Assembly: GCF_003173335.1 (NCBI RefSeq)
Contig: NZ_QGMZ01000018.1
Span: 1 to 64,000, forward strand
DNA from: Methanospirillum stamsii
GTDB taxonomy: Archaea; Halobacteriota; Methanomicrobia; Methanomicrobiales; Methanospirillaceae
Length of the DNA: 64,000 bases
Direction: 5' to 3'
The position numbers were made by a program, and so were the translations under genes. Positions 1 through 64,000 of this stretch are shown here, piece by piece (positions within the stretch are counted from its first letter, which is position 1; every line of letters starts with the position of its first letter). The notes under the pieces are model-generated. The model was not told where the DNA came from. It ran no database searches and saw only the letters and a list, made by a program, of their open reading frames with translations.

Positions 1-2388
1 AACTTTAAATGGACTGGGGAATAAATAACGCCTGAGTTGGGGATATTTACACCGCCGTTGACAGCAATCAATGTTGAACATTAAATATGATAAAATAGAA
101 GGGGAATTAGACAAAAACCATTCCTCATATTTTTTTATATCATATCTATAAAATCCTAATGAAAGCATCGAAAATTGATATAAGGACAAGTCATCAATTA
201 ATATTTCACCTAATATTCTTTTATGGATAATTTCAAAATTTTCGAATTTAATATTGCAAAAATTAATCCATTTTAATAATAAACCAATATCCTGTATTTT
301 CCTTATTGTTGAAAAATTAATAATTTTTCCTAATCCTATAAGGTACTGATAGCAAAGATCTTTTCCTCTTTTCTCAATTTTAAGTTCTTTTTCTAAATTT
401 TCAATAAATTGAATACTTTCTGAAAAGTCATGGATTTTTTTGTAAGGAGTAATAATATCAACAGGATGTCCAGGAAGTAAGGTTGATAAAAGTCCATATA
501 TTCCTCCATAACCCTGTTTATTAAAAGCTATTTGAAATGAAGAATGATTTGCTCTAAAATAAAGCATTTCACCGAATATAAATAATCCAGAAAGAATTCT
601 TATTTGCGTAGAAATTTCGGAACTTTTAAAATGATAAATAAGCGATTCGATAAATGTTTCATTATTTATTTTATTACACAAATTACAATTCAAAACAAAG
701 GTTGTTAAATGGACTTCTGAAACCGAAGACATCATATTTATTGCAGTAGTTTCAACGGATGGATAGTGCTTGAATAAAATTTTACAGAGATTGTATGAAC
801 GAATATAATGTAACCCTTTAACAGAGTCGTCCTGAATTGTAATAAATTCATCATAAAGAGATGATAGAAAAGAGTTTGGATCTATATCAATCGCAAGAGC
901 ATTAATCATTGGAGAAATCAGTAAAGGAACATGAAAAACCTCGGCTAATGAAACCCATCTAATAAATTCGATTTTTTTATCATCCCCATTATTTGATAAG
1001 GCTCGAATTTGTTCTGATAATCGGTCAAAAAGTAAGGATCCATGTGTAATGAAATAAATATATTCTATTAAAAATTTGTCAGATCCTATTTTTTCGTATG
1101 CATATTCTGGAGAACCAACTAAATTATGAATTTGTCCCTTTTCTTGAAAAAAATTAAAAATTAATCGTGCTTCATCCAAAGCAAATTTAGGTTCTATAAT
1201 TTCAAAACTAGAATATGATTCATATGTAGTATTATACCAGGCATCATTTCTGATTGATATTATTACCTTAAATCCAAGTTTTGAACATTCTTGAGTAACT
1301 TCTGCCCATAATTTCGTTCGATATCCCGCGTTATCAATGATTAAGAACAAAGGCAGGTGAGAATTTTTTCTTGCATTTAAGAAAGAAATTATAGAAGAAA
1401 CTTGCTCTCCAGTTTCTGCTAATCTTAAAGAATAAACACAATCATTTGGCCAATTATCATAAACATATTGATAAAGTAGTGTAGATTTTCCTTGACCACT
1501 TGAAGCACGAATAATGCATGTATTGTTTGTGGTGAATGATTTTTCAACATTATTAAGCCATTTAAATCGTTTTACTGGTAATCCATGGGCAATCATTCCT
1601 GGTCTGACATTTTTACCTAAGAAAAAATCTTCATCATTGTTTTCTGTCCAGTTTACTTTTTCTATATATTGCTTTCCAAATGCTTCGAAATCAATCTCTC
1701 GAGATATACTTTCCTTAATTGAGAAAGGAATGTCTCGAATGTCAGATTGGGTGATAATTTTTCTCTGTTGAGCCCATGTAAAGAAAGACGAAATAAAAAA
1801 ATGCTGATATATTTTTAATATATCTGAATTAATATCAAAATTAGTAGAAATTAATTGGGATATTTGTTCAAATAATTTATCTTCATTAACAGAAATAATT
1901 TCCAAATTATATAAAAGTGAATCAGCTTCAAATTCTGTAGAATCTTTTACAGATTGGCAGAGTTCTCTAAATTTATCACGTACTGTTAATTTTCGTTTTT
2001 TATCAAATCGATGATAATTCGAAATCTCTAAAATATCATCTGATAATTCACAACTTAAAATTAATGTAAATTTTGAATCTGGAGACACTCGATATTCTTC
2101 TATAAAATTCTCCAAAACACCTTTCTTTTTTTTATAACTCTTTAAATTACTTGCAGTCCATACCTTACTTGAATGCTTTACTTGAATAAAATTTTTAAAA
2201 GTCCTTATATTTTTTATCTCCAAATCAATATCGTCTAATCCTTCTAATTGTATAGATTGTATCGAATTTTTTTCATTTAATAGCTCAAAGGAGCAATATA
2301 TTGAATATAGAATTTGATATCTAATTCCATGGATATTACTAGCACCATGGTTTCGCACTTTGAATATTGAATCGTATTCACTATTCAT
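1..2388 (-). CDS. Cap4/DUF4297-like nuclease fused to STAND-type NTPase (Avs-like defence protein), C-terminus cut by window edge
   Basis: The minus strand is open from ATG 2388 to base 1 without a stop, giving at least 796 codons; I checked this codon by codon. Residues 18-76 resemble the Cap4/DUF4297 dsDNA endonuclease: NIHGIRYQILYS, then LEGLDDIDL, then FIQVKHSS (a PD-(D/E)xK core with Asp near 53-55 and QVK at 69-71). Residues 298-303 are a Walker A (GQGKST). LFLIIDNAG at 348-355 fits Walker B and VIISIRND near 375-382 a sensor strand, as in STAND ATPases. From about 395 onward it is helical, Leu/Ile/Phe-rich and unrecognised, the usual place of a target sensor. Base composition is far more AT-rich than neighbours, suggesting transfer. 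The order nuclease-STAND-helical array matches Avs immune proteins; an antiphage role is inference. It lies 63 bp after a helicase gene on the same strand. Confidence 0.8.
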   Translation of the reverse strand, partial: MNSEYDSIFKVRNHGASNIHGIRYQILYSIYCSFELLNEKNSIQSIQLEGLDDIDLEIKNIRTFKNFIQVKHSSKVWTASNLKSYKKKKGVLENFIEEYRVSPDSKFTLILSCELSDDILEISNYHRFDKKRKLTVRDKFRELCQSVKDSTEFEADSLLYNLEIISVNEDKLFEQISQLISTNFDINSDILKIYQHFFISSFFTWAQQRKIITQSDIRDIPFSIKESISREIDFEAFGKQYIEKVNWTENNDEDFFLGKNVRPGMIAHGLPVKRFKWLNNVEKSFTTNNTCIIRASSGQGKSTLLYQYVYDNWPNDCVYSLRLAETGEQVSSIISFLNARKNSHLPLFLIIDNAGYRTKLWAEVTQECSKLGFKVIISIRNDAWYNTTYESYSSFEIIEPKFALDEARLIFNFFQEKGQIHNLVGSPEYAYEKIGSDKFLIEYIYFITHGSLLFDRLSEQIRALSNNGDDKKIEFIRWVSLAEVFHVPLLISPMINALAIDIDPNSFLSSLYDEFITIQDDSVKGLHYIRSYNLCKILFKHYPSVETTAINMMSSVSEVHLTTFVLNCNLCNKINNETFIESLIYHFKSSEISTQIRILSGLFIFGEMLYFRANHSSFQIAFNKQGYGGIYGLLSTLLPGHPVDIITPYKKIHDFSESIQFIENLEKELKIEKRGKDLCYQYLIGLGKIINFSTIRKIQDIGLLLKWINFCNIKFENFEIIHKRILGEILIDDLSLYQFSMLSLGFYRYDIKKYEEWFLSNSPSILSYLMFNIDCCQRRCKYPQLRRYLFPSPFKV

Positions 2389-2451
2389 AAGAGATCATTC
2401 GAGGATTAATTTTACATTTCACACAGTGTTGTTTCATAACAATCCCTATTA

Positions 2452-5400
2452 TCATATTCCCCCACTTCCAACCTTTGCCTTTTTCATATATCCACCCGGA
2501 ATCGGTTCATCTAATTTCCATACAATACTCATCGGCCTACTCCCTGAATGCCGCTCATAATTTGCAGTCCCTAAACACAAAAACGGCTGGGATACATTCT
2601 GAATCTTATTGAACTCCCTTACAAAGAGCAAAACTCGACTCCCTTTCTCCTGGTGATGAATATATCTCTTACCAGTAGGAGAGGATTCTGATGTCGTACT
2701 CTGGGATTGCCAGTGAAACAGAGTGTCATTGATAGCATAATCATGATACATCGTTGTAGATGAGAAAAACTTTTCACTCTTATTCAACGTAATAAAGAAC
2801 ACATCGAGTTTCTTATCAGCAAAATAAACAACTCCTTCCCTTTTTCCTTTGGTACTCCAATGATCAGGAGAATAATGTCCAAGTCCAGCGAAAATCTGAT
2901 CCCGTGAGTAATATCCATGGAGCGAAAGACCACAATCAAATCCTAAATCCAGTGGTTTCTCAACATACTGAATCGTATCCTCCAGATAATCCAACATTGA
3001 GAGAATTTCTGAAACCATCCATTCACTCTTGAATAGTCCTTGAAATCCAGAAAGAAGAGAAGAATATCCCATCTCTTGAAGTGGTTTGGAATATATCGAG
3101 TAATAGAGCATATTCAGATGAGATTGATACCCGGTTTTTCGTCTGCCATCAGATACGACATCCTTTTCCCTAAGAATCTCTCTGATAAACTGAATGAAAG
3201 AAACTGAATTAATATGCCCGATTTTCCGGGCAATTGTCATCATCCATGTCTCCTCTTCCGGGCTGATTCGATCACAGAGACCCGCTTCAGCACACAATCC
3301 ACGAAAAGTTGACTTACTATAGATTACGTGTAAATCCAACCCATAATGTTCAAGAAATATCTTCAAAGAAAGTGGCTTTCCAGTCTCTTCTTCAAACCGG
3401 GATATCTTTTCGACCAGGACATTTCTTCGGAGAAGAGATCGTTCAATATGTGAAAGGACGGTTTCTCGTGCAACCTTCTCAAGGGTGATGAAACAACCAC
3501 GAGGAAGGAGATATACTCCGTTCTTCACCTGTTCAGATAATGGAGTGGTTCCTTCAGCTGTCAATGCTTTGAACTTGGTATCAAATCGGTAATTAGTATG
3601 CTGCCGGCCGACAAAATCCAGAACGGTGAGACATTCCTTTCCTTCACAAATTCGAAGGCCTCTCCCGAGCTGTTGAAGAAAAATAGTCATACTTTCGGTA
3701 GGCCTGAGAAAGAGAACAGTATTCACTTCCGGAATATCAACCCCTTCATTGTAGAGATCAACAACAAAAATAAACCGAATCTCCCCATTCACGAGCTGTG
3801 ATTGAATGGAATTCCTGGTTTTCTGATCACTTTCCCCGGTAAGGTACCCGGAAGGTATACCAATCTCATTAAAGGTCTCACTCATGAAGATGGTATGATC
3901 AATACTGACACAGAATCCAAGACCGACAACTGTGTTAATATCTGTTACATACCGATTGAGTGAGATGGCAATATGTTCTGCCCTCTGACGATTTCCGGTG
4001 TATCGCTTGGATAATGTCTGTTTATCATATCCTCCCCGTGACCAACTCACATCATCAAGATTAACAGTATCTGTTATCCCAAAATAATGAAATGGAGCGA
4101 GTAGGTTTCTGTCAATCGCTTCTGGGAGGCGGATTTCTGCGGCTATCTTTCCATCAAAGTACCCGAGAATATCAAGATCATCCATTCGCTCCGGTGTCGC
4201 CGTCAATCCAAGGAGAATCCTTGGGTGGTAATATTGTAAAAGGGCCTGATATGAGGCTGCAGCCGCATGATGAAACTCATCAACGATGATGTAATCGTAA
4301 TAATCAGGAGGAGTCAGGGCATTAAATTTCGTGCTATTGAAGGTCTGAATCGAAATAAAGCAGTGATCAATATGTTGAGGAACAACTCCCCGAATGCAGA
4401 GGTCTCCAAAGTTCGGGTCTCGCATGATCACCCGAAACCGACTGAGACTCTGCTTTAATATCTCTTCCCGATGAGCAACAAAGAGAAGACGGGCATGTGG
4501 ATTTCCATTCCGAACAAAATTTCGAAAATCAAATGCAGATATGATCGTCTTACCGGTCCCTGTTGCTGCCACAATCAGATTACGATATCGACCATGAACC
4601 TCTCGCTCTACAAGCAGTCGCTCTAATATCTCCTTCTGATAGAAATATGGAACAATATCAAACAGAACCGGAAGGTCATCATCTCCAGGTTTCCCTTTTT
4701 GTCGGTTCAATGCCTCCTGTAAGATGGACTTGTCATTTTCCCCATAGGAAACAAACTCCGGGTTATCCCAATAACTCTCAAATGAGATACAGATCTTTTG
4801 GAGAATATCTCCTGCATCTTTTTCAGTAAGTTTCACATTCCACTCAAGACCGCTGGTTATTGCGGGATTTGATAGATTAGAAGAGCCTATATAAGCGGAT
4901 GAAAATCCAGATTCGCGATAGAAATAGTATGCCTTCGCGTGTAATCTGGTTCGTTCGGTATCATAGGAGATACGAATCTCGGTATTTGGGAGGGTTGAAA
5001 GGAACTCAATAGCCTTGAGATCAGTTGCTCCGATATACGAGGTAGTGATGACCCGAAGATGCCCATGGTTGCAGAAATTGGAGAGTTCATCCATCAATAA
5101 TCTGATTCCACTCCATTTGATGAATGAAACGAGCATATCAATCCGATCTGCAGATGCTATCTCCGCTTTCAGCTCCTGAAGTAAACTGGGTTCATTATGT
5201 GATCCAGTAAAGAGGCTGCTTTGAGAGAGGGAGGAAATAGGACGAAGAGGTGATGATAACCTTCTATCATCTCCTCTCATATCAGTTACCGAGAGGAGTA
5301 TTTCTCCTTCAGGAGATACCCGACACTTATTTAGGGATTCTTCTCCAGTCCAGATCGATAGTTGATTGATGATCTCATTACAGCGATCTATCTGTTCCTT

Positions 5401-5592
5401 TACTGGTCCGTGTTTTTCTTCTAATATGGTAAGCGATTTTTTTAGTACCGGACTGAGGTAATGAGAGAGAAGAGAGGGGACATCTTCAGATTCTTGGATG
5501 GAGATGAGATCATATTGTTGTTCAGAACTTTTCAGGTTCTGTAAATACTGATTCATTACCTGCTCATACAGGCCTTGAGGTAATCTCTTCAT
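2452..5592 (-). CDS. PLD nuclease - SF2 helicase - DUF3427 fusion protein
   Basis: This is a 1,046-residue protein. Residues about 148-255 form a phospholipase-D-like nuclease module, with LHAKAYYF at 217-224 (HxK) and GSSNLS at 236-241. Residues 310-660 are a superfamily 2 helicase: Walker A AATGTGKT (342-349), DEFHH (438-442), GLTATPERMD (462-471) and a motif VI region with QQLGRGLRI. The C-terminal ~350 residues match the DUF3427 type normally found with this helicase. Such proteins are common in bacterial and archaeal defence islands, presumably acting on foreign nucleic acid; the exact substrate is not known. It is upstream of and co-oriented with the nuclease-STAND gene, so both could be one transcript. 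A short degraded copy of its 3' part lies at 10365-10505. Confidence 0.85.
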   Translation of the reverse strand: MKRLPQGLYEQVMNQYLQNLKSSEQQYDLISIQESEDVPSLLSHYLSPVLKKSLTILEEKHGPVKEQIDRCNEIINQLSIWTGEESLNKCRVSPEGEILLSVTDMRGDDRRLSSPLRPISSLSQSSLFTGSHNEPSLLQELKAEIASADRIDMLVSFIKWSGIRLLMDELSNFCNHGHLRVITTSYIGATDLKAIEFLSTLPNTEIRISYDTERTRLHAKAYYFYRESGFSSAYIGSSNLSNPAITSGLEWNVKLTEKDAGDILQKICISFESYWDNPEFVSYGENDKSILQEALNRQKGKPGDDDLPVLFDIVPYFYQKEILERLLVEREVHGRYRNLIVAATGTGKTIISAFDFRNFVRNGNPHARLLFVAHREEILKQSLSRFRVIMRDPNFGDLCIRGVVPQHIDHCFISIQTFNSTKFNALTPPDYYDYIIVDEFHHAAAASYQALLQYYHPRILLGLTATPERMDDLDILGYFDGKIAAEIRLPEAIDRNLLAPFHYFGITDTVNLDDVSWSRGGYDKQTLSKRYTGNRQRAEHIAISLNRYVTDINTVVGLGFCVSIDHTIFMSETFNEIGIPSGYLTGESDQKTRNSIQSQLVNGEIRFIFVVDLYNEGVDIPEVNTVLFLRPTESMTIFLQQLGRGLRICEGKECLTVLDFVGRQHTNYRFDTKFKALTAEGTTPLSEQVKNGVYLLPRGCFITLEKVARETVLSHIERSLLRRNVLVEKISRFEEETGKPLSLKIFLEHYGLDLHVIYSKSTFRGLCAEAGLCDRISPEEETWMMTIARKIGHINSVSFIQFIREILREKDVVSDGRRKTGYQSHLNMLYYSIYSKPLQEMGYSSLLSGFQGLFKSEWMVSEILSMLDYLEDTIQYVEKPLDLGFDCGLSLHGYYSRDQIFAGLGHYSPDHWSTKGKREGVVYFADKKLDVFFITLNKSEKFFSSTTMYHDYAINDTLFHWQSQSTTSESSPTGKRYIHHQEKGSRVLLFVREFNKIQNVSQPFLCLGTANYERHSGSRPMSIVWKLDEPIPGGYMKKAKVGSGGI

Positions 5593-5898
5593 GGTTTGAG
5601 AAAGATCTTAAAAATCAGGTTTTGAATTATTTGAAAAGCAGTCTTATCTTCTTGCAATGAATATATCCACCTGTAATAATGAGATGAGGTTGTTGATCGT
5701 ATTATGGGTTATTAAATGAATCGGTAATCCTACCTCCTGATGTACTGAAAGAAGATTACTGAATCAGAGTTAAGGAATAAGAACTTAAAGAGACCAATGT
5801 ATGAACTATAGATTGACATTCTCATCTGTCATGTAATCATTCCTGAATTATATGCATCTGAAAAACACCAGATATCCTCCAGGTGCCGGAGAAAACCA
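5593..5898. promoter_or_regulatory. Divergent intergenic region between helicase and MNT/HEPN genes
   Basis: About 300 bp without a gene, AT-rich, separating divergent units. A TATA-like stretch (tgaattatatgc, about 5846-5857) lies at a plausible distance upstream of the MNT gene, with a weak GGTG-type ribosome site near 5882. I see no repeats or RNA gene here. Confidence 0.4.
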
Positions 5899-6216
5899 AT
5901 GAGCACAATTTCGGATACATCCTCCCTCATCCCGGAGCCAATCAGAGACACGGTTATTCATACCCTGTTACCTCATGGAGTTTCACAAATTCTTGTTTTT
6001 GGAAGTTATGCAACCGGGAACCCTACCCCGGAGAGTGATCTCGATCTCATCGTCTCATTTCATACTAAAAAAGACCTCTTTGACTTGGGAGGAATGAGGG
6101 AAGACCTGATAGAAGCCCTGGGTATCGAAGTGGATCTGCTCAGCGAGGGAGCGATCAGTCCGTACCTGAAGGATAAGATAAAAGATGAGGCTGTGGTGAT
6201 TTACTCTGAAGGATGA
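5899..6216 (+). CDS. mntA: MNT-type nucleotidyltransferase antitoxin
   Basis: A 105-residue minimal nucleotidyltransferase. The signature GSYATGNPTPESDLDLIVSF (residues about 35-54) holds the GS dipeptide and the DxD-type metal-binding aspartates. In MntA/HepT toxin-antitoxin pairs this protein neutralises the HEPN ribonuclease partner, by AMPylating it in the studied cases. The stop codon overlaps the start of the next gene (ATGA), showing translational coupling to the HEPN gene. The active-site residues appear intact, so the pair may be functional. Confidence 0.85.
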   Translation: MSTISDTSSLIPEPIRDTVIHTLLPHGVSQILVFGSYATGNPTPESDLDLIVSFHTKKDLFDLGGMREDLIEALGIEVDLLSEGAISPYLKDKIKDEAVVIYSEG

Positions 6217-6551
6217 GAGTATTAACCTCCTCCATATCCGTGATGCATGCCATAAAATTTATGGATTATAGGCAAGGGGTTGATGAAGATGCCTTCATGG
6301 CTTCATCGATACTCCAGGATGCGAGTTTCAGACAGATATCAATAATCGGCGAAGCAGGAACCCATATATCCGCTGAAACAAGGGCTTATCATCTTGATAT
6401 TCCATGGAGAAAGATCATCGGAATGAGAAATATGCTGATGCATCAGTATTTTGGAACCGATTTGGCATTTGTCTTTATCACCGCTGCTGAAAAGATGCCT
6501 GAACTTGCAGAACGGATAGAACAGATAATTGCCTCACCCGGTCGAAAGTGA
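6213..6551 (+). CDS. hepT: HEPN-domain ribonuclease toxin (HepT/DUF86 family)
   Basis: A 112-residue HEPN protein, the toxin half of the MNT/HEPN pair. The Rx4-6H ribonuclease motif is present as RNMLMHQYFG (residues about 72-81), including the HxY that MntA modifies in characterised systems. The N-terminal helix carries HAIKFMDYRQGVDEDAF. The start overlaps the mntA stop by four bases. These modules act in antiphage or stress responses by cleaving RNA; that role here is inferred from family and defence-island context. Confidence 0.82.
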   Translation: MRVLTSSISVMHAIKFMDYRQGVDEDAFMASSILQDASFRQISIIGEAGTHISAETRAYHLDIPWRKIIGMRNMLMHQYFGTDLAFVFITAAEKMPELAERIEQIIASPGRK

Positions 6552-6578
6552 GCCATACCTCTGACATCCTCTTCTTTT

Positions 6579-6653
6579 TCAAAAAACACGTTGCATCAAT
6601 TTTTTCGTGAAAAAGTGTTGCCTGGCATCGTACCAGAGAACGATGTGGTGATC
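6579..6653 (-). pseudogene. Short coding relic resembling a PglZ N-terminus (tentative)
   Basis: Read on the minus strand, 24 codons between two stops encode DHHIVLWYDARQHFF followed by TKKLMQRVF. The HxIVxWYDxxxxF pattern is what opens BREX PglZ phosphatase-like proteins. The fragment is too short to prove this and could be chance. It lies right after the frameshifted MNT gene in a stretch of decayed genes. Confidence 0.2.
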
Positions 6654-6684
6654 TCAACAAATCGAGGATATTATAACCCGGTTA

Positions 6685-6989
6685 TCAGATATCAATCGCA
6701 TCAGTAAGGATTGTTTCCCTGAGCTCCTCACGAATTGCCCGTCTGGGAGGGCATCAACCGGCCTGCCAAATACATCCTCGAAATAGAGTTTCAGACCGGA
6801 GAGGTCGAGAAGGTCAGCACCTGGAGCAAAGTCCTCCAGGATATCAATATCGCTATCCTCCCGTACATCACCCCTGGCGTGGGAGCCAAAGAGGGCAAGG
6901 TTATCAACATGGTATCGTTCCTTCAATTCAACCAGGGAATTATGCAGAATCTGAACTATGGTATCAGGAGGGAAAGCTGGCTTCATCAT
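6685..6989 (-). pseudogene. MNT nucleotidyltransferase with a C-terminal frameshift
   Basis: The N-terminal part is a normal MNT antitoxin: LALFGSHARGDVREDSDID, then a conserved helix ending FGRPVDALPDG. After that the reading frame gives QFVRSSGKQSLLMRLIS and runs on to a stop at 6654. Shifting one frame near 6737-6741 instead gives AIREELRETILTDAIDI and a stop at 6685, which is the normal end of this family (R.EL.E.I..EAI.I). So one base has been lost (or misread). No HEPN partner remains next to it. The gene is probably an inactive orphan antitoxin; a sequencing error is the alternative. Confidence 0.7.
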
Positions 6990-7010
6990 CCCCCGCAGGC
7001 AATAAATTGG

Positions 7011-7247
7011 TCAGCTGGTGAGAAAAAGATAAAATTCATCCCGTTCCATCCTTGCTTGCTTCATAATTGACATCAAGGTTCCAATTGGAATCGGATCTCG
7101 TTTCGGAATGATGACCAGGAGTTTGGTACCGTCGGCATCTTTAAAGAGGGCTACATGACTCCCTTTACCCTGGAATGGAGCATCCTGGTAGCCAATCCGT
7201 TTGAATTTTTTAATAAGAGTATGTGAGGAGACCTGCGGTAATTTCAC
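7011..7247 (-). CDS. hicA: HicA-family mRNA interferase toxin
   Basis: A 78-residue HicA toxin with a double-stranded-RNA-binding-like fold. The catalytic histidine lies in GKGSHVALF (residues about 27-35), after LIKKFKRIGY, and the family tail IPKRDPIPIGTLMSIMKQA is present. HicA cleaves mRNA and is held inactive by HicB. The start overlaps the hicB stop by four bases, and the antitoxin gene comes first. Both look full-length, in contrast to the decayed genes around them. Confidence 0.88.
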   Translation of the reverse strand: MKLPQVSSHTLIKKFKRIGYQDAPFQGKGSHVALFKDADGTKLLVIIPKRDPIPIGTLMSIMKQARMERDEFYLFLTS

Positions 7248-7483
7248 GCAGCCTCAACCTCGATAACAGAAGTGAATTTTTCTGACGAGGTAATAGAGGG
7301 AAGAGCATCAGATAAAAGCCCGAGAACTTCTGCATTCTTCAGCCAGAGATCGATCGCTTCACGCAGATTCTCAAGTGCTTCTTTCGGAGTATCACCACAG
7401 GATGACAGTTCAATCTCCATGCATTTTGAAACATACACCCCGTCTTCTTCCCAAATCAGGGTTGTAAACTGGTACCTCTTCAT
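7244..7483 (-). CDS. hicB: HicB-family antitoxin
   Basis: A 79-residue HicB antitoxin: degraded RNase-H-like fold with FTTLIWEEDGVYVSKCMEI, the central SCGDTPKEALENLREAI and an acidic end. No clear C-terminal helix-turn-helix or ribbon-helix-helix domain is seen, so DNA binding is uncertain. The ATG is preceded by GGAG (spacing about 10) and an AATATAAT box about 25 bp upstream of the start. A short palindrome, ATCTGGCAGAT (7482-7492), overlaps the start codon and could be an operator. Confidence 0.85.
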   Translation of the reverse strand: MKRYQFTTLIWEEDGVYVSKCMEIELSSCGDTPKEALENLREAIDLWLKNAEVLGLLSDALPSITSSEKFTSVIEVEAA

Positions 7484-7753
7484 CTGGCAGATCTCCTTTA
7501 TTATATTCTCATATGCTCTTCTCCCCTGAATACCTCTCTCTCAATGTCCGGATATGGAACCAGGACGACCTTTAGTTCATCCGGAAACATTCTTCCAGAT
7601 ACCACGTTGCAGATCAAATGAGGCTTTGGTCACGGGAAACAGAAAACCAACTCATAATCTCCGGCCATTCTGAGACCCCGATCAATCGTATATACTCCCT
7701 GCATTCCTCCACATGCCCCCGAGCAGCGGCAGAGAACAATGGGGTATGAACCA
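7484..7753. other. Non-coding stretch upstream of hicB
   Basis: Contains the hicB promoter at its left end (AATATAAT-like box near 7501-7512). The rest has no reading frame with recognisable protein character and may be eroded coding DNA belonging to the pseudogene that follows. Confidence 0.35.
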
Positions 7754-8290
7754 ATGGCAGATTTCACCGTGAAGAGCACCATAAAATCAGCAGTCCGGAA
7801 CCTTGAAGGGTCTCGATTGCTGATTATACCCGGAAAGCACACTGATCCAGGATATCCTGGACGATAACACCTGGGGATGCACCTTCTGGCGAATCAGGTG
7901 GAGTCAGTCACCAGGGTGCCCTCGATCGATAGAGTCCTACGCAGCCTCCATCATCTACGAGAATGCGGAGGCAAAGACCGTGTGACAGATTCCGGTCAAG
8001 GAACCGGGCATGGCAGCCGAAAGCACCACCGTCACCAGAGAATCACCGGTAATGCAACCATCACCGGTGCAATGATATCAGGAGTCCCGGCATCACGGGA
8101 TAGCTCAGAGGATACCTATCAAGCAAGGCCCTCAAGTGTTATGCCAGCAACGGCGAGATTTTCAGGGTATCATTCAAACGTGACAGTATCTCGCTCACCA
8201 ACTACGATGCCGATTCTATCCGCACCACGCTGGAGACCTGGGCAGACGGTATCGCTACCCTGATGAACGCCCACTTCTCCTGCATCATTA
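7754..8290 (+). pseudogene. Shattered gene of unknown family, several frameshifts
   Basis: No single frame is open, but successive frames give protein-like text in order. ATG 7754 opens MADFTVKSTIKSAVRNLEGS; a second frame continues LIQDILDDNTWGC and ESYAASIIYENAEAKTV; then QIPVKEPGMAAESTTVT; then NATITGAMISG and DSSEDTYQ; finally KALKCYASNGEIFRVSFKRD followed by SISLTNYDADSIRTTLETWA. Together they would make one protein of about 165 residues broken by at least four indels. I do not recognise the family. The flanking 8291-8538 has no gene; it holds a small GGCC-GAAA-GGCC hairpin near 8372. Confidence 0.5.
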
Positions 8291-8538
8291 GGAGTCCGCA
8301 TGCTCCGGTCCGGTCACCTGGTTCGTCTTATTCAGATAACCACCTCCTGAAAGATACTGGTCTTGGCAGGCCGAAAGGCCCGATTTAAAAAAAAGAGTAT
8401 CTGACTTCATGCATACTACTTATGCAATCCCTTGTGTCGAGTCGATGAGAAGGCCCTGCCACCTGATGTGTTTTAATTTCATCATGGGTGAGACAGAAAT
8501 AATCCGGAGAACAAACCAACGAATCATCTCATATACCC

Positions 8539-10050
8539 ATGGCCGAACCGGAAAACCTCACTAATATCTTCACATCGCTCCTTGATGAACTCCGTACCGG
8601 AGGAAATGAGAGGGAATGGATCGAATGCAAGGTGAGTTATGCCAATCCCCATGATATCGGGGAGTATATTTCTGCCCTTGCCAACTCATCCACACTCAAA
8701 AGCAAAGAAAACGGGTGGATGATCTGGGGAGTGGAAGATGGTACATGGCTCCCGGTCGGGACATTGTTCTCCCCGTTAAAGTTGAAAGTAAAAGCGAAAC
8801 CCGCCCCCCCAATATGCAATCGGCGAAGAACAGGGTGAAGATCTCACCAATTGGTTACTGCGCCAGTTAGCTCCGGGAATTGACATCCGGTTTTATGAGT
8901 TCCTGTTCCAGGATAAACCGGTAGTGCTTCTTGAGATTCCAGCTGCAGCACACACCCCGGTCAGTTTTCATGACCAGGAATTCATCAGGGTAGGAAGTTA
9001 CAAGAAACGGCTGAAAGAATACCCGGAGAAAGAACGGGCATTGTGGCAGATTTTTTCCCGGACTTCCTTTGAGAGTTTGATAGCCGCCTCCGGTATGAGC
9101 GATGCCAGGTTCTCGGGGTGCTCAGGTATGAATCTTACTTTGAACTCCTCGACCTTCCCATCCCATCAGATAGAACCGGGATTCTCCATCGCCTGGAAGA
9201 AGACAGACTGATTAAGGCAGAAACCTCTCACTCGTGGTCGATTACCAACCTGGGGGCAATACTTTTCGCCCGGAAACTCAGCGGATTTAGCACGCTGAAA
9301 CGTAAATCCCTCCGGGTGATCCTATACGAGGGCATCAGGAGAACAGGCTCAAAGAAAGAACACCTGTTTTATGAAGGGTATGCATCATCCTTTGAAGAGG
9401 TAATCCGATATATCAGGGACCTCACCCAGACCAGGGAGTTAATCGAGGACGGATTCAATAAGAAGATCTACACCTACCCTGATATCACCATCCATGAACT
9501 CATACCCAATGCCCTTATTCACCAGGATTTTCAGATCACCGGGACCGGTCCGATGGTTGAGATATTTGATGACCGGATGGAGATCACAAACCCCGGATCA
9601 CCGCTGATGGATACCCTCCGGTTCATAGACATTCCTCCAAAACCACGGAATGAAGAACTGGCTGCGTTCATGCGGAGAATTGATATCTGCGAGGAACGGG
9701 GAAGCGGGATTGATAAAGTAATCGAATCGGTTGAAGGTCTACTTCTTCCTCCTCCCGATTTCATTAGCTATGAATCTAGTACAAAAGCGATACTATACGC
9801 CAGGAAAGACTTTTCAGAAATGAACTGGGATGAACGGGTCCGGGCATGTTACCAGCATGCCAGCCTCTGTTCGGTATCTAACCAGGTATTGACGAATGCA
9901 TCTATGAGAGTGCGATTTGGTCTGAATGAGACAGAATCATCCACGATATCCAGAATTATCCAGGAGACCCTGAAAAGGGACCTGATTAAACCGGCAGATT
10001 CGGATAGTCATTCAAAAAGACATGCAAAGTATATCCCCTTCTGGCAATGA
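8539..10050 (+). pseudogene. Schlafen/AlbA_2-domain RecG-like ATP-binding protein with two frameshifts
   Basis: The N-terminus (ATG 8539) has the AlbA_2 domain pattern: REWIECKVSYANPHDIGEYI and NGWMIWGVEDG. The frame breaks at a run of seven C (8804-8810). The continuation is in the next frame, IGEEQGEDLTNWLLRQLAPG, then RVGSYKKRLKEYPEKERALW. A second shift near 9110 returns to the first frame at GVLRYESYFELLDLP and runs intact to 10050, including the HELIPNALIHQDF and EERGSGIDKVIES motifs of the C-terminal ATPase-like part. The restored protein would be about 500 residues, normal for the family. Two compensating indels make decay more likely than a single sequencing error, although the C-run could also be a technical artefact. 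Confidence 0.75.
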
Positions 10051-10364
10051 TTATTCCCGACTGGTCCAGTCCCTTATTTTCATGGGTTACGGGATAATGG
10101 TAGTAATACGATATTGCGGGCTTTATTTTTAAATCTGAGTTCGATCCTATTTGTCGGTTATTTCATCGGATATATATTTTCTGTAATCTCCCGAATCGCA
10201 GGCTGGTGAAAGGTCCGGGTTTATCCTTCCGGTCCGTAAATTCGATTTAAACCGGGATCTTATTTCATCGATAAAACCAGGAGATAATAAATCTCTTTAA
10301 TGTGTAATCTGATTACAGATCCGGGGAATTTCTTATTTGATGGTTATTTCATTGGTCGTCTTAA
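10051..10364. other. Gene-free stretch after the AlbA_2 pseudogene
   Basis: I see no coding potential. It contains two near-identical 15-bp direct repeats, GGTTATTTCATCGG and GGTTATTTCATTGG (near 10157 and 10341), about 184 bp apart. Their meaning is unknown. Confidence 0.35.
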
Positions 10365-10505
10365 GAGTAATACCCATGAAGCGAGAGACCATAATTAAAT
10401 CCTAAATCCAGTTGCTTCTCAACATACAGAATCATATACTCCAAATAATCCAGGATTGAGAGAGTTTCTGAAACCATCCATCCACTCCTGAATATATGAA
10501 ATCCC
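10365..10505 (-). pseudogene. Relic of a second PLD-helicase-DUF3427 gene
   Basis: The DNA closely matches about 2906-3046, inside the C-terminal part of the large helicase gene. It encodes the same stretch with a few changes: SETLSILDYLEY against SEILSMLDYLED, and YVEKQLDLGFNYGLSLHGYY against YVEKPLDLGFDCGLSLHGYY. Homology stops abruptly on both sides. It is therefore a fragment of a former paralogue, not a repeat element. 10506-10603 shows nothing recognisable. Confidence 0.8.
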
Positions 10506-10603
10506 CTCTTCATCTATCTTTCCCATCATCATAGTGGGTTCTTCCCATGCATTCCCTTTCCTGGTCACATGTGGCTTATTTTTCGATTAAAAGACCGGGA
10601 AAA

Positions 10604-12268
10604 TTATTTCCCTTGTTCTGAATCTATGACCGTGTACCTTGTCGACTCTTTATAAGTACAAAGATCTGTTACCTTGTCTTTTCCAATTATTTCCTCGGCA
10701 TCTTTTAGTGTTACAGATGCAATCTTCATAAAAACGTCCGGATATAATCGTTTAAATATTTCAAGATTCAACTGACGAACCCTTCTTATAGAACTTTGAA
10801 GAACATAATTTCCCTGCTGTTTTGTACCTGACTTTAGGGCTGCCTCGAGTAATTCGTCTTTCAAAGCCCTGAGATCCCTGAGTTTTTCAGTTAGGTCAGA
10901 TATCTCCTGGCTGATCTGAAAGATCTGTTTCAGAGAGGTTTGAGGTTCACTCTCTTGAGAAATAGGATAATTAGTGATTCTTTTTTGGGCATCCTTATCG
11001 CCATGAGTGAGCAACTGGGATGCACATGAGATGGTTTTTTCCTGGTGCTCATTATTTACTCCCATTTCTCCGGGAGGAACACAATTATCACAAGAATTGC
11101 AATTATATCCGGAGTAATCCTCTCCAAAATAGTTTAACACATATTTTCGGCGGCATGAAGAAGATTCACAATATTGAATCATGTCCTGTAATTTAGATAA
11201 TGTAATTTCAGCATGGTATTCACTGATTCCATCTCTCTCAAGCAGGTACCGGATTTTAAAGATATCTCCTCTGCTATAAAAGAGTAAACATTCACTGGGC
11301 TGTCCATCACGCCCTGCACGACCAGTCTCCTGATAATAGGATTCAATTGTCTTTGGGAGGTCGTAATGAATGACATACCTGACATCTGGTTTGTCGATAC
11401 CCATTCCAAAGGCGATTGTTGCACAGATGATTGGAGTTGTACCATGAACAAATGCATCCTGTGTTTGCTTTCTTACCTCACCTGAAAGACCGGCATGATA
11501 GGCCAGAGCATTATATCCATTTTTTTGAAGTGTGGCAGCGATTTTTTCTGTATCTTTTTTACTCAAACAATATATGATCCCTGAATCGTTCCTGTGTTGG
11601 GAAACAAAATTTTGAAGCACTTCAAGTGAATTTTTCTTAGGGATAACTCGGTAAAATAGATTAGGCCGGTTAAAACTACCTATAAATTCGCGAGGGTTAG
11701 TTAATCCAAGTTGTATAATTATATCTTTTCTGATCTCAGGTATCGCAGTTGCGGTTAATGCAACAACTGGAACAAAAGGGAAGTGTAGTTTAAGGGCAGA
11801 TAATTGCCGGTATTCTGGTCTGAAATGATGACCCCAATCAGAGATGCAGTGTGCTTCATCAATGGCAATAAGGGTGACTGGCAACTTTTTTAGAGATTCA
11901 AGAAATGCTGGTTGCATGCATTTTTCAGGAGAGATAAACAACAGTCTGATGTTATTATGGTTCAAATCAATTCCGGTCTTTTCCCTGACGCCACGCTTAA
12001 GTGAACTATTGTACGTAGCTGCTGGTATTCCTCTTGCATTCAAATCGTCAACCTGGTCTTTCATAAGCGATATCAGGGGTGATATAACAATAGTTAAACC
12101 GCCCAGGCAGACGGCAGGCAACTGATAACAGAGAGATTTTCCACTTCCCGTTGCCATTATTGCCAATGTATCATGACCACTCAGAAGAGACTCGATGATT
12201 TCTTTCTGGAGAGGTAAAAATGAATGAAACCCCCAGTATTTTTCAAGCAGTTCAATAGGTCCTTCCAT
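10604..12268 (-). CDS. RecQ-family ATP-dependent DNA helicase, short form
   Basis: A 554-residue superfamily 2 helicase. Walker A is ATGSGKS with the downstream LCYQLPA; the DEAH box is IDEAHCISDWGHHFRPEYR; motif VI is YYQETGRAGRDG. A RecQ zinc-binding segment follows: CRRKYVLNYFGE and CNSCDNC. The C-terminal ~150 residues show no HRDC domain and end in a Lys/Glu-rich helix (EKLRDLRALKDELLEAALK), so it differs from the larger RecQ at 46.8 kb. RecQ enzymes unwind branched DNA in repair. This copy lies at the edge of the accessory region and may be the non-housekeeping one. Confidence 0.85.
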   Translation of the reverse strand: MEGPIELLEKYWGFHSFLPLQKEIIESLLSGHDTLAIMATGSGKSLCYQLPAVCLGGLTIVISPLISLMKDQVDDLNARGIPAATYNSSLKRGVREKTGIDLNHNNIRLLFISPEKCMQPAFLESLKKLPVTLIAIDEAHCISDWGHHFRPEYRQLSALKLHFPFVPVVALTATAIPEIRKDIIIQLGLTNPREFIGSFNRPNLFYRVIPKKNSLEVLQNFVSQHRNDSGIIYCLSKKDTEKIAATLQKNGYNALAYHAGLSGEVRKQTQDAFVHGTTPIICATIAFGMGIDKPDVRYVIHYDLPKTIESYYQETGRAGRDGQPSECLLFYSRGDIFKIRYLLERDGISEYHAEITLSKLQDMIQYCESSSCRRKYVLNYFGEDYSGYNCNSCDNCVPPGEMGVNNEHQEKTISCASQLLTHGDKDAQKRITNYPISQESEPQTSLKQIFQISQEISDLTEKLRDLRALKDELLEAALKSGTKQQGNYVLQSSIRRVRQLNLEIFKRLYPDVFMKIASVTLKDAEEIIGKDKVTDLCTYKESTRYTVIDSEQGK

Positions 12269-12576
12269 TTAATCCTTTATAATAGTCGGTTCTACCGGCA
12301 TAAATCTTATATTAATTAACTTATATCTCCATATGCAGCCTGACCCTCTCTCCATTGGTCCGGTTCACTATATCTCTGTTATTTTAATTTCTTTTTATCA
12401 GATCTCTCTCTGGTTATCAGATACCTGCATCATCTTCCTACAGCGGGCTGTTTGTATTGCCCAGACCGATAATCATTCAAAAATTTTGCTGGATTTAAAA
12501 TTTTTCAAGACAGAGAGGGTCAGTTTGTCAGGCTAAGGAGGGACAGGAATAGATCCCGGTATTGGAGGTGTCAATA
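12269..12576. promoter_or_regulatory. Divergent promoter region, RecQ-like gene and surface protein
   Basis: About 300 bp between divergent genes. A TTTAAAAT box near 12493 lies about 85 bp before the surface-protein start, and GGAGGTG (12564-12570) is a strong ribosome site seven bases before ATG 12577. A 67-codon frame at 12333-12536 has no protein-like features and I reject it. Confidence 0.5.
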
Positions 12577-15500
12577 ATGTCAACCAGAAATAAAATTCCC
12601 CAGACTTGGTATGATGGATTGATTATAGTCATGGTTCTCCTCGGAATACTCTGGTTTGCCGTTCCGGTTCACGCTTCAGGTTCCGGATACAGCACATTCT
12701 TCTCCGGACCGATGGTTGCCGTGTCAGATGATGCCCTGCATACCTGGACCGGAATCGGTGCAGCCCCTGAATCCGGCAATGCCCTTGCAGAATGGCAGAT
12801 CCAGACCGACAAGGATAGTTATGCTCCCGGAGACACCATTCAGGTGACTCTTGACATGCACCTTTCAGGTTCGTACGGAGAAAGCGGGTCAGAAAAAGTG
12901 AAGATAAATGAACCAACCCAGATAACGGTCTATCTGGATACTTCAGGCCTCACTGTCCCTCTCACCTTTTCTCTAATCGATTCATTTGAACTTGAAGGGA
13001 TCGGTGATGACAATCTCGTCCCAAACCAGGTAGATAACACCATTACTCGGATTCTCTCCTTTAATGTTCCAGAAGATGTCAAAGCAGGAACATACTCGCT
13101 GTATGCGTATTTTGAGAATTATAAGACAAACAACCTGGATATTTCCATCTCCGGTGAGGAGCCTCCTGTCACCCCGGAAATAACAAAAACGCCCACTTCT
13201 CCCCCGACTCCAAAACCTACCGTAAAACCTGCCAGTACCCCCTCCGGATCTCATGCCCCTCCAATGGGTTCTACGCAGGTTGAACTCTCGATCACCGGTC
13301 CATATGATTCTGAATCCGGAAAGAAATTTTACATCCGTCCGGGTGAGATCCTGACTCAGACCTATTCAGCAAAAAATACCGGTTCATCTGAAACTGGTAA
13401 TTTTGTTCTAAAATTCTATCTCGGAGTGAACAAGGACAAGTATCTTGGGGAGATACAGATCTCTTCTCTGTCTCCTTCCCAGTCCAAATCAGGACCGGCA
13501 TCATTTACCATCCCATCAGACACCCCGGATGGTGAATATTCATCCTATCTGGAAGCGGTGAAAGATGGAAAGGTGATCGGGGCCTGTAGATCATGGTTAC
13601 CGCTGTGGGTTCAGAAAAGTAGCGGGGATAAACCTGATCTGATACCAATGGTTCTTACGATCTCAAAACCAGCCGTATCCGGACAGCCGCTCACCCTGAC
13701 ATGCACGGTGAAAAACCAGGGTTCAATCGCATCAGGCCCTTGTCAGATTGCTTTTTACCTCTCAAGAGAGAAGATAGTTCCTTCCGGAACACCCGTTTTT
13801 GCTACCGGATCGCTCGGTTCACTATCGGTTGGTAATACTCTTCAGGTTTCAGGTACTGCTTCTGCTCCTGAAAGTGCCTATTCAGAATATTACTATCCGG
13901 TTGCAAAAGTTGATTCTTCCAACCAGATAGCCGAGACTGCAGAGAATAACAACCTCATTGTCGGAGAGGGATTTGACATCCAGCCCGGAGGAGGAGTAAA
14001 CCTGATTCCACTCATCACGTCCGCAACCGTTTCAGGTGATAAAAAGACCCTTTCAATCGCCTACAGTGTCCGCAATTCAGGTCAGGTTTCTTCTTCCGGC
14101 GGGACTCTCACATTTAGCCTGATATCTGCGGATTCGGGTGTTCAGTCTGCAACGTTCGATCCTATTCCGCTCCCTTCTATCTTGGCAAGTGGGGTTCATT
14201 CAGCAACGGTCAAGTATACTCCATTGGTAGAGACCGGAGATTACTATGTCAGGGGGACGATTGAACTCTCATCTGATATCAACCAGGGTGATAATACCTA
14301 TACAACCCAGAAAACAATCCATATCGAAGGTTCCGGATCCCTTCCTGAATTCTCTACCCTGCTCTCGAAGGCCCCGTCATCAGCGAAGGCAGGAGATACA
14401 ATATCCCTGCAGAATATTGTATATAACACCGGATCAGCCGATGCGAATGGTGTTTATGTAGGAGTTTACCTCTCCATGGATTCCCAGATAAGTAACTCTG
14501 ATACTCTTATTGGTTCACACCAGTACGATAATATTTTCCATGAATATTATGCATACAAGACATTGAGCGTCACAATACCAGTGGGAACACAGTCAGGTAC
14601 CTGGTACCTGGGCGCCATTGTTGACCCGGATAACGCAATTCCGGAGAAAGATGAAGGAAATAACCGAAGTGATCCTATTTCGATTCAGATTCTCGGTTCA
14701 TCGGAAAAACCGGTTGCCGGTTTTGATGCAACTCCTGTTTCCGGTATTGCTCCTCTAACAGTCTCTTTCACCGATACTTCTACCGGAGATCCTTCATCCT
14801 GGTCCTGGGACTTTGGTGACGGGAGCAGCGGTTCTTCAGCGAAAAGTCCCTCCCATACCTTCCAGAAAGAGGGTTCCTACATAGTAACTCTGACAGTCAG
14901 TAACGATGCGGGTAGTAACAAGGTCTCTCATATTATTATTGTCAATAAAGCCGATGAAACAGAAAAACCAGAAGCCCTTGCTGGAGTTTCACAAAAAGAC
15001 ACACCAGATCCATTTACATTCCGGTTTGCTGACTACTCGTATAATCCCGGAGGCACAAGAGTGTGGGATTTTGGTGATGGAACCTCCAGTACCGAGGCAT
15101 TTACTACCCACACCTATACAAAACCCGGGACATACAAGATTATCCTTACCGTGAAGAACACTGCCGGATCTGATACCGATCAAAAGTGGGCACGGGTAAC
15201 AGATACTTCGCTTCCGGTGGTCCCGACTGCCGATTTTACGTTTTCTCCTTCATCCGGTCCGGTTCCTCTGACCGTCCGGTTTACGGATAAATCACTGGGA
15301 GATCCGACAGCATGGACCTGGGAATTTGGTGATAAAACAACATCAGAGGAGAAGAACCCGGTTCATATCTTCACCGGAGAAAACAGTCCTCTCTCAATTT
15401 CAGTAAAACTTACCGTCAGTAACAATCAGGGATCGAACTTCAAGATCATTGAGGATGCAATCCAGATCAGAGCGGCCAAAGAAGTGGACTATATTGTCTC

Positions 15501-16284
15501 GATTGATGGTCAAAATGAGATAATATCAGGAACAGAATATAAATTCCCTACAACCGTCTCGACTACCGGAGATGGGTTTGCCCATCAGGTTGATGTGAGG
15601 TACTATCTGTCTGAAGATGCTGTCTATCAGATTGATAAAGATACTTTCCTGGCTCATATGCACGGGTTTGGGGCTGATCCCGGAACAAGCATGACAAAGA
15701 CTGCTTCATTTTCTATTGCCGAATCGGTAACTCCGGGATCGTATTATCTGATAGCCTATGTGAATCAGGGAAAAGAGGCGGTTGAATCTGATTACTCCAA
15801 TAATGTCGGAGTTCTTCCGGTAACTATGAGGGCCTCATCCCAGGCAGCCCCTCCGCCTCCTTCTCCTACAAAGACCACGACTCCGGAACCTGTCCAGGTA
15901 TCAAATGAGGTTTCAGGGAATTATATCGCTATTCATGATGGGGTTGCGAGTGGAGTGAATCCCTCGGCAATCAGGGATATCAACACCATAAGATTCACTA
16001 TCGCACCTGATAATTCCGTAACCGGTACGAATGAATGGGTTTTTGAATCTGAAACAGGTTCTGCAAACGGATATGGTACATACTCCGGCTCATATACTCC
16101 AGGAACTGGTGGGCTGGAAATGAAGTGTACAGATGGACGAAATACTCATAGTGATGGTACTACGTATACTCTGGATTCTATCACTGTTGAAGCAACCAGG
16201 TCTGGAGAAGGCTTTATCGGTACGGTAACTCCCCGGTTAGGTGATTATTTTGAAACCTATGATTTTAAGGCATTTCGTGCCTGA
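12577..16284 (+). CDS. Large cell-surface protein with CARDB and PKD domains
   Basis: A 1,235-residue exported protein. I chose ATG 12577 over an upstream TTG because GGAGGTG sits just before it. Residues about 13-33 form a signal peptide or membrane anchor ending near VPVHASG. A Pro/Thr linker (about 200-225) follows. CARDB-type beta domains start near 351 (KPDLIPMVLTISK), 472, 588 and 967. Three PKD domains start near 710, 795 and 882, with WSWDFGDG, RVWDFGDG and WTWEFGD. A second Pro-rich linker (PPPPSPTKTTTPEP) leads to a C-terminal beta domain of about 125 residues. No C-terminal anchor is visible. Such proteins are part of the archaeal envelope or mediate adhesion; the ligand is unknown. 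It stands alone between two minus-strand helicase genes. Confidence 0.85.
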   Translation: MSTRNKIPQTWYDGLIIVMVLLGILWFAVPVHASGSGYSTFFSGPMVAVSDDALHTWTGIGAAPESGNALAEWQIQTDKDSYAPGDTIQVTLDMHLSGSYGESGSEKVKINEPTQITVYLDTSGLTVPLTFSLIDSFELEGIGDDNLVPNQVDNTITRILSFNVPEDVKAGTYSLYAYFENYKTNNLDISISGEEPPVTPEITKTPTSPPTPKPTVKPASTPSGSHAPPMGSTQVELSITGPYDSESGKKFYIRPGEILTQTYSAKNTGSSETGNFVLKFYLGVNKDKYLGEIQISSLSPSQSKSGPASFTIPSDTPDGEYSSYLEAVKDGKVIGACRSWLPLWVQKSSGDKPDLIPMVLTISKPAVSGQPLTLTCTVKNQGSIASGPCQIAFYLSREKIVPSGTPVFATGSLGSLSVGNTLQVSGTASAPESAYSEYYYPVAKVDSSNQIAETAENNNLIVGEGFDIQPGGGVNLIPLITSATVSGDKKTLSIAYSVRNSGQVSSSGGTLTFSLISADSGVQSATFDPIPLPSILASGVHSATVKYTPLVETGDYYVRGTIELSSDINQGDNTYTTQKTIHIEGSGSLPEFSTLLSKAPSSAKAGDTISLQNIVYNTGSADANGVYVGVYLSMDSQISNSDTLIGSHQYDNIFHEYYAYKTLSVTIPVGTQSGTWYLGAIVDPDNAIPEKDEGNNRSDPISIQILGSSEKPVAGFDATPVSGIAPLTVSFTDTSTGDPSSWSWDFGDGSSGSSAKSPSHTFQKEGSYIVTLTVSNDAGSNKVSHIIIVNKADETEKPEALAGVSQKDTPDPFTFRFADYSYNPGGTRVWDFGDGTSSTEAFTTHTYTKPGTYKIILTVKNTAGSDTDQKWARVTDTSLPVVPTADFTFSPSSGPVPLTVRFTDKSLGDPTAWTWEFGDKTTSEEKNPVHIFTGENSPLSISVKLTVSNNQGSNFKIIEDAIQIRAAKEVDYIVSIDGQNEIISGTEYKFPTTVSTTGDGFAHQVDVRYYLSEDAVYQIDKDTFLAHMHGFGADPGTSMTKTASFSIAESVTPGSYYLIAYVNQGKEAVESDYSNNVGVLPVTMRASSQAAPPPPSPTKTTTPEPVQVSNEVSGNYIAIHDGVASGVNPSAIRDINTIRFTIAPDNSVTGTNEWVFESETGSANGYGTYSGSYTPGTGGLEMKCTDGRNTHSDGTTYTLDSITVEATRSGEGFIGTVTPRLGDYFETYDFKAFRA

Positions 16285-16376
16285 TACCCCTTATTTTTCT
16301 CCGCATTATCTCTTGCGAGGTTTTTACCTGAAAAAATTCCAAAGCACTCTCTGTCCTCTGAATAAAATACCCAAAA

Positions 16377-19196
16377 TTATACCTTCCGCTTCCCATAACA
16401 GTCCTTATAAATATCCGGAACCGTGATAACGGATGGCTGGGCGTGGGCCCACTCCCTGGTAAGTTCATCCGGATTGGAGTAAATGTTAATCACAATCGGA
16501 TCAAGGCCATCCATCGGATCAATGGATATCTCACCACCCATATCCATAATGCCAGTGGATATTTCAAGGAGAGTACAGACCCAGTCAATGCGGTTGTTAC
16601 TTGAATCTATTCTTCTGTATAGTTTTCCCGGATTTCTGCCGCAGAGAATCAGATGATCCCGTGCTCTGGTAGTTCCCACGTAAAAGAGGCGTTTTCGTTC
16701 TGCAGCTTCCTTTTCTTTCTGAATAAGTGAAAGTCCCCGGTAAACCGGCGTCTCATCAATCTCGTATTCCCGATCCGGATTTGGAATCTTCGCACCAACC
16801 AGTGCAGCCTGGTCCCCTGCAAGAATCGCTCCTTTTCTCCCCTCTCTGGATGACCCCATGTCTGGCAGAACAACAACCGGAAATTCAAGTCCCTTTGCAG
16901 CATGTACGGTCATGATATTCACTGAAGTCTGTGCAAGTGCATCAAGGGCAGCCTCTCCTTCACGTTCTTCTGCAGTGATGGAATTTGTAAGATCCGAGAT
17001 GAACTCGCTTAAGTCATAAGATCCCGATTCTGACCGGTTGCGAACTATCCGGATGAGTTTTTCAAGATTTGCGACCTGCTGTTCCCCCATTGGCAGAGCC
17101 CCGTACACGGTAAGTATCCCTGATTCCACCAAAATTTTCCGGATTAACCGGTTGAGTGGAATTCTACCGGTGGACGAAAGCCATCCGGCAAGGAGATTCT
17201 CTGCCCGTGTCAGTACATTGATGTCTGAATCATCCGAATTTTCGGCAATATACCGCTGCAGTCGTCCATAAAGTGTGGTTCCCCTGGGAAGGCCTTTCAT
17301 AGTCTTAATCGCGTGTATTACCGGATCAGAAAGGCCCATGTAAGGTGATCTGAGTGTTCCAAGCAGGGCTGCATCATCATATGGTCGAAGGAGAAAAGAC
17401 AGCAGATTAAAGATATCATACATCTCCTGTCTTGAATAAAATCCGACTCCTCCATGCACATAAAACGGAGTATCCTGACGTGAAAGAGCAAGCATATACT
17501 GGGTCAGGTATGTCCGCCGCTCCAGGAGAATGGCAATATCTCCATAAGTGACCGGTCTTTTCTTTCCGGAAGCTTCTGTGATCCTGGTATTCTGGCAGGA
17601 GACCATCTGATGAATCATCTCGGCAACCATACCTGCCTCAATCTCTTTCTGATCCGTTAGTGTTCCTTTTGATTCGCCTTTAGGCGGGAATAAAATACGA
17701 ATGGATCCATCACATCCATGCCGGGCTGAAGAGACTGCTAGTGGTTCATATCCGAACTCCCATGGTTTTTCTGCCGATGCAAAGATGGAAGAGAAGAGGA
17801 AGTTTACAAATCCGATAACTTCCCTGGAACTTCGAAAACTCACATCCAGGTTGGTAAGCCGTCCTTCACAATCAATAAGAATCCGGTTTTGAGCCTCTTT
17901 AAACCTGGTGACATCTGCATTTCGAAAGAGGTATATTGATTGTTTAGGATCCCCGACGATGAAAAGACCCTGTTTTCCAGGAACAAGCCGGCCGGTAATC
18001 GCGGTGATGATGTCAAACTGAGCCGGGTCGGTGTCCTGAAACTCGTCAACCATGATATACCTGTACCGGGGACGTAAGTGTTTTTGCACGATATCCTGGT
18101 TATCAAGGAGGAAATGTTTACACAGACGGATAAGATCCGCGAAATCAAGTGCTGATGCCTGTTTCTTTGCATCGGTGACGATCTTATGGTACCGTTCTGA
18201 AATCACCTGTAAATCAGCAAAGAAGGCGAAGGTGGCCCTGGTAAATACTGAATCAGGATCTATAGCCAGTTCAAAGTATGGAAGTGCTTTCTCAAGAGAA
18301 GCAGTAAGGTCTGATTTAGCATCCCGGAACAATGCAAGATCTGCATCCTCCCAATTCTTTTTTGAGCCGATTCTTCCAACCGGACGTACGGCAAGAAACT
18401 CCCTTGCAGCCTGTGCCAGTGCTTCAGAGGGTGTATCCCTGTTTAACTGTCTGATATACGGAGCTAACTGGTTCAGGTATTTAACGGCAGAATCACTCGA
18501 GTTTGAATATTTTTTCGATAACCGGATGAGATCTTTGATTGCTGAAGAATTTACCGGATCAGCAAAAAACCTATCTGTTTCTGGTATCCTTATTGCATCG
18601 AGGAATTTTCTCCAGATATCTATCATTTTATCGGGGTTTTCTGCTGCAATTGTAAAAAAGGAGGCATACCGGTCATAGTGCTCATCAATTGTTGAGAGCA
18701 TCTCTGCAAGCCTGAATTTTTCAACCTGGGAGAGAATCCGGATAAGAGATTCTTTTACACCTGCCGGAGGTTTTCTGAGCAGTTGTTCAAATGCATCTTT
18801 CTTGACAGTGATCCCCTGTCCCCCGTCAAGAATGGTAAACCCTGGTTCAAGTCCTGCCTCGATGGCAAATTCACGGAGAATCTGTGCACAAAATGCATGG
18901 AAAGTCATAATCGGAGCGATGATAACCTCTTCTGCAGCTTCTTTCATCTTCCGGTTCGCGGGATCCTGGGCAAGACGTCTTGTAATGGTAGATCTCACCC
19001 GGTCTTTCATCTCGGCAGCAGCTTTGTCGGTAAAGGTCAGAGCAAGGATCTCTCCGGGTCTAAGGCCCTCCTGTTCCAGGAGATTCAGATATTTCTCAAC
19101 CAGGACGAATGTTTTTCCGGTTCCAGCCCCTGCAGTAACCACCATACTTTTGTCATGGAGGGTTATCGCCTCGTTTTGTCGCTCTGTTGCTGCCAT
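16377..19196 (-). CDS. UvrD/AddA-like helicase of an AddAB-type pair
   Basis: A 939-residue superfamily 1A helicase. Visible motifs are VTAGAGTGKTFVL (Walker A), LALTFTDKAAAEM, YIMVDEFQDTDPAQF (Walker B), FIVGDPKQSIYLFRNAD, VHAAKGLEFPVVVLPDMG and LFYVGTTRARDHLIL. I use the ATG at 19196 because it forms TGATG with the stop of the upstream gene and has GGAGAGG before it; an in-frame ATG lies at 19235. Bacterial AddA carries a C-terminal RecB-like nuclease; this protein ends soon after the helicase core and shows none. The nuclease is probably supplied only by its coupled partner. Likely role: end resection in recombination repair. Confidence 0.85.
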   Translation of the reverse strand: MAATERQNEAITLHDKSMVVTAGAGTGKTFVLVEKYLNLLEQEGLRPGEILALTFTDKAAAEMKDRVRSTITRRLAQDPANRKMKEAAEEVIIAPIMTFHAFCAQILREFAIEAGLEPGFTILDGGQGITVKKDAFEQLLRKPPAGVKESLIRILSQVEKFRLAEMLSTIDEHYDRYASFFTIAAENPDKMIDIWRKFLDAIRIPETDRFFADPVNSSAIKDLIRLSKKYSNSSDSAVKYLNQLAPYIRQLNRDTPSEALAQAAREFLAVRPVGRIGSKKNWEDADLALFRDAKSDLTASLEKALPYFELAIDPDSVFTRATFAFFADLQVISERYHKIVTDAKKQASALDFADLIRLCKHFLLDNQDIVQKHLRPRYRYIMVDEFQDTDPAQFDIITAITGRLVPGKQGLFIVGDPKQSIYLFRNADVTRFKEAQNRILIDCEGRLTNLDVSFRSSREVIGFVNFLFSSIFASAEKPWEFGYEPLAVSSARHGCDGSIRILFPPKGESKGTLTDQKEIEAGMVAEMIHQMVSCQNTRITEASGKKRPVTYGDIAILLERRTYLTQYMLALSRQDTPFYVHGGVGFYSRQEMYDIFNLLSFLLRPYDDAALLGTLRSPYMGLSDPVIHAIKTMKGLPRGTTLYGRLQRYIAENSDDSDINVLTRAENLLAGWLSSTGRIPLNRLIRKILVESGILTVYGALPMGEQQVANLEKLIRIVRNRSESGSYDLSEFISDLTNSITAEEREGEAALDALAQTSVNIMTVHAAKGLEFPVVVLPDMGSSREGRKGAILAGDQAALVGAKIPNPDREYEIDETPVYRGLSLIQKEKEAAERKRLFYVGTTRARDHLILCGRNPGKLYRRIDSSNNRIDWVCTLLEISTGIMDMGGEISIDPMDGLDPIVINIYSNPDELTREWAHAQPSVITVPDIYKDCYGKRKV

Positions 19197-22100
19197 CAGA
19201 CGCCCTCTCCTGTTTTTTCCGGATAATTTATCCATTCACCAAGGTGTGATCCCCGATCCGGCTGGAACCTGCATATCGTCTTGTAAGGACAGAACCAGTC
19301 AGGATTGCATCCCCGGTCAGCATGAATGGGAAATATTCCCTGATGAATTTGCATACTCTGGCGACAGACCTGAAACAGTGCATTGTCCATGATATCCTCC
19401 CATTTTGACTCTGACTTTGGCATCTTCCCCCGGGGAAGACGACTTTTATATTCCGGATTATACAGACTCATTGCATGGGTCACTGACCGGTGCAGATGGC
19501 AGTATGATCCATACACCGGATTATTATTGGTAATCTCTGCATATGCCAGAAGATAGAGGGGGAGTTGCAGGGCTTTTCCTTGGGTGATCTCGGTGGTTGA
19601 TGGTATTTTTATCCCGGTCTTATAATCTACCACTCCAAAATCTCCGGTTTTTGTGATATCAATCCGGTCAATCTTTCCGCAAAGAAGAAGACTATCCGGG
19701 ATATCCTCGGAAGTCCAGGAAATATCCTTTTTTTTATTCAATCTTCTTCTTGCGATGGCAGCAATGTCGACAGGGTCTTTGACAGAAGCGGGATCATCAC
19801 CATCTTCATGCACTGCTCCGAATGAGAATTCAAAGTGTTTTGGGATAAAATGAGCAGGTTCATCTCCTTCCTCATCAGGTGCGAGACGTGCAATCTCCGC
19901 TGCAACATACTTTTCAAACATTCCTGCTCCGTATCGCTCACCTCCCAGGAGTTGTCTTCGTTTTGCAAGCCAGACCGGAGTTTCATAGGAGACTGTATCC
20001 AGTTCTTCGCTGGCAATCTCAAGGATGGAAGATACAGCATCGTGGTACTCCTCCTGTCTCAGTGGGAAAGCATCTCTCTCCTGCATCCTGCGTTTAAACC
20101 TACAGACAACCGAATGAATCAGTCTTCCTTTGGCATCAGAAGAGAGGTCGCTTCCAAGCATTGGGAGTGGTTTGATGTTCAGAATATGTTCAAGATAAAA
20201 CCGGTACGGGCAGCGGGCATACGTCTCCAAAAGTGTTGCAGACCAGGGATATGAAGGACCAAACCGTTCTTCCATCTCTTTCCTGATGGAGGCTTTAGTT
20301 CTTATGATGCCATCGTATACTGATCGGTTTAGTCTGAACCGGAAGTTACGTTCGATACCTATCCGGAATACAACATCTGAAATACGTTCATTATCAGGCA
20401 GGAAAAGAAGTGCTTCATCCCATCGGGAAGAAGCCATCATTGTCCCGGAATAATATGCATTTTCAGAATCAGAGAACTGGTCAGGCTCCGGGATAGCAGG
20501 TTCCTCTCCCCATGTAGGAAAAATCCCTACCTGCTCTAATGGGCCGAGGAATGAAGAACAAAGAGCTGTTCGTTCATCCCGGTGTTCAAATGAGCTCAGG
20601 TATACATGTTCCTTTCCTGTTAGTAATGCGGAAATAAACCGGTATCGCTCTTTTCTCAGGTATGTATGCAGGTCATCCCCGATTTTTCCGCCTTCACTCC
20701 CGTTTACAAATGGAAGGCGATAATTGAGCCGTGGTATCAATCCTTCATTAATTGAGGCGATAAAGATATATGGAATCTGCATGTGTTCGATATCGCTGAT
20801 TCCTGCGACGAAAACGCCGTCATTATCTCCTGCCTTGATCTTTTTATCCATCAGCAGCAGCCTTACCCTTGAAAGAAACTCCGGAAATGAGATATTCTCA
20901 TTCTCACTTTCCGGCTGCTGCAAAAGAGATGTAAGAATCTCATCAAATGCAAGAAGGGCGTTCTGTTCATCATCAGAAAGTTCAATTCCCCCTTCTTCTA
21001 CCATTGTTCCCGGAGATGGTGATCCGATACTCTTCAGCGTAATTCGAAAGGCTTTGCAGTGTTCGGAGGCTGTACTCCGTGCCAAAAGATTGCGCAGGAC
21101 TTGGATGAGGTTTTTTGTGCCTTCAATGGTCTGAAGGATTGTTTCACGAGGCAGGGGTCTTTTTGGAATATATGCTAAAGAACCATTTTCTCCAGATCCG
21201 GTCTCTTCAGATTCCTTTTCACTGGTGATATGCCCGATGATCTGCTCAAATCGCCCATCCCAGTCTATATACCCACCGGTAATTCCATAACTGCGACAGA
21301 TGAGGTCGAGGGATTCAAAGTCAAGGAAGTTATGGTAATTTTCTGTTTCATCTTTTTCAACAGAAATCCAGGAGTAATTCAGATAAGGACTCCGGATAAG
21401 ACGGATCAGTTCTTCATACCTGAACCCTTTCTCCACACATTCTCCAAGAAGCATGAAAAAGGAAATCAGGGGAGATACTGATAGATGAGGGGCGGTGCTA
21501 CAGTTGTAAGGAATATGGTAGTCGTCAAATACATCAGCAAGATATCCCAACGCAATACCAGGATCTGGAAAAACCACTGCGATGTCATTCCAGGGGATGT
21601 TCTGTTTTTTGAGACGAAGGATCTCTTTTGCTATTCCGGATAATTCTGATACGGGGTCTTTCCATTTGGTCAGGGAGAGTGCATCTCTTAAGATACATGC
21701 TTTTTCTTCCGGGAAATTGTCAGAAAAAAGAGATGTTACTGCTTTTTCCCTTGGTGATGCAGGAATTGTACCAGATTCAAATTTTTTGCTCGGATAAATC
21801 CATGAAGCATCATCACCAAAAATACTGGTATCTTCTCCCATAGGTGCAGTATATATCATGTGGGGGATTTCTTCTGCATATCTCTGAATCAGACGTTTTT
21901 CAAGAGGTTCGGGATTATACTTTCCAAGCCAGAATACATGGGTGAAGAGAGAAAGAAATTTATCTTGAGATTTTCTTTCCAGACTTTCAATGACCCACTG
22001 AATCAGTGTATCGCTATTGACATGATTGAGGCTTTCCAGCCTGCGATGAAAGGCGCTATTTATCACTCCTATCTGGTCACTTTTTCTTGTCTGAAGGTTT

Positions 22101-22621
22101 TCAAGACATTCCGGATAATTCAGTTCATTTCTGATGATATATGAAAAAAGACGCTGGAGATCGGCAAGCATCCGTCCAGAAGGAGAACTCCCGTTCATGA
22201 AAAGAGAGAGTTCTTTACTGTGGTCCGCAATAACCCGGGAGAGAAGAAGTCGCGTTTCAGAGTCAGATAAATATGTTATTCCTTCTCCGTATTTAGAGAG
22301 CAGGAAGAGACAGAGTGTGTCTGGTGTGAAAATCCGGTCTGTTATTTCTGGATTATTCCGGCCTGTCAGCAGGTCTTTTGCCTGCAGGACAAGGGTCTCC
22401 GTTGGTAGGATAAGCCAGGATGTCTCAGGTTTTTTCTGTATTGAAACAGAAAACCGGTCAAGAAGATCCTGAAATCCCCTACCCGGTATTGCATATAAAA
22501 GGGGTGCCTCTTCAGGCATATGGATATTCATTGGATGGATAACCATAAAGAGAGTTTTTTTGATCTCATCCATCCGGTTTGTCTGTTGGGAGTATGTAAT
22601 TCCTCCATATATATGATGCAT
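19196..22621 (-). CDS. AddB-like PD-(D/E)XK nuclease, Fe-S type
   Basis: A protein of up to 1,141 residues, the first gene of a coupled pair with the AddA-like helicase. The N-terminal half is a degenerate helicase-like region with IPGRGFQDLL in place of a clear Walker A. The C-terminal nuclease has SATLLETYARCPYRFYLEHI with the first cysteine, FGVVDYKTGIKIPS with the DxK catalytic residues, and CNPDWFCPYKTICRF with three more cysteines. This is the four-Cys iron-sulfur staple of AddB-type nucleases. Start is uncertain: ATGs at 22621, 22573, 22546 and 22519 are all possible and none has a good ribosome site. A TTTAAATAAT box near 22645-22655 fits transcription starting close to 22621. Confidence 0.8.
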   Translation of the reverse strand: MHHIYGGITYSQQTNRMDEIKKTLFMVIHPMNIHMPEEAPLLYAIPGRGFQDLLDRFSVSIQKKPETSWLILPTETLVLQAKDLLTGRNNPEITDRIFTPDTLCLFLLSKYGEGITYLSDSETRLLLSRVIADHSKELSLFMNGSSPSGRMLADLQRLFSYIIRNELNYPECLENLQTRKSDQIGVINSAFHRRLESLNHVNSDTLIQWVIESLERKSQDKFLSLFTHVFWLGKYNPEPLEKRLIQRYAEEIPHMIYTAPMGEDTSIFGDDASWIYPSKKFESGTIPASPREKAVTSLFSDNFPEEKACILRDALSLTKWKDPVSELSGIAKEILRLKKQNIPWNDIAVVFPDPGIALGYLADVFDDYHIPYNCSTAPHLSVSPLISFFMLLGECVEKGFRYEELIRLIRSPYLNYSWISVEKDETENYHNFLDFESLDLICRSYGITGGYIDWDGRFEQIIGHITSEKESEETGSGENGSLAYIPKRPLPRETILQTIEGTKNLIQVLRNLLARSTASEHCKAFRITLKSIGSPSPGTMVEEGGIELSDDEQNALLAFDEILTSLLQQPESENENISFPEFLSRVRLLLMDKKIKAGDNDGVFVAGISDIEHMQIPYIFIASINEGLIPRLNYRLPFVNGSEGGKIGDDLHTYLRKERYRFISALLTGKEHVYLSSFEHRDERTALCSSFLGPLEQVGIFPTWGEEPAIPEPDQFSDSENAYYSGTMMASSRWDEALLFLPDNERISDVVFRIGIERNFRFRLNRSVYDGIIRTKASIRKEMEERFGPSYPWSATLLETYARCPYRFYLEHILNIKPLPMLGSDLSSDAKGRLIHSVVCRFKRRMQERDAFPLRQEEYHDAVSSILEIASEELDTVSYETPVWLAKRRQLLGGERYGAGMFEKYVAAEIARLAPDEEGDEPAHFIPKHFEFSFGAVHEDGDDPASVKDPVDIAAIARRRLNKKKDISWTSEDIPDSLLLCGKIDRIDITKTGDFGVVDYKTGIKIPSTTEITQGKALQLPLYLLAYAEITNNNPVYGSYCHLHRSVTHAMSLYNPEYKSRLPRGKMPKSESKWEDIMDNALFQVCRQSMQIHQGIFPIHADRGCNPDWFCPYKTICRFQPDRGSHLGEWINYPEKTGEGV

Positions 22622-22903
22622 GATAAGAATGTGGAGAATATGTCCGTATTATTTAAAAGAGACTTTCATAGCAAAATTCACGCTTCAAAATGCAGTTATG
22701 AGTCAGAGATCAATAATTGGTAAAGTCCTGATATATTTCTCATCTGAAGCAAGAGATGAGCATTCTGTTCTTCCATAGAGAAGGAAAATTGGAATGAGGT
22801 TCGTGATGATGCATTATTGTCTCTGAGGCGACCTATCATTGGTTTTCAACCTCGCGATAAAAAAAGATACTAATCTACTGAACAGGTCACAGATAATCTG
22901 AAT

Positions 22904-23296
22904 TTATGGGCTTGAATTAAGAATTTGTGAACATGTCCTGACAAACTCTTTTGCATGCTCCAGGGTTGTTTGAGACCTGATATCGTCAATCCTCTTTTCG
23001 GATGAATAATCTGCTTCTTCACGAAGGGTCTCACCAGCAGCAAGATACTCCCAAATCTCGTAATGCATCAGACCATTCTTAACAAATTGGTCACTCAATG
23101 TGACAATAACTCCCCGGTGCGTCTTTGGAGTAATGTCCAGGGTCAGGAGCAGAGCCCTGGCTGCAAAAAACATAGCATAGTATGAACGGGAAACAGCATC
23201 CTCGAAGTACCCATCATCATGAAGGGATTGGGCAACTAATAAGCGCTCCCTTGATTTTTCCATGAGCACATTACACTCGATCAGGTTAGCCAACAA
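22904..23296 (-). CDS. HEPN-domain protein of an MNT/HEPN pair
   Basis: About 130 residues, matching the long HEPN family: ARSYYAMFF-type motif is present as SRSYYAMFFAARALLLTLD, followed by KTHRGVIVTL and a C-terminal helix ALEHAKEF-like (TTLEHAKEFVRTCSQIL). The lowest-coordinate frame limits overlap with the MNT stop by about 11 bases if TTG 23296 is used; GTG 23269 or ATG 23263 are alternatives. It lacks an obvious RNMLxH-type ribonuclease motif, so whether it is a toxin or only a binding partner is open. Cotranscribed with the MNT gene upstream. Confidence 0.75.
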   Translation of the reverse strand: MLANLIECNVLMEKSRERLLVAQSLHDDGYFEDAVSRSYYAMFFAARALLLTLDITPKTHRGVIVTLSDQFVKNGLMHYEIWEYLAAGETLREEADYSSEKRIDDIRSQTTLEHAKEFVRTCSQILNSSP

Positions 23297-23633
23297 GAAC
23301 GCCTTCCTGTTTTACATTCCTTAAAAAAGAGACATTACCGGCCCGGTCAAATTCTCCTGTTGTCCTCACCTTCACTGAGAGCATGACTCCGGTCTCGGAA
23401 AAGATTTGGTATCCCATCGTAATAAGCCGATATTCTGTATCCCAGCCCGGATCGGTTGTGATAACCAGGAGATCAATATCTGATTCAGGACCTGCCTCTC
23501 CCCGTGCATACGAACCGAAAAGAAGAACCTGGCAGATAGACTCACCAAAAATCTCCCGCACTCGTGAAATATACCGTGAAATAGCATCTTCCACAACTGG
23601 ATCTGTCCTGACCATCTGCTCTCTGCTGATCAT
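23286..23633 (-). CDS. MNT-type nucleotidyltransferase of an MNT/HEPN pair
   Basis: About 115 residues, with LLFGSYARGEAGPESDIDL carrying GS and DxD, then LLVITTDPGWDTEYRLITM. The C-terminal part (TGVMLSVKVRTTGEFDR) is of the longer type that partners HEPN proteins of the PF05168 class, so this pair is not a copy of the 5.9-kb pair. The frame continues up to ATG 23681, but CATATATTTT near 23660 looks like a TATA box about 27 bp before ATG 23633, which favours the shorter form. The role could be toxin-antitoxin or antibiotic-type nucleotidyl transfer; context does not decide. Confidence 0.75.
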   Translation of the reverse strand: MISREQMVRTDPVVEDAISRYISRVREIFGESICQVLLFGSYARGEAGPESDIDLLVITTDPGWDTEYRLITMGYQIFSETGVMLSVKVRTTGEFDRAGNVSFLRNVKQEGVLVG

Positions 23634-23859
23634 ACTGATAACAAGAATTTCTACCGAAAATATATGAAATCCTCCCTTCATCTACTTATCTCATTCTCAT
23701 TTCCACTGTGGAGTTGGTTAAAAAAAAGACAGGAAATGTTATATAACTACAAAAGGGCCGGAAAACAGGATAATTTACGAATTGGTGGTGTTATGTTTAC
23801 CAAACTTCAGTATGGAAACTCGCTTCATTTTGTGATAAATATCCTCATAGCCCAGACTT

Positions 23860-23885
23860 TTTGATACTTATCTGATAGTATCAAA
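23860..23885. repeat. Inverted repeat, 9-bp arms
   Basis: TTTGATACT (23860-23868) and AGTATCAAA (23877-23885) are perfect inverted arms with an 8-base spacer. It lies in the roughly 340-bp gene-free stretch between the MNT gene and the downstream end of the membrane-protein gene. It could be an operator or a transcript hairpin. Nothing else was found between 23682 and 23975; a 66-codon frame there looks spurious. Confidence 0.5.
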
Positions 23886-23975
23886 TATCTCATGGGTATC
23901 GTAACCTTCTGGATAAGTCATCTTTCTCACAGCTGGATCAACAATTGCTCTTGATTTTCACACCAGTCTGGTTCC

Positions 23976-24407
23976 TTATCCTTCTTTTCTGAACGGACAG
24001 AACCGGTTCCCACAACCCGGACATAGAAATAACACGCTGATTACTGCTGCAAGAACTATGCAAACCAGGAAGATGAGCAACAACATGGGTGATGTAATGA
24101 GTGCAGGCAGGGCTGGAAGGAAAATAATTACGAAGAGAAATCCGGAGATGAGAAGTTTTCCCGGAGTATATGGTCCAGGTGTTTCTTTCCAGATCCGGGC
24201 GATGTAACCGGGTAGAATATGTACACAGGTATCTTTGATAGGGCATGATGCACAGAAGAACCGGGTAAAAATCACTCCTGCGATAACAGTGAAAAAGAGG
24301 TATCCTATCGCCATGAAGAGCGAGTGTAGGGAAATCGCGTATAGTCCGGTTATTATGGCAATAATTCCGAGTATGAGGCCTATAATTCCATACGCTGCCT
24401 TGTTCAT
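23976..24407 (-). CDS. Small membrane protein with two Cys clusters
   Basis: A 143-residue protein with about four transmembrane helices (IIGLILGIIAIITGLYAI, then a second, and two near 88-130). Cysteine clusters lie in the loops: FCASCPIKDTC (about 51-61) and LCPGCGNRFCPF at the C-terminus. The pattern suggests metal binding or a redox role at the membrane face, but I do not recognise a characterised family. A TATTTTAAA-like box near 24463 lies upstream. It stands alone on the minus strand. Confidence 0.65.
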   Translation of the reverse strand: MNKAAYGIIGLILGIIAIITGLYAISLHSLFMAIGYLFFTVIAGVIFTRFFCASCPIKDTCVHILPGYIARIWKETPGPYTPGKLLISGFLFVIIFLPALPALITSPMLLLIFLVCIVLAAVISVLFLCPGCGNRFCPFRKEG

Positions 24408-24896
24408 ACCAGTATGTGGGACTGTAAGTCAAATAAGGTTACCTCTGCCAACCGTGTTTAAAATACTCAAATTTTGATTTTATTGGCAAATTACCTCATA
24501 AACTTAAAAATGGTGTCATATTCATGCCATAATCCGGACCCAAAGAATATTTTTACAAGGGGTCTGTATTCCCGGATCAGAGAGTGAGTGATAGTATTTA
24601 TCAGCTGAGTAGAGGAGGTAAATAGCGGCCTGCTATATCTCCGCGTTTTGAGGAGTTTATCTAATATAAATCCTTAATTGCCCGTTAAAATTTCATCTGA
24701 TTTTATAGAAAATTTTAATCGGCAAAATGGTGCTTAATTCAGGAAATAACGAGAATTTCTACTATGAGGGTGTGTAGTACTGGTGTTCAGAAGGTTGTCC
24801 TGGTATCGTTTATTTTGAGATTTTTCCCTCTCCCTCATATGTCAATTCAAAAATCAAATCCTGGGATCATTTTTTGAATATAGTAAAAAAGGGTAA
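24408..24896. other. Gene-free region between membrane protein and MFS genes
   Basis: About 490 bp with no credible reading frame. It holds the promoter of the membrane-protein gene at its left end and a strong inverted repeat at 24678-24725 (separate entry). No RNA gene could be recognised by eye. Confidence 0.45.
24678..24725. repeat. Imperfect inverted repeat with 16-bp arms
   Basis: Left arm TTGCCCGTTAAAATTT (24678-24693) and right arm AAATTTTAATCGGCAA (24710-24725) pair at 14 of 16 positions with a 16-bp spacer. A related TTTTATTGGCAA lies at about 24477-24488. It could be a regulator binding site, a transcript hairpin or the ends of a decayed mobile element; there is no gene inside. 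Confidence 0.55.
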
Positions 24897-26102
24897 TTAT
24901 TTTTGTGAGCCCTGGATTTTTGTGTCTGAAACTGATTGGATGACCGGGAAATTAAAGTTATTTTTCACGCTATATGTCGCAAGAGCAATAAAAATTCCGA
25001 CTATCCCGCAAATGATGAAAACAGTATGGAGATCACTGATTGTCAGTATAACACCCAGGACAATCGGAGAAAGACTCATTCCCAGGTATTTCATGCAGGT
25101 ATGAATCGAAAGGATACCTCCTTTTGACATAGTCGGGCTGACATAAATGATCTGGGCATCAATGGCTGTCTGGGCCAGCCCATATCCTGCTCCGAAAAGA
25201 AGTAACAAGATAAATACCGCGATGATTGAATCGGTGAATGATATACAGAAAAGTGATAAGCCCACAAGCAAAAACCCTGCGATAAGGACCCGGATTAATG
25301 AAAATCTGTCTGCCAGGTTTCTGACACGGGACGCCAGTAATACAACTGCTAATCCTTCGATTGCCAGCATCAGTCCGGATTGTACAGATGAAAAACCATA
25401 TGCCTCCTTGAGCATAAAAGGAACGTATATTATCAGGGAATATAACAGGAAAAAGATTGCAAATCCCATGAATATCGTGCAGAGTATGGGAAGTTTTCGA
25501 AGAGATGAAAAAGCCTCTTTAATTCCTTTGTTAGTAACATTCTGGTTTTTGTCTCTTGTTTCCGGAAGAAATACTGTTACAACAAGAGCAAAAGGGAGTG
25601 AAAATGCATAAAACAAGAAAGGATAGTTCCATCCATACCAGGCAAGCCCTCCTCCGATAAGAGGAGCTGAAATAGCTCCTATCGCCAGGGCCATGCTCAT
25701 TTTACTAATTGCCTGAACACTATCATATCCTCTATAAGAATCTCCGATAATCAGGAAAGCAAGGGTCATCATCCCTGCAACTCCGATCCCTTGGATAAAT
25801 CTCAGAATGAGAAGATGCTCAAAATTCGAAATAAAAAAACTGATAATTCCAGTCAGACCGTATACTACCAGACTTGGTATGAGTATTTTTTTCCTATCTG
25901 CCCGGTCAATAAAATGGCCCAGAATAAGGGTGAATATTGCTGTTGAGAGAGTAAACACAGACATAAGGAGGCCGGTTGCCTGAGCGGTTGTCTGCAGGGG
26001 TACTACCATCTCCGGAAGTGCAGGTGCCAGTAATGCTCCTCCTGCCATTGCAAGATATCCGGTAATACAAAGAATAAGGAGGTGAAAATTTTTAATTGAC
26101 AT
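24897..26102 (-). CDS. MFS transporter
   Basis: A 401-residue protein with about 12 transmembrane helices. The major-facilitator loop 2-3 signature is present as LGHFIDRADRKKILI (residues about 61-75), and RFIQGIGVAGMMTL in helix 4 resembles drug:H+ antiporters. It probably exports small molecules; the substrate is unknown. A paralogue lies upstream on the same strand, separated by about 180 bp, so the two may have separate promoters. Confidence 0.82.
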   Translation of the reverse strand: MSIKNFHLLILCITGYLAMAGGALLAPALPEMVVPLQTTAQATGLLMSVFTLSTAIFTLILGHFIDRADRKKILIPSLVVYGLTGIISFFISNFEHLLILRFIQGIGVAGMMTLAFLIIGDSYRGYDSVQAISKMSMALAIGAISAPLIGGGLAWYGWNYPFLFYAFSLPFALVVTVFLPETRDKNQNVTNKGIKEAFSSLRKLPILCTIFMGFAIFFLLYSLIIYVPFMLKEAYGFSSVQSGLMLAIEGLAVVLLASRVRNLADRFSLIRVLIAGFLLVGLSLFCISFTDSIIAVFILLLLFGAGYGLAQTAIDAQIIYVSPTMSKGGILSIHTCMKYLGMSLSPIVLGVILTISDLHTVFIICGIVGIFIALATYSVKNNFNFPVIQSVSDTKIQGSQK

Positions 26103-26281
26103 AATATTGCTCCAAATAATTGGTTGATATGCTTAAACAGAAATCAGATTAAGGAAATAATTTCAATATTCTGGATCTACAAGGTACCAAATATTGTTCT
26201 TATGTTTAGCACAAAGGACCCTATTACAATGTTTCGATCTCCTCTCCTCGTCTTTTTTAAGAGTAAAAACCACATGATTTT

Positions 26282-27511
26282 TTAATATTCTATTTTTGAT
26301 GGAAGAGATGTCATTTCATCAATGGTATACTTCCCTTTTATCACCAGGTAAACGTAGGGCAGAGCGATTACACATGACACCAGTCCGAATATAAGAAATA
26401 TATTTCCGGTTGTTGAAGCGATTGCAATGACCGGAACAATTGCAAGGGTGGAAGCAAACTGCCCAACATTCAGGGATACTGAGAATCCGCCACTTGCCCA
26501 CCCCAGGAATTGTTTTGGTGTTATAGCGGCAATCCATATCAGGACAGTGGGCATTAAGATACCATTAGCAAGACCTACACAAATAGCTCCAATCAGCACT
26601 ATGATAAGTGAATTAGCAATTCCCAGACTGCAGTACCCGATTGCAAAGAACAGATATACAGAAGTGAGAATCGTGTACCGGGTAAATCTCCAGGCAAGTC
26701 TTCCATAAAATAATCCAATAATTGAAGCAGAACATCCCATAATGCCCAGGAATAATCCACTGATAAGGGCAGTGTTCTCTCCTAATAATCGGGCTGCATC
26801 CATATGTGCAATAAGGTAGGGGAATTTAATTGGCATCAAAAAGAAGAGCATGCTGCCAAGAAACATTGAGATATAGATTACCATGAACGATGAAGTCGGA
26901 AATTTTTCATCTGATGATTTTGTATCTCTTGCAAATTTTCCCAGAGCGGGCTCTTTCATGGTAAGAAGAACACCGGCGAGAATAAAAATCCCAATCAGGT
27001 AAATGAGGAATGCTGCTCGCCAGGATATCCCGGAAAGAAGGCCTCCGCTTATTTCAAGAATTAATACCCCGAAACCCATCGCTGCTGCCTGGTATCCGAG
27101 GACTTTGGCACGGGTTATTCCCTCATAATAACAGGGAATAAGAGAAGAGGTTGCACAGGTTATTCCGGCAATTCCTACTCCGAGGATGAATCTGCCTATC
27201 AATATAGCATAAATCGAGTTGAGAAAATATCCGGAAGTTCCTGCAATGGTAAAGATGACAATAGATGCAGCAAGGATTTTAATTTTACCAATTCTATCAG
27301 AAAGTAATCCGATAAATATACCTGTAACACCAATGGCTAGTGAAGGGAGTGTGACAATGAGGGAGATTAAATATTCCGGTGCATCAGGAAATGCTTCACT
27401 TATTAACGGAAGAGCAGGCGCGACTGCAGCACCCCCCATTAATATCATCATGGCCGAAAGTAAGAGAAAAACTAATGTCAATTTCGTTGGTCTGAATGGC
27501 TCGGAAATCAT
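26282..27511 (-). CDS. MFS transporter
   Basis: A 409-residue, 12-helix major facilitator protein. GLLSDRIGKIKILAAS (loop 2-3 signature) and GRFILGVGIAGITCA (helix 4) are visible. It shares its general layout with the neighbouring MFS gene. It is divergent from a TrmB-type regulator starting 60-odd bp away, so that regulator is the obvious candidate to control it. Export of a metabolite or toxic compound is likely, but the substrate cannot be told from sequence. Confidence 0.82.
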   Translation of the reverse strand: MISEPFRPTKLTLVFLLLSAMMILMGGAAVAPALPLISEAFPDAPEYLISLIVTLPSLAIGVTGIFIGLLSDRIGKIKILAASIVIFTIAGTSGYFLNSIYAILIGRFILGVGIAGITCATSSLIPCYYEGITRAKVLGYQAAAMGFGVLILEISGGLLSGISWRAAFLIYLIGIFILAGVLLTMKEPALGKFARDTKSSDEKFPTSSFMVIYISMFLGSMLFFLMPIKFPYLIAHMDAARLLGENTALISGLFLGIMGCSASIIGLFYGRLAWRFTRYTILTSVYLFFAIGYCSLGIANSLIIVLIGAICVGLANGILMPTVLIWIAAITPKQFLGWASGGFSVSLNVGQFASTLAIVPVIAIASTTGNIFLIFGLVSCVIALPYVYLVIKGKYTIDEMTSLPSKIEY

Positions 27512-27574
27512 GCCCTATCTGATTACAAATATCACCATATCAAAAAAGTGCTCCTGGCTGGAGTAGCTGATGTT

Positions 27575-28345
27575 ATGATCGACGATTCCTTACTCTCTGA
27601 CTTGAAAAAAATCGGTTTTAGTGAATATGAAGCCAAAGTTTACGTGATTCTGACCGCTCTCCGGGTGGCGAGTGCCCGTGAAATACATGAGCAGACGAAG
27701 ATACCCAGAGGGAAAATTTATGAAACACTGACTTCCCTGGCACAGAAAGGATTTATCGTCTCTTCAGGAAAATCCCCTGCCCGATATTCTCCCGTTGATG
27801 TTGCCCGGATATTTGAAAAAATGAAACGTGATTCGACAATCTCCCTTGAAAACCTGTTCAGGCGTCTGAAAGCTTTGGAAACCGAAACTCCTGAACCACT
27901 CATGCAGGGGTATAAGTTATGCACCGAATGGACCCGGGATAACCAGATTCGGATGATGTTGCGTCGGGCGAAATCGGAGATCATTCTTCTTTGCGATGAT
28001 AAAAAAATTCTTTCCAGGTATAGTAATGACATTTCCCATGCAGCAAAGCGAATTGTTCTCTACCTTGTTGTAAGCGACAGGGAACTTGCAGAGTTTACTT
28101 CGGTAAAATGTTATATGGGCGGAAATGATATCAAATCCTCCCGATTTCATCACTTGGAAGAAGAAAACCACACACTTTCGATGAAATTGCTTTTATTGGC
28201 TGATCGGCGGGAGTCATTGTCAATCTTGGAAGAAAATGGATTAATGACGGGAATTTTTATTTGTCCGGATATCTTTGCCAGTTACCTGTCAAAAAAAATT
28301 GTGGATGAAATTGAACCGGTTCGCAAATCTCGAACGGCAGCGTGA
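27575..28345 (+). CDS. TrmB-family transcriptional regulator
   Basis: About 256 residues. The N-terminal winged helix shows LKKIGFSEYEAKVYVILTAL, then TKIPRGKIYETLTSLAQKGF (recognition helix) and a wing, the standard TrmB start. The C-terminal effector half has the fold marker SEIILLCDDKKILSRYSN. I use ATG 27575, which has GGAG about 10 bases upstream, over an in-frame ATG at 27548. TrmB proteins sense sugars or other small molecules and repress or activate nearby transport genes; here the divergent MFS gene is the likely target. Confidence 0.82.
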   Translation: MIDDSLLSDLKKIGFSEYEAKVYVILTALRVASAREIHEQTKIPRGKIYETLTSLAQKGFIVSSGKSPARYSPVDVARIFEKMKRDSTISLENLFRRLKALETETPEPLMQGYKLCTEWTRDNQIRMMLRRAKSEIILLCDDKKILSRYSNDISHAAKRIVLYLVVSDRELAEFTSVKCYMGGNDIKSSRFHHLEEENHTLSMKLLLLADRRESLSILEENGLMTGIFICPDIFASYLSKKIVDEIEPVRKSRTAA

Positions 28346-28377
28346 CCGGTAATCCCCTGCAATAAATTTTTTCATGC

Positions 28378-28393
28378 CCGGAAATTTTTCCGG
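28378..28393. promoter_or_regulatory. Palindrome after TrmB gene
   Basis: CCGGAAATTTTTCCGG has 7-bp inverted arms with a 2-base spacer. It lies about 30 bp after the TrmB stop and 170 bp before the AbrB gene. It could help end the first transcript or be an operator for the next. Confidence 0.35.
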
Positions 28394-28561
28394 AAAATAA
28401 GGAACTCCTAATATTGGGCTTTTTTAAGGTTTCTTCAAATCTCTATAACTTGCCATTAACGTTTTTATTCTCTGGATAGTTTTCAATCTTAACATGAGAA
28501 AACATAATAATCATTCAATTCATACAAATATGAAAAGTATGATTTGGGAGAATAAGTTGTC

Positions 28562-28816
28562 ATGTCAATAGTAGAAGAATCATGTGGAAATGGAAAACAC
28601 ATTTTTGGAACTGTAAAAGTTGGAGAAAGGGGTCAGATTGTCATTCCAAAGGAAGCACGGGAGATATTCGGGATAAATCCGGGAGATGTCCTGATGGTAC
28701 TTGGTGATGAAAAGAGGGGGATAGCAATTGTGAAAGCGGATAAATTTCGTTCATTTGCACTAAAGATGCTCAAAATGTTTGAAGAAAAACCCGCAGACGC
28801 TGAAATGGAGGATTAA
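28562..28816 (+). CDS. AbrB/SpoVT-type swapped-hairpin transcription regulator
   Basis: An 84-residue protein with the AbrB looped-hinge fold: GTVKVGERGQIVIPKEAREI then FGINPGDVLMVLGDEKRG. The C-terminal 30 residues are a charged helix. Such small proteins bind DNA as dimers and usually regulate the operon they start. Its stop is one base from the flavoprotein start (taa-a-atg), so the two genes are cotranscribed. Autoregulation of this two-gene unit is the likely arrangement. Confidence 0.85.
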   Translation: MSIVEESCGNGKHIFGTVKVGERGQIVIPKEAREIFGINPGDVLMVLGDEKRGIAIVKADKFRSFALKMLKMFEEKPADAEMED

Positions 28817-28817
28817 A

Positions 28818-30233
28818 ATGGAGATTTGTGTTCTCAACGGAAGCCCGAAAGGAGAAAAAAGTGTAACCATGCAGTACACGAAATTTTTGGAACTGGCAAA
28901 TCCGGATCATTCATTTCATACCTCTCATATAAGCCAAAAAATCTCTATCCTGGAAAAAAATTCAACCGAATGGGAAAAAGTGATAAATACGATTCAAAAA
29001 GCAGATATTATTCTATGGGCTGCACCGGTATACTTCCAACATGTTCCTGCACAATACAAGCGATTTATTGAACTGATTTTCGAGAAAAAGGTAGACACTC
29101 TCTTTTCCGGTAAATATGCCGCTTCACTTTCGACATCTGTTCATTTCTTTGATCATAAAGTCCATGAATATCTGCAGGGAATAAGCGAGGATCTTGATAT
29201 GCGATTCGTAGGATCATTTTCTGCAGCAATGGAGGATCTTTTGCAGGTAAAGAACCAGGTCGAGCTTACCGCTTTTGGTGATGATATATTATCCGCCTGC
29301 GAATCTCACCGTCCTGTTATACGGGCATATCCACCGGTTCCGGAATTAATACGTGAATATAATCCGGGAGTTATTCAGGATAGTGTTGATAAGGGTGACA
29401 AAAGGGTTTTGATTCTCCATGATTCAAAGTCAGGTTCAAACCTTGAAAAGATGGTAAAACAGATGAGTTCACAATTCTCCGGTGAAATTGATATCCACCA
29501 TCTTGATGACATTGGAATAAAGGGAGGATGTCTTGGATGTGCCCAGTGTGCTTTTGATAATCAGTGCATATATACCGATGGTTTTTGTTCTTTCTGGGAA
29601 AATAAAGTAAAACCATCAGATATTATTGTGTTTGCCGGCACTATCAGGGATCGGTACCTTTCATCTGCATGGAAACAGTTCTTTGACCGGAGTTTTTTCC
29701 TTGGACATATTCCGAGGTTCTCCGGGAAACAACTGATAATTATGGTTCAAGGCCCGCTGGCATCTGTTCCAGGGCTCCGGGAAAATCTTTCATGTCTTAT
29801 TTCCGGTGGAAACCTGGTAGATTTTGTTACTGACGAACCAGGTGATGATGCCTGTATTGATGCACTCATAAGTTCAGTAGCAATGCGGGCTGTCAGGTAT
29901 GCTCATGCAGGGTATCGAAAACCCCCGATGTTCCCTCAGGTTGCAGGACATATAATTCTCCGGGACGAAATCTGGGGGAATTTACGATCAGTATTCAGAG
30001 CTGATCATAAGTATTACAAGTCTCACGGTCTGTATGATTTTCCCCATTACCGATACAAAAAGCGTATTTCACTGTTTTTCTTCTCTCTTATGATGAGTAT
30101 TCCAAGTATTCAGAAAAAAGTAAAACCGGTCATGAAGGATCACATGATCCAGTCTTTCACCCAGGTCTTTACCACCAGTAACGTTTTGAAAAACAGGAAT
30201 TCAAAGATAAATCCCGGTCTGAATACAAAGTAG
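28818..30233 (+). CDS. Two-domain flavoprotein (FMN reductase / iron-sulfur flavoprotein-like)
   Basis: A 471-residue protein starting at ATG 28818, preceded by GGAGG inside the end of the AbrB gene. The N-terminal half opens MEICVLNGSPKGEKSVTMQY, the FMN phosphate-binding loop of NADPH-dependent FMN reductases. The second half, from about residue 190, repeats the fold (RVLILHDSKSGSNLEKMVKQ). It adds GCLGCAQCAFDNQC near 235-248, the Cys pattern seen in iron-sulfur flavoproteins. So two flavodoxin-like units are fused in one chain. Probable role: electron transfer or detoxifying reduction in the cytoplasm. The C-terminal ~100 residues have a hydrophobic patch (ISLFFFSLMMSIPSI). Confidence 0.78.
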   Translation: MEICVLNGSPKGEKSVTMQYTKFLELANPDHSFHTSHISQKISILEKNSTEWEKVINTIQKADIILWAAPVYFQHVPAQYKRFIELIFEKKVDTLFSGKYAASLSTSVHFFDHKVHEYLQGISEDLDMRFVGSFSAAMEDLLQVKNQVELTAFGDDILSACESHRPVIRAYPPVPELIREYNPGVIQDSVDKGDKRVLILHDSKSGSNLEKMVKQMSSQFSGEIDIHHLDDIGIKGGCLGCAQCAFDNQCIYTDGFCSFWENKVKPSDIIVFAGTIRDRYLSSAWKQFFDRSFFLGHIPRFSGKQLIIMVQGPLASVPGLRENLSCLISGGNLVDFVTDEPGDDACIDALISSVAMRAVRYAHAGYRKPPMFPQVAGHIILRDEIWGNLRSVFRADHKYYKSHGLYDFPHYRYKKRISLFFFSLMMSIPSIQKKVKPVMKDHMIQSFTQVFTTSNVLKNRNSKINPGLNTK

Positions 30234-30255
30234 GATCATCCTTATTGGATCTCTT

Positions 30256-30603
30256 CTATTCTTTCCGGTGATGGGCAGGATACCAGAGGAGATCCGTTTT
30301 CGGATCGTACAGAAAGATATCAGAAGTCATATTTGTATCATCGGTTGAGTTTTTCTCACGGAAGGTTGCACGATATTCCAAATCCGAAATCTTTTCCCAT
30401 GTTCCGTTAAATTGTTTCCCAAGTCCTTCTGCTTCAAATACAGAGTCTGCAAGGAAAGAATAAGCCTCAACGTAATCTCCTGCAGTGTATTCATACGTGC
30501 CTATGATGGGATCCTCATGAGTCTGATTCACTGCCAGGGCAAAGGGAGATGCAAAAAAAATACTTCCCAGAATAATTATTCCAATTATGGAAATTCTGCT
30601 CAT
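30256..30603 (-). CDS. Small exported protein of unknown function
   Basis: A 115-residue protein with an N-terminal signal (SIIGIIILGSIFFASPFAL, then AVNQ). The mature part is short and beta-rich: DPIIGTYEYTAGDYVEAYSF and FNGTWEKISDLEYRATFRE. This lipocalin-like pattern resembles the C-terminal domain of the PKD/CARDB surface protein at 12.6-16.3 kb. Function unknown. It is on the strand of the following RND operon, but about 95 bp downstream of it. Confidence 0.6.
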   Translation of the reverse strand: MSRISIIGIIILGSIFFASPFALAVNQTHEDPIIGTYEYTAGDYVEAYSFLADSVFEAEGLGKQFNGTWEKISDLEYRATFREKNSTDDTNMTSDIFLYDPKTDLLWYPAHHRKE

Positions 30604-30698
30604 AATATGTTTATTTTCATCAATCCGGATATAACTTCTGTATTTAAAAAGGGATTTTCTGTATGGATTATGGGTTTAAATGGCCCAACTCTAACCTG

Positions 30699-32921
30699 TT
30701 ATGATTTTCGTTTCATTATTCTCTCTTCAAACCGTCCCATAATCGAAAATATTGCAGGCATGATTACGATTGCTCCAATCAGAGAAAAAACTACCGCTAT
30801 CACCGTCATTATCCCGAAATTTGCAATGATTGGAAACGAGGAGAGTAAGAGTGCTGAAAAACCAAATGCAGTCACCAGTCCGGAAACGGTAATGGAAGCT
30901 CCAATCTTTTGTACACTCTTTTGGATAGCCTCGTTCGGATCTGGTGTATTTCTTTTCTCTTCAAGATATCGCTCCATCATCAGTATTGTATACTCTGAAG
31001 AAACCCCAATTGTTATCGCCCCAAGGGAAGCCGTAATAAATGTGTAGTAAATTGAAAATATCCACATCACCACAGCATTCCATCCGACAACACAGATAAT
31101 CGGAAAGAGGGGAGCGGCAGAGACAATATGACGGTATGCAATTATCAAAAAGAGAAATATCATGATGAATGCCAGGATGGTCATCAGCGGTTTATAATAT
31201 TCAATATAATCCAGTGTAATTGCATTTAATTCAAACTCCCCGGTAGTCCGGACAGAAAGACCTGGTGGTGGCTCAACCCAGTCAGTAGTATCCAGAATTA
31301 CTTTTCTCATCTGGCTGGACTGCTGGGATGTAAGAGAAACAGTCTCGAGCTCCATCAGTGATGAGGTAATACCAGCGATGTACTTATCCTTCTCATCCGC
31401 CGGAATCGATGCCAGTACATTATTCAGTTCGGTCTGTGAGTTCGGGATAGTTCCATTGTTGTAAGTCCTTACAAGAGAAGGAATGCCGGTAACTCCGATG
31501 ATTTTATCCGGATATACTTCACTGATGAAAACTCCGTATCTGTCCATCCATTTGACTGCATTGAGATTTGTCACATCCGGAGCCGTGATAAGTAGTTCAA
31601 CCGGTGTTTGTGATCCAAGGAGATTGGTTACCTTGTCCATTACTACTTTTGCCGGCATATCCGGAGGAACCATAGAATCCATGGTTGTATCAATGGCAAT
31701 TCTGTCATCTACAGCAAGTCCTATCCCGGCAAGCATGAGCACGAATACCAGAAGAATTACGGGAGCTTTAGCGATACGAAGAGCAAGACCTGAAAGAAAG
31801 TTGTTGTATGTATCAAAAAAACTCAATCCCCCTGAAGAACTGACTTTTGGCTGGTAATTAATCAGGAGAGCAAGAGCGGGAAAACCAAAAAGTGTTGCTC
31901 CATAAGCACAGATAATTCCTATAATGGCTGTCTGGGTAAATCCGGTTAATATCGGGAGCGGAGTAATAAAGAGGACAATAAAACCGAGTGCAGTAGCAAT
32001 CATTGCATTCAGTACGGCATATCCGGTGTTGCATATTGTCGTCCTTACCGCTTCATTGAGGGGAGATACAAGAAGTTCATCGTTAAGTCTTGACTGGAAC
32101 TGAACTGCATAATCAATCCCGAGTCCCAGTAATACCGGAAATCCTCCTATTGCTCCGATATTTATAGAGATACGCATTAATCCAAGAAATCCGAACAGAT
32201 AAACCATACCGATAAGGACAAAAAGAAGAGGCAGAAGTCTGTATCGAACAGATCCGAAAAGGATGAAAAGTGCGACAAACATCAGGGAAAAGGCACCGAG
32301 AATGAGTACTACAATCTGCTTTGTCATATTGTCAAGCATCTGTTCATTAAATGCATCGGTTCCGCTGATCTCAATATTTGTTCCGGGTGGAAGGTCAGCA
32401 TTCTCTATTACCGACTGGATTGGGTCAAGAATAGAGGTTGGATCCCCTTCTGCTGTGATCATCCCGAGGGTATGAAGGTCATCCGGAACAAGTTCTTCCT
32501 GGTCTGATTCAGGTAACTGCTCAAAAATTGCCTTAATTTGTGCATTGGATCTCGGAAGGATACCTCCGTTGGCACTTGCGATGACATCGGCGATAGTCTG
32601 TGTTCCGATGACTCCTGGAATTCTGTTTAATTCTTTTTCAAGAATTTGCAGATCATAAAGAACAGAAAAATCCAATGGTTTTGGAGTAGTAATATAGAGA
32701 AGAACGATTTTTTCCCCGCTATAATCTTTGGTATATGTTTTATACCAGATCATTGAGGGATCATCTGCTGAAAGATAGATGTCATCGCCAGATTCCATTG
32801 TCAGGTTACTCATTACTGCAAAAGAAGCCAGAAATAAGAGTACCATTACAAGAAGAACCTGGGCTGGCCTGGCAATAACCAGATCTGCGACCCCTTCATA
32901 AAACCGGTCAATCAGGGACAT
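30699..32921 (-). CDS. RND-superfamily exporter (HAE3/MMPL type)
   Basis: A 740-residue membrane protein with about 12 transmembrane helices in two repeats, each preceded by a large extracytoplasmic loop. The family-specific helix-4 motif is GLGIDYAVQFQSR in the first repeat; the second repeat has GVSSEYTILMMERYLEE at the same place. Members move lipids or hydrophobic compounds to or across the outer face of the membrane using ion gradients. It is the third gene after two COG1361-type surface proteins (gap 22 bp), so it probably works with them in envelope building or secretion; the cargo is unknown. Confidence 0.85.
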   Translation of the reverse strand: MSLIDRFYEGVADLVIARPAQVLLVMVLLFLASFAVMSNLTMESGDDIYLSADDPSMIWYKTYTKDYSGEKIVLLYITTPKPLDFSVLYDLQILEKELNRIPGVIGTQTIADVIASANGGILPRSNAQIKAIFEQLPESDQEELVPDDLHTLGMITAEGDPTSILDPIQSVIENADLPPGTNIEISGTDAFNEQMLDNMTKQIVVLILGAFSLMFVALFILFGSVRYRLLPLLFVLIGMVYLFGFLGLMRISINIGAIGGFPVLLGLGIDYAVQFQSRLNDELLVSPLNEAVRTTICNTGYAVLNAMIATALGFIVLFITPLPILTGFTQTAIIGIICAYGATLFGFPALALLINYQPKVSSSGGLSFFDTYNNFLSGLALRIAKAPVILLVFVLMLAGIGLAVDDRIAIDTTMDSMVPPDMPAKVVMDKVTNLLGSQTPVELLITAPDVTNLNAVKWMDRYGVFISEVYPDKIIGVTGIPSLVRTYNNGTIPNSQTELNNVLASIPADEKDKYIAGITSSLMELETVSLTSQQSSQMRKVILDTTDWVEPPPGLSVRTTGEFELNAITLDYIEYYKPLMTILAFIMIFLFLIIAYRHIVSAAPLFPIICVVGWNAVVMWIFSIYYTFITASLGAITIGVSSEYTILMMERYLEEKRNTPDPNEAIQKSVQKIGASITVSGLVTAFGFSALLLSSFPIIANFGIMTVIAVVFSLIGAIVIMPAIFSIMGRFEERIMKRKS

Positions 32922-32943
32922 CTGATTCCTCTAAAAATAAAAA

Positions 32944-34278
32944 TCATTTTATCAGCCTTTCCTCCCTTTCAATGAAAAGGTACCCTGCAATAATCACTAT
33001 CCCTAGGATAATTACCAGTGATACAGGGGATAAAAGCATGGATAGTATACCCGGTTCCTTTGTTGTAATTTCTATACGCATCGGATCAGAAATTGCAATC
33101 AGGCCATCTTCTCCCCGGTATTTGACATCGGTTAAAATTCCATAGGTTTTTACAAGGGCTGAAGATTCAAGATTAAATATATAATCTGCATCTGCTGATC
33201 CTCCCGGAGGAATAGTTCCAAGAATTATTCCGGTCTCGGGAGATGAAACAGGATCTATGGGTACAATCTTTGCAGTAGCATCATATGCCGGAGTATCACC
33301 TGTATTTAAGTATGTTACCCTGACATTCACCTGACCTCCGGGTTCAATGATTGGTTCGTTGTATTCAAGAAGAAATTTTGGACCTTTCTGAATAGGAATT
33401 CCAATTGAAACAGGTGATGATGTTGTCTGAATTCCGTTTTTATCTTCGTATGATATGATAAGGGTTGCCGGAAGGACAGACTCGTCAGCATTATCATGAA
33501 TTGCTGCCTTCCACTCTACTATTCGCTCTTCTCCCTGGGCAAATGTTCCAAGGTAATAACTTCCCTGGTAGGGTAGGAGCAGGCTTGATGTTCCTGAAAT
33601 TAGTTCTGCAGTTGCATGAACTCCTGCATACTGGCCGATATTGGTAATATTTGCGGTAATTTTCCCGTTTAGTCCGGGTGAGAGATTTGATGATGTTATA
33701 TCATCGACTCTTACACGAACTACTTTTTTTATCGTTACAGGTATGGGAAGTGTCGTGTTGTACGGTTTATACGTAAAAATATTGGATGAGGCTTGCATAG
33801 CAACTGATTCAGCATACTGTGAATTCACCTGAAGGTTCAGGGTATAGGATCCTTCCTTTGCATCGGCAGGAACAATCACTGGAAAAGCAACATGTACAAC
33901 ATCAGAGGGAATCAGGGCCGGAATAGTCAGGGGTGTTGCAATAATATCCACTGGTGCAGTTCCTGGCTTCAGTATTAGTTCTGCTCCGATTCCGACAACC
34001 GGACTTGATGGTACCGGATCTTCGATATCCAGTATTTTTTCCGGAGTATGTCCAATATTACTGATTTCGAAATGAAGTAGCGTTTCATTTCCCGGTTCAA
34101 GTTCATTAGAGCCGGCAACAGTTGCAGAATAATATGGCTGACCATATGGAATGGGGACAGCCGAAACTGAAATTGAACTACAGATGAGACATAACAGTAT
34201 CAGAGTGAATATACACCAGGTAATTACCCGGTATTGTTTTTCAGAATGAAAATATTGGAAGATGACTATTCTGTTCAT
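32944..34278 (-). CDS. COG1361-type envelope protein, membrane-anchored
   Basis: A 444-residue protein with an N-terminal hydrophobic signal (WCIFTLILLCLICSSISVS) and a C-terminal transmembrane helix (LSPVSLVIILGIVIIAGYLF) followed by positive residues. Between them are CARDB-like beta domains, for example GSNELEPGNETLLHFEISNI and EPGGQVNVRVTYLNTGDTP. It resembles the gene just upstream, with a 10-bp gap between them. It probably forms an extracellular partner of the RND protein that follows. Confidence 0.8.
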   Translation of the reverse strand: MNRIVIFQYFHSEKQYRVITWCIFTLILLCLICSSISVSAVPIPYGQPYYSATVAGSNELEPGNETLLHFEISNIGHTPEKILDIEDPVPSSPVVGIGAELILKPGTAPVDIIATPLTIPALIPSDVVHVAFPVIVPADAKEGSYTLNLQVNSQYAESVAMQASSNIFTYKPYNTTLPIPVTIKKVVRVRVDDITSSNLSPGLNGKITANITNIGQYAGVHATAELISGTSSLLLPYQGSYYLGTFAQGEERIVEWKAAIHDNADESVLPATLIISYEDKNGIQTTSSPVSIGIPIQKGPKFLLEYNEPIIEPGGQVNVRVTYLNTGDTPAYDATAKIVPIDPVSSPETGIILGTIPPGGSADADYIFNLESSALVKTYGILTDVKYRGEDGLIAISDPMRIEITTKEPGILSMLLSPVSLVIILGIVIIAGYLFIEREERLIK

Positions 34279-34288
34279 CTTTCCTCCG

Positions 34289-35578
34289 TTATGGCTGTTT
34301 TATCCGGCGGTAATAATAAATACCCCCGCCTATCAGGATAAGGATGATAACACCTGCAAGAATGGTGAAATCTCCCGATGATTCTGTAACAATTACCGGA
34401 ACCTTAATTGGATCTGAAACATATTCGGTCAGGTTGATATCGGTATACCTGATTTCAGAATCAAGTGCATAATCTTTTGAGGTTGTATCGCTATTTACGT
34501 TCAGTTTAAATCTTGCTGTTGCAGTTTCTCCAGGCTTGATCGTTCCAAGGTATGACTGGTCATCTTCACTGGTGAATGGATCAACAATATTAATCCCTGC
34601 CTGTGCATTGTAAACCGGATTCAATCCTGTATTTCGATATTCAACATTGATAACTTCTTTCCCTCCGGAACTTACCGACTGTGGGGTGCTTACAACCTCG
34701 AAGGTTATTTTCTGATTGAAACCGGCACTGATGTCCTTCTGGCTGGTTTCTGCCGCAAGTCCCTGGTAATCTGTGTATGTGGCAAATAATTTCAGGGGAT
34801 ACTGAATAGCCGCATCTGCATCTGAAGCTACCGATACTTTAAAAGAGAGAGTGTTACTTTCGTCTTTAGGGAATTCCCCAACATATATACTATTCTGGAT
34901 AGGAACGATTGGGCTATTTCCAACCGGTTCAATGGTAAATACCGTCTCTTTTCCCGTGTCAGATCCGACATTTTTCACAGTAACGGTGATATGACCTTCC
35001 CCGCCAACATTCAGATCACCAGTATCTACAGAAATGATTTGAAGAGTTACAGCAGGACGCACCGTTACGGGAAGATAAAATGTCTTTTCATCATCTTTAA
35101 AAGCATACTGGATTTCATCAATTCCCGTCTGTGTTGCCTGGCTCATATATTGGTACGAGACGGTGAGAGGAATCTGGTATGATCCGCTTTTTGCAGATTC
35201 CGGCACTGTGATTTCAAAGGTCGTTTGTGTTACGGTTCCGGCTTTTATATCTCCAAGGATTTGGGAATCTGTGGTGACCTGAACCGGACTGTCTCCTGAG
35301 TTTAAGTCAGCGGTAAGGGATAGTGCAGTGGTTGGAAGGTAATCAGGAGTAATTGTTCCTTCATCCACAAATTTCATATTCACCGTTCCACTGTTTGTAA
35401 TTGATATCGTAAGATCTGTTTTTTCACCTATGCGAAGTTCATTGCTGCCAATAATCGCAGTTGATATTACCGGCTGTCCGGAAGAGTATTTTTCACCTGC
35501 TAAAACTGGGGATATGCAACAAAAAAGCAATAAAAGGAGAATTAATCCTGATATCCTTGTGATCCGGAGGAGTTCCAT
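34289..35578 (-). CDS. COG1361-type envelope protein, first gene of RND operon
   Basis: A 429-residue protein with signal peptide (ISGLILLLLLFCCISPVLAG), CARDB-like domains (GSNELRIGEKTDLTISITNS, VTVKNVGSDTG, VSSGGKEVINVEYRNTGLNP) and a C-terminal membrane anchor (FTILAGVIILILIGGGIYYY then RRIKQP). It begins a three-gene unit with a paralogue and an HAE3 transporter. Palindromic ATGAAT repeats at 35614-35662 lie in its promoter region. Likely sited on the outer membrane face. Confidence 0.8.
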   Translation of the reverse strand: MELLRITRISGLILLLLLFCCISPVLAGEKYSSGQPVISTAIIGSNELRIGEKTDLTISITNSGTVNMKFVDEGTITPDYLPTTALSLTADLNSGDSPVQVTTDSQILGDIKAGTVTQTTFEITVPESAKSGSYQIPLTVSYQYMSQATQTGIDEIQYAFKDDEKTFYLPVTVRPAVTLQIISVDTGDLNVGGEGHITVTVKNVGSDTGKETVFTIEPVGNSPIVPIQNSIYVGEFPKDESNTLSFKVSVASDADAAIQYPLKLFATYTDYQGLAAETSQKDISAGFNQKITFEVVSTPQSVSSGGKEVINVEYRNTGLNPVYNAQAGINIVDPFTSEDDQSYLGTIKPGETATARFKLNVNSDTTSKDYALDSEIRYTDINLTEYVSDPIKVPVIVTESSGDFTILAGVIILILIGGGIYYYRRIKQP

Positions 35579-35613
35579 AATGTAGGTAAGGGAATCGAAT
35601 ATTGATATAAGTT

Positions 35614-35662
35614 ATGAATTTATCATGAATTCATGGATAATATTACAATTTTCATGAATGAA
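35614..35662. promoter_or_regulatory. Clustered ATGAAT palindromes upstream of COG1361/RND operon
   Basis: Within 49 bp there is ATGAAT (35614), the perfect 10-bp palindrome ATGAATTCAT (35625-35634) and TTCATGAA (35651-35658). Spacing is about 10-27 bp. They precede the ATG at 35578 by about 40-80 bp, so they could be operator sites. The remaining part of 35579-35780 has no gene. Confidence 0.4.
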
Positions 35663-35780
35663 GTCTATGATTAATGCTTGATTTAATGCGAAATATTTAA
35701 TCACTTAGGGCATACTTCTTATTGCGGATATGCCCCTTCCGGCAAAACCCGTGTTCTTTTGAAATTTTTTTGCTGTTTGA

Positions 35781-37004
35781 TTATGATTTCGCTCCCTGTC
35801 TGTCCATCCTGATACTTATCATAGTAATGCTTTTTGATGGGCAGACCAGAGAGCATAATGAACAATTATCACATCTTTCCTGATCAATAGCAACCCCTTT
35901 ATTAGTCATGCGGATAGCCTGGTATCCCCCGTCCCGGCAGGAAATAACGCACGTTCCACATTTGGTGCAGGTATCCTGATTAACGAATGGCACACCACGG
36001 ATGTTACGGTTCAGTGTTTCATGACTGGTAATCTGTGATAAGGCCTTTCCTCTGATCACATCAGGGCCGGACAACCCTTTTTCTTCTAGGTATTCTGATA
36101 ATCCCGTTGTTAATTCCCTGATAATTCCATATCCCCGCCACATAACTGCTGAACAGACTTGGACTGCGGAGGCTCCTGCAAGGATGTATTCTGTTGCATC
36201 ATTCCATGAACTGATTCCTCCAATTCCAATCACCGGCGTAGAACCTGCCTGGGCAATCTGTGATACTACCCGGAGACCAACCGGTTTTACGGCCGGCCCT
36301 GAATATCCTCCGTATGTCGAATAACCTCCGACGGATGGTATTGGAAAAAAAGTATCCAGATCAATTCCTATCAGGCACTGGATGGTATTGATGGCTGATA
36401 TCATGTCTGTTCCTCCTTTAATGGCTGCCTGTGCGATGGGAATAATATCAGTGACATTTGGTGTAAGTTTAACAATCAGGGGGATCGTGGTTATTTTTTT
36501 GACATGAGTTGTCAGTTCTCTGACCAGGTCAGCCTGCTGGCCGATAGCTGCACCAAGTCCTCGTTCCGGCATTCCATGAGGGCATGAGAAATTGAGTTCG
36601 ATGGCATGAGCCCCGGCTGACTGAATCTTTAAAGCCAGATCCTGCCATTCAGCCGGATCAGCTCCTGCCATAATGCTTGCGATTAAGAGTTTGTCCGGGA
36701 ATTCCCGTCGGAGTTTGGAGATTTCAATAAGCCAGTACGAGACACTTTTTTTACTGAGGAGTTCGATGTTTTCAAACCCGAGAAGAGTTGAGTCCCTGTC
36801 TTTCCAGGCAGAAAATCTTGGAGAAACATCCGTGATTACCATCTCGTCGGGTCTGATGGTCTTGATAACCGCTCCTGCCCATCCTGCATCAAAGGCATGT
36901 CTTATCTGGTCAGCAGTTGCAGTAGGTGGGCCTGACGCGAGAATAAAAGGATTTTCAAGTGTAAATGGGCCTAATGTGGTTCGTATCCGAGATTCTGATG
37001 CCAT
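35781..37004 (-). CDS. PreA-like dihydropyrimidine/dihydroorotate dehydrogenase with two 4Fe-4S clusters
   Basis: A 407-residue protein. The first 310 residues form an FMN-binding TIM barrel of the dihydroorotate dehydrogenase class. LNFSCPHGMPERGLGAAIGQ closely follows the active-site region of dihydropyrimidine dehydrogenase, with the catalytic Cys in NFSCPH. The C-terminus has two ferredoxin motifs: CTKCGTCVISCRD and CDNCSLCSLVCP. PreA reduces or oxidises pyrimidines with a flavoprotein partner; that partner is not adjacent here. Its start lies inside the end of the HdeD gene (34-bp overlap), implying cotranscription. A role in ferredoxin-linked pyrimidine metabolism is inference. Confidence 0.8.
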   Translation of the reverse strand: MASESRIRTTLGPFTLENPFILASGPPTATADQIRHAFDAGWAGAVIKTIRPDEMVITDVSPRFSAWKDRDSTLLGFENIELLSKKSVSYWLIEISKLRREFPDKLLIASIMAGADPAEWQDLALKIQSAGAHAIELNFSCPHGMPERGLGAAIGQQADLVRELTTHVKKITTIPLIVKLTPNVTDIIPIAQAAIKGGTDMISAINTIQCLIGIDLDTFFPIPSVGGYSTYGGYSGPAVKPVGLRVVSQIAQAGSTPVIGIGGISSWNDATEYILAGASAVQVCSAVMWRGYGIIRELTTGLSEYLEEKGLSGPDVIRGKALSQITSHETLNRNIRGVPFVNQDTCTKCGTCVISCRDGGYQAIRMTNKGVAIDQERCDNCSLCSLVCPSKSITMISIRMDRQGAKS

Positions 37005-37591
37005 ATAAGATTAGGAATGGATAAGTTTAAAAAAGAAGGGTATTCATTTTTACAGGCCACGACGAAATCGCCTTTTTTCATAATCAGGCTGGCAATGATG
37101 CTGATTATACCAAATACCAGACAGTAAAGGCCGAGGAGGACGATGAGAATCAGTGAACCTGCTGTCGGGATTGGGGCAAACCCAATCAGGATCCCAAATA
37201 ATACTCCTATAAATCCGTTAACTCCAAGCAGGGCACGGAATGGGAGTTCCTTTAAAGAAAATGCAATGAAAAGTTCAGTAATTCCGGTAATAATTGCCCA
37301 GGCGGCTATCAGAATAGTCATTGCCACGATCATTGAGAATGGTGATATAAAGGTCAGAATTGCTATGATTACCCCAATAATAGAGAGAATGAGTACCGGC
37401 CATCTCCCGGGCTGTTCAGATGAAAGACTCATCCCTCCGGTCATCAGGGAAATCATCAGAAGAAAAATTCCCACGATATAGGCGATAACTGCTTCCATTG
37501 CAAGAGGAATGGTAAAACAGAGAATTCCCACGATTACTGCAAAGATACCACGGGCAAGCAGACTCCCCTTGGTAAGAATTTCTGGCTCCAT
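36971..37591 (-). CDS. HdeD/DUF308 family membrane protein
   Basis: A 206-residue protein with about six transmembrane helices arranged as pairs: RGIFAVIVGILCFTIPLA, then VLILSIIGVIIAILTFIS and FIGVLFGILIGFAPIPTAGS. This is the DUF308 pattern of HdeD proteins, linked in enterobacteria to acid resistance. The C-terminal 25 residues are polar and overlap the start of the PreA-like gene in another frame. Function in this archaeon is unknown. Confidence 0.78.
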   Translation of the reverse strand: MEPEILTKGSLLARGIFAVIVGILCFTIPLAMEAVIAYIVGIFLLMISLMTGGMSLSSEQPGRWPVLILSIIGVIIAILTFISPFSMIVAMTILIAAWAIITGITELFIAFSLKELPFRALLGVNGFIGVLFGILIGFAPIPTAGSLILIVLLGLYCLVFGIISIIASLIMKKGDFVVACKNEYPSFLNLSIPNLIWHQNLGYEPH

Positions 37592-37787
37592 GGATTATTA
37601 CTCGTTAAATTTCTTATTAAATGCATCGATATCTATGTAAAAGGCAATACTTTTACCAGATGTCGATATAGGCTGAAAATTTATGTTGCCTGACTATTTA
37701 TGTGTTCATTTCTGTTAATCCAGGACATTTTCAGGATTTCTCATGTAACCGATAATCCTATTAGGAAGTATCTGATACCTGGATGAT

Positions 37788-38159
37788 ATGTTCTCTTATT
37801 TTTTTGATATCCTGAATAGTAATATGCTGGTGTGCATTGAAATTATCTCTCAAATAATTGAGATAATTGCCGTAATTATAATATTTGGGGCTGTAATTAG
37901 TGGTTCAGTCAGATATCTTTATCAAAGGTACGCTTCATACTTAAAAAGAAACCAACAATTAACCGAATTACGACAGTATATTGGACAATGGTTGTTATTA
38001 GGGCTTGAACTCCTCGTCGCTGCAGATGTAATACGGACGGTTGCTCTTGATCAAACTCTTGAAAGTGTTGCAGGTCTGGGATTACTCGTTCTTGTGCGAA
38101 CATTTCTAAGCTGGGCCTTGGTTGTGGAAATGGAAGGGAGATGGCCATGGCAGCATTAA
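37788..38159 (+). CDS. DUF1622 membrane protein
   Basis: A 123-residue protein with three probable transmembrane segments: IISQIIEIIAVIIIFGAVI, WLLLGLELLVAADVIRTVAL and LGLLVLVRTFLSWALVVEM. The LGLELLVAADVIRT stretch and the REELRQYIGQWL-like helix (ELRQYIGQWLLL) are typical of DUF1622. No function is established for the family. It faces the minus-strand rubredoxin gene 17 bp away. Confidence 0.8.
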   Translation: MFSYFFDILNSNMLVCIEIISQIIEIIAVIIIFGAVISGSVRYLYQRYASYLKRNQQLTELRQYIGQWLLLGLELLVAADVIRTVALDQTLESVAGLGLLVLVRTFLSWALVVEMEGRWPWQH

Positions 38160-38176
38160 AAAAAGAAAAACCAATC

Positions 38177-38371
38177 TCACCTGATAAAGGTAAACATGGA
38201 TTTAGGTTCTCTGCATACCGGACAGCGCCAGGAGGGGGGAAGATCTTCAAAGGCAGTTCCGGGTGGAATATTCTGTGTGGGGTCTCCTTTTTCCGGATAG
38301 TAATAATACCGGCATGGATCACACCGCCATATTCCTTCTTTTTTTGTTGTGCTTGAAACAACACGTTGCAT
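38177..38371 (-). CDS. Rubredoxin
   Basis: A 64-residue one-iron redox protein. The two Cys pairs are [15 protein letters not shown] (about 17-31) and [13 protein letters not shown] near the end, with the standard [14 protein letters not shown] between them. The first pair is CxxC rather than the more common CxxCG with glycine, a slight variant. Rubredoxin passes single electrons, for example to superoxide reductase or flavoproteins; no such partner is adjacent. The N-terminal dozen residues are longer than in minimal rubredoxins. Confidence 0.88.
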
Positions 38372-38443
38372 ATATTATAATTGGTTTTTATGAGATATGG
38401 CCTTTGAGTCTCTCATAAATACCCGGACAAAGACAATGATACT

Positions 38444-38788
38444 ATGAAACGTTCCTCAACCATGTCCCCGGCAGAGATTCCTTCCTCAACCAGAAAAAAT
38501 CCTTCATTTCCTGTATTGATTGGAGTAATTTTAGCAATAATTATCTTTCTTCTTTTCATTCTTTTTGTGGTAATGGTCCCGCCATCATTAGAGAGCGGGT
38601 CAGAAGATAGATCTGAGAAGATGGATGCAGCAGTAAACCTGGCTGTAGAACAGTCGATGGAGAATGTGAATGAATCCGGAACAATATATCAGAAAGAACC
38701 CGATATTACCATGAGTCCGGAATTATTGGCGATAGATAAACCATTTTCTGCAGAAGAGGAGAAAGAAGAACTGGAACTTGATTCATAA
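38444..38788 (+). CDS. Single-pass membrane protein of unknown function
   Basis: A 114-residue protein. Residues 1-22 are polar and Ser/Pro-rich, 23-46 form one transmembrane helix (LIGVILAIIIFLLFILFVVM), and the remainder is strongly acidic, ending EEEKEELELDS. No family recognised. It converges on the K+ channel gene with a 9-bp gap. Confidence 0.6.
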   Translation: MKRSSTMSPAEIPSSTRKNPSFPVLIGVILAIIIFLLFILFVVMVPPSLESGSEDRSEKMDAAVNLAVEQSMENVNESGTIYQKEPDITMSPELLAIDKPFSAEEEKEELELDS

Positions 38789-38797
38789 ATCCGGGCT

Positions 38798-39691
38798 TCA
38801 TTTTTCAAAGATGATCTGTTTCTTAAGCGTTAGGTATTCTTCATCGGTGATATAACCTTTTGAATGCAGACTGCCAAGTTTATCAATAAGAGCTAATGAA
38901 GATTCCATGTTTATCCTTACAATTTCATTATTTCTGGCCCTCTCCTTTTCTTCAATAAATCCTGATGCCATGATTGCAGAAGGAAGAGCCAGAACAAGTA
39001 CTCCTGAAATTGTAATCACACCGGCAATTATCTTTCCAACCGTGGTTACCGGAATAATATCTCCATATCCGACGGTTGTAACAGTCATAACCGCCCACCA
39101 GAGAGAAGCAGGGATACTTGAAAATTTATCCGGTTGAACATGGTTTTCTACGACATACATGATAGTAGAAGAAAAAAGAATCACGAAAACGAGGGAGAAG
39201 AGCATGATGACTATGATTTCACTTTTTCTTCTGATTACCTGTTTTAATTGAGTAAGAGATGAGGTGTATCTGGTAAACCTTCCCAGTTTGAAGATTGATA
39301 TTAATCTGGAAAACCGGATTACCGCCAGATCGGATGGGACAATCACGGGGATGAAGAGTGGAAGCACTGAAACAAGATCTATTAAAAGGTATATGTTCGC
39401 TGCATATCGTATCCGGTCAGTTATCATCCGGTATGGAACGGTTGTTTGAGTGCAGGACCAGATACGGAGAATATATTCGATAAGGAATATCGTGATGCAG
39501 GTGTTCATAATCAGGTTTAGCATAACTCCATAATGGAATGCAATAGATTTTACCGTGTAAAGAATTACTGCAATTGTATTTACAAGAATGGCAGATGCAA
39601 GAATAACATGGAGAAATTGTGCATTCCTGTCCTCTAATGAAGGATTATCCAGAATATTATGGATATATGCTCTTGCATCCTGGTAATTCAC
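38798..39691 (-). CDS. Voltage-gated potassium channel
   Basis: A 297-residue six-helix channel subunit. The selectivity filter is TVGYGDI, in VMTVTTVGYGDIIPVTTVG. The S4-like segment VIRFSRLISIFKLGRFTRY has regularly spaced Arg/Lys, so voltage sensing is plausible. The C-terminus ends in a short SHOCT-like element: SLHSKGYITDEEYLTLKKQI. It would form tetramers in the cytoplasmic membrane. It has no obvious operon partner; the DUF6438 gene lies 19 bp upstream on the same strand. Confidence 0.88.
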   Translation of the reverse strand: MNYQDARAYIHNILDNPSLEDRNAQFLHVILASAILVNTIAVILYTVKSIAFHYGVMLNLIMNTCITIFLIEYILRIWSCTQTTVPYRMITDRIRYAANIYLLIDLVSVLPLFIPVIVPSDLAVIRFSRLISIFKLGRFTRYTSSLTQLKQVIRRKSEIIVIMLFSLVFVILFSSTIMYVVENHVQPDKFSSIPASLWWAVMTVTTVGYGDIIPVTTVGKIIAGVITISGVLVLALPSAIMASGFIEEKERARNNEIVRINMESSLALIDKLGSLHSKGYITDEEYLTLKKQIIFEK

Positions 39692-39710
39692 AGTGCTTCC
39701 TGGTTAATTA

Positions 39711-40217
39711 TTAAAGGATTTCATCATCCCAGCCGATAAAGGAGCCATTTCCAATCCACCTGCTGGTGTTTGCCACCAAATCAACTGCATCTTCCATCAT
39801 CATCAGAGTTTGAGGAGCAGAACTATCTCCATAATAATGATAAACCGATTTATTAATGGAACTATTCCGGACTGTAAGAGTGGCTGATGGCATATCTGTG
39901 ATTTCATATGCGGAATATGAGTCATTGAGATAAAAAAAACCGTCTGTATTCAGACTATGAAACAAATCTGCAACAGTTTGTGGATCAATCGAATTTGTGA
40001 CATTCCCTTCAGTTTCGACAAATTGTCTGCCTTCAAAAAATATCGTTCCGTTTCCGGATAGTGAGACTGTGTATACCGGACAGGTACCAAAACACATCCC
40101 TCTTTCCAGAGTTATCTGGATAGATTCATCTGGAACGTTCAAAGAAACGGCAGACATGGGTACGATTAACATAATGAGTATTATCATACCTGAAAACACC
40201 AATAACACCCGCTTCAT
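39711..40217 (-). CDS. Exported DUF6438-type protein
   Basis: A 168-residue protein with a signal peptide (VLLVFSGMIILIMLIVPMSA). The mature part has ITLERGMCFGTCPVYTVSL, the CxGxCPxY core of DUF6438, then GNGTIFFEGRQFVETEGN and a C-terminal tryptophan-containing end. The two cysteines might form a disulfide outside the cell. Function of the family is unknown. It is followed by the K+ channel gene on the same strand. Confidence 0.7.
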   Translation of the reverse strand: MKRVLLVFSGMIILIMLIVPMSAVSLNVPDESIQITLERGMCFGTCPVYTVSLSGNGTIFFEGRQFVETEGNVTNSIDPQTVADLFHSLNTDGFFYLNDSYSAYEITDMPSATLTVRNSSINKSVYHYYGDSSAPQTLMMMEDAVDLVANTSRWIGNGSFIGWDDEIL

Positions 40218-40260
40218 ATTGGTAAATTGTCGTTCCAGGTAAAAAGGGTGTTGAATATTC

Positions 40261-40983
40261 TTAAGATTCCGTTATAGATGCGGGGGTGTATGCACTTGGG
40301 GTTAGAATTCCGGTATTCTCTGAGTATCCTGAATTTCCTGTAATCTCGTTAAGTAACCGGGATATCTCCTCCAATTCATCCGGATGCGATACTCCTGCCA
40401 GTTCATACTGGGTTATTGCTGTTTCAAGAGCGATTTGTGCTTCGCTGAACCGATTAAGGGCATATAGTACTCTCCCTTTTCCGGCATAGGATGCCCAGTT
40501 TGTTTTTTCTCCTTTTGCATAAGTGATTGCATCAGTATATGCTTCGAGAGCGGAAAGGTATCGTTTCTGACTCTCAAGGGCAAGTGCAAGGCCATACCAG
40601 GCATCAGCAGATGTAGGCTGCAAATCAATCGCTTTTTTAAATGCAGTGTATGCCGTCCGGTAATTACCTGCTTCAAGAGCAGCATATCCTTCTTTGAAAT
40701 ACCCCTCATATGAAGGAGTAACTTCCGTTGGTGTGGGTATTGGTCCGCGGTCAAGAACGGTGCTCATGATGTCTGAATCAATCTGGGCTAATAACCAACT
40801 TGGTGTCCGGAACAGACTTCCCTGAGAGTATCCCTCTTCATCAATGATTGCCATGTCTGTTACCGATCCGGTAACGAAAAGATTTACAAAACCTGGGACT
40901 CCCTCAATATCAGCGAGAGTTGTCATTCCGGATAATAGCAAACCAGATATCAACAGGGTAATTAGTATCTTCGCATTTGACAT
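40261..40983 (-). CDS. Exported TPR protein, tandem paralogue 1
   Basis: A 240-residue protein with a signal peptide (ILITLLISGLLLSGMTTLA) and three tetratricopeptide repeats between about 95 and 200 (YFKEGYAALEAGNYRTAYTA, DAWYGLALALESQKRYLSAL, GKGRVLYALNRFSEAQIALE). A short motif just after the signal, GYSQGSLFRTPSWLL, is shared with the neighbouring gene, as are the C-terminal features ELAGVSHPDELEEISRLLNE. It is probably a scaffold on the outer membrane face; its partner is not known. Confidence 0.75.
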   Translation of the reverse strand: MSNAKILITLLISGLLLSGMTTLADIEGVPGFVNLFVTGSVTDMAIIDEEGYSQGSLFRTPSWLLAQIDSDIMSTVLDRGPIPTPTEVTPSYEGYFKEGYAALEAGNYRTAYTAFKKAIDLQPTSADAWYGLALALESQKRYLSALEAYTDAITYAKGEKTNWASYAGKGRVLYALNRFSEAQIALETAITQYELAGVSHPDELEEISRLLNEITGNSGYSENTGILTPSAYTPASITES

Positions 40984-41052
40984 ACTTCATTGATCTCATA
41001 CGAGTAATAAATACCTATCCCCCGGATAAGGATAACAAAAAAAGGAGGTTAT

Positions 41053-41697
41053 TCAGATATCATTTGCCTTATTCAGTGCATCCTGAGCTGCATCTACTTC
41101 ACCTAATGCCTCAAGAGCCTTTGCAAGTGACTGGTATATGGATGCTATTTCATCAGGTGATGATTCTCCAGCCTGCTCATATTGACTGATTGCAAGATTA
41201 CATGCTTCCTTTGCTTTTTCATACTGCTGGATAGAAAGGTATGATCTCCCTAATCCTGCGTTCGGCCCCCACTTATCAGCCGCTTTTTTTGAGAAAGATA
41301 ATGACTGGGAAAAAGCATCAACAGCCGAAAGATATCGTTTCTGGTTTTCAAGAGCAAGACCTTTTCCATACCAGGCTTCATAAGATGTACCGTTCATCTG
41401 AATTGCTTTTTCAAATGATTTTTCAGCATCACGGTTACTTCCACCTTCGAGATATGCCCATCCCTCATTTATATAACTCTGGAGTGTTGGAGGGGCCTTT
41501 GTTGGTTCCTGGCTTTTTGTACCCCAGTAATCCAGATTGCTCATATCCTTGTAATCCTCATCCATTTTATCGATAAGGAATTTTGGTGTTTTAAAGATGG
41601 TTCCCTGTGAATATTCCTCATCATCCGATGCAAATACTCCTGTCGGAAGAATAAGTCCGATCAGAAGAACTGAAATAATTAGAACTTTACAATTCAT
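41053..41697 (-). CDS. Exported TPR protein, tandem paralogue 2
   Basis: A 214-residue homologue of the next gene downstream. Signal peptide VLIISVLLIGLILPTGVFA, then EYSQGTIFKTPKFLIDKMDE, then TPR units (EGWAYLEGGSNRDAEKSFEK, AWYGKGLALENQKRYLSAVD, GLGRSYLSIQQYEKAKEACN). About one-third of residues are shared, so the pair arose by tandem duplication. The conserved YSQG(T/S)xF(K/R)TP element is unusual for TPR proteins and may be a docking or processing site. Gap to the paralogue is about 70 bp. Confidence 0.75.
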   Translation of the reverse strand: MNCKVLIISVLLIGLILPTGVFASDDEEYSQGTIFKTPKFLIDKMDEDYKDMSNLDYWGTKSQEPTKAPPTLQSYINEGWAYLEGGSNRDAEKSFEKAIQMNGTSYEAWYGKGLALENQKRYLSAVDAFSQSLSFSKKAADKWGPNAGLGRSYLSIQQYEKAKEACNLAISQYEQAGESSPDEIASIYQSLAKALEALGEVDAAQDALNKANDI

Positions 41698-41751
41698 TAC
41701 TCAGCATTTGAAAAAAGGAGAATAAATAGTTGTCAGGTTGAAAATAGAGAA

Positions 41752-43623
41752 CTATGTATGATTTTTGTCACCATTTTTCTGTTCTACCTCAAACCGCTTC
41801 ATTTCCAGTTCTCTTAAATCCTTTCGCTTTATCTTTCCGGAAATGGTTTTTGGTAGTTCTTTGATGAATTCAATCTTTCTTGGATATTTGTAGGGAGCTG
41901 TAGAGTTTTTCACGTATTCCTGGATATCCCTGGAAATTTTTTCTGATGGTTCAAATCCTGCTTTCAGGACAACAAATGCCTTTACGATGAATCCCCGGAT
42001 GATATCCGGTGATCCGACCACTGCAGCTTCCTGGACTGCGGGGTGCTCAATTATGGCACTTTCCACTTCAAATGGTCCGATTCTATATCCTGAAGCCTTT
42101 ATGACATCATCGTCCCGGCCCACAAACCAGAAATACCCGTCATTATCCTTCATGGCCCTATCTCCGGTATAGTAATACCCTCCCTTGAATGAATTGGCAT
42201 TTGCTTCTTCATTGCCCCAGTATTCCATGAAGAACCCGACTGGTCGTGGTTCGGTTTTGATGGCGATGGAACCTTCTTCTCCAGGTTTTACCTGGTTCCC
42301 ATCCTCATCATGCAGTTCTATTTCCCATCCGGGGGAAGGTTTTCCCATTGAACCATATTTTGGTTCCATACAGGGAAATGTCCCTACACACAGTACGGTC
42401 TCAGTCTGACCATATCCTTCATATATCTCAAGACCGGTTGCATCTTTCCATGCTTTGATTACTTCGGGGTTAATCAGTTCACCAGCACTGACACAATGAC
42501 GAAGTTCTGAAAAATCCCACTTTCGAAGGTCAGCCATTATCAGCATCCGGTAAATGGTGGGTGGTGCACAAAATGTGGTGATTCCGTATTTTTCGATGAG
42601 GGGAAGAAGCTCAGTAGCATTGAACCGGCTCCGGTAATCGTAGACAAAGATTGCTGCACCTTCTATCCACTGCCCGAACAATTTACCCCAGGCGGATTTT
42701 GCCCATCCGGTATCTGAAACGGTGAAATGGAGGTCATTATTCCTGACATCATGCCAGAACCGTGCTGTTACGATATGACCCAGCGGGTAGGAATGTGAAT
42801 GTTGAACCATCTTTGGTTCACCGGTAGTCCCGGAAGAAAAGAAGATAACCATCGGTTCAGATGATTTTGTCTTACGCATCCCCTTCAGGTTGATTATCCG
42901 TGAAGAAACCGGAGCAGGATACATGAGTTCCCGGGTATAAGAGAGCCAGCCGTCACATTCTCCGTCTACGACCATCTTTGTTACCAGAGTCGGGCAATCA
43001 CCCACGATTTCATCAACTTTGTGGGCATTTTCCATGTCTGTGATGACCATTTTTGCTTCAGCAGTATTGACCCGGTAGGCGATGTCCTTTGGAGTCAGCA
43101 TCGTTGGTGCAGGGATATATATTGCCCCGATTTTGATGAGTGCCACGGTCATAAACCACCATTCCGGCACCCGGTGAAGCATAATAAGAACCCGGTCTCC
43201 TTTTCCGATCTTGTACTTGATCATCATGTTGACGATCTCGTTGGATCTTCTGGAAATGTCACGGAAAGTGAAAAATTTTTCTTCTCCCTTCTGGTTTGTC
43301 CACACCATCGCGATCTTATTTCTGTCCTTTTTCGCCCAGGCATCCACGACATCAAAACCAAAATTAAAGTATTCCGGAACTTCAATGCGGAAATTCCGGT
43401 ATGTTTCGTCGTAGCTTTGCATATTGTGCCGGCGTGGAGCCGGTGAATCATCAATGATGGGACTTGATTGTCCACATGGATAAATCCCATATCCGGACAG
43501 TTTGCGAAGTTGTCTGGTGCATGCTTCATTTATCCAGTCAGAGCGGGATATCTGCCTGACGACACTTTCCTGATCAACCCGGCGGGTCAGATCATCATCC
43601 ATCGAAATTGAGAAACGAACCAT
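41752..43623 (-). CDS. AMP-forming acyl-CoA synthetase with N-terminal ribbon-helix-helix DNA-binding domain
   Basis: A 623-residue fusion. Residues 1-42 are a CopG-type ribbon-helix-helix: MVRFSISMDDDLTRRVD then ISRSDWINEACTRQL. A Pro-rich linker leads to Met68, where normal family members begin (YDETYRNFRIEVPEYFNF). The enzyme part is complete: SSGTTGEPKM (263-272), EGYGQTET, YYTGDRA, GYRIGPFEVESA and the C-terminal lysine in PKTISGKIKRKD. It should activate a carboxylic acid with ATP and CoA through an acyl-AMP; the acid is not known. The oxidoreductase genes just upstream suggest branched-chain or aryl acids. An 18-bp palindrome lies seven bases before the ATG, so the fused domain probably represses its own gene. 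Confidence 0.85.
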   Translation of the reverse strand: MVRFSISMDDDLTRRVDQESVVRQISRSDWINEACTRQLRKLSGYGIYPCGQSSPIIDDSPAPRRHNMQSYDETYRNFRIEVPEYFNFGFDVVDAWAKKDRNKIAMVWTNQKGEEKFFTFRDISRRSNEIVNMMIKYKIGKGDRVLIMLHRVPEWWFMTVALIKIGAIYIPAPTMLTPKDIAYRVNTAEAKMVITDMENAHKVDEIVGDCPTLVTKMVVDGECDGWLSYTRELMYPAPVSSRIINLKGMRKTKSSEPMVIFFSSGTTGEPKMVQHSHSYPLGHIVTARFWHDVRNNDLHFTVSDTGWAKSAWGKLFGQWIEGAAIFVYDYRSRFNATELLPLIEKYGITTFCAPPTIYRMLIMADLRKWDFSELRHCVSAGELINPEVIKAWKDATGLEIYEGYGQTETVLCVGTFPCMEPKYGSMGKPSPGWEIELHDEDGNQVKPGEEGSIAIKTEPRPVGFFMEYWGNEEANANSFKGGYYYTGDRAMKDNDGYFWFVGRDDDVIKASGYRIGPFEVESAIIEHPAVQEAAVVGSPDIIRGFIVKAFVVLKAGFEPSEKISRDIQEYVKNSTAPYKYPRKIEFIKELPKTISGKIKRKDLRELEMKRFEVEQKNGDKNHT

Positions 43624-43690
43624 CTATACTAATCTGGTGCACCAGATTGTAAAAAAGTTGTGAATTAGTGAACCAGTATTTATATGTGTG
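43624..43690 (-). promoter_or_regulatory. Promoter and operator of RHH-acyl-CoA synthetase gene
   Basis: Read on the minus strand, CATATAAATA (43677-43686) is a TATA box predicting a start near 43656. AATCTGGTGCACCAGATT (43631-43648) is a perfect 18-bp palindrome in the short leader. A degenerate copy lies between TATA box and start site; on the plus strand it reads AATTAGTGAACCAGTATT (43663-43680). The GTG cores of the two sites are 31 bp apart, three helical turns. This is what a cooperative ribbon-helix-helix repressor would use. It also shows the gene has its own promoter besides any read-through from the oxidoreductase genes. Confidence 0.7.
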
Positions 43691-43710
43691 TGGGGCCCCC
43701 AGGAATCAGG

Positions 43711-43974
43711 TTACTCAGGGGTAGTGCTTCCTTCGCGGACCATCTCTATGGCTTTTTTCGGGCATTCTGCTGCACAGATCCCACAACCCTTACAAAAGAC
43801 GAGGTCAATATCATAATTTTCATCAATGACCCCGTCAGGGCAGTACATGGCACACATTCCGCAAGCATTGCATTTATCCTTGTCCACAACCGGTCTGAAA
43901 ACCCTCCAGGTACCGGTTTTTCCACATGCTCCCTCTACAGGCCGGGAAATTGCAAGTCTTTCTCTCTCTGCCAT
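43711..43974 (-). CDS. porD: 2-oxoacid:ferredoxin oxidoreductase, delta (ferredoxin) subunit
   Basis: An 87-residue subunit with two 4Fe-4S motifs: CNACGMCAMYCPDGV and CKGCGICAAECPKKA. Before them is the RPVVDKDKCNAC lead typical of PorD. It transfers electrons from the catalytic subunits to ferredoxin. I use ATG 43974, just after the gamma stop (one base apart, TGA-T-ATG overlap region), rather than a longer frame to 44025. Last gene of a beta-alpha-gamma-delta set. Confidence 0.85.
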   Translation of the reverse strand: MAERERLAISRPVEGACGKTGTWRVFRPVVDKDKCNACGMCAMYCPDGVIDENYDIDLVFCKGCGICAAECPKKAIEMVREGSTTPE

Positions 43975-43975
43975 A

Positions 43976-44503
43976 TCAGACCAGCTCCTCGAATGCCATA
44001 AGTGCAGCCTGATAATTCCTCTCATCAGAGAACATCTCTTTTATCGCCGCACTTGCTGACTCTCGTGAGAAAAGACCCATTTTTGCCAGTGCCCCAATGA
44101 CGGGGGTATTCAGGATTGGGCTTCCTGCAACGATGAGGTTAATTTTCAGTGCGATTCCGGTCAGGTCAACAAGACTTACCTTGTATCCTGCTGCCTTTGC
44201 CGGAACCTCAGTTGCGTTGATAAGCACTTTTCCATCAGGTTTAAGCCCGTCAAATACATTAACCAGGTCAATAATTGAGGGATCCAGTACTACAACCAGG
44301 TCCGGGTTATGAATCTGTGAATAAATTTTGATCGGCTTGTCATCGATCCTGATAAACGAGACAATGGGCGCCCCACGTCTCTCTGCTCCATAGAATGGTG
44401 CCGCAGTTGCATATTTACCGTCTCTGAAGGCAGCTAAAGCCATCAGTTTGGCTGCAGTGACTCCTCCCTGCCCTCCTCGTGAATGAAGACGTATCTCAAA
44501 CAT
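43976..44503 (-). CDS. porG: 2-oxoacid:ferredoxin oxidoreductase, gamma subunit
   Basis: A 175-residue subunit. EIRLHSRGGQGGVTAAKLMA at the N-terminus and APFYGAERRGAPIVSFIRID are the conserved gamma-subunit motifs. This subunit binds part of the CoA site. It begins directly after the alpha gene (adjacent codons) and is followed by the delta gene. The symbol por is used for family; the true substrate could be pyruvate or branched-chain 2-oxoacids. Confidence 0.85.
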   Translation of the reverse strand: MFEIRLHSRGGQGGVTAAKLMALAAFRDGKYATAAPFYGAERRGAPIVSFIRIDDKPIKIYSQIHNPDLVVVLDPSIIDLVNVFDGLKPDGKVLINATEVPAKAAGYKVSLVDLTGIALKINLIVAGSPILNTPVIGALAKMGLFSRESASAAIKEMFSDERNYQAALMAFEELV

Positions 44504-45610
44504 TCAGGCATCAACTCCGAACCAGGTTTCCTCTCCAATACGCCGGTTCCTGATAAATCCGGCAATATCGTTGTATGTTACTTCCTGACCACCAATTCCA
44601 GCAATAACATTGTAGCACTGCCTTCCGGTCTTCGCCCGAATGGATGATGCCAGGATACCACCAAAACCAAAGGAATAGTTACGGTCAATCACAACAAGTT
44701 CCCGGTCCCCAAGGTCAAGCTCCGGGAATGGCCGGATCCACCTGACCCGCATGGCACCGGCTTTTACTCCTTCATCACGCAGGATGTCAACCGCTACTTC
44801 TGCTTCCTTACCAAGGGTTCCCATGGAAAGTACCAGGACCTCAGCATCCTCACACCGGTAATTCTCGGTCCATGAGTATTTTCTGCCAAACTTTGTTGCA
44901 AATGCATCTTCAGTTTCACGAATGACTGCAACCGAATCACGCATGGAGCGTTCGATATCATACCGGATCCGGAAATAATCTGTGGAAGGGGTCATACATC
45001 CATACCCTGCCGGTGCTTTGGTGTCAATTGCATGATCCAGCATCAGTGGCGGGATGAAGTCCCCGATTTCGCTTTCTTCAAGTTGCTGAGTGATGTGTGA
45101 CAGGGAAAATCCGTCAAGGTTTATCATGACCGGGAGGTAGACCCTGCGGTCTTCTGCAATCCTGAATGCCATGATGGTTGCATCATAGGCTTCCTGCACG
45201 GTTGCAACGTAGACCTGCAGCCATCCGGTATCCCGTGCCTGGAGTGAATCAGTATGTTCAGCCCAGACATTCCATCCTGGTCCAAGAGCACGGTTTACAT
45301 TGGCCATAACAATTGGAAGCCTTGCCCCTGCTGCCCAGTTTACCATTTCATGCATATACAAAAGGCCGTGTGAACTGGTTGCAGTAAATGTCCGGATTCC
45401 GGTGATGCTTGCACCGATACAGGCAGCCATGGCAGAATGCTCACTCTCAACCGGAATGTACTTGGACTTTAAACTTCCGTTTGTTACATAATTTGCAATC
45501 TGTTCAACAATTTCAGTCTGCGGGGTAATCGGGTATGCAGCGACAACCGCAGGAATGGCCTGTCGTACTGCTGCAGCAACTGCATTATTACCGGTTGAGA
45601 TGGTCAGCAT
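44504..45610 (-). CDS. porA: 2-oxoacid:ferredoxin oxidoreductase, alpha subunit
   Basis: A 368-residue subunit. AAYPITPQTEIVEQIANYV at 22-40 is the alpha-subunit start; YIPVESEHSAMAACIGASI and TATSSHGLLYMHEMVNWA follow. The segment ALGPGWNVWAEHTDSLQARD resembles pyruvate:ferredoxin oxidoreductase more than 2-oxoglutarate enzymes. It overlaps the beta stop by seven bases. With the beta subunit it decarboxylates a 2-oxoacid to acyl-CoA, or runs in reverse for CO2 fixation in methanogens. Confidence 0.85.
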   Translation of the reverse strand: MLTISTGNNAVAAAVRQAIPAVVAAYPITPQTEIVEQIANYVTNGSLKSKYIPVESEHSAMAACIGASITGIRTFTATSSHGLLYMHEMVNWAAGARLPIVMANVNRALGPGWNVWAEHTDSLQARDTGWLQVYVATVQEAYDATIMAFRIAEDRRVYLPVMINLDGFSLSHITQQLEESEIGDFIPPLMLDHAIDTKAPAGYGCMTPSTDYFRIRYDIERSMRDSVAVIRETEDAFATKFGRKYSWTENYRCEDAEVLVLSMGTLGKEAEVAVDILRDEGVKAGAMRVRWIRPFPELDLGDRELVVIDRNYSFGFGGILASSIRAKTGRQCYNVIAGIGGQEVTYNDIAGFIRNRRIGEETWFGVDA

Positions 45611-46509
45611 CCTTCAGCCTCCGCCTTGAGCATCCGTAAATTCCGTTCCATTTCGCCCCGAACTGTTTTTACCTGTTCCTCTTTTAATCCGGAGAATCTG
45701 CCCTGCATTTTGAAATAATCTTCAAGCGGGGCTGGTTTTATCATTGCAGCTTTTGTAGGTCCGCTAATCGTGAGGAGATCGTATTCACGTTCGTACATCG
45801 CCCAAAGTCCGGTCTTTACAGCCATCTTACCCACTTCTATGGTCTTTGAGGCATCGTACCGCCATCCCGGAGGACAGGGAGCCAGGATATGCATAAACTT
45901 CGGGCCCTTAATAGAGAGGGCTTTTTGGACCTTTTTTGCCAGATCCTGAGGATATGCACTGCACGCGGTGGCCATGTACGGCAGATTGTGTGCTGCAATG
46001 ATCCTATCAAGGTCTTTCTTTTTGTGCACTTTTCCACCCGGAGTTGTGGTGGTCCGTGCACCAATCGGTGTTGATCCTGATCGCTGCATACCGGTGTTCC
46101 CATATGCCTCGTTATCATAGCAGATATACAGGAAGTTGGTTTCACGTTCCAGTGCTCCTGAAAGGGCCTGAATACCGATATCAACCGTTCCCCCGTCACC
46201 TGCATAGGCGATTACGTTCGTATTTTTTCCCATGGATTCGAATGCAGCTGCCATCCCTGATGCAACTGCAGCAGCAGCAGCAAATGCTACGTTGTAGACC
46301 GGGATGTTAAAAGCGGTATTCGGCCAGACCCCCTGCAGAACACTAGTGCAGCAGGCGGGAACTACCAGGACAGTGTCCGGACCAGCCGCCTTGAGCACGT
46401 GTCTGAGAATGAGGGACGAACTGCACCCTGCACAAGCAGAGGTACATTTACAGATATATTCAGTCGCAGAAGTCCCTGACATGACAATCTGTACCCGTAT
46501 GTCTGTCAT
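45604..46509 (-). CDS. porB: 2-oxoacid:ferredoxin oxidoreductase, beta (thiamine-diphosphate) subunit
   Basis: A 301-residue subunit and first gene of the set. CKCTSACAGCSSSL near the N-terminus holds cluster-ligand cysteines. AYAGDGGTVDIGIQAL with YDNEAYGNTGMQRSGSTP forms the thiamine-diphosphate and metal site; HILAPCPPGWRYD is the PorB signature. The gene order beta-alpha-gamma-delta differs from the gamma-delta-alpha-beta order common for methanogen POR. This, with the neighbouring acyl-CoA synthetase, leaves a 2-oxoisovalerate or aryl-pyruvate role possible. Confidence 0.85.
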   Translation of the reverse strand: MTDIRVQIVMSGTSATEYICKCTSACAGCSSSLILRHVLKAAGPDTVLVVPACCTSVLQGVWPNTAFNIPVYNVAFAAAAAVASGMAAAFESMGKNTNVIAYAGDGGTVDIGIQALSGALERETNFLYICYDNEAYGNTGMQRSGSTPIGARTTTTPGGKVHKKKDLDRIIAAHNLPYMATACSAYPQDLAKKVQKALSIKGPKFMHILAPCPPGWRYDASKTIEVGKMAVKTGLWAMYEREYDLLTISGPTKAAMIKPAPLEDYFKMQGRFSGLKEEQVKTVRGEMERNLRMLKAEAEGC

Positions 46510-46557
46510 GATAAATAATGATGGATGAGTCAGATCTGGAAATGCCCTATCTGACTA

Positions 46558-46842
46558 TCAACTACAAATGAATTTCTTACAATGTTCTGGCCTGGATGAA
46601 TAGATGGTGCAATAAAAACTCTCTTGATCCTGCCTGAGGAAGGGACAGGCCTCAGGATACTGGTTCATAGAGTCTTTATCCCGAAATGCTGTCAGGTAAT
46701 CTTCTCCGATCCTGGCCCGAAACCGTTCTTTTGTCAGCGAAAAAAGGCAATAATGCTGCGCTTCCCCTATGCTTCGTTCAATAACCATGTACCGTCTCAT
46801 ATGCAGGCAGCATTTCCCACACCTGGTGCAGGATTTATCCAT
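46558..46842 (-). CDS. YkgJ-family Cys-cluster protein
   Basis: A 94-residue protein with the YkgJ pattern: SCTRCGKCCLHM at the N-terminus, CPFLRQDQESFYCTIYSSRP and CKKFICS at the end. The six to eight cysteines likely bind a Zn or Fe-S centre. Function is unknown for most members. The start lies inside the last codons of recQ (8-bp overlap), so it is cotranscribed with that gene. Confidence 0.83.
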   Translation of the reverse strand: MDKSCTRCGKCCLHMRRYMVIERSIGEAQHYCLFSLTKERFRARIGEDYLTAFRDKDSMNQYPEACPFLRQDQESFYCTIYSSRPEHCKKFICS

Positions 46843-48649
46843 TTACTGCCTCATGATCGGCATATGCATTGATAGCTTCAAGGAAGAATTTTCCATATTG
46901 CTCCAGTCTTCGCTCCCCTACTCCGTACACAAAACGCATATCATCAAAATTTTTTGGTCTTCGTTTTGCCATCTCGCGAAGAGTGCGATTTGGAAATATC
47001 CGGAATGGTGGCATATCATGCTCGTCAGCCAGGGTCTTTCTTACATCCCGAAGTATTTCATAGAGGTTGTTCTCGGCAGGTGTTGCCTCACCCTCTGTCA
47101 TTTCTCCGGTAAGTGCTGTCTGAAACTCCGGTTCTCCGATTCTGACCGGAACATCTCCGGTGAGTGCCTTTTGTGTCCGTGAATTCTTTCTGACCACGGG
47201 AAATTTTGAAGTTGTCCGGGATAGATACCCACAGGCAATCAGTTCACGAATCCAGTATACCCAGAGGCCTCTGCGGTTATTTTTCCCCTTTCCAAAGCAG
47301 GAGAGGGAATCATGCCCTCTCGAAATCACCTTCTCATCCGGAGTTCCTGACAGGACATCTGCCAGATAGGAGACACCGTAATCTTCCTTCAGTTCATCCA
47401 TACAGGCAACAATAGTCGCAAGTTTATCCCTGCAGTCGATGGTTTTTCTCCCTGTCAGACAGGAATCACACATCCCGCATGAGGACTTGTCCCAGTTCTC
47501 TCCAAAATAGGTGAGCAGTACTGCCCGGCGGCAGGCACGCGACTCACAATATCCTATCATCTCATGCAGTTTTCGCATTGAAACCTGGCGTTCTGTCCCG
47601 TCAGCCATCTGTTCAATCAGGTACTCTATCTTCCTGAAATCCCCCCGTGAATAGAGGAGAAGACACTCTGCTGTATCGCCGTCTCTTCCGGCTCTTCCTG
47701 TTTCCTGATAATAATGCTCAAGATTTTTCGGAAGATCGTAGTGAACAACAAACCTGACATCAGGTTTGTTAATCCCCATTCCAAACGCAACCGTGGCAAT
47801 TATTATCCTGACTTCATCCCGTAGGAACTTGTCCTGTGTTTCATGTCTCAGAGATTTTGGAAGATCGGCATGATAAGGCAGAGCAGAAAATTTGTTTTTC
47901 TGTAGAATTTTTGTAAGATCTGCAACCTGTTTTTTGGAAAAGCAGTAGACAATTCCTGACTGGTTTTTATGTTCCTGTAAAAACCTGACCAGCTGCGTTT
48001 CAGCGTCCTCTTTTTTCTCTATCCGGTATACCAGGTTATCCCGGTTAAATGTCCCGATAAAAACCGCCGGATCGGTAAGAGAGAGTTCGGTGATAATATC
48101 ATTTCTCACCGATGGGGTTGCGGTTGCGGTCAGGGCGATGATAGGCACATGTTCAAAATTTTTTCGGATAATTGATAGTTTTCTGTATTCCGGTCTGAAT
48201 TCATGTCCCCATTGAGAGATACAATGTGCTTCGTCGATTGCAAAAAGACTGACCTGAATGGTTTTTAAAAAATCCAGGAAAACCGGTTGCACCAGTCGTT
48301 CAGGAGATATATAAAGGACTCTTAAGGTATTGTTTTTTATTGATTCTTCAATCGATCTCTTATCTTTCAGGTCCTGAGTACTGTTGAGAAATGCTGCAGG
48401 AATTCCTGCTTCTGCAAGACAGTCTACCTGATCTTTCATCAGGGCTATTAATGGGGAAATGACAATTCCAATTCCGTCCCTGATAAGTGCCGGTACCTGG
48501 TAGCAGAGAGACTTTCCCCCTCCGGTTGCAATGACCGCAAGAACATCTCTTCCATTCAGTACCTGGGTTATAATCTCCTTTTGTCCTGGCCTGAATGAAC
48601 GAAAGCCAAACCACCTTTGCAAGACCTCTTCCGGTTTAGGGCCTGACAT
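46835..48649 (-). CDS. recQ: RecQ DNA helicase with HRDC domain
   Basis: About 604 residues from ATG 48649 (MSGPKPEEVLQRWFGF, the usual family start). An in-frame ATG at 48748 would add 33 residues that look unconserved. Motifs: ATGGGKSLCYQVPAL, IDEAHCISQWGHEFRPEYR, YYQETGRAGRDGDTAE, zinc site CRRAVLLTYFGE with CGMCDSC, a winged-helix region, and a C-terminal HRDC domain (ILRDVRKTLADEHDMPPFRI, FVYGVGERRLEQYG). It unwinds recombination and replication intermediates 3' to 5'. It is longer and more canonical than the RecQ-like gene at 10.6 kb, so this is probably the housekeeping copy. Divergent from cheW across a symmetrical TATA box. Confidence 0.88.
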   Translation of the reverse strand: MSGPKPEEVLQRWFGFRSFRPGQKEIITQVLNGRDVLAVIATGGGKSLCYQVPALIRDGIGIVISPLIALMKDQVDCLAEAGIPAAFLNSTQDLKDKRSIEESIKNNTLRVLYISPERLVQPVFLDFLKTIQVSLFAIDEAHCISQWGHEFRPEYRKLSIIRKNFEHVPIIALTATATPSVRNDIITELSLTDPAVFIGTFNRDNLVYRIEKKEDAETQLVRFLQEHKNQSGIVYCFSKKQVADLTKILQKNKFSALPYHADLPKSLRHETQDKFLRDEVRIIIATVAFGMGINKPDVRFVVHYDLPKNLEHYYQETGRAGRDGDTAECLLLYSRGDFRKIEYLIEQMADGTERQVSMRKLHEMIGYCESRACRRAVLLTYFGENWDKSSCGMCDSCLTGRKTIDCRDKLATIVACMDELKEDYGVSYLADVLSGTPDEKVISRGHDSLSCFGKGKNNRRGLWVYWIRELIACGYLSRTTSKFPVVRKNSRTQKALTGDVPVRIGEPEFQTALTGEMTEGEATPAENNLYEILRDVRKTLADEHDMPPFRIFPNRTLREMAKRRPKNFDDMRFVYGVGERRLEQYGKFFLEAINAYADHEAVNG

Positions 48650-48790
48650 CCGGATACAGGTTATATTCTCTATCAGAAAATTGCATCTTTTCCTAGAAAT
48701 AATCCGGAGCATATTTTGGTCTGTATATTTCCATGACGAAAGGTTCATGAACCTGAACCCTGATACGATAACAGCAAAGAAAAAATCTAA

Positions 48791-48808
48791 GGTTTATAAT
48801 TATAAACC
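48791..48808. promoter_or_regulatory. Perfectly palindromic TATA element, bidirectional promoter of recQ and cheW
   Basis: GGTTTATAATTATAAACC is an 18-bp perfect palindrome that reads as a TATA box on both strands. It lies about 35 bp before the cheW ATG (48833) and 43 bp before the longest recQ start. Start sites about 25 bp out on either side fit short leaders. It is the only promoter-like element in the gap. Confidence 0.6.
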
Positions 48809-48832
48809 CGGGTTGTGTTAATGGGGGTAATC

Positions 48833-49405
48833 ATGGGAACATTTCTTGTAGACTATCAAAACCAGGAAGAAACAAAAGAAGAAAAGTTTGAAGAAACCCT
48901 GCAGGCGGCAAAAAAGATCCGGGCCAGTTCGAAAGGGGCAGGTAATCTCCAGGTTGTTGAGTTCATCCTGGGAAACGAACTGTTTGCTATTGATCTCTTT
49001 GACACCAGGGAGGTCATAAATTATACTGATATTACTCCGCTTCCAAACACTCCCTCATTCATTAAAGGAATAATTGACCTTCGCGGAATCATCACCACCA
49101 TCATTGATTTAAAAGAGATGATGAACATCACGATTGAGGCTGAAGGTAAGAAAAAATCACGAATCATTGTTCTGGATGCAAATGTATCAGAGAAGATGAT
49201 CGGGGTTTTGGTGGATGATGTGCTTGCCGTATCAACCTACACTGATAATGATATTGACAAGGAATCTCATGCATCCAAAACAAGTGACAGGGATATTCTC
49301 GGTATCATCAGAAAAAAGGTGAAATCAGAAGGCAGGGAAAAAAGTGACCTTATCATCTGGCTTGATATCAAAACCATGATCCAGAAGGTAGAACAGGATC
49401 TTTAA
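48833..49405 (+). CDS. cheW: CheW chemotaxis coupling protein
   Basis: About 190 residues. LQVVEFILGNELFAIDLFDT, REVINYTDITPLPNTPSFIK and GIIDLRGIITTIIDLKEMM are the CheW SH3-like pair of domains. CheW links methyl-accepting receptors to the CheA kinase at the membrane. ATG 48833 is preferred because GGGGGT (48822-48827) lies just upstream; GTG 48815 and ATG 48821 are in frame. The first 40 residues form a charged extension (YQNQEETKEEKFEE). No other chemotaxis gene is in the window. Confidence 0.87.
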   Translation: MGTFLVDYQNQEETKEEKFEETLQAAKKIRASSKGAGNLQVVEFILGNELFAIDLFDTREVINYTDITPLPNTPSFIKGIIDLRGIITTIIDLKEMMNITIEAEGKKKSRIIVLDANVSEKMIGVLVDDVLAVSTYTDNDIDKESHASKTSDRDILGIIRKKVKSEGREKSDLIIWLDIKTMIQKVEQDL

Positions 49406-49409
49406 TTCA

Positions 49410-50228
49410 TCAGGACATAAGCAGAGTATACACTTTTCCTATCAGAAGGTGGTACTCTGTTCTCTCTTTTAGTTTCCTGGTTTTAAGACCGGGTAATGTC
49501 ATGTTCTGCCAGGAAAGACTGGTCTTTACCTCCCACAAGACCAGGCCGTCAGGTGGCGCAGGGTTTATCTTATTTGTGCATGAGCCTTCCAATAGCCGGG
49601 AGAGTTCCCGAACCGTCATACTCTTATCACCAATACTAAGAAGTGCGGAAGCGATACATCTGACCATATGCCACAGGAAACTGTTTGCAGTAATTTCAAG
49701 CCAGTAACCTGTCCCGTCATATTGTATTTCAATTTTGTCAATACTTTTTACCGGGTTTTTTCCCGGTTCTATCCGTGCAAAGCAGGTAAAATCATGTGTT
49801 CCCAGGAATAGGGATGCCGCCTCCTTCATGGCCTCTATGTCCGGAGGGATTTGTGAATAGTAAAATCGGTAGGTCCGGCTCAATACATCATACCGGGGAT
49901 AAAATCCGGGAGGTGTATAACTCCAGGAATTCACCCAGATATCCGGAGGGAGTTGCCCGTTTATTGCCCTGACTGCCAAATCCGGTTTTGTCGTGCTAAA
50001 TGCCAGGATCTGGCATCTGGCATGGACTCCCCGGTCGGTCCTCCCTGACAGAGCCAGCCTTGAATCTTTCCTGCTTGTAATGAGCCCTGCCCGTAGACAT
50101 GCAGCTTCTATCTCTCCTTCAACGGTGCGTTTATCCGGCTGAAACTGAGATCCTGAAAAAGATGTACCGATATATCCGATTTGAAAGGCAAGTCTTACTT
50201 GTGTATTCGTCCCCGGATCTTCCGCCAT
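49410..50228 (-). CDS. truA: tRNA pseudouridine synthase A
   Basis: A 272-residue TruA. The catalytic aspartate is in LSGRTDRGVHARCQIL; QIGYIGTSFSGSQFQP opens the protein and NSFLWHMVRCIASALL is the conserved C-terminal segment. It converts uridines 38-40 of the tRNA anticodon arm to pseudouridine. It overlaps the PHP gene by about 34 bp, implying one transcript, and converges on cheW with a 4-bp gap. Confidence 0.92.
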   Translation of the reverse strand: MAEDPGTNTQVRLAFQIGYIGTSFSGSQFQPDKRTVEGEIEAACLRAGLITSRKDSRLALSGRTDRGVHARCQILAFSTTKPDLAVRAINGQLPPDIWVNSWSYTPPGFYPRYDVLSRTYRFYYSQIPPDIEAMKEAASLFLGTHDFTCFARIEPGKNPVKSIDKIEIQYDGTGYWLEITANSFLWHMVRCIASALLSIGDKSMTVRELSRLLEGSCTNKINPAPPDGLVLWEVKTSLSWQNMTLPGLKTRKLKERTEYHLLIGKVYTLLMS

Positions 50229-50860
50229 GAATTTCTCAAAGATTGTTTGGTGTATATTCTGACCGGGGTCTTCCTTCCTGCAGGTCTTGTTTTACCGTTG
50301 ACTATTGCCTCAAGTATGTCATCGATATTCTTCTCTGCATCAATGAGTGTCCGTCCGTACCCGACAAATCGTGCGTTATGGGCGTCACTTCCCGCCACTG
50401 CAGGTTTTCCCAAGGTTCGTGCAAGTCTCATTGCCCGCTGGTTGGCATGAGGAATCACGTACCGGCTGTTATATACCTCGATAGCATCCGCAGCTCTGAA
50501 AGACTCCGGGCATTTTAATGCCGCACCATGTCTGTACCGGTGAAACGGATGAGGAAGGATGGTAATACCGCCTTCATCCCTGACCATCTGAATCGTCTCA
50601 AGGATTGGAAGACCCTGATCAGGCTTTGTCTCTATCCCGAGAGCGATGAGATGTCCTTCCTTTGTTGAAATCTCAACACCTGGAATTATCAGGATGTCTG
50701 TGTCAATGGTGCGGGCAATTGCATGTGCCTGCATGGTATCATGGTCGGTGATTGCAATGGCATCAAGACCTGCTGATGCGGCAGCAGAAAGAACCTGTTT
50801 GACCGTACTCTCCCCGTCTTTGGAACAGGAGGTGTGAATATGGAGATCGGTTGAGAGCAT
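50195..50860 (-). CDS. PHP-domain metal-dependent phosphoesterase
   Basis: A 221-residue PHP protein. Metal ligands are in DLHIHTSCSKDGES, AITDHDTM, GVEISTKEGHL, LPHPFHR and GSDAHN, the complete set for a trinuclear site. Related proteins hydrolyse nucleotide phosphates or 3' ends; the substrate here is not known. A Lys/Arg-rich tail (RGRIHK-type, SLRNSWRKIRGRI) may bind nucleic acid. First gene of the pair with truA. Confidence 0.85.
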   Translation of the reverse strand: MLSTDLHIHTSCSKDGESTVKQVLSAAASAGLDAIAITDHDTMQAHAIARTIDTDILIIPGVEISTKEGHLIALGIETKPDQGLPILETIQMVRDEGGITILPHPFHRYRHGAALKCPESFRAADAIEVYNSRYVIPHANQRAMRLARTLGKPAVAGSDAHNARFVGYGRTLIDAEKNIDDILEAIVNGKTRPAGRKTPVRIYTKQSLRNSWRKIRGRIHK

Positions 50861-50906
50861 CTGTAACTACTATTCTTTTTATCTCACCGGTATTAAGGAA
50901 AGGGTG

Positions 50907-52325
50907 ATGAGGATCCTTCTTCCCACCGGGAGGGTTACCGAAGAACTTGTCCGGAGAGCAGCGGCAGGATTTGATGCAGATGTCGCAATAACCGGAGAAC
51001 TGGCCTCTTTTCTATCTCCCGCCCAGTTATTGTCCCTCCTGCGTTCCAGTGGCAATATATACGATATGGTGCTCGTATCCGGTATGTGTACTGCATCTTT
51101 CCAGGAGGTCGAGGAAGAATGCGGCATACCGGTATATCGCGGTCCACGCCATGCTGCTGACCTTGGTTTTATCCTGCCGCTTGTCAGAGAGATAGAACTT
51201 TCCCGCGAAGTGCCTGCCGATGAGTTGCTTGTAGGCCGGCGCAGAAAAGAAGCATATTCCCGGATTGCAAAATGCGAGCATGATTCTGAACCGGTATTTG
51301 AGATCAGGGGTGTAAAAATTGGGAATAAATCCCGGATAAAAGTCCTTGCGGAGATCATGGATGCTCACCGGCATCCGGATATTTTACGTGCCGCATCATC
51401 ATTTTTTGAAGCGGGGGCTGATATTGTTGATATCGGGTTTGGATTTGACGCAACAGCAGAGGATGTAAAAAGAGTTTTCTCCCTTCTCTACCATATTGAT
51501 GGGCCTCTCGCCATCGACTCACAGGATCCTGCCCTCATAGACGCGTCCCTCTTTCGTGTAGACCTAATCCTCTCTCTCCATGAAGAAAATATCGGGGTTA
51601 TCGGTCATCAGGTTGCACAGGCCAGTTGCGGCGCTGTTGTTGTTCCGGGAAAAAAAGGACTGGATGATAATATCCGTCTTGCAAAGGAGGCTGGAATCAA
51701 AAAGATCATCGCCGATCCTCTCCTTCAGCCGTGTGGTTCCGGTTTTGTAGAATCGCTTTGCCGGTTTAAATCTTACAGTGTCCCTGTTTTTTTTGGTGCC
51801 GGTAATGTTATCGAACTCTTCGATGCTGATTCAGTTGGAATGGCTGCCTTGCTTGCAGGAATGGCATATGAAACTGGGGCGTCGGTAATTTTCTGTAGTG
51901 AGCACAGTGATAAAACACAAGGTTGCATTGCCGAAATGCGTAATGCCACTGATATGATGGCCCTTATGGAGAATCGTCCTTACCCGAAAGATTTGGGTAT
52001 TGATTCATTTGTAATCAAAGAAAAAAGACGAAGACGAGAACCCCCTCTTAAATATGCATCTGTTACCTCAGCACTGACAATGCCAAAGGAGATTGAATAT
52101 GATCCCTGTGGCAACTTCCGGATTGGTATTGAGGACGGATATATCGTTGCCGTTCGTAACGGTAGGGCGGTCAGGGGAGAGCGATGGCAGGATGTCTTAT
52201 TTACCCTTCTGCAGGAAGGCGGAGTATCCCTGATGGACCATGCAGGGTATCTTGGTGCAGAGTTATACAAAGCTGAACTGGCCATCAGGTTTGGTCGAAG
52301 TTTTGAGCAGGACGGGTCGTTCTGA
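50907..52325 (+). CDS. Archaeal dihydropteroate-synthase-like protein
   Basis: A 472-residue protein of the methanogen DHPS-related family. The N-terminal ~150 residues (MRILLPTGRVTEELVRRAAA) form an extra domain; the TIM-barrel part starts near 155 with IKVLAEIMDAHRHPD, FEAGADIVDIGFGFDAT and GPLAIDSQDPALID. The C-terminal ~120 residues are another extension. It is thought to join the pterin and arylamine parts of methanopterin, but lacks strong bacterial DHPS likeness, so the reaction is inference. ATG 50907 follows AAGGAAAGGG. A GTG one codon earlier is possible. Confidence 0.82.
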   Translation: MRILLPTGRVTEELVRRAAAGFDADVAITGELASFLSPAQLLSLLRSSGNIYDMVLVSGMCTASFQEVEEECGIPVYRGPRHAADLGFILPLVREIELSREVPADELLVGRRRKEAYSRIAKCEHDSEPVFEIRGVKIGNKSRIKVLAEIMDAHRHPDILRAASSFFEAGADIVDIGFGFDATAEDVKRVFSLLYHIDGPLAIDSQDPALIDASLFRVDLILSLHEENIGVIGHQVAQASCGAVVVPGKKGLDDNIRLAKEAGIKKIIADPLLQPCGSGFVESLCRFKSYSVPVFFGAGNVIELFDADSVGMAALLAGMAYETGASVIFCSEHSDKTQGCIAEMRNATDMMALMENRPYPKDLGIDSFVIKEKRRRREPPLKYASVTSALTMPKEIEYDPCGNFRIGIEDGYIVAVRNGRAVRGERWQDVLFTLLQEGGVSLMDHAGYLGAELYKAELAIRFGRSFEQDGSF

Positions 52326-52382
52326 TCAGAATTACCTTGTATCATAAGAACCGATGAATACGAAGTACCTCTTTCAGTAACC

Positions 52383-52754
52383 ATGAATATATCAGCAATA
52401 AAAAGGGAGAAACTAGATCTCCTTCTTGCCATGGGACGCAATTCACATCCGAGAGAGTTTGCTGCATTGTTATCTGCAACATCCGGAGTAATAACTGATG
52501 TCAGCCTGATTCCGGGATCTATCGGTGGAGAAGCGAGTGCGCAGATTCCTTTTGAAATGGTGCCCCTCAATCTTGGCATAATCGGGAGTGCACACAGTCA
52601 TCCGAATGGAGCAATATGGCCTTCTGATGCGGACATCCGGTTTTTCGCGGTGAGCGGGAGTTGTCATATTATTGTCGGGTATCCGTATGGTGAAGATGAC
52701 TGGCGGTGTTTTCACCCGGATGGTAGCCCTCGCCCCCTGGAGGTTGTTGAATGA
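52383..52754 (+). CDS. JAMM/MPN-domain metalloprotease-like protein
   Basis: A 123-residue single-domain JAMM protein. The zinc motif is AHSHPNGAIWPSDADIRFF (HxHx7Sx2D), with the general-base glutamate in NSHPREFAALL. Archaeal JAMM proteins remove ubiquitin-like SAMP tags, so this could be a desampylase; another reading is a role in sulfur carrier metabolism. It starts a cluster with ribL and tsr3 in which each stop overlaps the next start (ATGA). Confidence 0.85.
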   Translation: MNISAIKREKLDLLLAMGRNSHPREFAALLSATSGVITDVSLIPGSIGGEASAQIPFEMVPLNLGIIGSAHSHPNGAIWPSDADIRFFAVSGSCHIIVGYPYGEDDWRCFHPDGSPRPLEVVE

Positions 52755-53224
52755 TCCGGGTTGTTGCAACCGGAACCTTTGACATTCTCCATCCTGGTCA
52801 TCTCTGGTACCTTGAGCAGTCTGCAGCGTTAGGTGATGAACTGTTCGTCATAGTTGCACGTGATGTAAATATCAGGCATAAACCAAAGCCTGTTATCCCT
52901 GAACAGCAGCGACGTGCCATGGTAGGGGCTCTGCATCCGGTGAGTCGCGCAGTCCTTGGAGACTCATCTGATATGTATAGACCAATCCGGGAAATAAAAC
53001 CGGATATTATCACCCTTGGCTGTAACCAGCATTTTGATGTCTCCAGGCTCCGGAAGACATTACAGGATCAGGGAATTGCAGCGCAGGTGGTCAGAATATC
53101 TGAATATACTGATTCAGCGTTTACCAGTTCAAGAGATATCGTCAGGGAAATAATCAGGAGGGCCAATCAGCCTGACATGCAAAAACCGGATAATTCCTGG
53201 CATAATGAAGGTGACCATCAATGA
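52751..53224 (+). CDS. ribL: FAD synthase (archaeal cytidylyltransferase type)
   Basis: A 157-residue nucleotidyltransferase. VVATGTFDILHPGHLWYLEQ carries the HxGH motif, and SSRDIVREII the C-terminal ISTSxI-like element. This matches archaeal RibL, which adenylates FMN to FAD. It overlaps the JAMM gene and tsr3 by four bases each. It is not joined to other riboflavin genes here. Confidence 0.88.
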   Translation: MIRVVATGTFDILHPGHLWYLEQSAALGDELFVIVARDVNIRHKPKPVIPEQQRRAMVGALHPVSRAVLGDSSDMYRPIREIKPDIITLGCNQHFDVSRLRKTLQDQGIAAQVVRISEYTDSAFTSSRDIVREIIRRANQPDMQKPDNSWHNEGDHQ

Positions 53225-53715
53225 TACCACTGCTGGCATACCGGGACAACTCCTGCGATCCCAGGAAATGCACCATGAAAAAACTTGAGCGGGCAGGCAT
53301 GGTCCGCCTCTTTCCAAGGTTGTCAGCAATACCAAGGAACAGTCTTATTCTTGACCCAACCGCAGAACAGGCTCTCTCTTTTGCAGACCGGGAAAAGACC
53401 CGGACAATAACCGCTCTTGATTGTTCCTGGGAAGTTCTCAATACCGACAAAGTCCGTTCGTGGAAGTTCAAACGTGCTCTCCCATACCTCCTTGCAGCAA
53501 ATCCGGTAAATTTTGGCAGGCCGTTTCGTCTGACTTCCATTGAGGCAATGGCAGCAGCTCTTGTAATTCTGGGGGAGCCTGGCCAGGCAGAAGAGATACT
53601 CTCAAAGGTCAGTTGGGGAATCAGGTTTTTGCAACTCAATGAAGAACCGCTTAAGGCATATGCATCAGCTCCTGACAGCGCTGCGGTCATAGCCATCCAG
53701 GCAGAGTTCTTCTGA
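53221..53715 (+). CDS. tsr3: rRNA aminocarboxypropyltransferase Tsr3
   Basis: A 164-residue protein of the DUF367/Tsr3 family: DNSCDPRKCTMKKLERAGM, LDPTAEQALSFADRE, ALDCSWEV and LPYLLAANPVNFGRPFRLTS. In archaea and eukaryotes it adds the acp group to a hypermodified uridine of small-subunit rRNA using S-adenosylmethionine. Start ATG overlaps the ribL stop. Length is normal for archaeal forms. Confidence 0.9.
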   Translation: MIPLLAYRDNSCDPRKCTMKKLERAGMVRLFPRLSAIPRNSLILDPTAEQALSFADREKTRTITALDCSWEVLNTDKVRSWKFKRALPYLLAANPVNFGRPFRLTSIEAMAAALVILGEPGQAEEILSKVSWGIRFLQLNEEPLKAYASAPDSAAVIAIQAEFF

Positions 53716-53766
53716 CTGATTCTTTTTTACCCTGAACAACCCAGTTACAAGTAGGATGAGGATCTG

Positions 53767-55077
53767 ATGGGCATAAGAGACTGGATTGGAAGCCAGGAAG
53801 CAAGTTCTGCAGCCCCGTATTGTCAGAAAGGGGAGAGTCAACTGGCAAGGGAGAAATTTGATGCAGCAATCCAGAATTTTAACCGGGGGATAGAACTTGA
53901 CCGCAGTCATGTCGGCTGCTGGATAGGGATGGGGAGAGCTTTTTTAGGTCTTGAAAAATATGACCGGGCTGATGATTGTTTTGTCAGGGCACTGGAGATT
54001 ATTCCGGATAATCCTGAAGCCCTTGCAATGCGTGCCTCGGTTCTTCGTCTTATTGCTCTTCAAAATCAGGATCCGATGAGATGTCTGGAAGCGGTTGAGC
54101 TTTGTAACAAGACCCTGAAGATAAGTCCTGATTCCAGTCCTGCCCTTCATGAGAAAGGAATGGCACTCTGGACACTCGGGAAGCGTGATGAAGCGATGCT
54201 CCTTTTTGATCAGGCAAAAAAGATCGATTCAAATTACCAGTACCCTTGGGACCTCAAAGGCCGGTACTTATTTGAAAAGAGACAGTTCCATGAAGCAATA
54301 GATGCATACGAAGAAGCAATTCAGAAAAAACCACAGGATCCCGACCTCCTGTTCCAGCAGGGAAGAGCATTAATGAAGATAGGGGGGTATCATTCGGCAA
54401 TCAATTTTTTTAAAAAATGCCTGAAAATCCGCCCGGACTTTCCTTCTGCATGGTTACTGCTTGGAAATTCGTATAAAGTGCTTCACCAGTACGATGATGC
54501 GATTGAAGCATACGAAGAAGCCATGGAGCGTGATCCGGGAAGCACGAAATACCGCAAGCACATTGCTGATGTATACCTGGTAAAAGGCAAAGAGGCTCTC
54601 TACAAAGATGGTGAACCCCAGGCATCCATTGAATATTTTGACCAGACCCTCCGGATGATTCCCAATCACATCACAGCATGGTTTTCAAAAGGGGTTGCAT
54701 ATAAAAAACTTGGTGCATACCGGAATGCAACTGCCTGTTTTCTCCGGGTAGTGGAAACAGATCCTCAGAATGGGCATGCCTATTATGAGATGGCTCAGAT
54801 TCTTGAGAAAACTCATAATGTTGAGGAATCCATCCGGTGTTATATCGAAACCGTCCGGTGTGATCCGTCTCATACCGATGCAATGTACAAACTGGGAAAC
54901 CTGCTCATGGAAAGCGGGGATTATAAAAATGCAATTGCATACTTTGACCGGGTACTGGATAAAAAACCGGATTCATCCGTCACCTGGTTTGCAAAAGGAA
55001 AAGCTCTCCAGAGACGCGGGCAACAAAAGGATGCTGAACGATGTTTTGAAAGGGCCGGAAAACTTGCTATCCGGTAA
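53767..55077 (+). CDS. TPR-repeat protein, cytoplasmic
   Basis: A 436-residue protein made almost wholly of tetratricopeptide repeats, about ten or eleven. Examples are GCWIGMGRAFLGLEKYDRAD, YPWDLKGRYLFEKRQFHEAI and AMYKLGNLLMESGDYKNAIA. No signal peptide or catalytic domain is visible, so it acts as a scaffold. It lies 50 bp after tsr3 on the same strand and converges with the DJ-1 gene, one base apart. Confidence 0.85.
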   Translation: MGIRDWIGSQEASSAAPYCQKGESQLAREKFDAAIQNFNRGIELDRSHVGCWIGMGRAFLGLEKYDRADDCFVRALEIIPDNPEALAMRASVLRLIALQNQDPMRCLEAVELCNKTLKISPDSSPALHEKGMALWTLGKRDEAMLLFDQAKKIDSNYQYPWDLKGRYLFEKRQFHEAIDAYEEAIQKKPQDPDLLFQQGRALMKIGGYHSAINFFKKCLKIRPDFPSAWLLLGNSYKVLHQYDDAIEAYEEAMERDPGSTKYRKHIADVYLVKGKEALYKDGEPQASIEYFDQTLRMIPNHITAWFSKGVAYKKLGAYRNATACFLRVVETDPQNGHAYYEMAQILEKTHNVEESIRCYIETVRCDPSHTDAMYKLGNLLMESGDYKNAIAYFDRVLDKKPDSSVTWFAKGKALQRRGQQKDAERCFERAGKLAIR

Positions 55078-55078
55078 A

Positions 55079-55660
55079 TCAGATGTCAAAACCTAATTTA
55101 TTAGGTGCAGGGACCACCTGGGGGCCGTTAAATTCCGGGTTTCCAAGAAGGTACTCAACAATTAATTCGGCAAACCGTTTTGCATCACCTGGTTCACGTG
55201 CAGTAACCAGGCGGTCAAGAAAGACAACCGGTTTATCCTCATATTTCACATCCATCTTCATCATTTCCCTGATGGGGTTTCCTTTTATTACTGTTGCCGG
55301 CCTTTTTTTCAGTATTCCGGCACGGGCCATCACAACCGGTGCAGTGCTGATGCCCCCGATCACTTTTTTATGAATCCTGAAGATTTTCACAAGTTCTAAC
55401 AGGTCTGCATTATTCCAGAAATGAGCCTGAGCTCCATTCCCTCCCATGATGGCCAGGGCGTCAAATTCTTCTTCTTTTTTCAGGATGACATCCTCAAAAC
55501 TGAATTGAACATATACCCTGCCTCCAAAGGTACCTTTTGCCTGTCCTGCTTCCCGTGAAGCAAATTCATAGGGCATTTTATTCTGATCAAAGACTGCCAT
55601 TACCTGGGCTAGTTCTTTGTCATGATATTGAGCTGGTGGAACTGCGATAAGGATTTTCAT
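55079..55660 (-). CDS. DJ-1/PfpI-family protein lacking the nucleophilic cysteine
   Basis: A 193-residue protein of the DJ-1/PfpI superfamily: LIAVPPAQYHDKELAQVM at the start and DALAIMGGNGAQAHFWNN before the nucleophile elbow. The elbow usually reads ICHGP; here it reads ISTAP in IGGISTAPVVMARAGIL, so Cys is replaced by Ser. Later VKYEDKPVVFLDRLVTAREP is normal. Protease, chaperone or deglycase chemistry by the usual Cys is therefore unlikely; it may be a binding protein or use serine. Confidence 0.8.
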   Translation of the reverse strand: MKILIAVPPAQYHDKELAQVMAVFDQNKMPYEFASREAGQAKGTFGGRVYVQFSFEDVILKKEEEFDALAIMGGNGAQAHFWNNADLLELVKIFRIHKKVIGGISTAPVVMARAGILKKRPATVIKGNPIREMMKMDVKYEDKPVVFLDRLVTAREPGDAKRFAELIVEYLLGNPEFNGPQVVPAPNKLGFDI

Positions 55661-55687
55661 GAAAAAAAGGATGTATCCGGATTATGA

Positions 55688-56833
55688 TTATGTGTCTGTT
55701 TCAGTCCAGCCAAGTTGTTCAGCCATGGATGTTGTAACATATCCAATTGCTCCATATTCATCCCATGCAGATCCTGCCAGTTCCACTTCGCCAAATTCAG
55801 GGAAATCCGGGAGGGTGTTATTGGTGGAATCAGTCAGGATATCATCGAAATGGGTAATTGCTTTGCCTGCTTCGGTATAATATTTCTTTGATTTATCGTA
55901 GTTTTCCTGTCCGTTTGAAACAGAAGAAACATAGGTTCTATCATTCGTGTAATCTTCATAAGCATCCCGTGCCTGTGTGATAAGGTAGAAGAACGCATCA
56001 ATATACTGGGCTTTTTCATAGAAATCTTCAGCAATATTCTTACCAATAAGATCCATATAGGTGCTGTCTGCCCACTCAAGTCCTTCTCCGGTCATAAACT
56101 TCTGACCTTTGGATGTTATCACTTCTTTTGATACCGGATTAACTTCAGCTTCTTCAGCGTTTAGTACATAATCTTCAAACCATCTGATGGTAGTAGTTTT
56201 AAATTCATCAGTCTGATCAGGGTTTTCGGAGTTAGGGGTACTCTGTTCAATTGGAATACTTATCTCCAATCCTTCAAGAGTTGTTGCTTCACTGGACTCA
56301 GATTCGGTTGGCATTGGATCAGAAGAAGATGGCATCGTATACATCGTTTGATCAGGGAACAAATCCTTGATATTACTCCAGTATTCTGTTGCAGCCTTTC
56401 TGTATTCGTCTGCGACATTATAATACTCAGAACCATCAGTCGTTTTTGAGACTGAATTTATGTATTGGTGGTAGTCTTCGTATGTTGATCCTGCCTCTGA
56501 TGAATAGTACAGGTATGCTACAATGTTATTCGCAGTTGGCAAAAAATCAGGGCTTACATTTTCTGAAATCAGGCGATAATACGCATCGGTAAGATCACTA
56601 AGTTTTGCACCGGTCGGAACGGTCGTGTTTGATATTTTTTTTATGACACTTCCGGCATCAGCTAAAAATCCTTCATCATTATAGGGACTCGCATCGGAAG
56701 GTGCCTTCACACTCAGTGGCATCACTTCGAACTCTGGTGCAAATCCGGCGCTGCAGATAGTAACGCAGAGCACCAGCGCAGCGATACCGGATATAATATA
56801 GAGAACACTGCGTTTCATACTCTCAGTCATCAT
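55688..56833 (-). CDS. Exported protein with internal duplication, unknown function
   Basis: A 381-residue protein with an N-terminal hydrophobic segment (VLYIISGIAALVLCVTICSA). The mature part has two similar halves. AYYRLISENVSPDFLPTANN followed by YHQYINSVSKTTDGSEYYN (about 85-150) is echoed by TYMDLIGKNIAEDFYEKAQY followed by YVSSVSNGQENYDKSKKYY (about 260-330). Each half is helical and Tyr/Asp-rich. A Ser/Thr/Glu linker separates them. No family recognised; the long spacing of Tyr pairs is unusual. Confidence 0.65.
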   Translation of the reverse strand: MMTESMKRSVLYIISGIAALVLCVTICSAGFAPEFEVMPLSVKAPSDASPYNDEGFLADAGSVIKKISNTTVPTGAKLSDLTDAYYRLISENVSPDFLPTANNIVAYLYYSSEAGSTYEDYHQYINSVSKTTDGSEYYNVADEYRKAATEYWSNIKDLFPDQTMYTMPSSSDPMPTESESSEATTLEGLEISIPIEQSTPNSENPDQTDEFKTTTIRWFEDYVLNAEEAEVNPVSKEVITSKGQKFMTGEGLEWADSTYMDLIGKNIAEDFYEKAQYIDAFFYLITQARDAYEDYTNDRTYVSSVSNGQENYDKSKKYYTEAGKAITHFDDILTDSTNNTLPDFPEFGEVELAGSAWDEYGAIGYVTTSMAEQLGWTETDT

Positions 56834-56932
56834 GTAGTGAACTCAAAAAGGTTTCCTATGGTTCTATCCGGATAGTTTATCTTTGTGTCATACTGCGCCT
56901 GATAACTGATATACCCATTCCAAGCTTATTAA

Positions 56933-57319
56933 ATGACAGATTGGGGAATGGCAGACGAAGCGCAGGTAAAAGCAATAAAAGAGGGGGTGGCATCCTGGAA
57001 CGAATGGAAGGCTGCAAACCCACGGAAACGTCCGGACCTTAGTGGAGCTCATCTGACTGGTCTGTCACTGGAGGGTATTAATCTGAACGGGGCAAGACTC
57101 CAGGAGGTTGATTTTGAATTTTGCAACATGAAAAAAGGGAATTTTGCCGGAGCAGATCTGACCCGGGCAAATCTTTCCAACACTGACCTTACTGATTCAG
57201 TTTTTCTCAATGCAAATCTGCAGGGGGCACGCCTTACCGGAGCTAACGTTACAAGGGCTGATTTCAGGGGCGCCAATGTTGCCGGGGCAGATCTCAGGCA
57301 ACTTAAGCGCGGACTGTGA
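56933..57319 (+). CDS. Pentapeptide-repeat protein
   Basis: A 128-residue protein with about 17 consecutive pentapeptide units, A(D/N)LxX: LSGAHLTGLSLEGINLNGAR, then NFAGADLTRANLSNTDL and ADFRGANVAGADLRQ. These stack into a right-handed quadrilateral beta-helix that can mimic DNA or dock to proteins. Start is 56933 or ATG 56948. The first 35 residues are a helical lead (EAQVKAIKEGVASWNEWKAA). Function unknown. It converges on cofH. Confidence 0.82.
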   Translation: MTDWGMADEAQVKAIKEGVASWNEWKAANPRKRPDLSGAHLTGLSLEGINLNGARLQEVDFEFCNMKKGNFAGADLTRANLSNTDLTDSVFLNANLQGARLTGANVTRADFRGANVAGADLRQLKRGL

Positions 57320-57329
57320 TTCTGATTTT

Positions 57330-58412
57330 TTAGAAGATAGTATAAAGGGTAGTCCGTTCAGCAAGTGTCTTACCAAGATCCCTGCAGATATGATCCATAT
57401 CAGCCGGGTCCAGATACTCTCCGGTTCCACCACCGGCCTCTCCGGTAACATCGTCAAGGTACATTGTCCCGGCCAGGTCATCTGCCCCTGCTAAAAGGGC
57501 CATCTGCGTCATTTTTATCCCGAGTTTAGGCCATGATACCTGAATATGGTCAAAGTTATCCAGAAATAACCTGCAGACTGCTGTGGTAACCAGGTCGTCA
57601 CGCCCGGTCGGACCGGATGTTACCAGTCCCTTTTCAAATAACGGAGTTTTCTGGTGGATGAATGAGAGGAGGACCATCTCTGTAAAACCCCCGGTATCAT
57701 CCTGGATTTTTCTGATACGGTCAAGGTGCTCTGCACGGTCCCGGTATGATTCTGTAGATCCGTACATAATGGTAGCGGTGGACTTCAGGCCTGATGTATG
57801 AGCTTCACGAGCTATACGCTCCCAGACTTCTGTCTTTACTTTGGCAGGACAGATGGTTTTTCTGACATCATCAACCAGGATTTCTGCTGCAGTGCCCTGG
57901 ATAGTACCAAGCCCTCCGTCCCTCAGTGTTTTAAGAGCCTCTGTTGTGGGAATACCTGCCTTTCGTGCAACAAAATCCACCTCATCCGGGGAGAAGGCAT
58001 GGATATGCACAGTCGGGTGAACCTCATGAACCCATTTCATGAATTGGAGATACGTATCCAGGGTAAAATCCGGGTGTACACCTGACAGGAAACAGATCTC
58101 AGTGACACCCCGCTCTTTGGCGTCCCGGATCTGTTTTTTTATCTCATCTTCTCCGAACAGGTATGCTCCCTGACTGTTTTTTGGCCTTCCAAATCCGCAA
58201 AAACCGCAGAGATTCTTACAAATATTTGTGATATGGATATTCTGGTTCCTGACAAAGGTGACCCGGTCCCCATTTTTTCTTCTACAAAGTTCGTCAGCAG
58301 CCCTGAATAAGTCGTATACCTCTGTTCCGGTGACCGAAAAGAGAAATGTCGCTTCTTCGGGGGTCAGCCGGTGACCATTCAGGGTGTCAGTAAGGAGTGC
58401 TTTAAGCATCAT
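57330..58412 (-). CDS. cofH: F0 synthase subunit 2, CofH (radical SAM)
   Basis: A 360-residue radical S-adenosylmethionine enzyme. CKNLCGFCGF is the CxxxCxxC cluster motif. SGVHPDFTLDTYLQFMKW and HIHAFSPDEVDFVARKAG, with GTAAEILVDDVRKTICP and TIMYGSTES, mark it as CofH rather than CofG. It joins tyrosine to 5-amino-6-ribitylaminouracil on the way to the F420 chromophore. The usual MYGH is MYGS here. The start lies 2 bases after the signal-peptidase stop (taa-cc-atg), so the two are cotranscribed. CofG is not in the window. Confidence 0.88.
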   Translation of the reverse strand: MMLKALLTDTLNGHRLTPEEATFLFSVTGTEVYDLFRAADELCRRKNGDRVTFVRNQNIHITNICKNLCGFCGFGRPKNSQGAYLFGEDEIKKQIRDAKERGVTEICFLSGVHPDFTLDTYLQFMKWVHEVHPTVHIHAFSPDEVDFVARKAGIPTTEALKTLRDGGLGTIQGTAAEILVDDVRKTICPAKVKTEVWERIAREAHTSGLKSTATIMYGSTESYRDRAEHLDRIRKIQDDTGGFTEMVLLSFIHQKTPLFEKGLVTSGPTGRDDLVTTAVCRLFLDNFDHIQVSWPKLGIKMTQMALLAGADDLAGTMYLDDVTGEAGGGTGEYLDPADMDHICRDLGKTLAERTTLYTIF

Positions 58413-58414
58413 GG

Positions 58415-59125
58415 TTACGTCCTCTTCTGCTGGTTTTTCTCTTCTTCTTCCTTCTTTGCCCGGTTTCTCAGGTAGAGTTCATGAAGGACCATGAGGGCGA
58501 CAACTATGATAATTACCGGAATAATATTCAGGGGGAGGTACCCTACATATGGCACGGAATACATTGCTTTTCCGATAATCCACTCTTTTTTAACCGGCTC
58601 AATCGGTCCGCCCAGGTTACGGTAATTTGACCAGCCTATCTGGTCAATGACCGGATTATTGTCACCTTTGGTAATATACCCTCCATGGGGAGCGGTATAC
58701 GTTATCTTTCTCTGGCCTGATGCGAGAACAATCTCTTCACCTTTGTCTACCCACATCATGGCCCGGTGTATTATCGGATGAAGATCGGTATTGCCGTTCG
58801 GGCGGTAAATGATGACATCACCCGGCATGCCGAATTTATTATACCCGCTTGTATTCCCTTCTTCAAGACTCTCGAGAGTGCCGTACCTGTCACCTGCCAC
58901 AACCAGAACCAGGTCACCAACATTCATATGGGGAACCATACTTTCGGATTCGATGGTGACAATTGCCGGCCATGTACCACATATCAGCAGTAGTACTGCA
59001 ACCACTGCGCCCACGGTAATCAGGACTGATGCTATCTCCCTTACTGCGGATGGAATCTGCTCCTCACTGTTCCAGAATGCACGGATTTTCTCAACCACTG
59101 ATCCGGTCGTGTCTTTGTCTGCCAT
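58415..59125 (-). CDS. Type I signal peptidase (archaeal S26B type)
   Basis: A 236-residue membrane protease. The catalytic serine is in IESESMVPHMNVGDLVLVV; the second catalytic residue is His, in LHPIIHRAMMW, in place of the bacterial Lys, as in archaea and eukaryotes. GYITKGDNNPVIDQIG is box D/E. There is an N-terminal helix (IASVLITVGAVVAVLLLI) and a C-terminal one (LPLNIIPVIIIVVALMVLHE) with a charged tail. It removes signal peptides on the outer face of the membrane. Confidence 0.88.
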   Translation of the reverse strand: MADKDTTGSVVEKIRAFWNSEEQIPSAVREIASVLITVGAVVAVLLLICGTWPAIVTIESESMVPHMNVGDLVLVVAGDRYGTLESLEEGNTSGYNKFGMPGDVIIYRPNGNTDLHPIIHRAMMWVDKGEEIVLASGQRKITYTAPHGGYITKGDNNPVIDQIGWSNYRNLGGPIEPVKKEWIIGKAMYSVPYVGYLPLNIIPVIIIVVALMVLHELYLRNRAKKEEEEKNQQKRT

Positions 59126-59259
59126 GATGTCTGTATATGGTTTTTAAGCGGTGTTCTTAAGTGTTCACCTTGTGCGTACCAGAGCCGGTAAAAAAGTCCC
59201 TGTTTTGGTACTGTTCAGGCGAGGTATTTCTCTCTTCAGGGTGATGGTACTGGAGCAGA

Positions 59260-60684
59260 ATGCTTGACAGCACCTTGATTGTTGAACGGTTTTTAGATAC
59301 CAAACTTCAGGTCCATCCGGATGTGGTCCGGTACATCCGCGAAAAGAAGGATGAGAGACTTATTGATCAGATAATATCAGCCGTTCCTGATGATTGTGTT
59401 GTCGTATCGCTAAAACACATCCCCGGAGTTTATCCGTCCCGCGATGGGATACGTTTTTGCTCTGATCCTGAAATTGACATCATTTCCGGAAGGATGGGAA
59501 CGAGCCGGCCGGTTGGAAAGGTTGAGGATTATATCTCCTATTTCCATGACCGGTATACCCATCTTTCCGGGATGGTAAAAGGCCGGTGTAACCCGGTTCC
59601 GATAGAGGCATTAAAGCGGAATAACCGGTACAGGCAGGAGGAGTTCGCGGTATGTGGGATGGTAATGGATGTCCGCAGCACTACCAAAGGCCACCGGATG
59701 GTGGAGATTGAAGATCCCACCGGATCCGTTTCAGCTTTATTTAATAAAGACCGGCCGGACTTCACCGAGGCAGAACGGATTGTGCCGGATGAAGTAATCG
59801 GAATACGCGGCACTCTTTCGCAGGAAGGGAATCTGATATTTGCCGATCAGATCTTCAGGCCTGACATTCCTTTCTCATATGCTCCGTATACCAGCGACCG
59901 GCCAGGTGCAGCCATTCTGATTTCTGATATTCATATCGGGAGTGATACGTTCCTTGAGGATGCCTGGAACCGGTTTGGAGACTGGCTTTGTGATAGTGAA
60001 GTCTCCTATCTCCTGGTTGCCGGAGACCTGGTGGATGGGATAGGAATCTATCCTGACCAGGACAAGGAACTGGTCATCACCAATATTTATGAACAGTATG
60101 ATGTGCTGGGAAAGATGTTTGCCGATCTCCCCTCACATATCAAGATCATTCTCTCTCCCGGAAACCATGATGTGGTCCGGGGGGCTGAACCGCAGCCTGT
60201 CATACCAGAAAAATTCAGAACGCATTATCCGGATAATTGTATCTTTGTTGAAAATCCGGCCCTTATCAATCTCCAGGGGGTCAGGATCATGATGTACCAT
60301 GGCAGGTCATTTGATGATCTCATCGGACTTATGCCCGGGGCAAGTTATGAAAAGGCATATGACATCATCCCCGAGATGCTCAAGCGAAGGCACCTTGCTC
60401 CGTGTTATGGGAAAAGGACCCCGATAGCAGCGGATGAGACTGATAGGCTTATCATTGATCCGATTCCGGAAGTTGTCCATACCGGTCATGTTCACATCTA
60501 TGGGATCAGCCGGTACCGGAATGTACTCGGGATTAATTCCGGAACATGGCAGAGTCAGACGGCATTTCAGAAACAGATGAACATTCAGCCGACCCCTGCG
60601 GTTGCAATTGCCCTGGATCTGATGACCCTGCAGCCAACGGTTTATGACTTTCTGAATGATTCACCTGATCCCCTCACCTTGTAA
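59260..60684 (+). CDS. polB: DNA polymerase D (II) small subunit, DP1
   Basis: A 474-residue euryarchaeal PolD small subunit. After an N-terminal helical domain and an OB-fold (about 130-200, FAVCGMVMDVRSTTKGHRMV) comes the calcineurin-like nuclease: ILISDIHIGSDTFLEDAW, LLVAGDLVDGIGIYP, ILSPGNHDVVRG, MYHGRSFDDLIGLMP and VVHTGHVHIYG. All metal ligands for 3'-5' proofreading seem intact. GGAG lies about 10 bases before the ATG. The 3' end overlaps the convergent TPR gene by 11 bp. Confidence 0.9.
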   Translation: MLDSTLIVERFLDTKLQVHPDVVRYIREKKDERLIDQIISAVPDDCVVVSLKHIPGVYPSRDGIRFCSDPEIDIISGRMGTSRPVGKVEDYISYFHDRYTHLSGMVKGRCNPVPIEALKRNNRYRQEEFAVCGMVMDVRSTTKGHRMVEIEDPTGSVSALFNKDRPDFTEAERIVPDEVIGIRGTLSQEGNLIFADQIFRPDIPFSYAPYTSDRPGAAILISDIHIGSDTFLEDAWNRFGDWLCDSEVSYLLVAGDLVDGIGIYPDQDKELVITNIYEQYDVLGKMFADLPSHIKIILSPGNHDVVRGAEPQPVIPEKFRTHYPDNCIFVENPALINLQGVRIMMYHGRSFDDLIGLMPGASYEKAYDIIPEMLKRRHLAPCYGKRTPIAADETDRLIIDPIPEVVHTGHVHIYGISRYRNVLGINSGTWQSQTAFQKQMNIQPTPAVAIALDLMTLQPTVYDFLNDSPDPLTL

Positions 60685-61579
60685 GGTGTGGTCTTTTTGC
60701 TTCCTCTTCCTGTTTAACATGCCAGGAAAGGAGAATTGAATCCACTTCCTGTTCCCATTCGATAAGGTCAGGATCTTCTGGCATTAGCCTGATTGCCTTC
60801 CTGATAACCCCGGCAGCTTCCTGGTATCTTCCAAGATCCATGAGAATCCGGGCATATTCTTTCTGGCCTGGTCCGAAGAACGGATCTGTACTCACTGCCT
60901 GCTGATAGAGATCCTGTGCATCATTTTTCCTTCCAAGTTCTGAATATACCCGGGCAAGATGAATCTGAACCTCTGCATCATCCGGAAGAGAATCATACGC
61001 CTTTTTTAAATACCATTCTGCCTGTTTTAGATCTCCTTCAAAGGTCAGGATAACTCCCCAGGTGTCCTGTGATGGGGCATGGTCTCCAGCCAGTTTCATT
61101 ACTCGTTTTTGTATCCTCTTTGCTTCGTTTGGGTATCCGGAAATCCCGAGTATGTATGCCATGGCATTGTCGAGAGTCACGTCGTCGGGATACCGGACAC
61201 GAAGTTCATTGAGATACTCTATTGCTGAATCATAATCTGAAAGTCTGCACAGGATAAATATCCGGAGAATTGCAGATTCCCTGCTCAGCGACTCTGAAGG
61301 AACCAGTTCAAGAACTTCAGATGCCTTCTCATATTCTCCCCTGGCTGACAGTCCGAGAGCGAGATTTCTGCAGATATAATCAAGATGAGGTGTTATCTCA
61401 GTCAGATTTCTTGAATCAAGTCTACCTGATTCAAAAGTATCAATAAGGTAATTTTCATCCTGATACAAAAGAGCAGTCAGGTCAGTTTCCGGTGATATAT
61501 TCTGGAGATCCACTGCATAGGCTGGTACTACTAGTGCCATGAATGACAGTATCAGGAATTGCACTCTGTTTTTGTTCAT
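60674..61579 (-). CDS. Exported TPR-repeat protein
   Basis: A 301-residue protein with a signal peptide (VQFLILSFMALVVPAYAVD) and about six tetratricopeptide units, e.g. YLKKAYDSLPDDAEVQIHLA and GQKEYARILMDLGRYQEAAG. A scaffold role on the outer membrane face is likely. It is divergent from the pyrophosphatase gene across a TATATAAA box. Distinct in detail from the tandem TPR pair at 40-41.7 kb. Confidence 0.8.
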   Translation of the reverse strand: MNKNRVQFLILSFMALVVPAYAVDLQNISPETDLTALLYQDENYLIDTFESGRLDSRNLTEITPHLDYICRNLALGLSARGEYEKASEVLELVPSESLSRESAILRIFILCRLSDYDSAIEYLNELRVRYPDDVTLDNAMAYILGISGYPNEAKRIQKRVMKLAGDHAPSQDTWGVILTFEGDLKQAEWYLKKAYDSLPDDAEVQIHLARVYSELGRKNDAQDLYQQAVSTDPFFGPGQKEYARILMDLGRYQEAAGVIRKAIRLMPEDPDLIEWEQEVDSILLSWHVKQEEEAKRPHLTR

Positions 61580-61748
61580 AAGGGGGGATGACTTTGGGAT
61601 GATTACCGCGCTTACTTTCCGCAGTACGTCTCCTTTGGTTCGGTTATATAAATGGCCCGGTTCCGATTCGTATCGTTATTTACGTATAATCATCGAATGA
61701 TAACAGATCACCGTCTCTAATCACAGTTTCTGACTGGACGTGATACGA
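61580..61748. promoter_or_regulatory. Divergent promoter region, TPR protein and pyrophosphatase
   Basis: TTATATAAA at about 61644-61652 is a near-symmetrical TATA box that could serve the minus-strand TPR gene (leader about 40 nt) or the plus-strand pyrophosphatase (leader about 75 nt). A second box, ACGTATAATC (about 61681-61690), is closer to the pyrophosphatase start. No other feature was noted. Confidence 0.45.
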
Positions 61749-63767
61749 ATGGATATGTTATATATTGTACCGGTTTGTGCCCTTATCGGGCTTATCTTTG
61801 CTGGTATCAGTTATTCCCGGATGAAGAAAGAATCTCCGGGTGATGACCTGATGCAGAAGATAGCCGCAGCCATTCATCTTGGTGCAATGACGTACCTGAA
61901 ACGGCAGTATACTGCCATTGCGGTATTTGTCATTGTTCTTGCGGTAGTTTTGTCTTTGATCATCAACCCGCTCACCGCCGTTTGTTATGTTGTTGGTGCA
62001 GGTCTTTCTGCACTTGCCGGTTTTATCGGCATGTTCTCTGCAACAAAAGCAAATGTCCGGACTGCAAATGCAGCACGGCAGGGAATGGCATCGGCCTTTA
62101 AGGTCTCATTCTCTGCAGGCATGGTCATGGGTCTGACAGTCGTCGGACTTGGTATGATGGGTCTTTCCCTCATGTTCTTCCTGATGACCAGCATTACCGG
62201 TGTTACGGATGAGGCAACCATCAGTATTCTTTCCGGTTTCTCCCTTGGTGCATCGTCTATTGCACTCTTTGCCCGTGTCGGTGGCGGTATCTTTACCAAA
62301 GCAGCCGATGTCGGTGCAGACCTTGTCGGGAAGGTTGAAGCAGGAATTCCAGAGGATGACCCCCGTAACCCCGCTGTGATTGCTGACAATGTTGGAGACA
62401 ATGTCGGTGATATCGCCGGTATGGGTGCTGACCTTTATGAGTCATATGTTGGTGCAGTCATTGCAACGATGCTTATCGGTGCAACTGCAGGGATGGCAAC
62501 CCAGTTCCCTGGTGTTCCATCAATGAACCTGATTGCCCTTCCGATGCTCATTGCAGGTCTTGGAATCATCGCCTCAGTTATTGGTTCTTTCTTTGTCAGA
62601 ACCAGCAAGAATGAGGCACATGCAATTCACAAGGCATTCAACTCAGGAACCTTTGCAGGACTTCTCCTCACAGTTGCTGCAGTTTACATCCTTGTCGAGA
62701 TGCTTGCTCCGGGTAATATTGGAATCTTTTTTGCATGTATTGCCGGTCTTGTAGGCGGATTCCTCATTGGAATTGTGACTGAGTACTACACGTCTTATGA
62801 TCACAAGCCTACCCAGTCCATTGTTAAGTCTGCAGAGACCGGGGCTGCAACAGATATCATCGCAGGTCTTGCAGTCGGTATGGAGTCAACCTTTATTCCG
62901 GTGCTCATTGTTGCGGTAGCAATCCTGATTGCAAACCACTTTGGTGGCATTTATGGTGTTGCCCTTGCCGGTGTCGGTATGCTTGCAACCCTTGGTATTA
63001 CTCTGTCAGTTGATGCATACGGACCGATTGCAGACAATGCCGGTGGAATTGCCGAGATGAGCCATCAGGGACCCGAAGTTCGTTCCATCACTGATACTCT
63101 TGATTCAGTCGGAAACACTACCGCAGCAATCGGAAAGGGATTTGCCATCGGTGGTGCAGCACTTACCGCTCTTGGTCTTTTTGCAGCATACACCCAGGCT
63201 GTAAAGCTTGAAATGGTCAACATGCTTGAACCGGTAGTCTTCGTCGGTATTCTTATCGGTGCCATGCTTCCGTTCCTGTTCTCATCCTTTGCGATGAAGG
63301 CAGTCGGAAAGGCAGCAGGATACATCGTTGAAGAAGTCCGTCGCCAGTTCAAGGAAATCCCCGGACTTATGGAAGGAAAGCAGGATCCTGACTATGCATC
63401 CTGTATTACCATCTCAACCAATGCAGCACTTAAAGAGATGATAATCCCCGGAGTCATGGCAATCGCTGCTCCAATCGTGATTGGAATTGCTCTTGGTTCC
63501 CATGCTCTTGCAGGTCTTCTTGTCGGTTCTATCTCTGCCGGGTTCCTGTTAGCCGTTATGATGGCAAACTCCGGTGGAGCCTGGGACAACACCAAGAAAT
63601 ATATTGAACAGGGCCACTCCGGTGGAAAAGGTTCCTTTGCCCACAAGGCAGCGGTAACCGGTGACACTGTCGGAGATCCGTTCAAGGATACCGCAGGGCC
63701 AGCTCTTAACATTCTGCTTAAATTAATGGCAATTGTTGCAGTGGTCTTTGCACCTATCTTCCTGTAA
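61749..63767 (+). CDS. hppA: Membrane-bound ion-translocating pyrophosphatase
   Basis: A 672-residue protein with about 16 transmembrane helices. Substrate-binding motifs are [40 protein letters not shown] and [39 protein letters not shown] has Ala at the position that is Lys in potassium-independent enzymes, so this belongs to the K+-dependent class, which includes Na+ and Na+/H+ pumps. It hydrolyses pyrophosphate to charge the membrane. I chose ATG 61749; an in-frame GTG lies at 61740. Codon use looks like that of a highly expressed gene. Confidence 0.93.
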
Positions 63768-63782
63768 ATTCGGGAAATACTC

Positions 63783-63789
63783 TTTTTTT
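63783..63789 (+). terminator. T-run terminator after pyrophosphatase gene
   Basis: Seven T residues 16 bases past the hppA stop, the usual archaeal intrinsic termination signal. A 9-bp inverted repeat (GATCATGGT / ACCATGATC, about 63854-63874) lies further downstream, at the start of the next gene. Confidence 0.5.
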
Positions 63790-63868
63790 CTCACCTGAAA
63801 CGTGTCGCGTATCATGTGAGTTCTGCCGAAATTCTCTTGAACTCATACAACATGATCATGGTATCACC

Positions 63869-64000
63869 ATGATCCCATTGCAGGACCTGGCTTGTTACGG
63901 AAAAGACGGATTATCTTCAGAATCCGTTCTGGAATCACGAAAAACATATGGAAAAAATGAACTCACTCCCCCAAAACGGATTCCGGTCTTTAAACAATAC
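63869..64000 (+). CDS. P-type cation ATPase, N-terminus only (cut by window edge)
   Basis: The last 44 codons of the window, from ATG 63869, encode a P-type ATPase N-terminal domain: DGLSSESVLESRKTYGKNEL followed by TPPKRIPVFKQY. This GLSxxxVxxSRxxYGxNxLTPPxR pattern is typical of calcium-type (PMCA/SERCA-like) ATPases. Catalytic parts are outside the window. The start codon lies in the inverted repeat GATCATGGT-ATC-ACCATGATC, which could affect its expression. Confidence 0.7.
   Translation, partial: MIPLQDLACYGKDGLSSESVLESRKTYGKNELTPPKRIPVFKQY

Follow-up and report, generated by a model that had tools for sequence, protein, structure and literature searches.

Only a few enzymes are known to use a fused DNA-binding domain to repress the gene that encodes them, and PutA is the standard case. 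PutA has been described as autogenously repressing transcription of the put regulon (PMC5293562). The acyl-CoA synthetase fusion of Methanospirillum stamsii analysed here shares with trifunctional bacterial PutA an N-terminal ribbon-helix-helix (RHH) domain, of RHH fold, on a metabolic enzyme, and with PutA-type enzyme-autorepressors the combination of an RHH-enzyme fusion and an operator-like site at its own promoter. PutA, however, joins its RHH to proline/P5C dehydrogenase, works at a bacterial promoter, has a regulon and switches by membrane association, whereas the fusion is an AMP-forming acyl-CoA synthetase under an archaeal promoter, and the searches turned up a single target for it. 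No proline dehydrogenase or P5C dehydrogenase domains were detected in the fusion with Pfam, which identified an AMP-binding enzyme instead. A likeness between a PutA half-site GTTGCA and GGTGCA is unconfirmed and was not used as evidence. A second point of comparison is NikR, which contacts DNA through strand residues 3, 5 and 7 and has the operator GTATGA-N16-TCATAC. The strand pattern of R, T/S, T/S and the use of spaced inverted half-sites are common to both, but NikR carries a metal-binding domain rather than an enzyme and its half-site sequence differs; Pfam found no C-terminal nickel-binding domain of NikR in the fusion, where the catalytic acyl-CoA synthetase takes its place. The closest solved structure to the catalytic part is that of MacsMa (PDB 3etc), the medium-chain acyl-CoA synthetase of Methanosarcina acetivorans, a 2-methylbutyrate-CoA ligase, which prefers 2-methylbutyrate (PMC10455477). 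Nothing in MacsMa aligns with the first 65 residues of the fusion, so it lacks such an RHH.

The fusion gene occupies positions 41752–43623, minus strand, of the window (the whole 64,000-nucleotide stretch of M. stamsii DNA that was analysed, from contig NZ_QGMZ01000018.1). It encodes 623 amino acids with Pfam AMP-binding and AMP-binding_C domains, and orthologues match from residue 1. The initial annotation had proposed that the enzyme starts with a CopG-type RHH spanning residues 1–42 (43498–43623, minus strand), and this is borne out by both profile and model. When the 49 N-terminal residues were isolated, PF01402 matched residues 3–34 at 20.8 bits (cut-off 20.5), while on the whole protein the score was 15.0 bits, below the cut-off; across the fusion homologues, 77 of 78 N-termini matched at E ≤ 0.01. 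The best solved-structure relative of the RHH profile was NikR (1q5v, E 3.8e-4), with the alignment running from residue 1. An AlphaFold model of residues 1–49 (pLDDT 87.5) has helices at 10–22 and 27–44 after an extended segment, and its structure matches were nearly all RHH proteins, including NikR, CopG, Arc and the RHH of PutA (2jxg). TM scores were mostly 0.6–0.87 and E-values weak, the latter because the modelled chain is only 49 residues long. The RHH strand pairs only in a dimer and the monomer alone was modelled; an AlphaFold model of the entire protein, built from only 18 sequences, was of low quality (pLDDT 56) and was left unused. By profile and model, residues 1–42 are thus an RHH fold domain, with DNA binding inferred only indirectly, from the conserved contact residues and site. 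R3 and S5 are present in all 78 fusions and position 7 is T or S in every one, making R3, S5 and S7 the candidate DNA-contact residues in M. stamsii; S26-R/K27-S28 and C35 are also kept. Mean pairwise identity is 55% in the RHH, 21% in the variable linker (residues 43–67; 43423–43497, minus strand) and 77% in the catalytic part, and dN/dS of the RHH within Methanospirillum is 0.02–0.12, indicating purifying selection.

The fusion is conserved across the Methanomicrobiales, with 77 named loci, and a genome search recovered it in 19 genera of four families. Open-frame orthologues from residue 1 are present in Methanospirillum, Methanoregula, Methanoculleus, Methanogenium, Methanomicrobium, Ca. 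Methanofilum and others. A phylum sample of 393 genomes gave 38 matches, all within Methanomicrobiales, and no fusion was seen outside that order in this sample. Homologues with a conserved start at Met68 and no RHH upstream would have refuted the initial annotation; instead, homologues keep the RHH and its start. Literature searches found no description of an RHH-acyl-CoA synthetase, though most subscription papers lay outside the search. In many other genera the gene upstream of the fusion is an RHH-less paralogue, and in a quick tree the catalytic parts of Methanoculleus fusions (L079, L090, L096–L098, L100, L102, L104–L106, L108–L111, L113–L117) fall near RHH-less paralogues and not other fusions. 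From this grouping, an RHH-operator cassette may have been swapped between tandem copies, or lost more than once.

The 18-bp perfect palindrome that had been described seven bases before the ATG is present at 43631–43648: AATCTGGTGCACCAGATT lies seven bases ahead of the minus-strand ATG at 43623. It contains the proximal half-site (GCACCA, minus strand, 43635–43640) and, with up to one mismatch allowed, has a single match in the 3.74-Mb genome. A perfect 18-mer palindrome is not exceptional by itself, because the window holds one other besides AATCTGGTGCACCAGATT. The distal half-site, TGGTTCA (43669–43675, minus strand; consensus TGGTGCA), lies N29 from the proximal GCACCA; its left half TGGTTC (43670–43675) has one mismatch, and the spacing is N29 rather than the N26/27 typical of the order. 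The pattern TGGTTCA-N24–30-TGCACCA occurs once in the home genome, at the fusion promoter. The initial annotation had also described a degenerate copy of the palindrome 31 bp upstream. Its position is correct here, as TGGTTCACTA starts at −52 and TGGTGCACCA follows 31 bp downstream, at −21, but the direct repeat is not general: other genera show an inverted pair. We therefore regard the M. stamsii direct repeat as a local form of the inverted pair, and the 31-bp direct repeat was dropped as a general design. In Methanospirillum the proximal half-site has been elaborated into the perfect palindrome. Elsewhere in the window, two more perfect palindromes, AGGTTCATGAACCT (48741–48754) and GGTTTATAATTATAAACC (48791–48808), lie at the gap that separates two divergent genes, one RecQ-like helicase gene and one CheW-like gene.

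Sites were counted before 78 fusion genes, namely the 77 named loci and the M. stamsii window. These come from related species and so do not represent 78 independent events. TGGTGC-N25–30-GCACCA with no more than two mismatches in 12 positions precedes 76 of the 78, so that absence of the palindrome before fusion orthologues, the other outcome that would have counted against the initial annotation, gave way to a paired site that is nearly always there. The pair is perfect in 47 of 78 fusions, compared with 0.019% of dinucleotide shuffles, and across the order it takes the form TGGTGC-N26/27-GCACCA, flanking the promoter core. The left half-site lies at approximately −52 relative to the ATG and the right mostly at −20; the right is free of mismatches in 72 fusions and has a single one in the other six, while the sequence to the left of the distal half-site is unconserved. 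The spacing of N26/27 is about one turn longer than that of NikR. One of the two exceptions, L047, has its pair at N17 and −63, and the same holds for L018 and L019; in these three Methanospirillum relatives the spacing is thus about one helical turn shorter. In the other exception, L051, the left half-site is unrecognizable, and it is degenerate in L088 and in the group L072/L083/L085/L086. Four Methanoculleus loci (L096, L102, L104 and L114) have a second copy of the paired site approximately 60 bp further upstream, at about −115 from the fusion ATG.

Between the half-sites, the base profile of other genera has a conserved C-R-A-A-A followed by T-x-A-T-A/T-A, which we infer to be an archaeal BRE/TATA element approximately 26 bp before the ATG; this distance suggests little or no leader. 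In the aligned promoters, the half-sites flank this TATA-like core promoter. The M. stamsii counterpart is CACAACTTTTTTACAAT (43646–43662, minus strand), a candidate core promoter between the half-sites, at the BRE/TATA-like position of other genera and with its function inferred. The initial annotation had taken TATAAATA (43677–43684, minus strand) as the TATA box. This second candidate, again of inferred function, is kept in several Methanospirillum, but ACTTTTTTACAAT, between the sites, occupies the core promoter position of other genera, so TATAAATA is possibly not the TATA box in use.

The matching place was also searched in genes that lack the RHH. There was no paired site there in any of 27 RHH-less paralogues directly upstream of a fusion, nor in any of 19 homologues without the RHH that came from other genera and families and included two identical ones. 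Hits with two and one mismatches were obtained for the L081 and L089 paralogues, respectively, but more than 100 bp upstream, and the best scores among the 19 homologues had 2–5 mismatches and were off position. In these comparisons, the paired site is strictly linked to RHH-bearing genes. Across 35 Methanoculleus genomes, the sole recurrent AT-rich site precedes the fusion, and a family-wide pattern search yielded no recurrent second promoter target. A wider regulon was considered and rejected: scattered matches arose at about the control rate, or recurrent matches were coding-like. One promoter-like match in genome G054, approximately 200 bp before a TATA-binding-protein gene, was taken as chance; no fusion was found in that genome.

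Protein and site also change together. In Ca. Methanofilum and a relative (L056, L064), RHH residue 2 is G, not V, and the half-sites are TGGTTC/GAACCA. L107 is unique in having L4, I8 and K27, and shows TGCTGC and GCAGCA at the canonical −52 and −20; these half-sites were read by eye, and the automatic fit allows GCACCA at −17 as well. Both half-sites are hence altered symmetrically in each of two lineages with an unusual RHH, but this covariation comprises two single events, recognized post hoc. The closest stand-alone RHH relative is an RHH-coiled-coil protein (L192, G079:C47, 1060–1516) encoded on a small contig that also has a primase-like gene of plasmid/virus type and is probably a plasmid or virus. 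Before and inside the gene for this protein, GCACCA occurs seven times (1.16 expected), mostly at intervals of 10–11 bp. A second stand-alone relative (L194, G071:C3, about 1477–1984) has eight GCACCA (1.9 expected), less tightly placed, with copies inside the gene and an inverted GCACCA/TGGTGC pair upstream.

With a fused RHH and a matching paired site at its own promoter, and no other recurrent target found, the enzyme is very probably a regulator of its own gene. In our proposal, the NikR-like RHH would dimerize and bind the two inverted TGGTGC half-sites; the bound protein would cover the BRE/TATA region and start site and repress transcription of its own gene, and substrate or catalytic intermediates would relieve that repression. 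We hold with good confidence that this is an archaeal PutA-like acyl-CoA synthetase that binds and represses its own promoter, although there are no binding, expression or start-site data. Self-binding and autoregulation are very likely; that the effect is repression is likely, its sign being inferred. Some RHH proteins both activate and repress, and the distal half-site is upstream of where the core promoter is inferred to be, so the fusion could bind the site and activate the promoter, or work both ways depending on ligand. We think this improbable: the half-sites flank the core promoter and the proximal one separates the TATA-like element from the start codon, so that protein bound to it would be expected to block RNA polymerase.

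The link between site and enzyme could itself be questioned. In the absence of binding data, and with further RHH proteins in Methanomicrobiales, a different transcription factor might own TGGTGC-N-GCACCA, the enzyme RHH binding elsewhere or nowhere. That is decidedly unlikely, as the site tracks genes that carry the RHH and is absent ahead of paralogues without it from those same genomes. Nor did a second recurrent target turn up in the genomes searched; the half-sites alter with the RHH in two lineages, and a stand-alone RHH relative has GCACCA repeats around it. Inverted repeats can also form RNA stems, but a leader hairpin or attenuator is barely tenable here: the distal half is upstream of the inferred core promoter and would not be transcribed, the loop would be 25–30 bases, and the spacing shifts by about a turn of the DNA helix. 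It is equally hard to credit that the RHH, a domain type that dimerizes, is merely an oligomerization module beside a motif that arose by chance or as a core-promoter feature, given that no fusion departs from R3, S5 and S/T7 on the strand presumed to face DNA and that the motif is far above shuffles and absent before paralogues. Autorepression by the fusion remains our preferred reading. It would be a PutA-like solution in archaea with an unrelated enzyme, conserved across a methanogen order, and, since a clean operator covaries with the protein, the target can be tested together with the recognition rule.

The catalytic part (41752–43422, minus strand) is matched by PF00501 and PF13193, and aligns with 3etc over residues 66–607 (E 3.6e-183). 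The SGTTG, YGQTE, GD and C-terminal SGK motifs are kept in all 18 aligned sequences, while the NCBIfam MbcS model scored 504 bits, below its cut-off of 850. The substrate, inferred by homology, is a short/medium-chain and probably branched-chain acid. Large domain rotation is known in the acyl-CoA synthetase superfamily. We tentatively suggest, at somewhat short of even chances and without a gating model, that acid and ATP, acyl-AMP or CoA, once bound, free the RHH domains from the operator with the help of domain rotation. If so, the level of synthetase would follow acid supply without a separate regulator, making this an archaeal trigger enzyme of a previously undescribed type. Literature searches found no paper on how Methanomicrobiales regulate organic-acid use for biosynthesis, and the fusion would offer a direct handle on this.

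Upstream of the fusion in the window is an operon for a four-subunit 2-oxoacid:ferredoxin oxidoreductase (beta, alpha, gamma, delta; 43711–46509, minus strand), a likely metabolic partner of the synthetase; among loci examined, this linkage is confined to Methanospirillum. Conversion of an acid to its CoA ester and then to a 2-oxoacid by reductive carboxylation is established pathway logic, and acyl-CoA from the fusion may feed reductive carboxylation by the oxidoreductase for amino-acid synthesis. Downstream of the fusion are genes for two related TPR-repeat proteins (window 40261–41697), found in the same order in other Methanospirillum.
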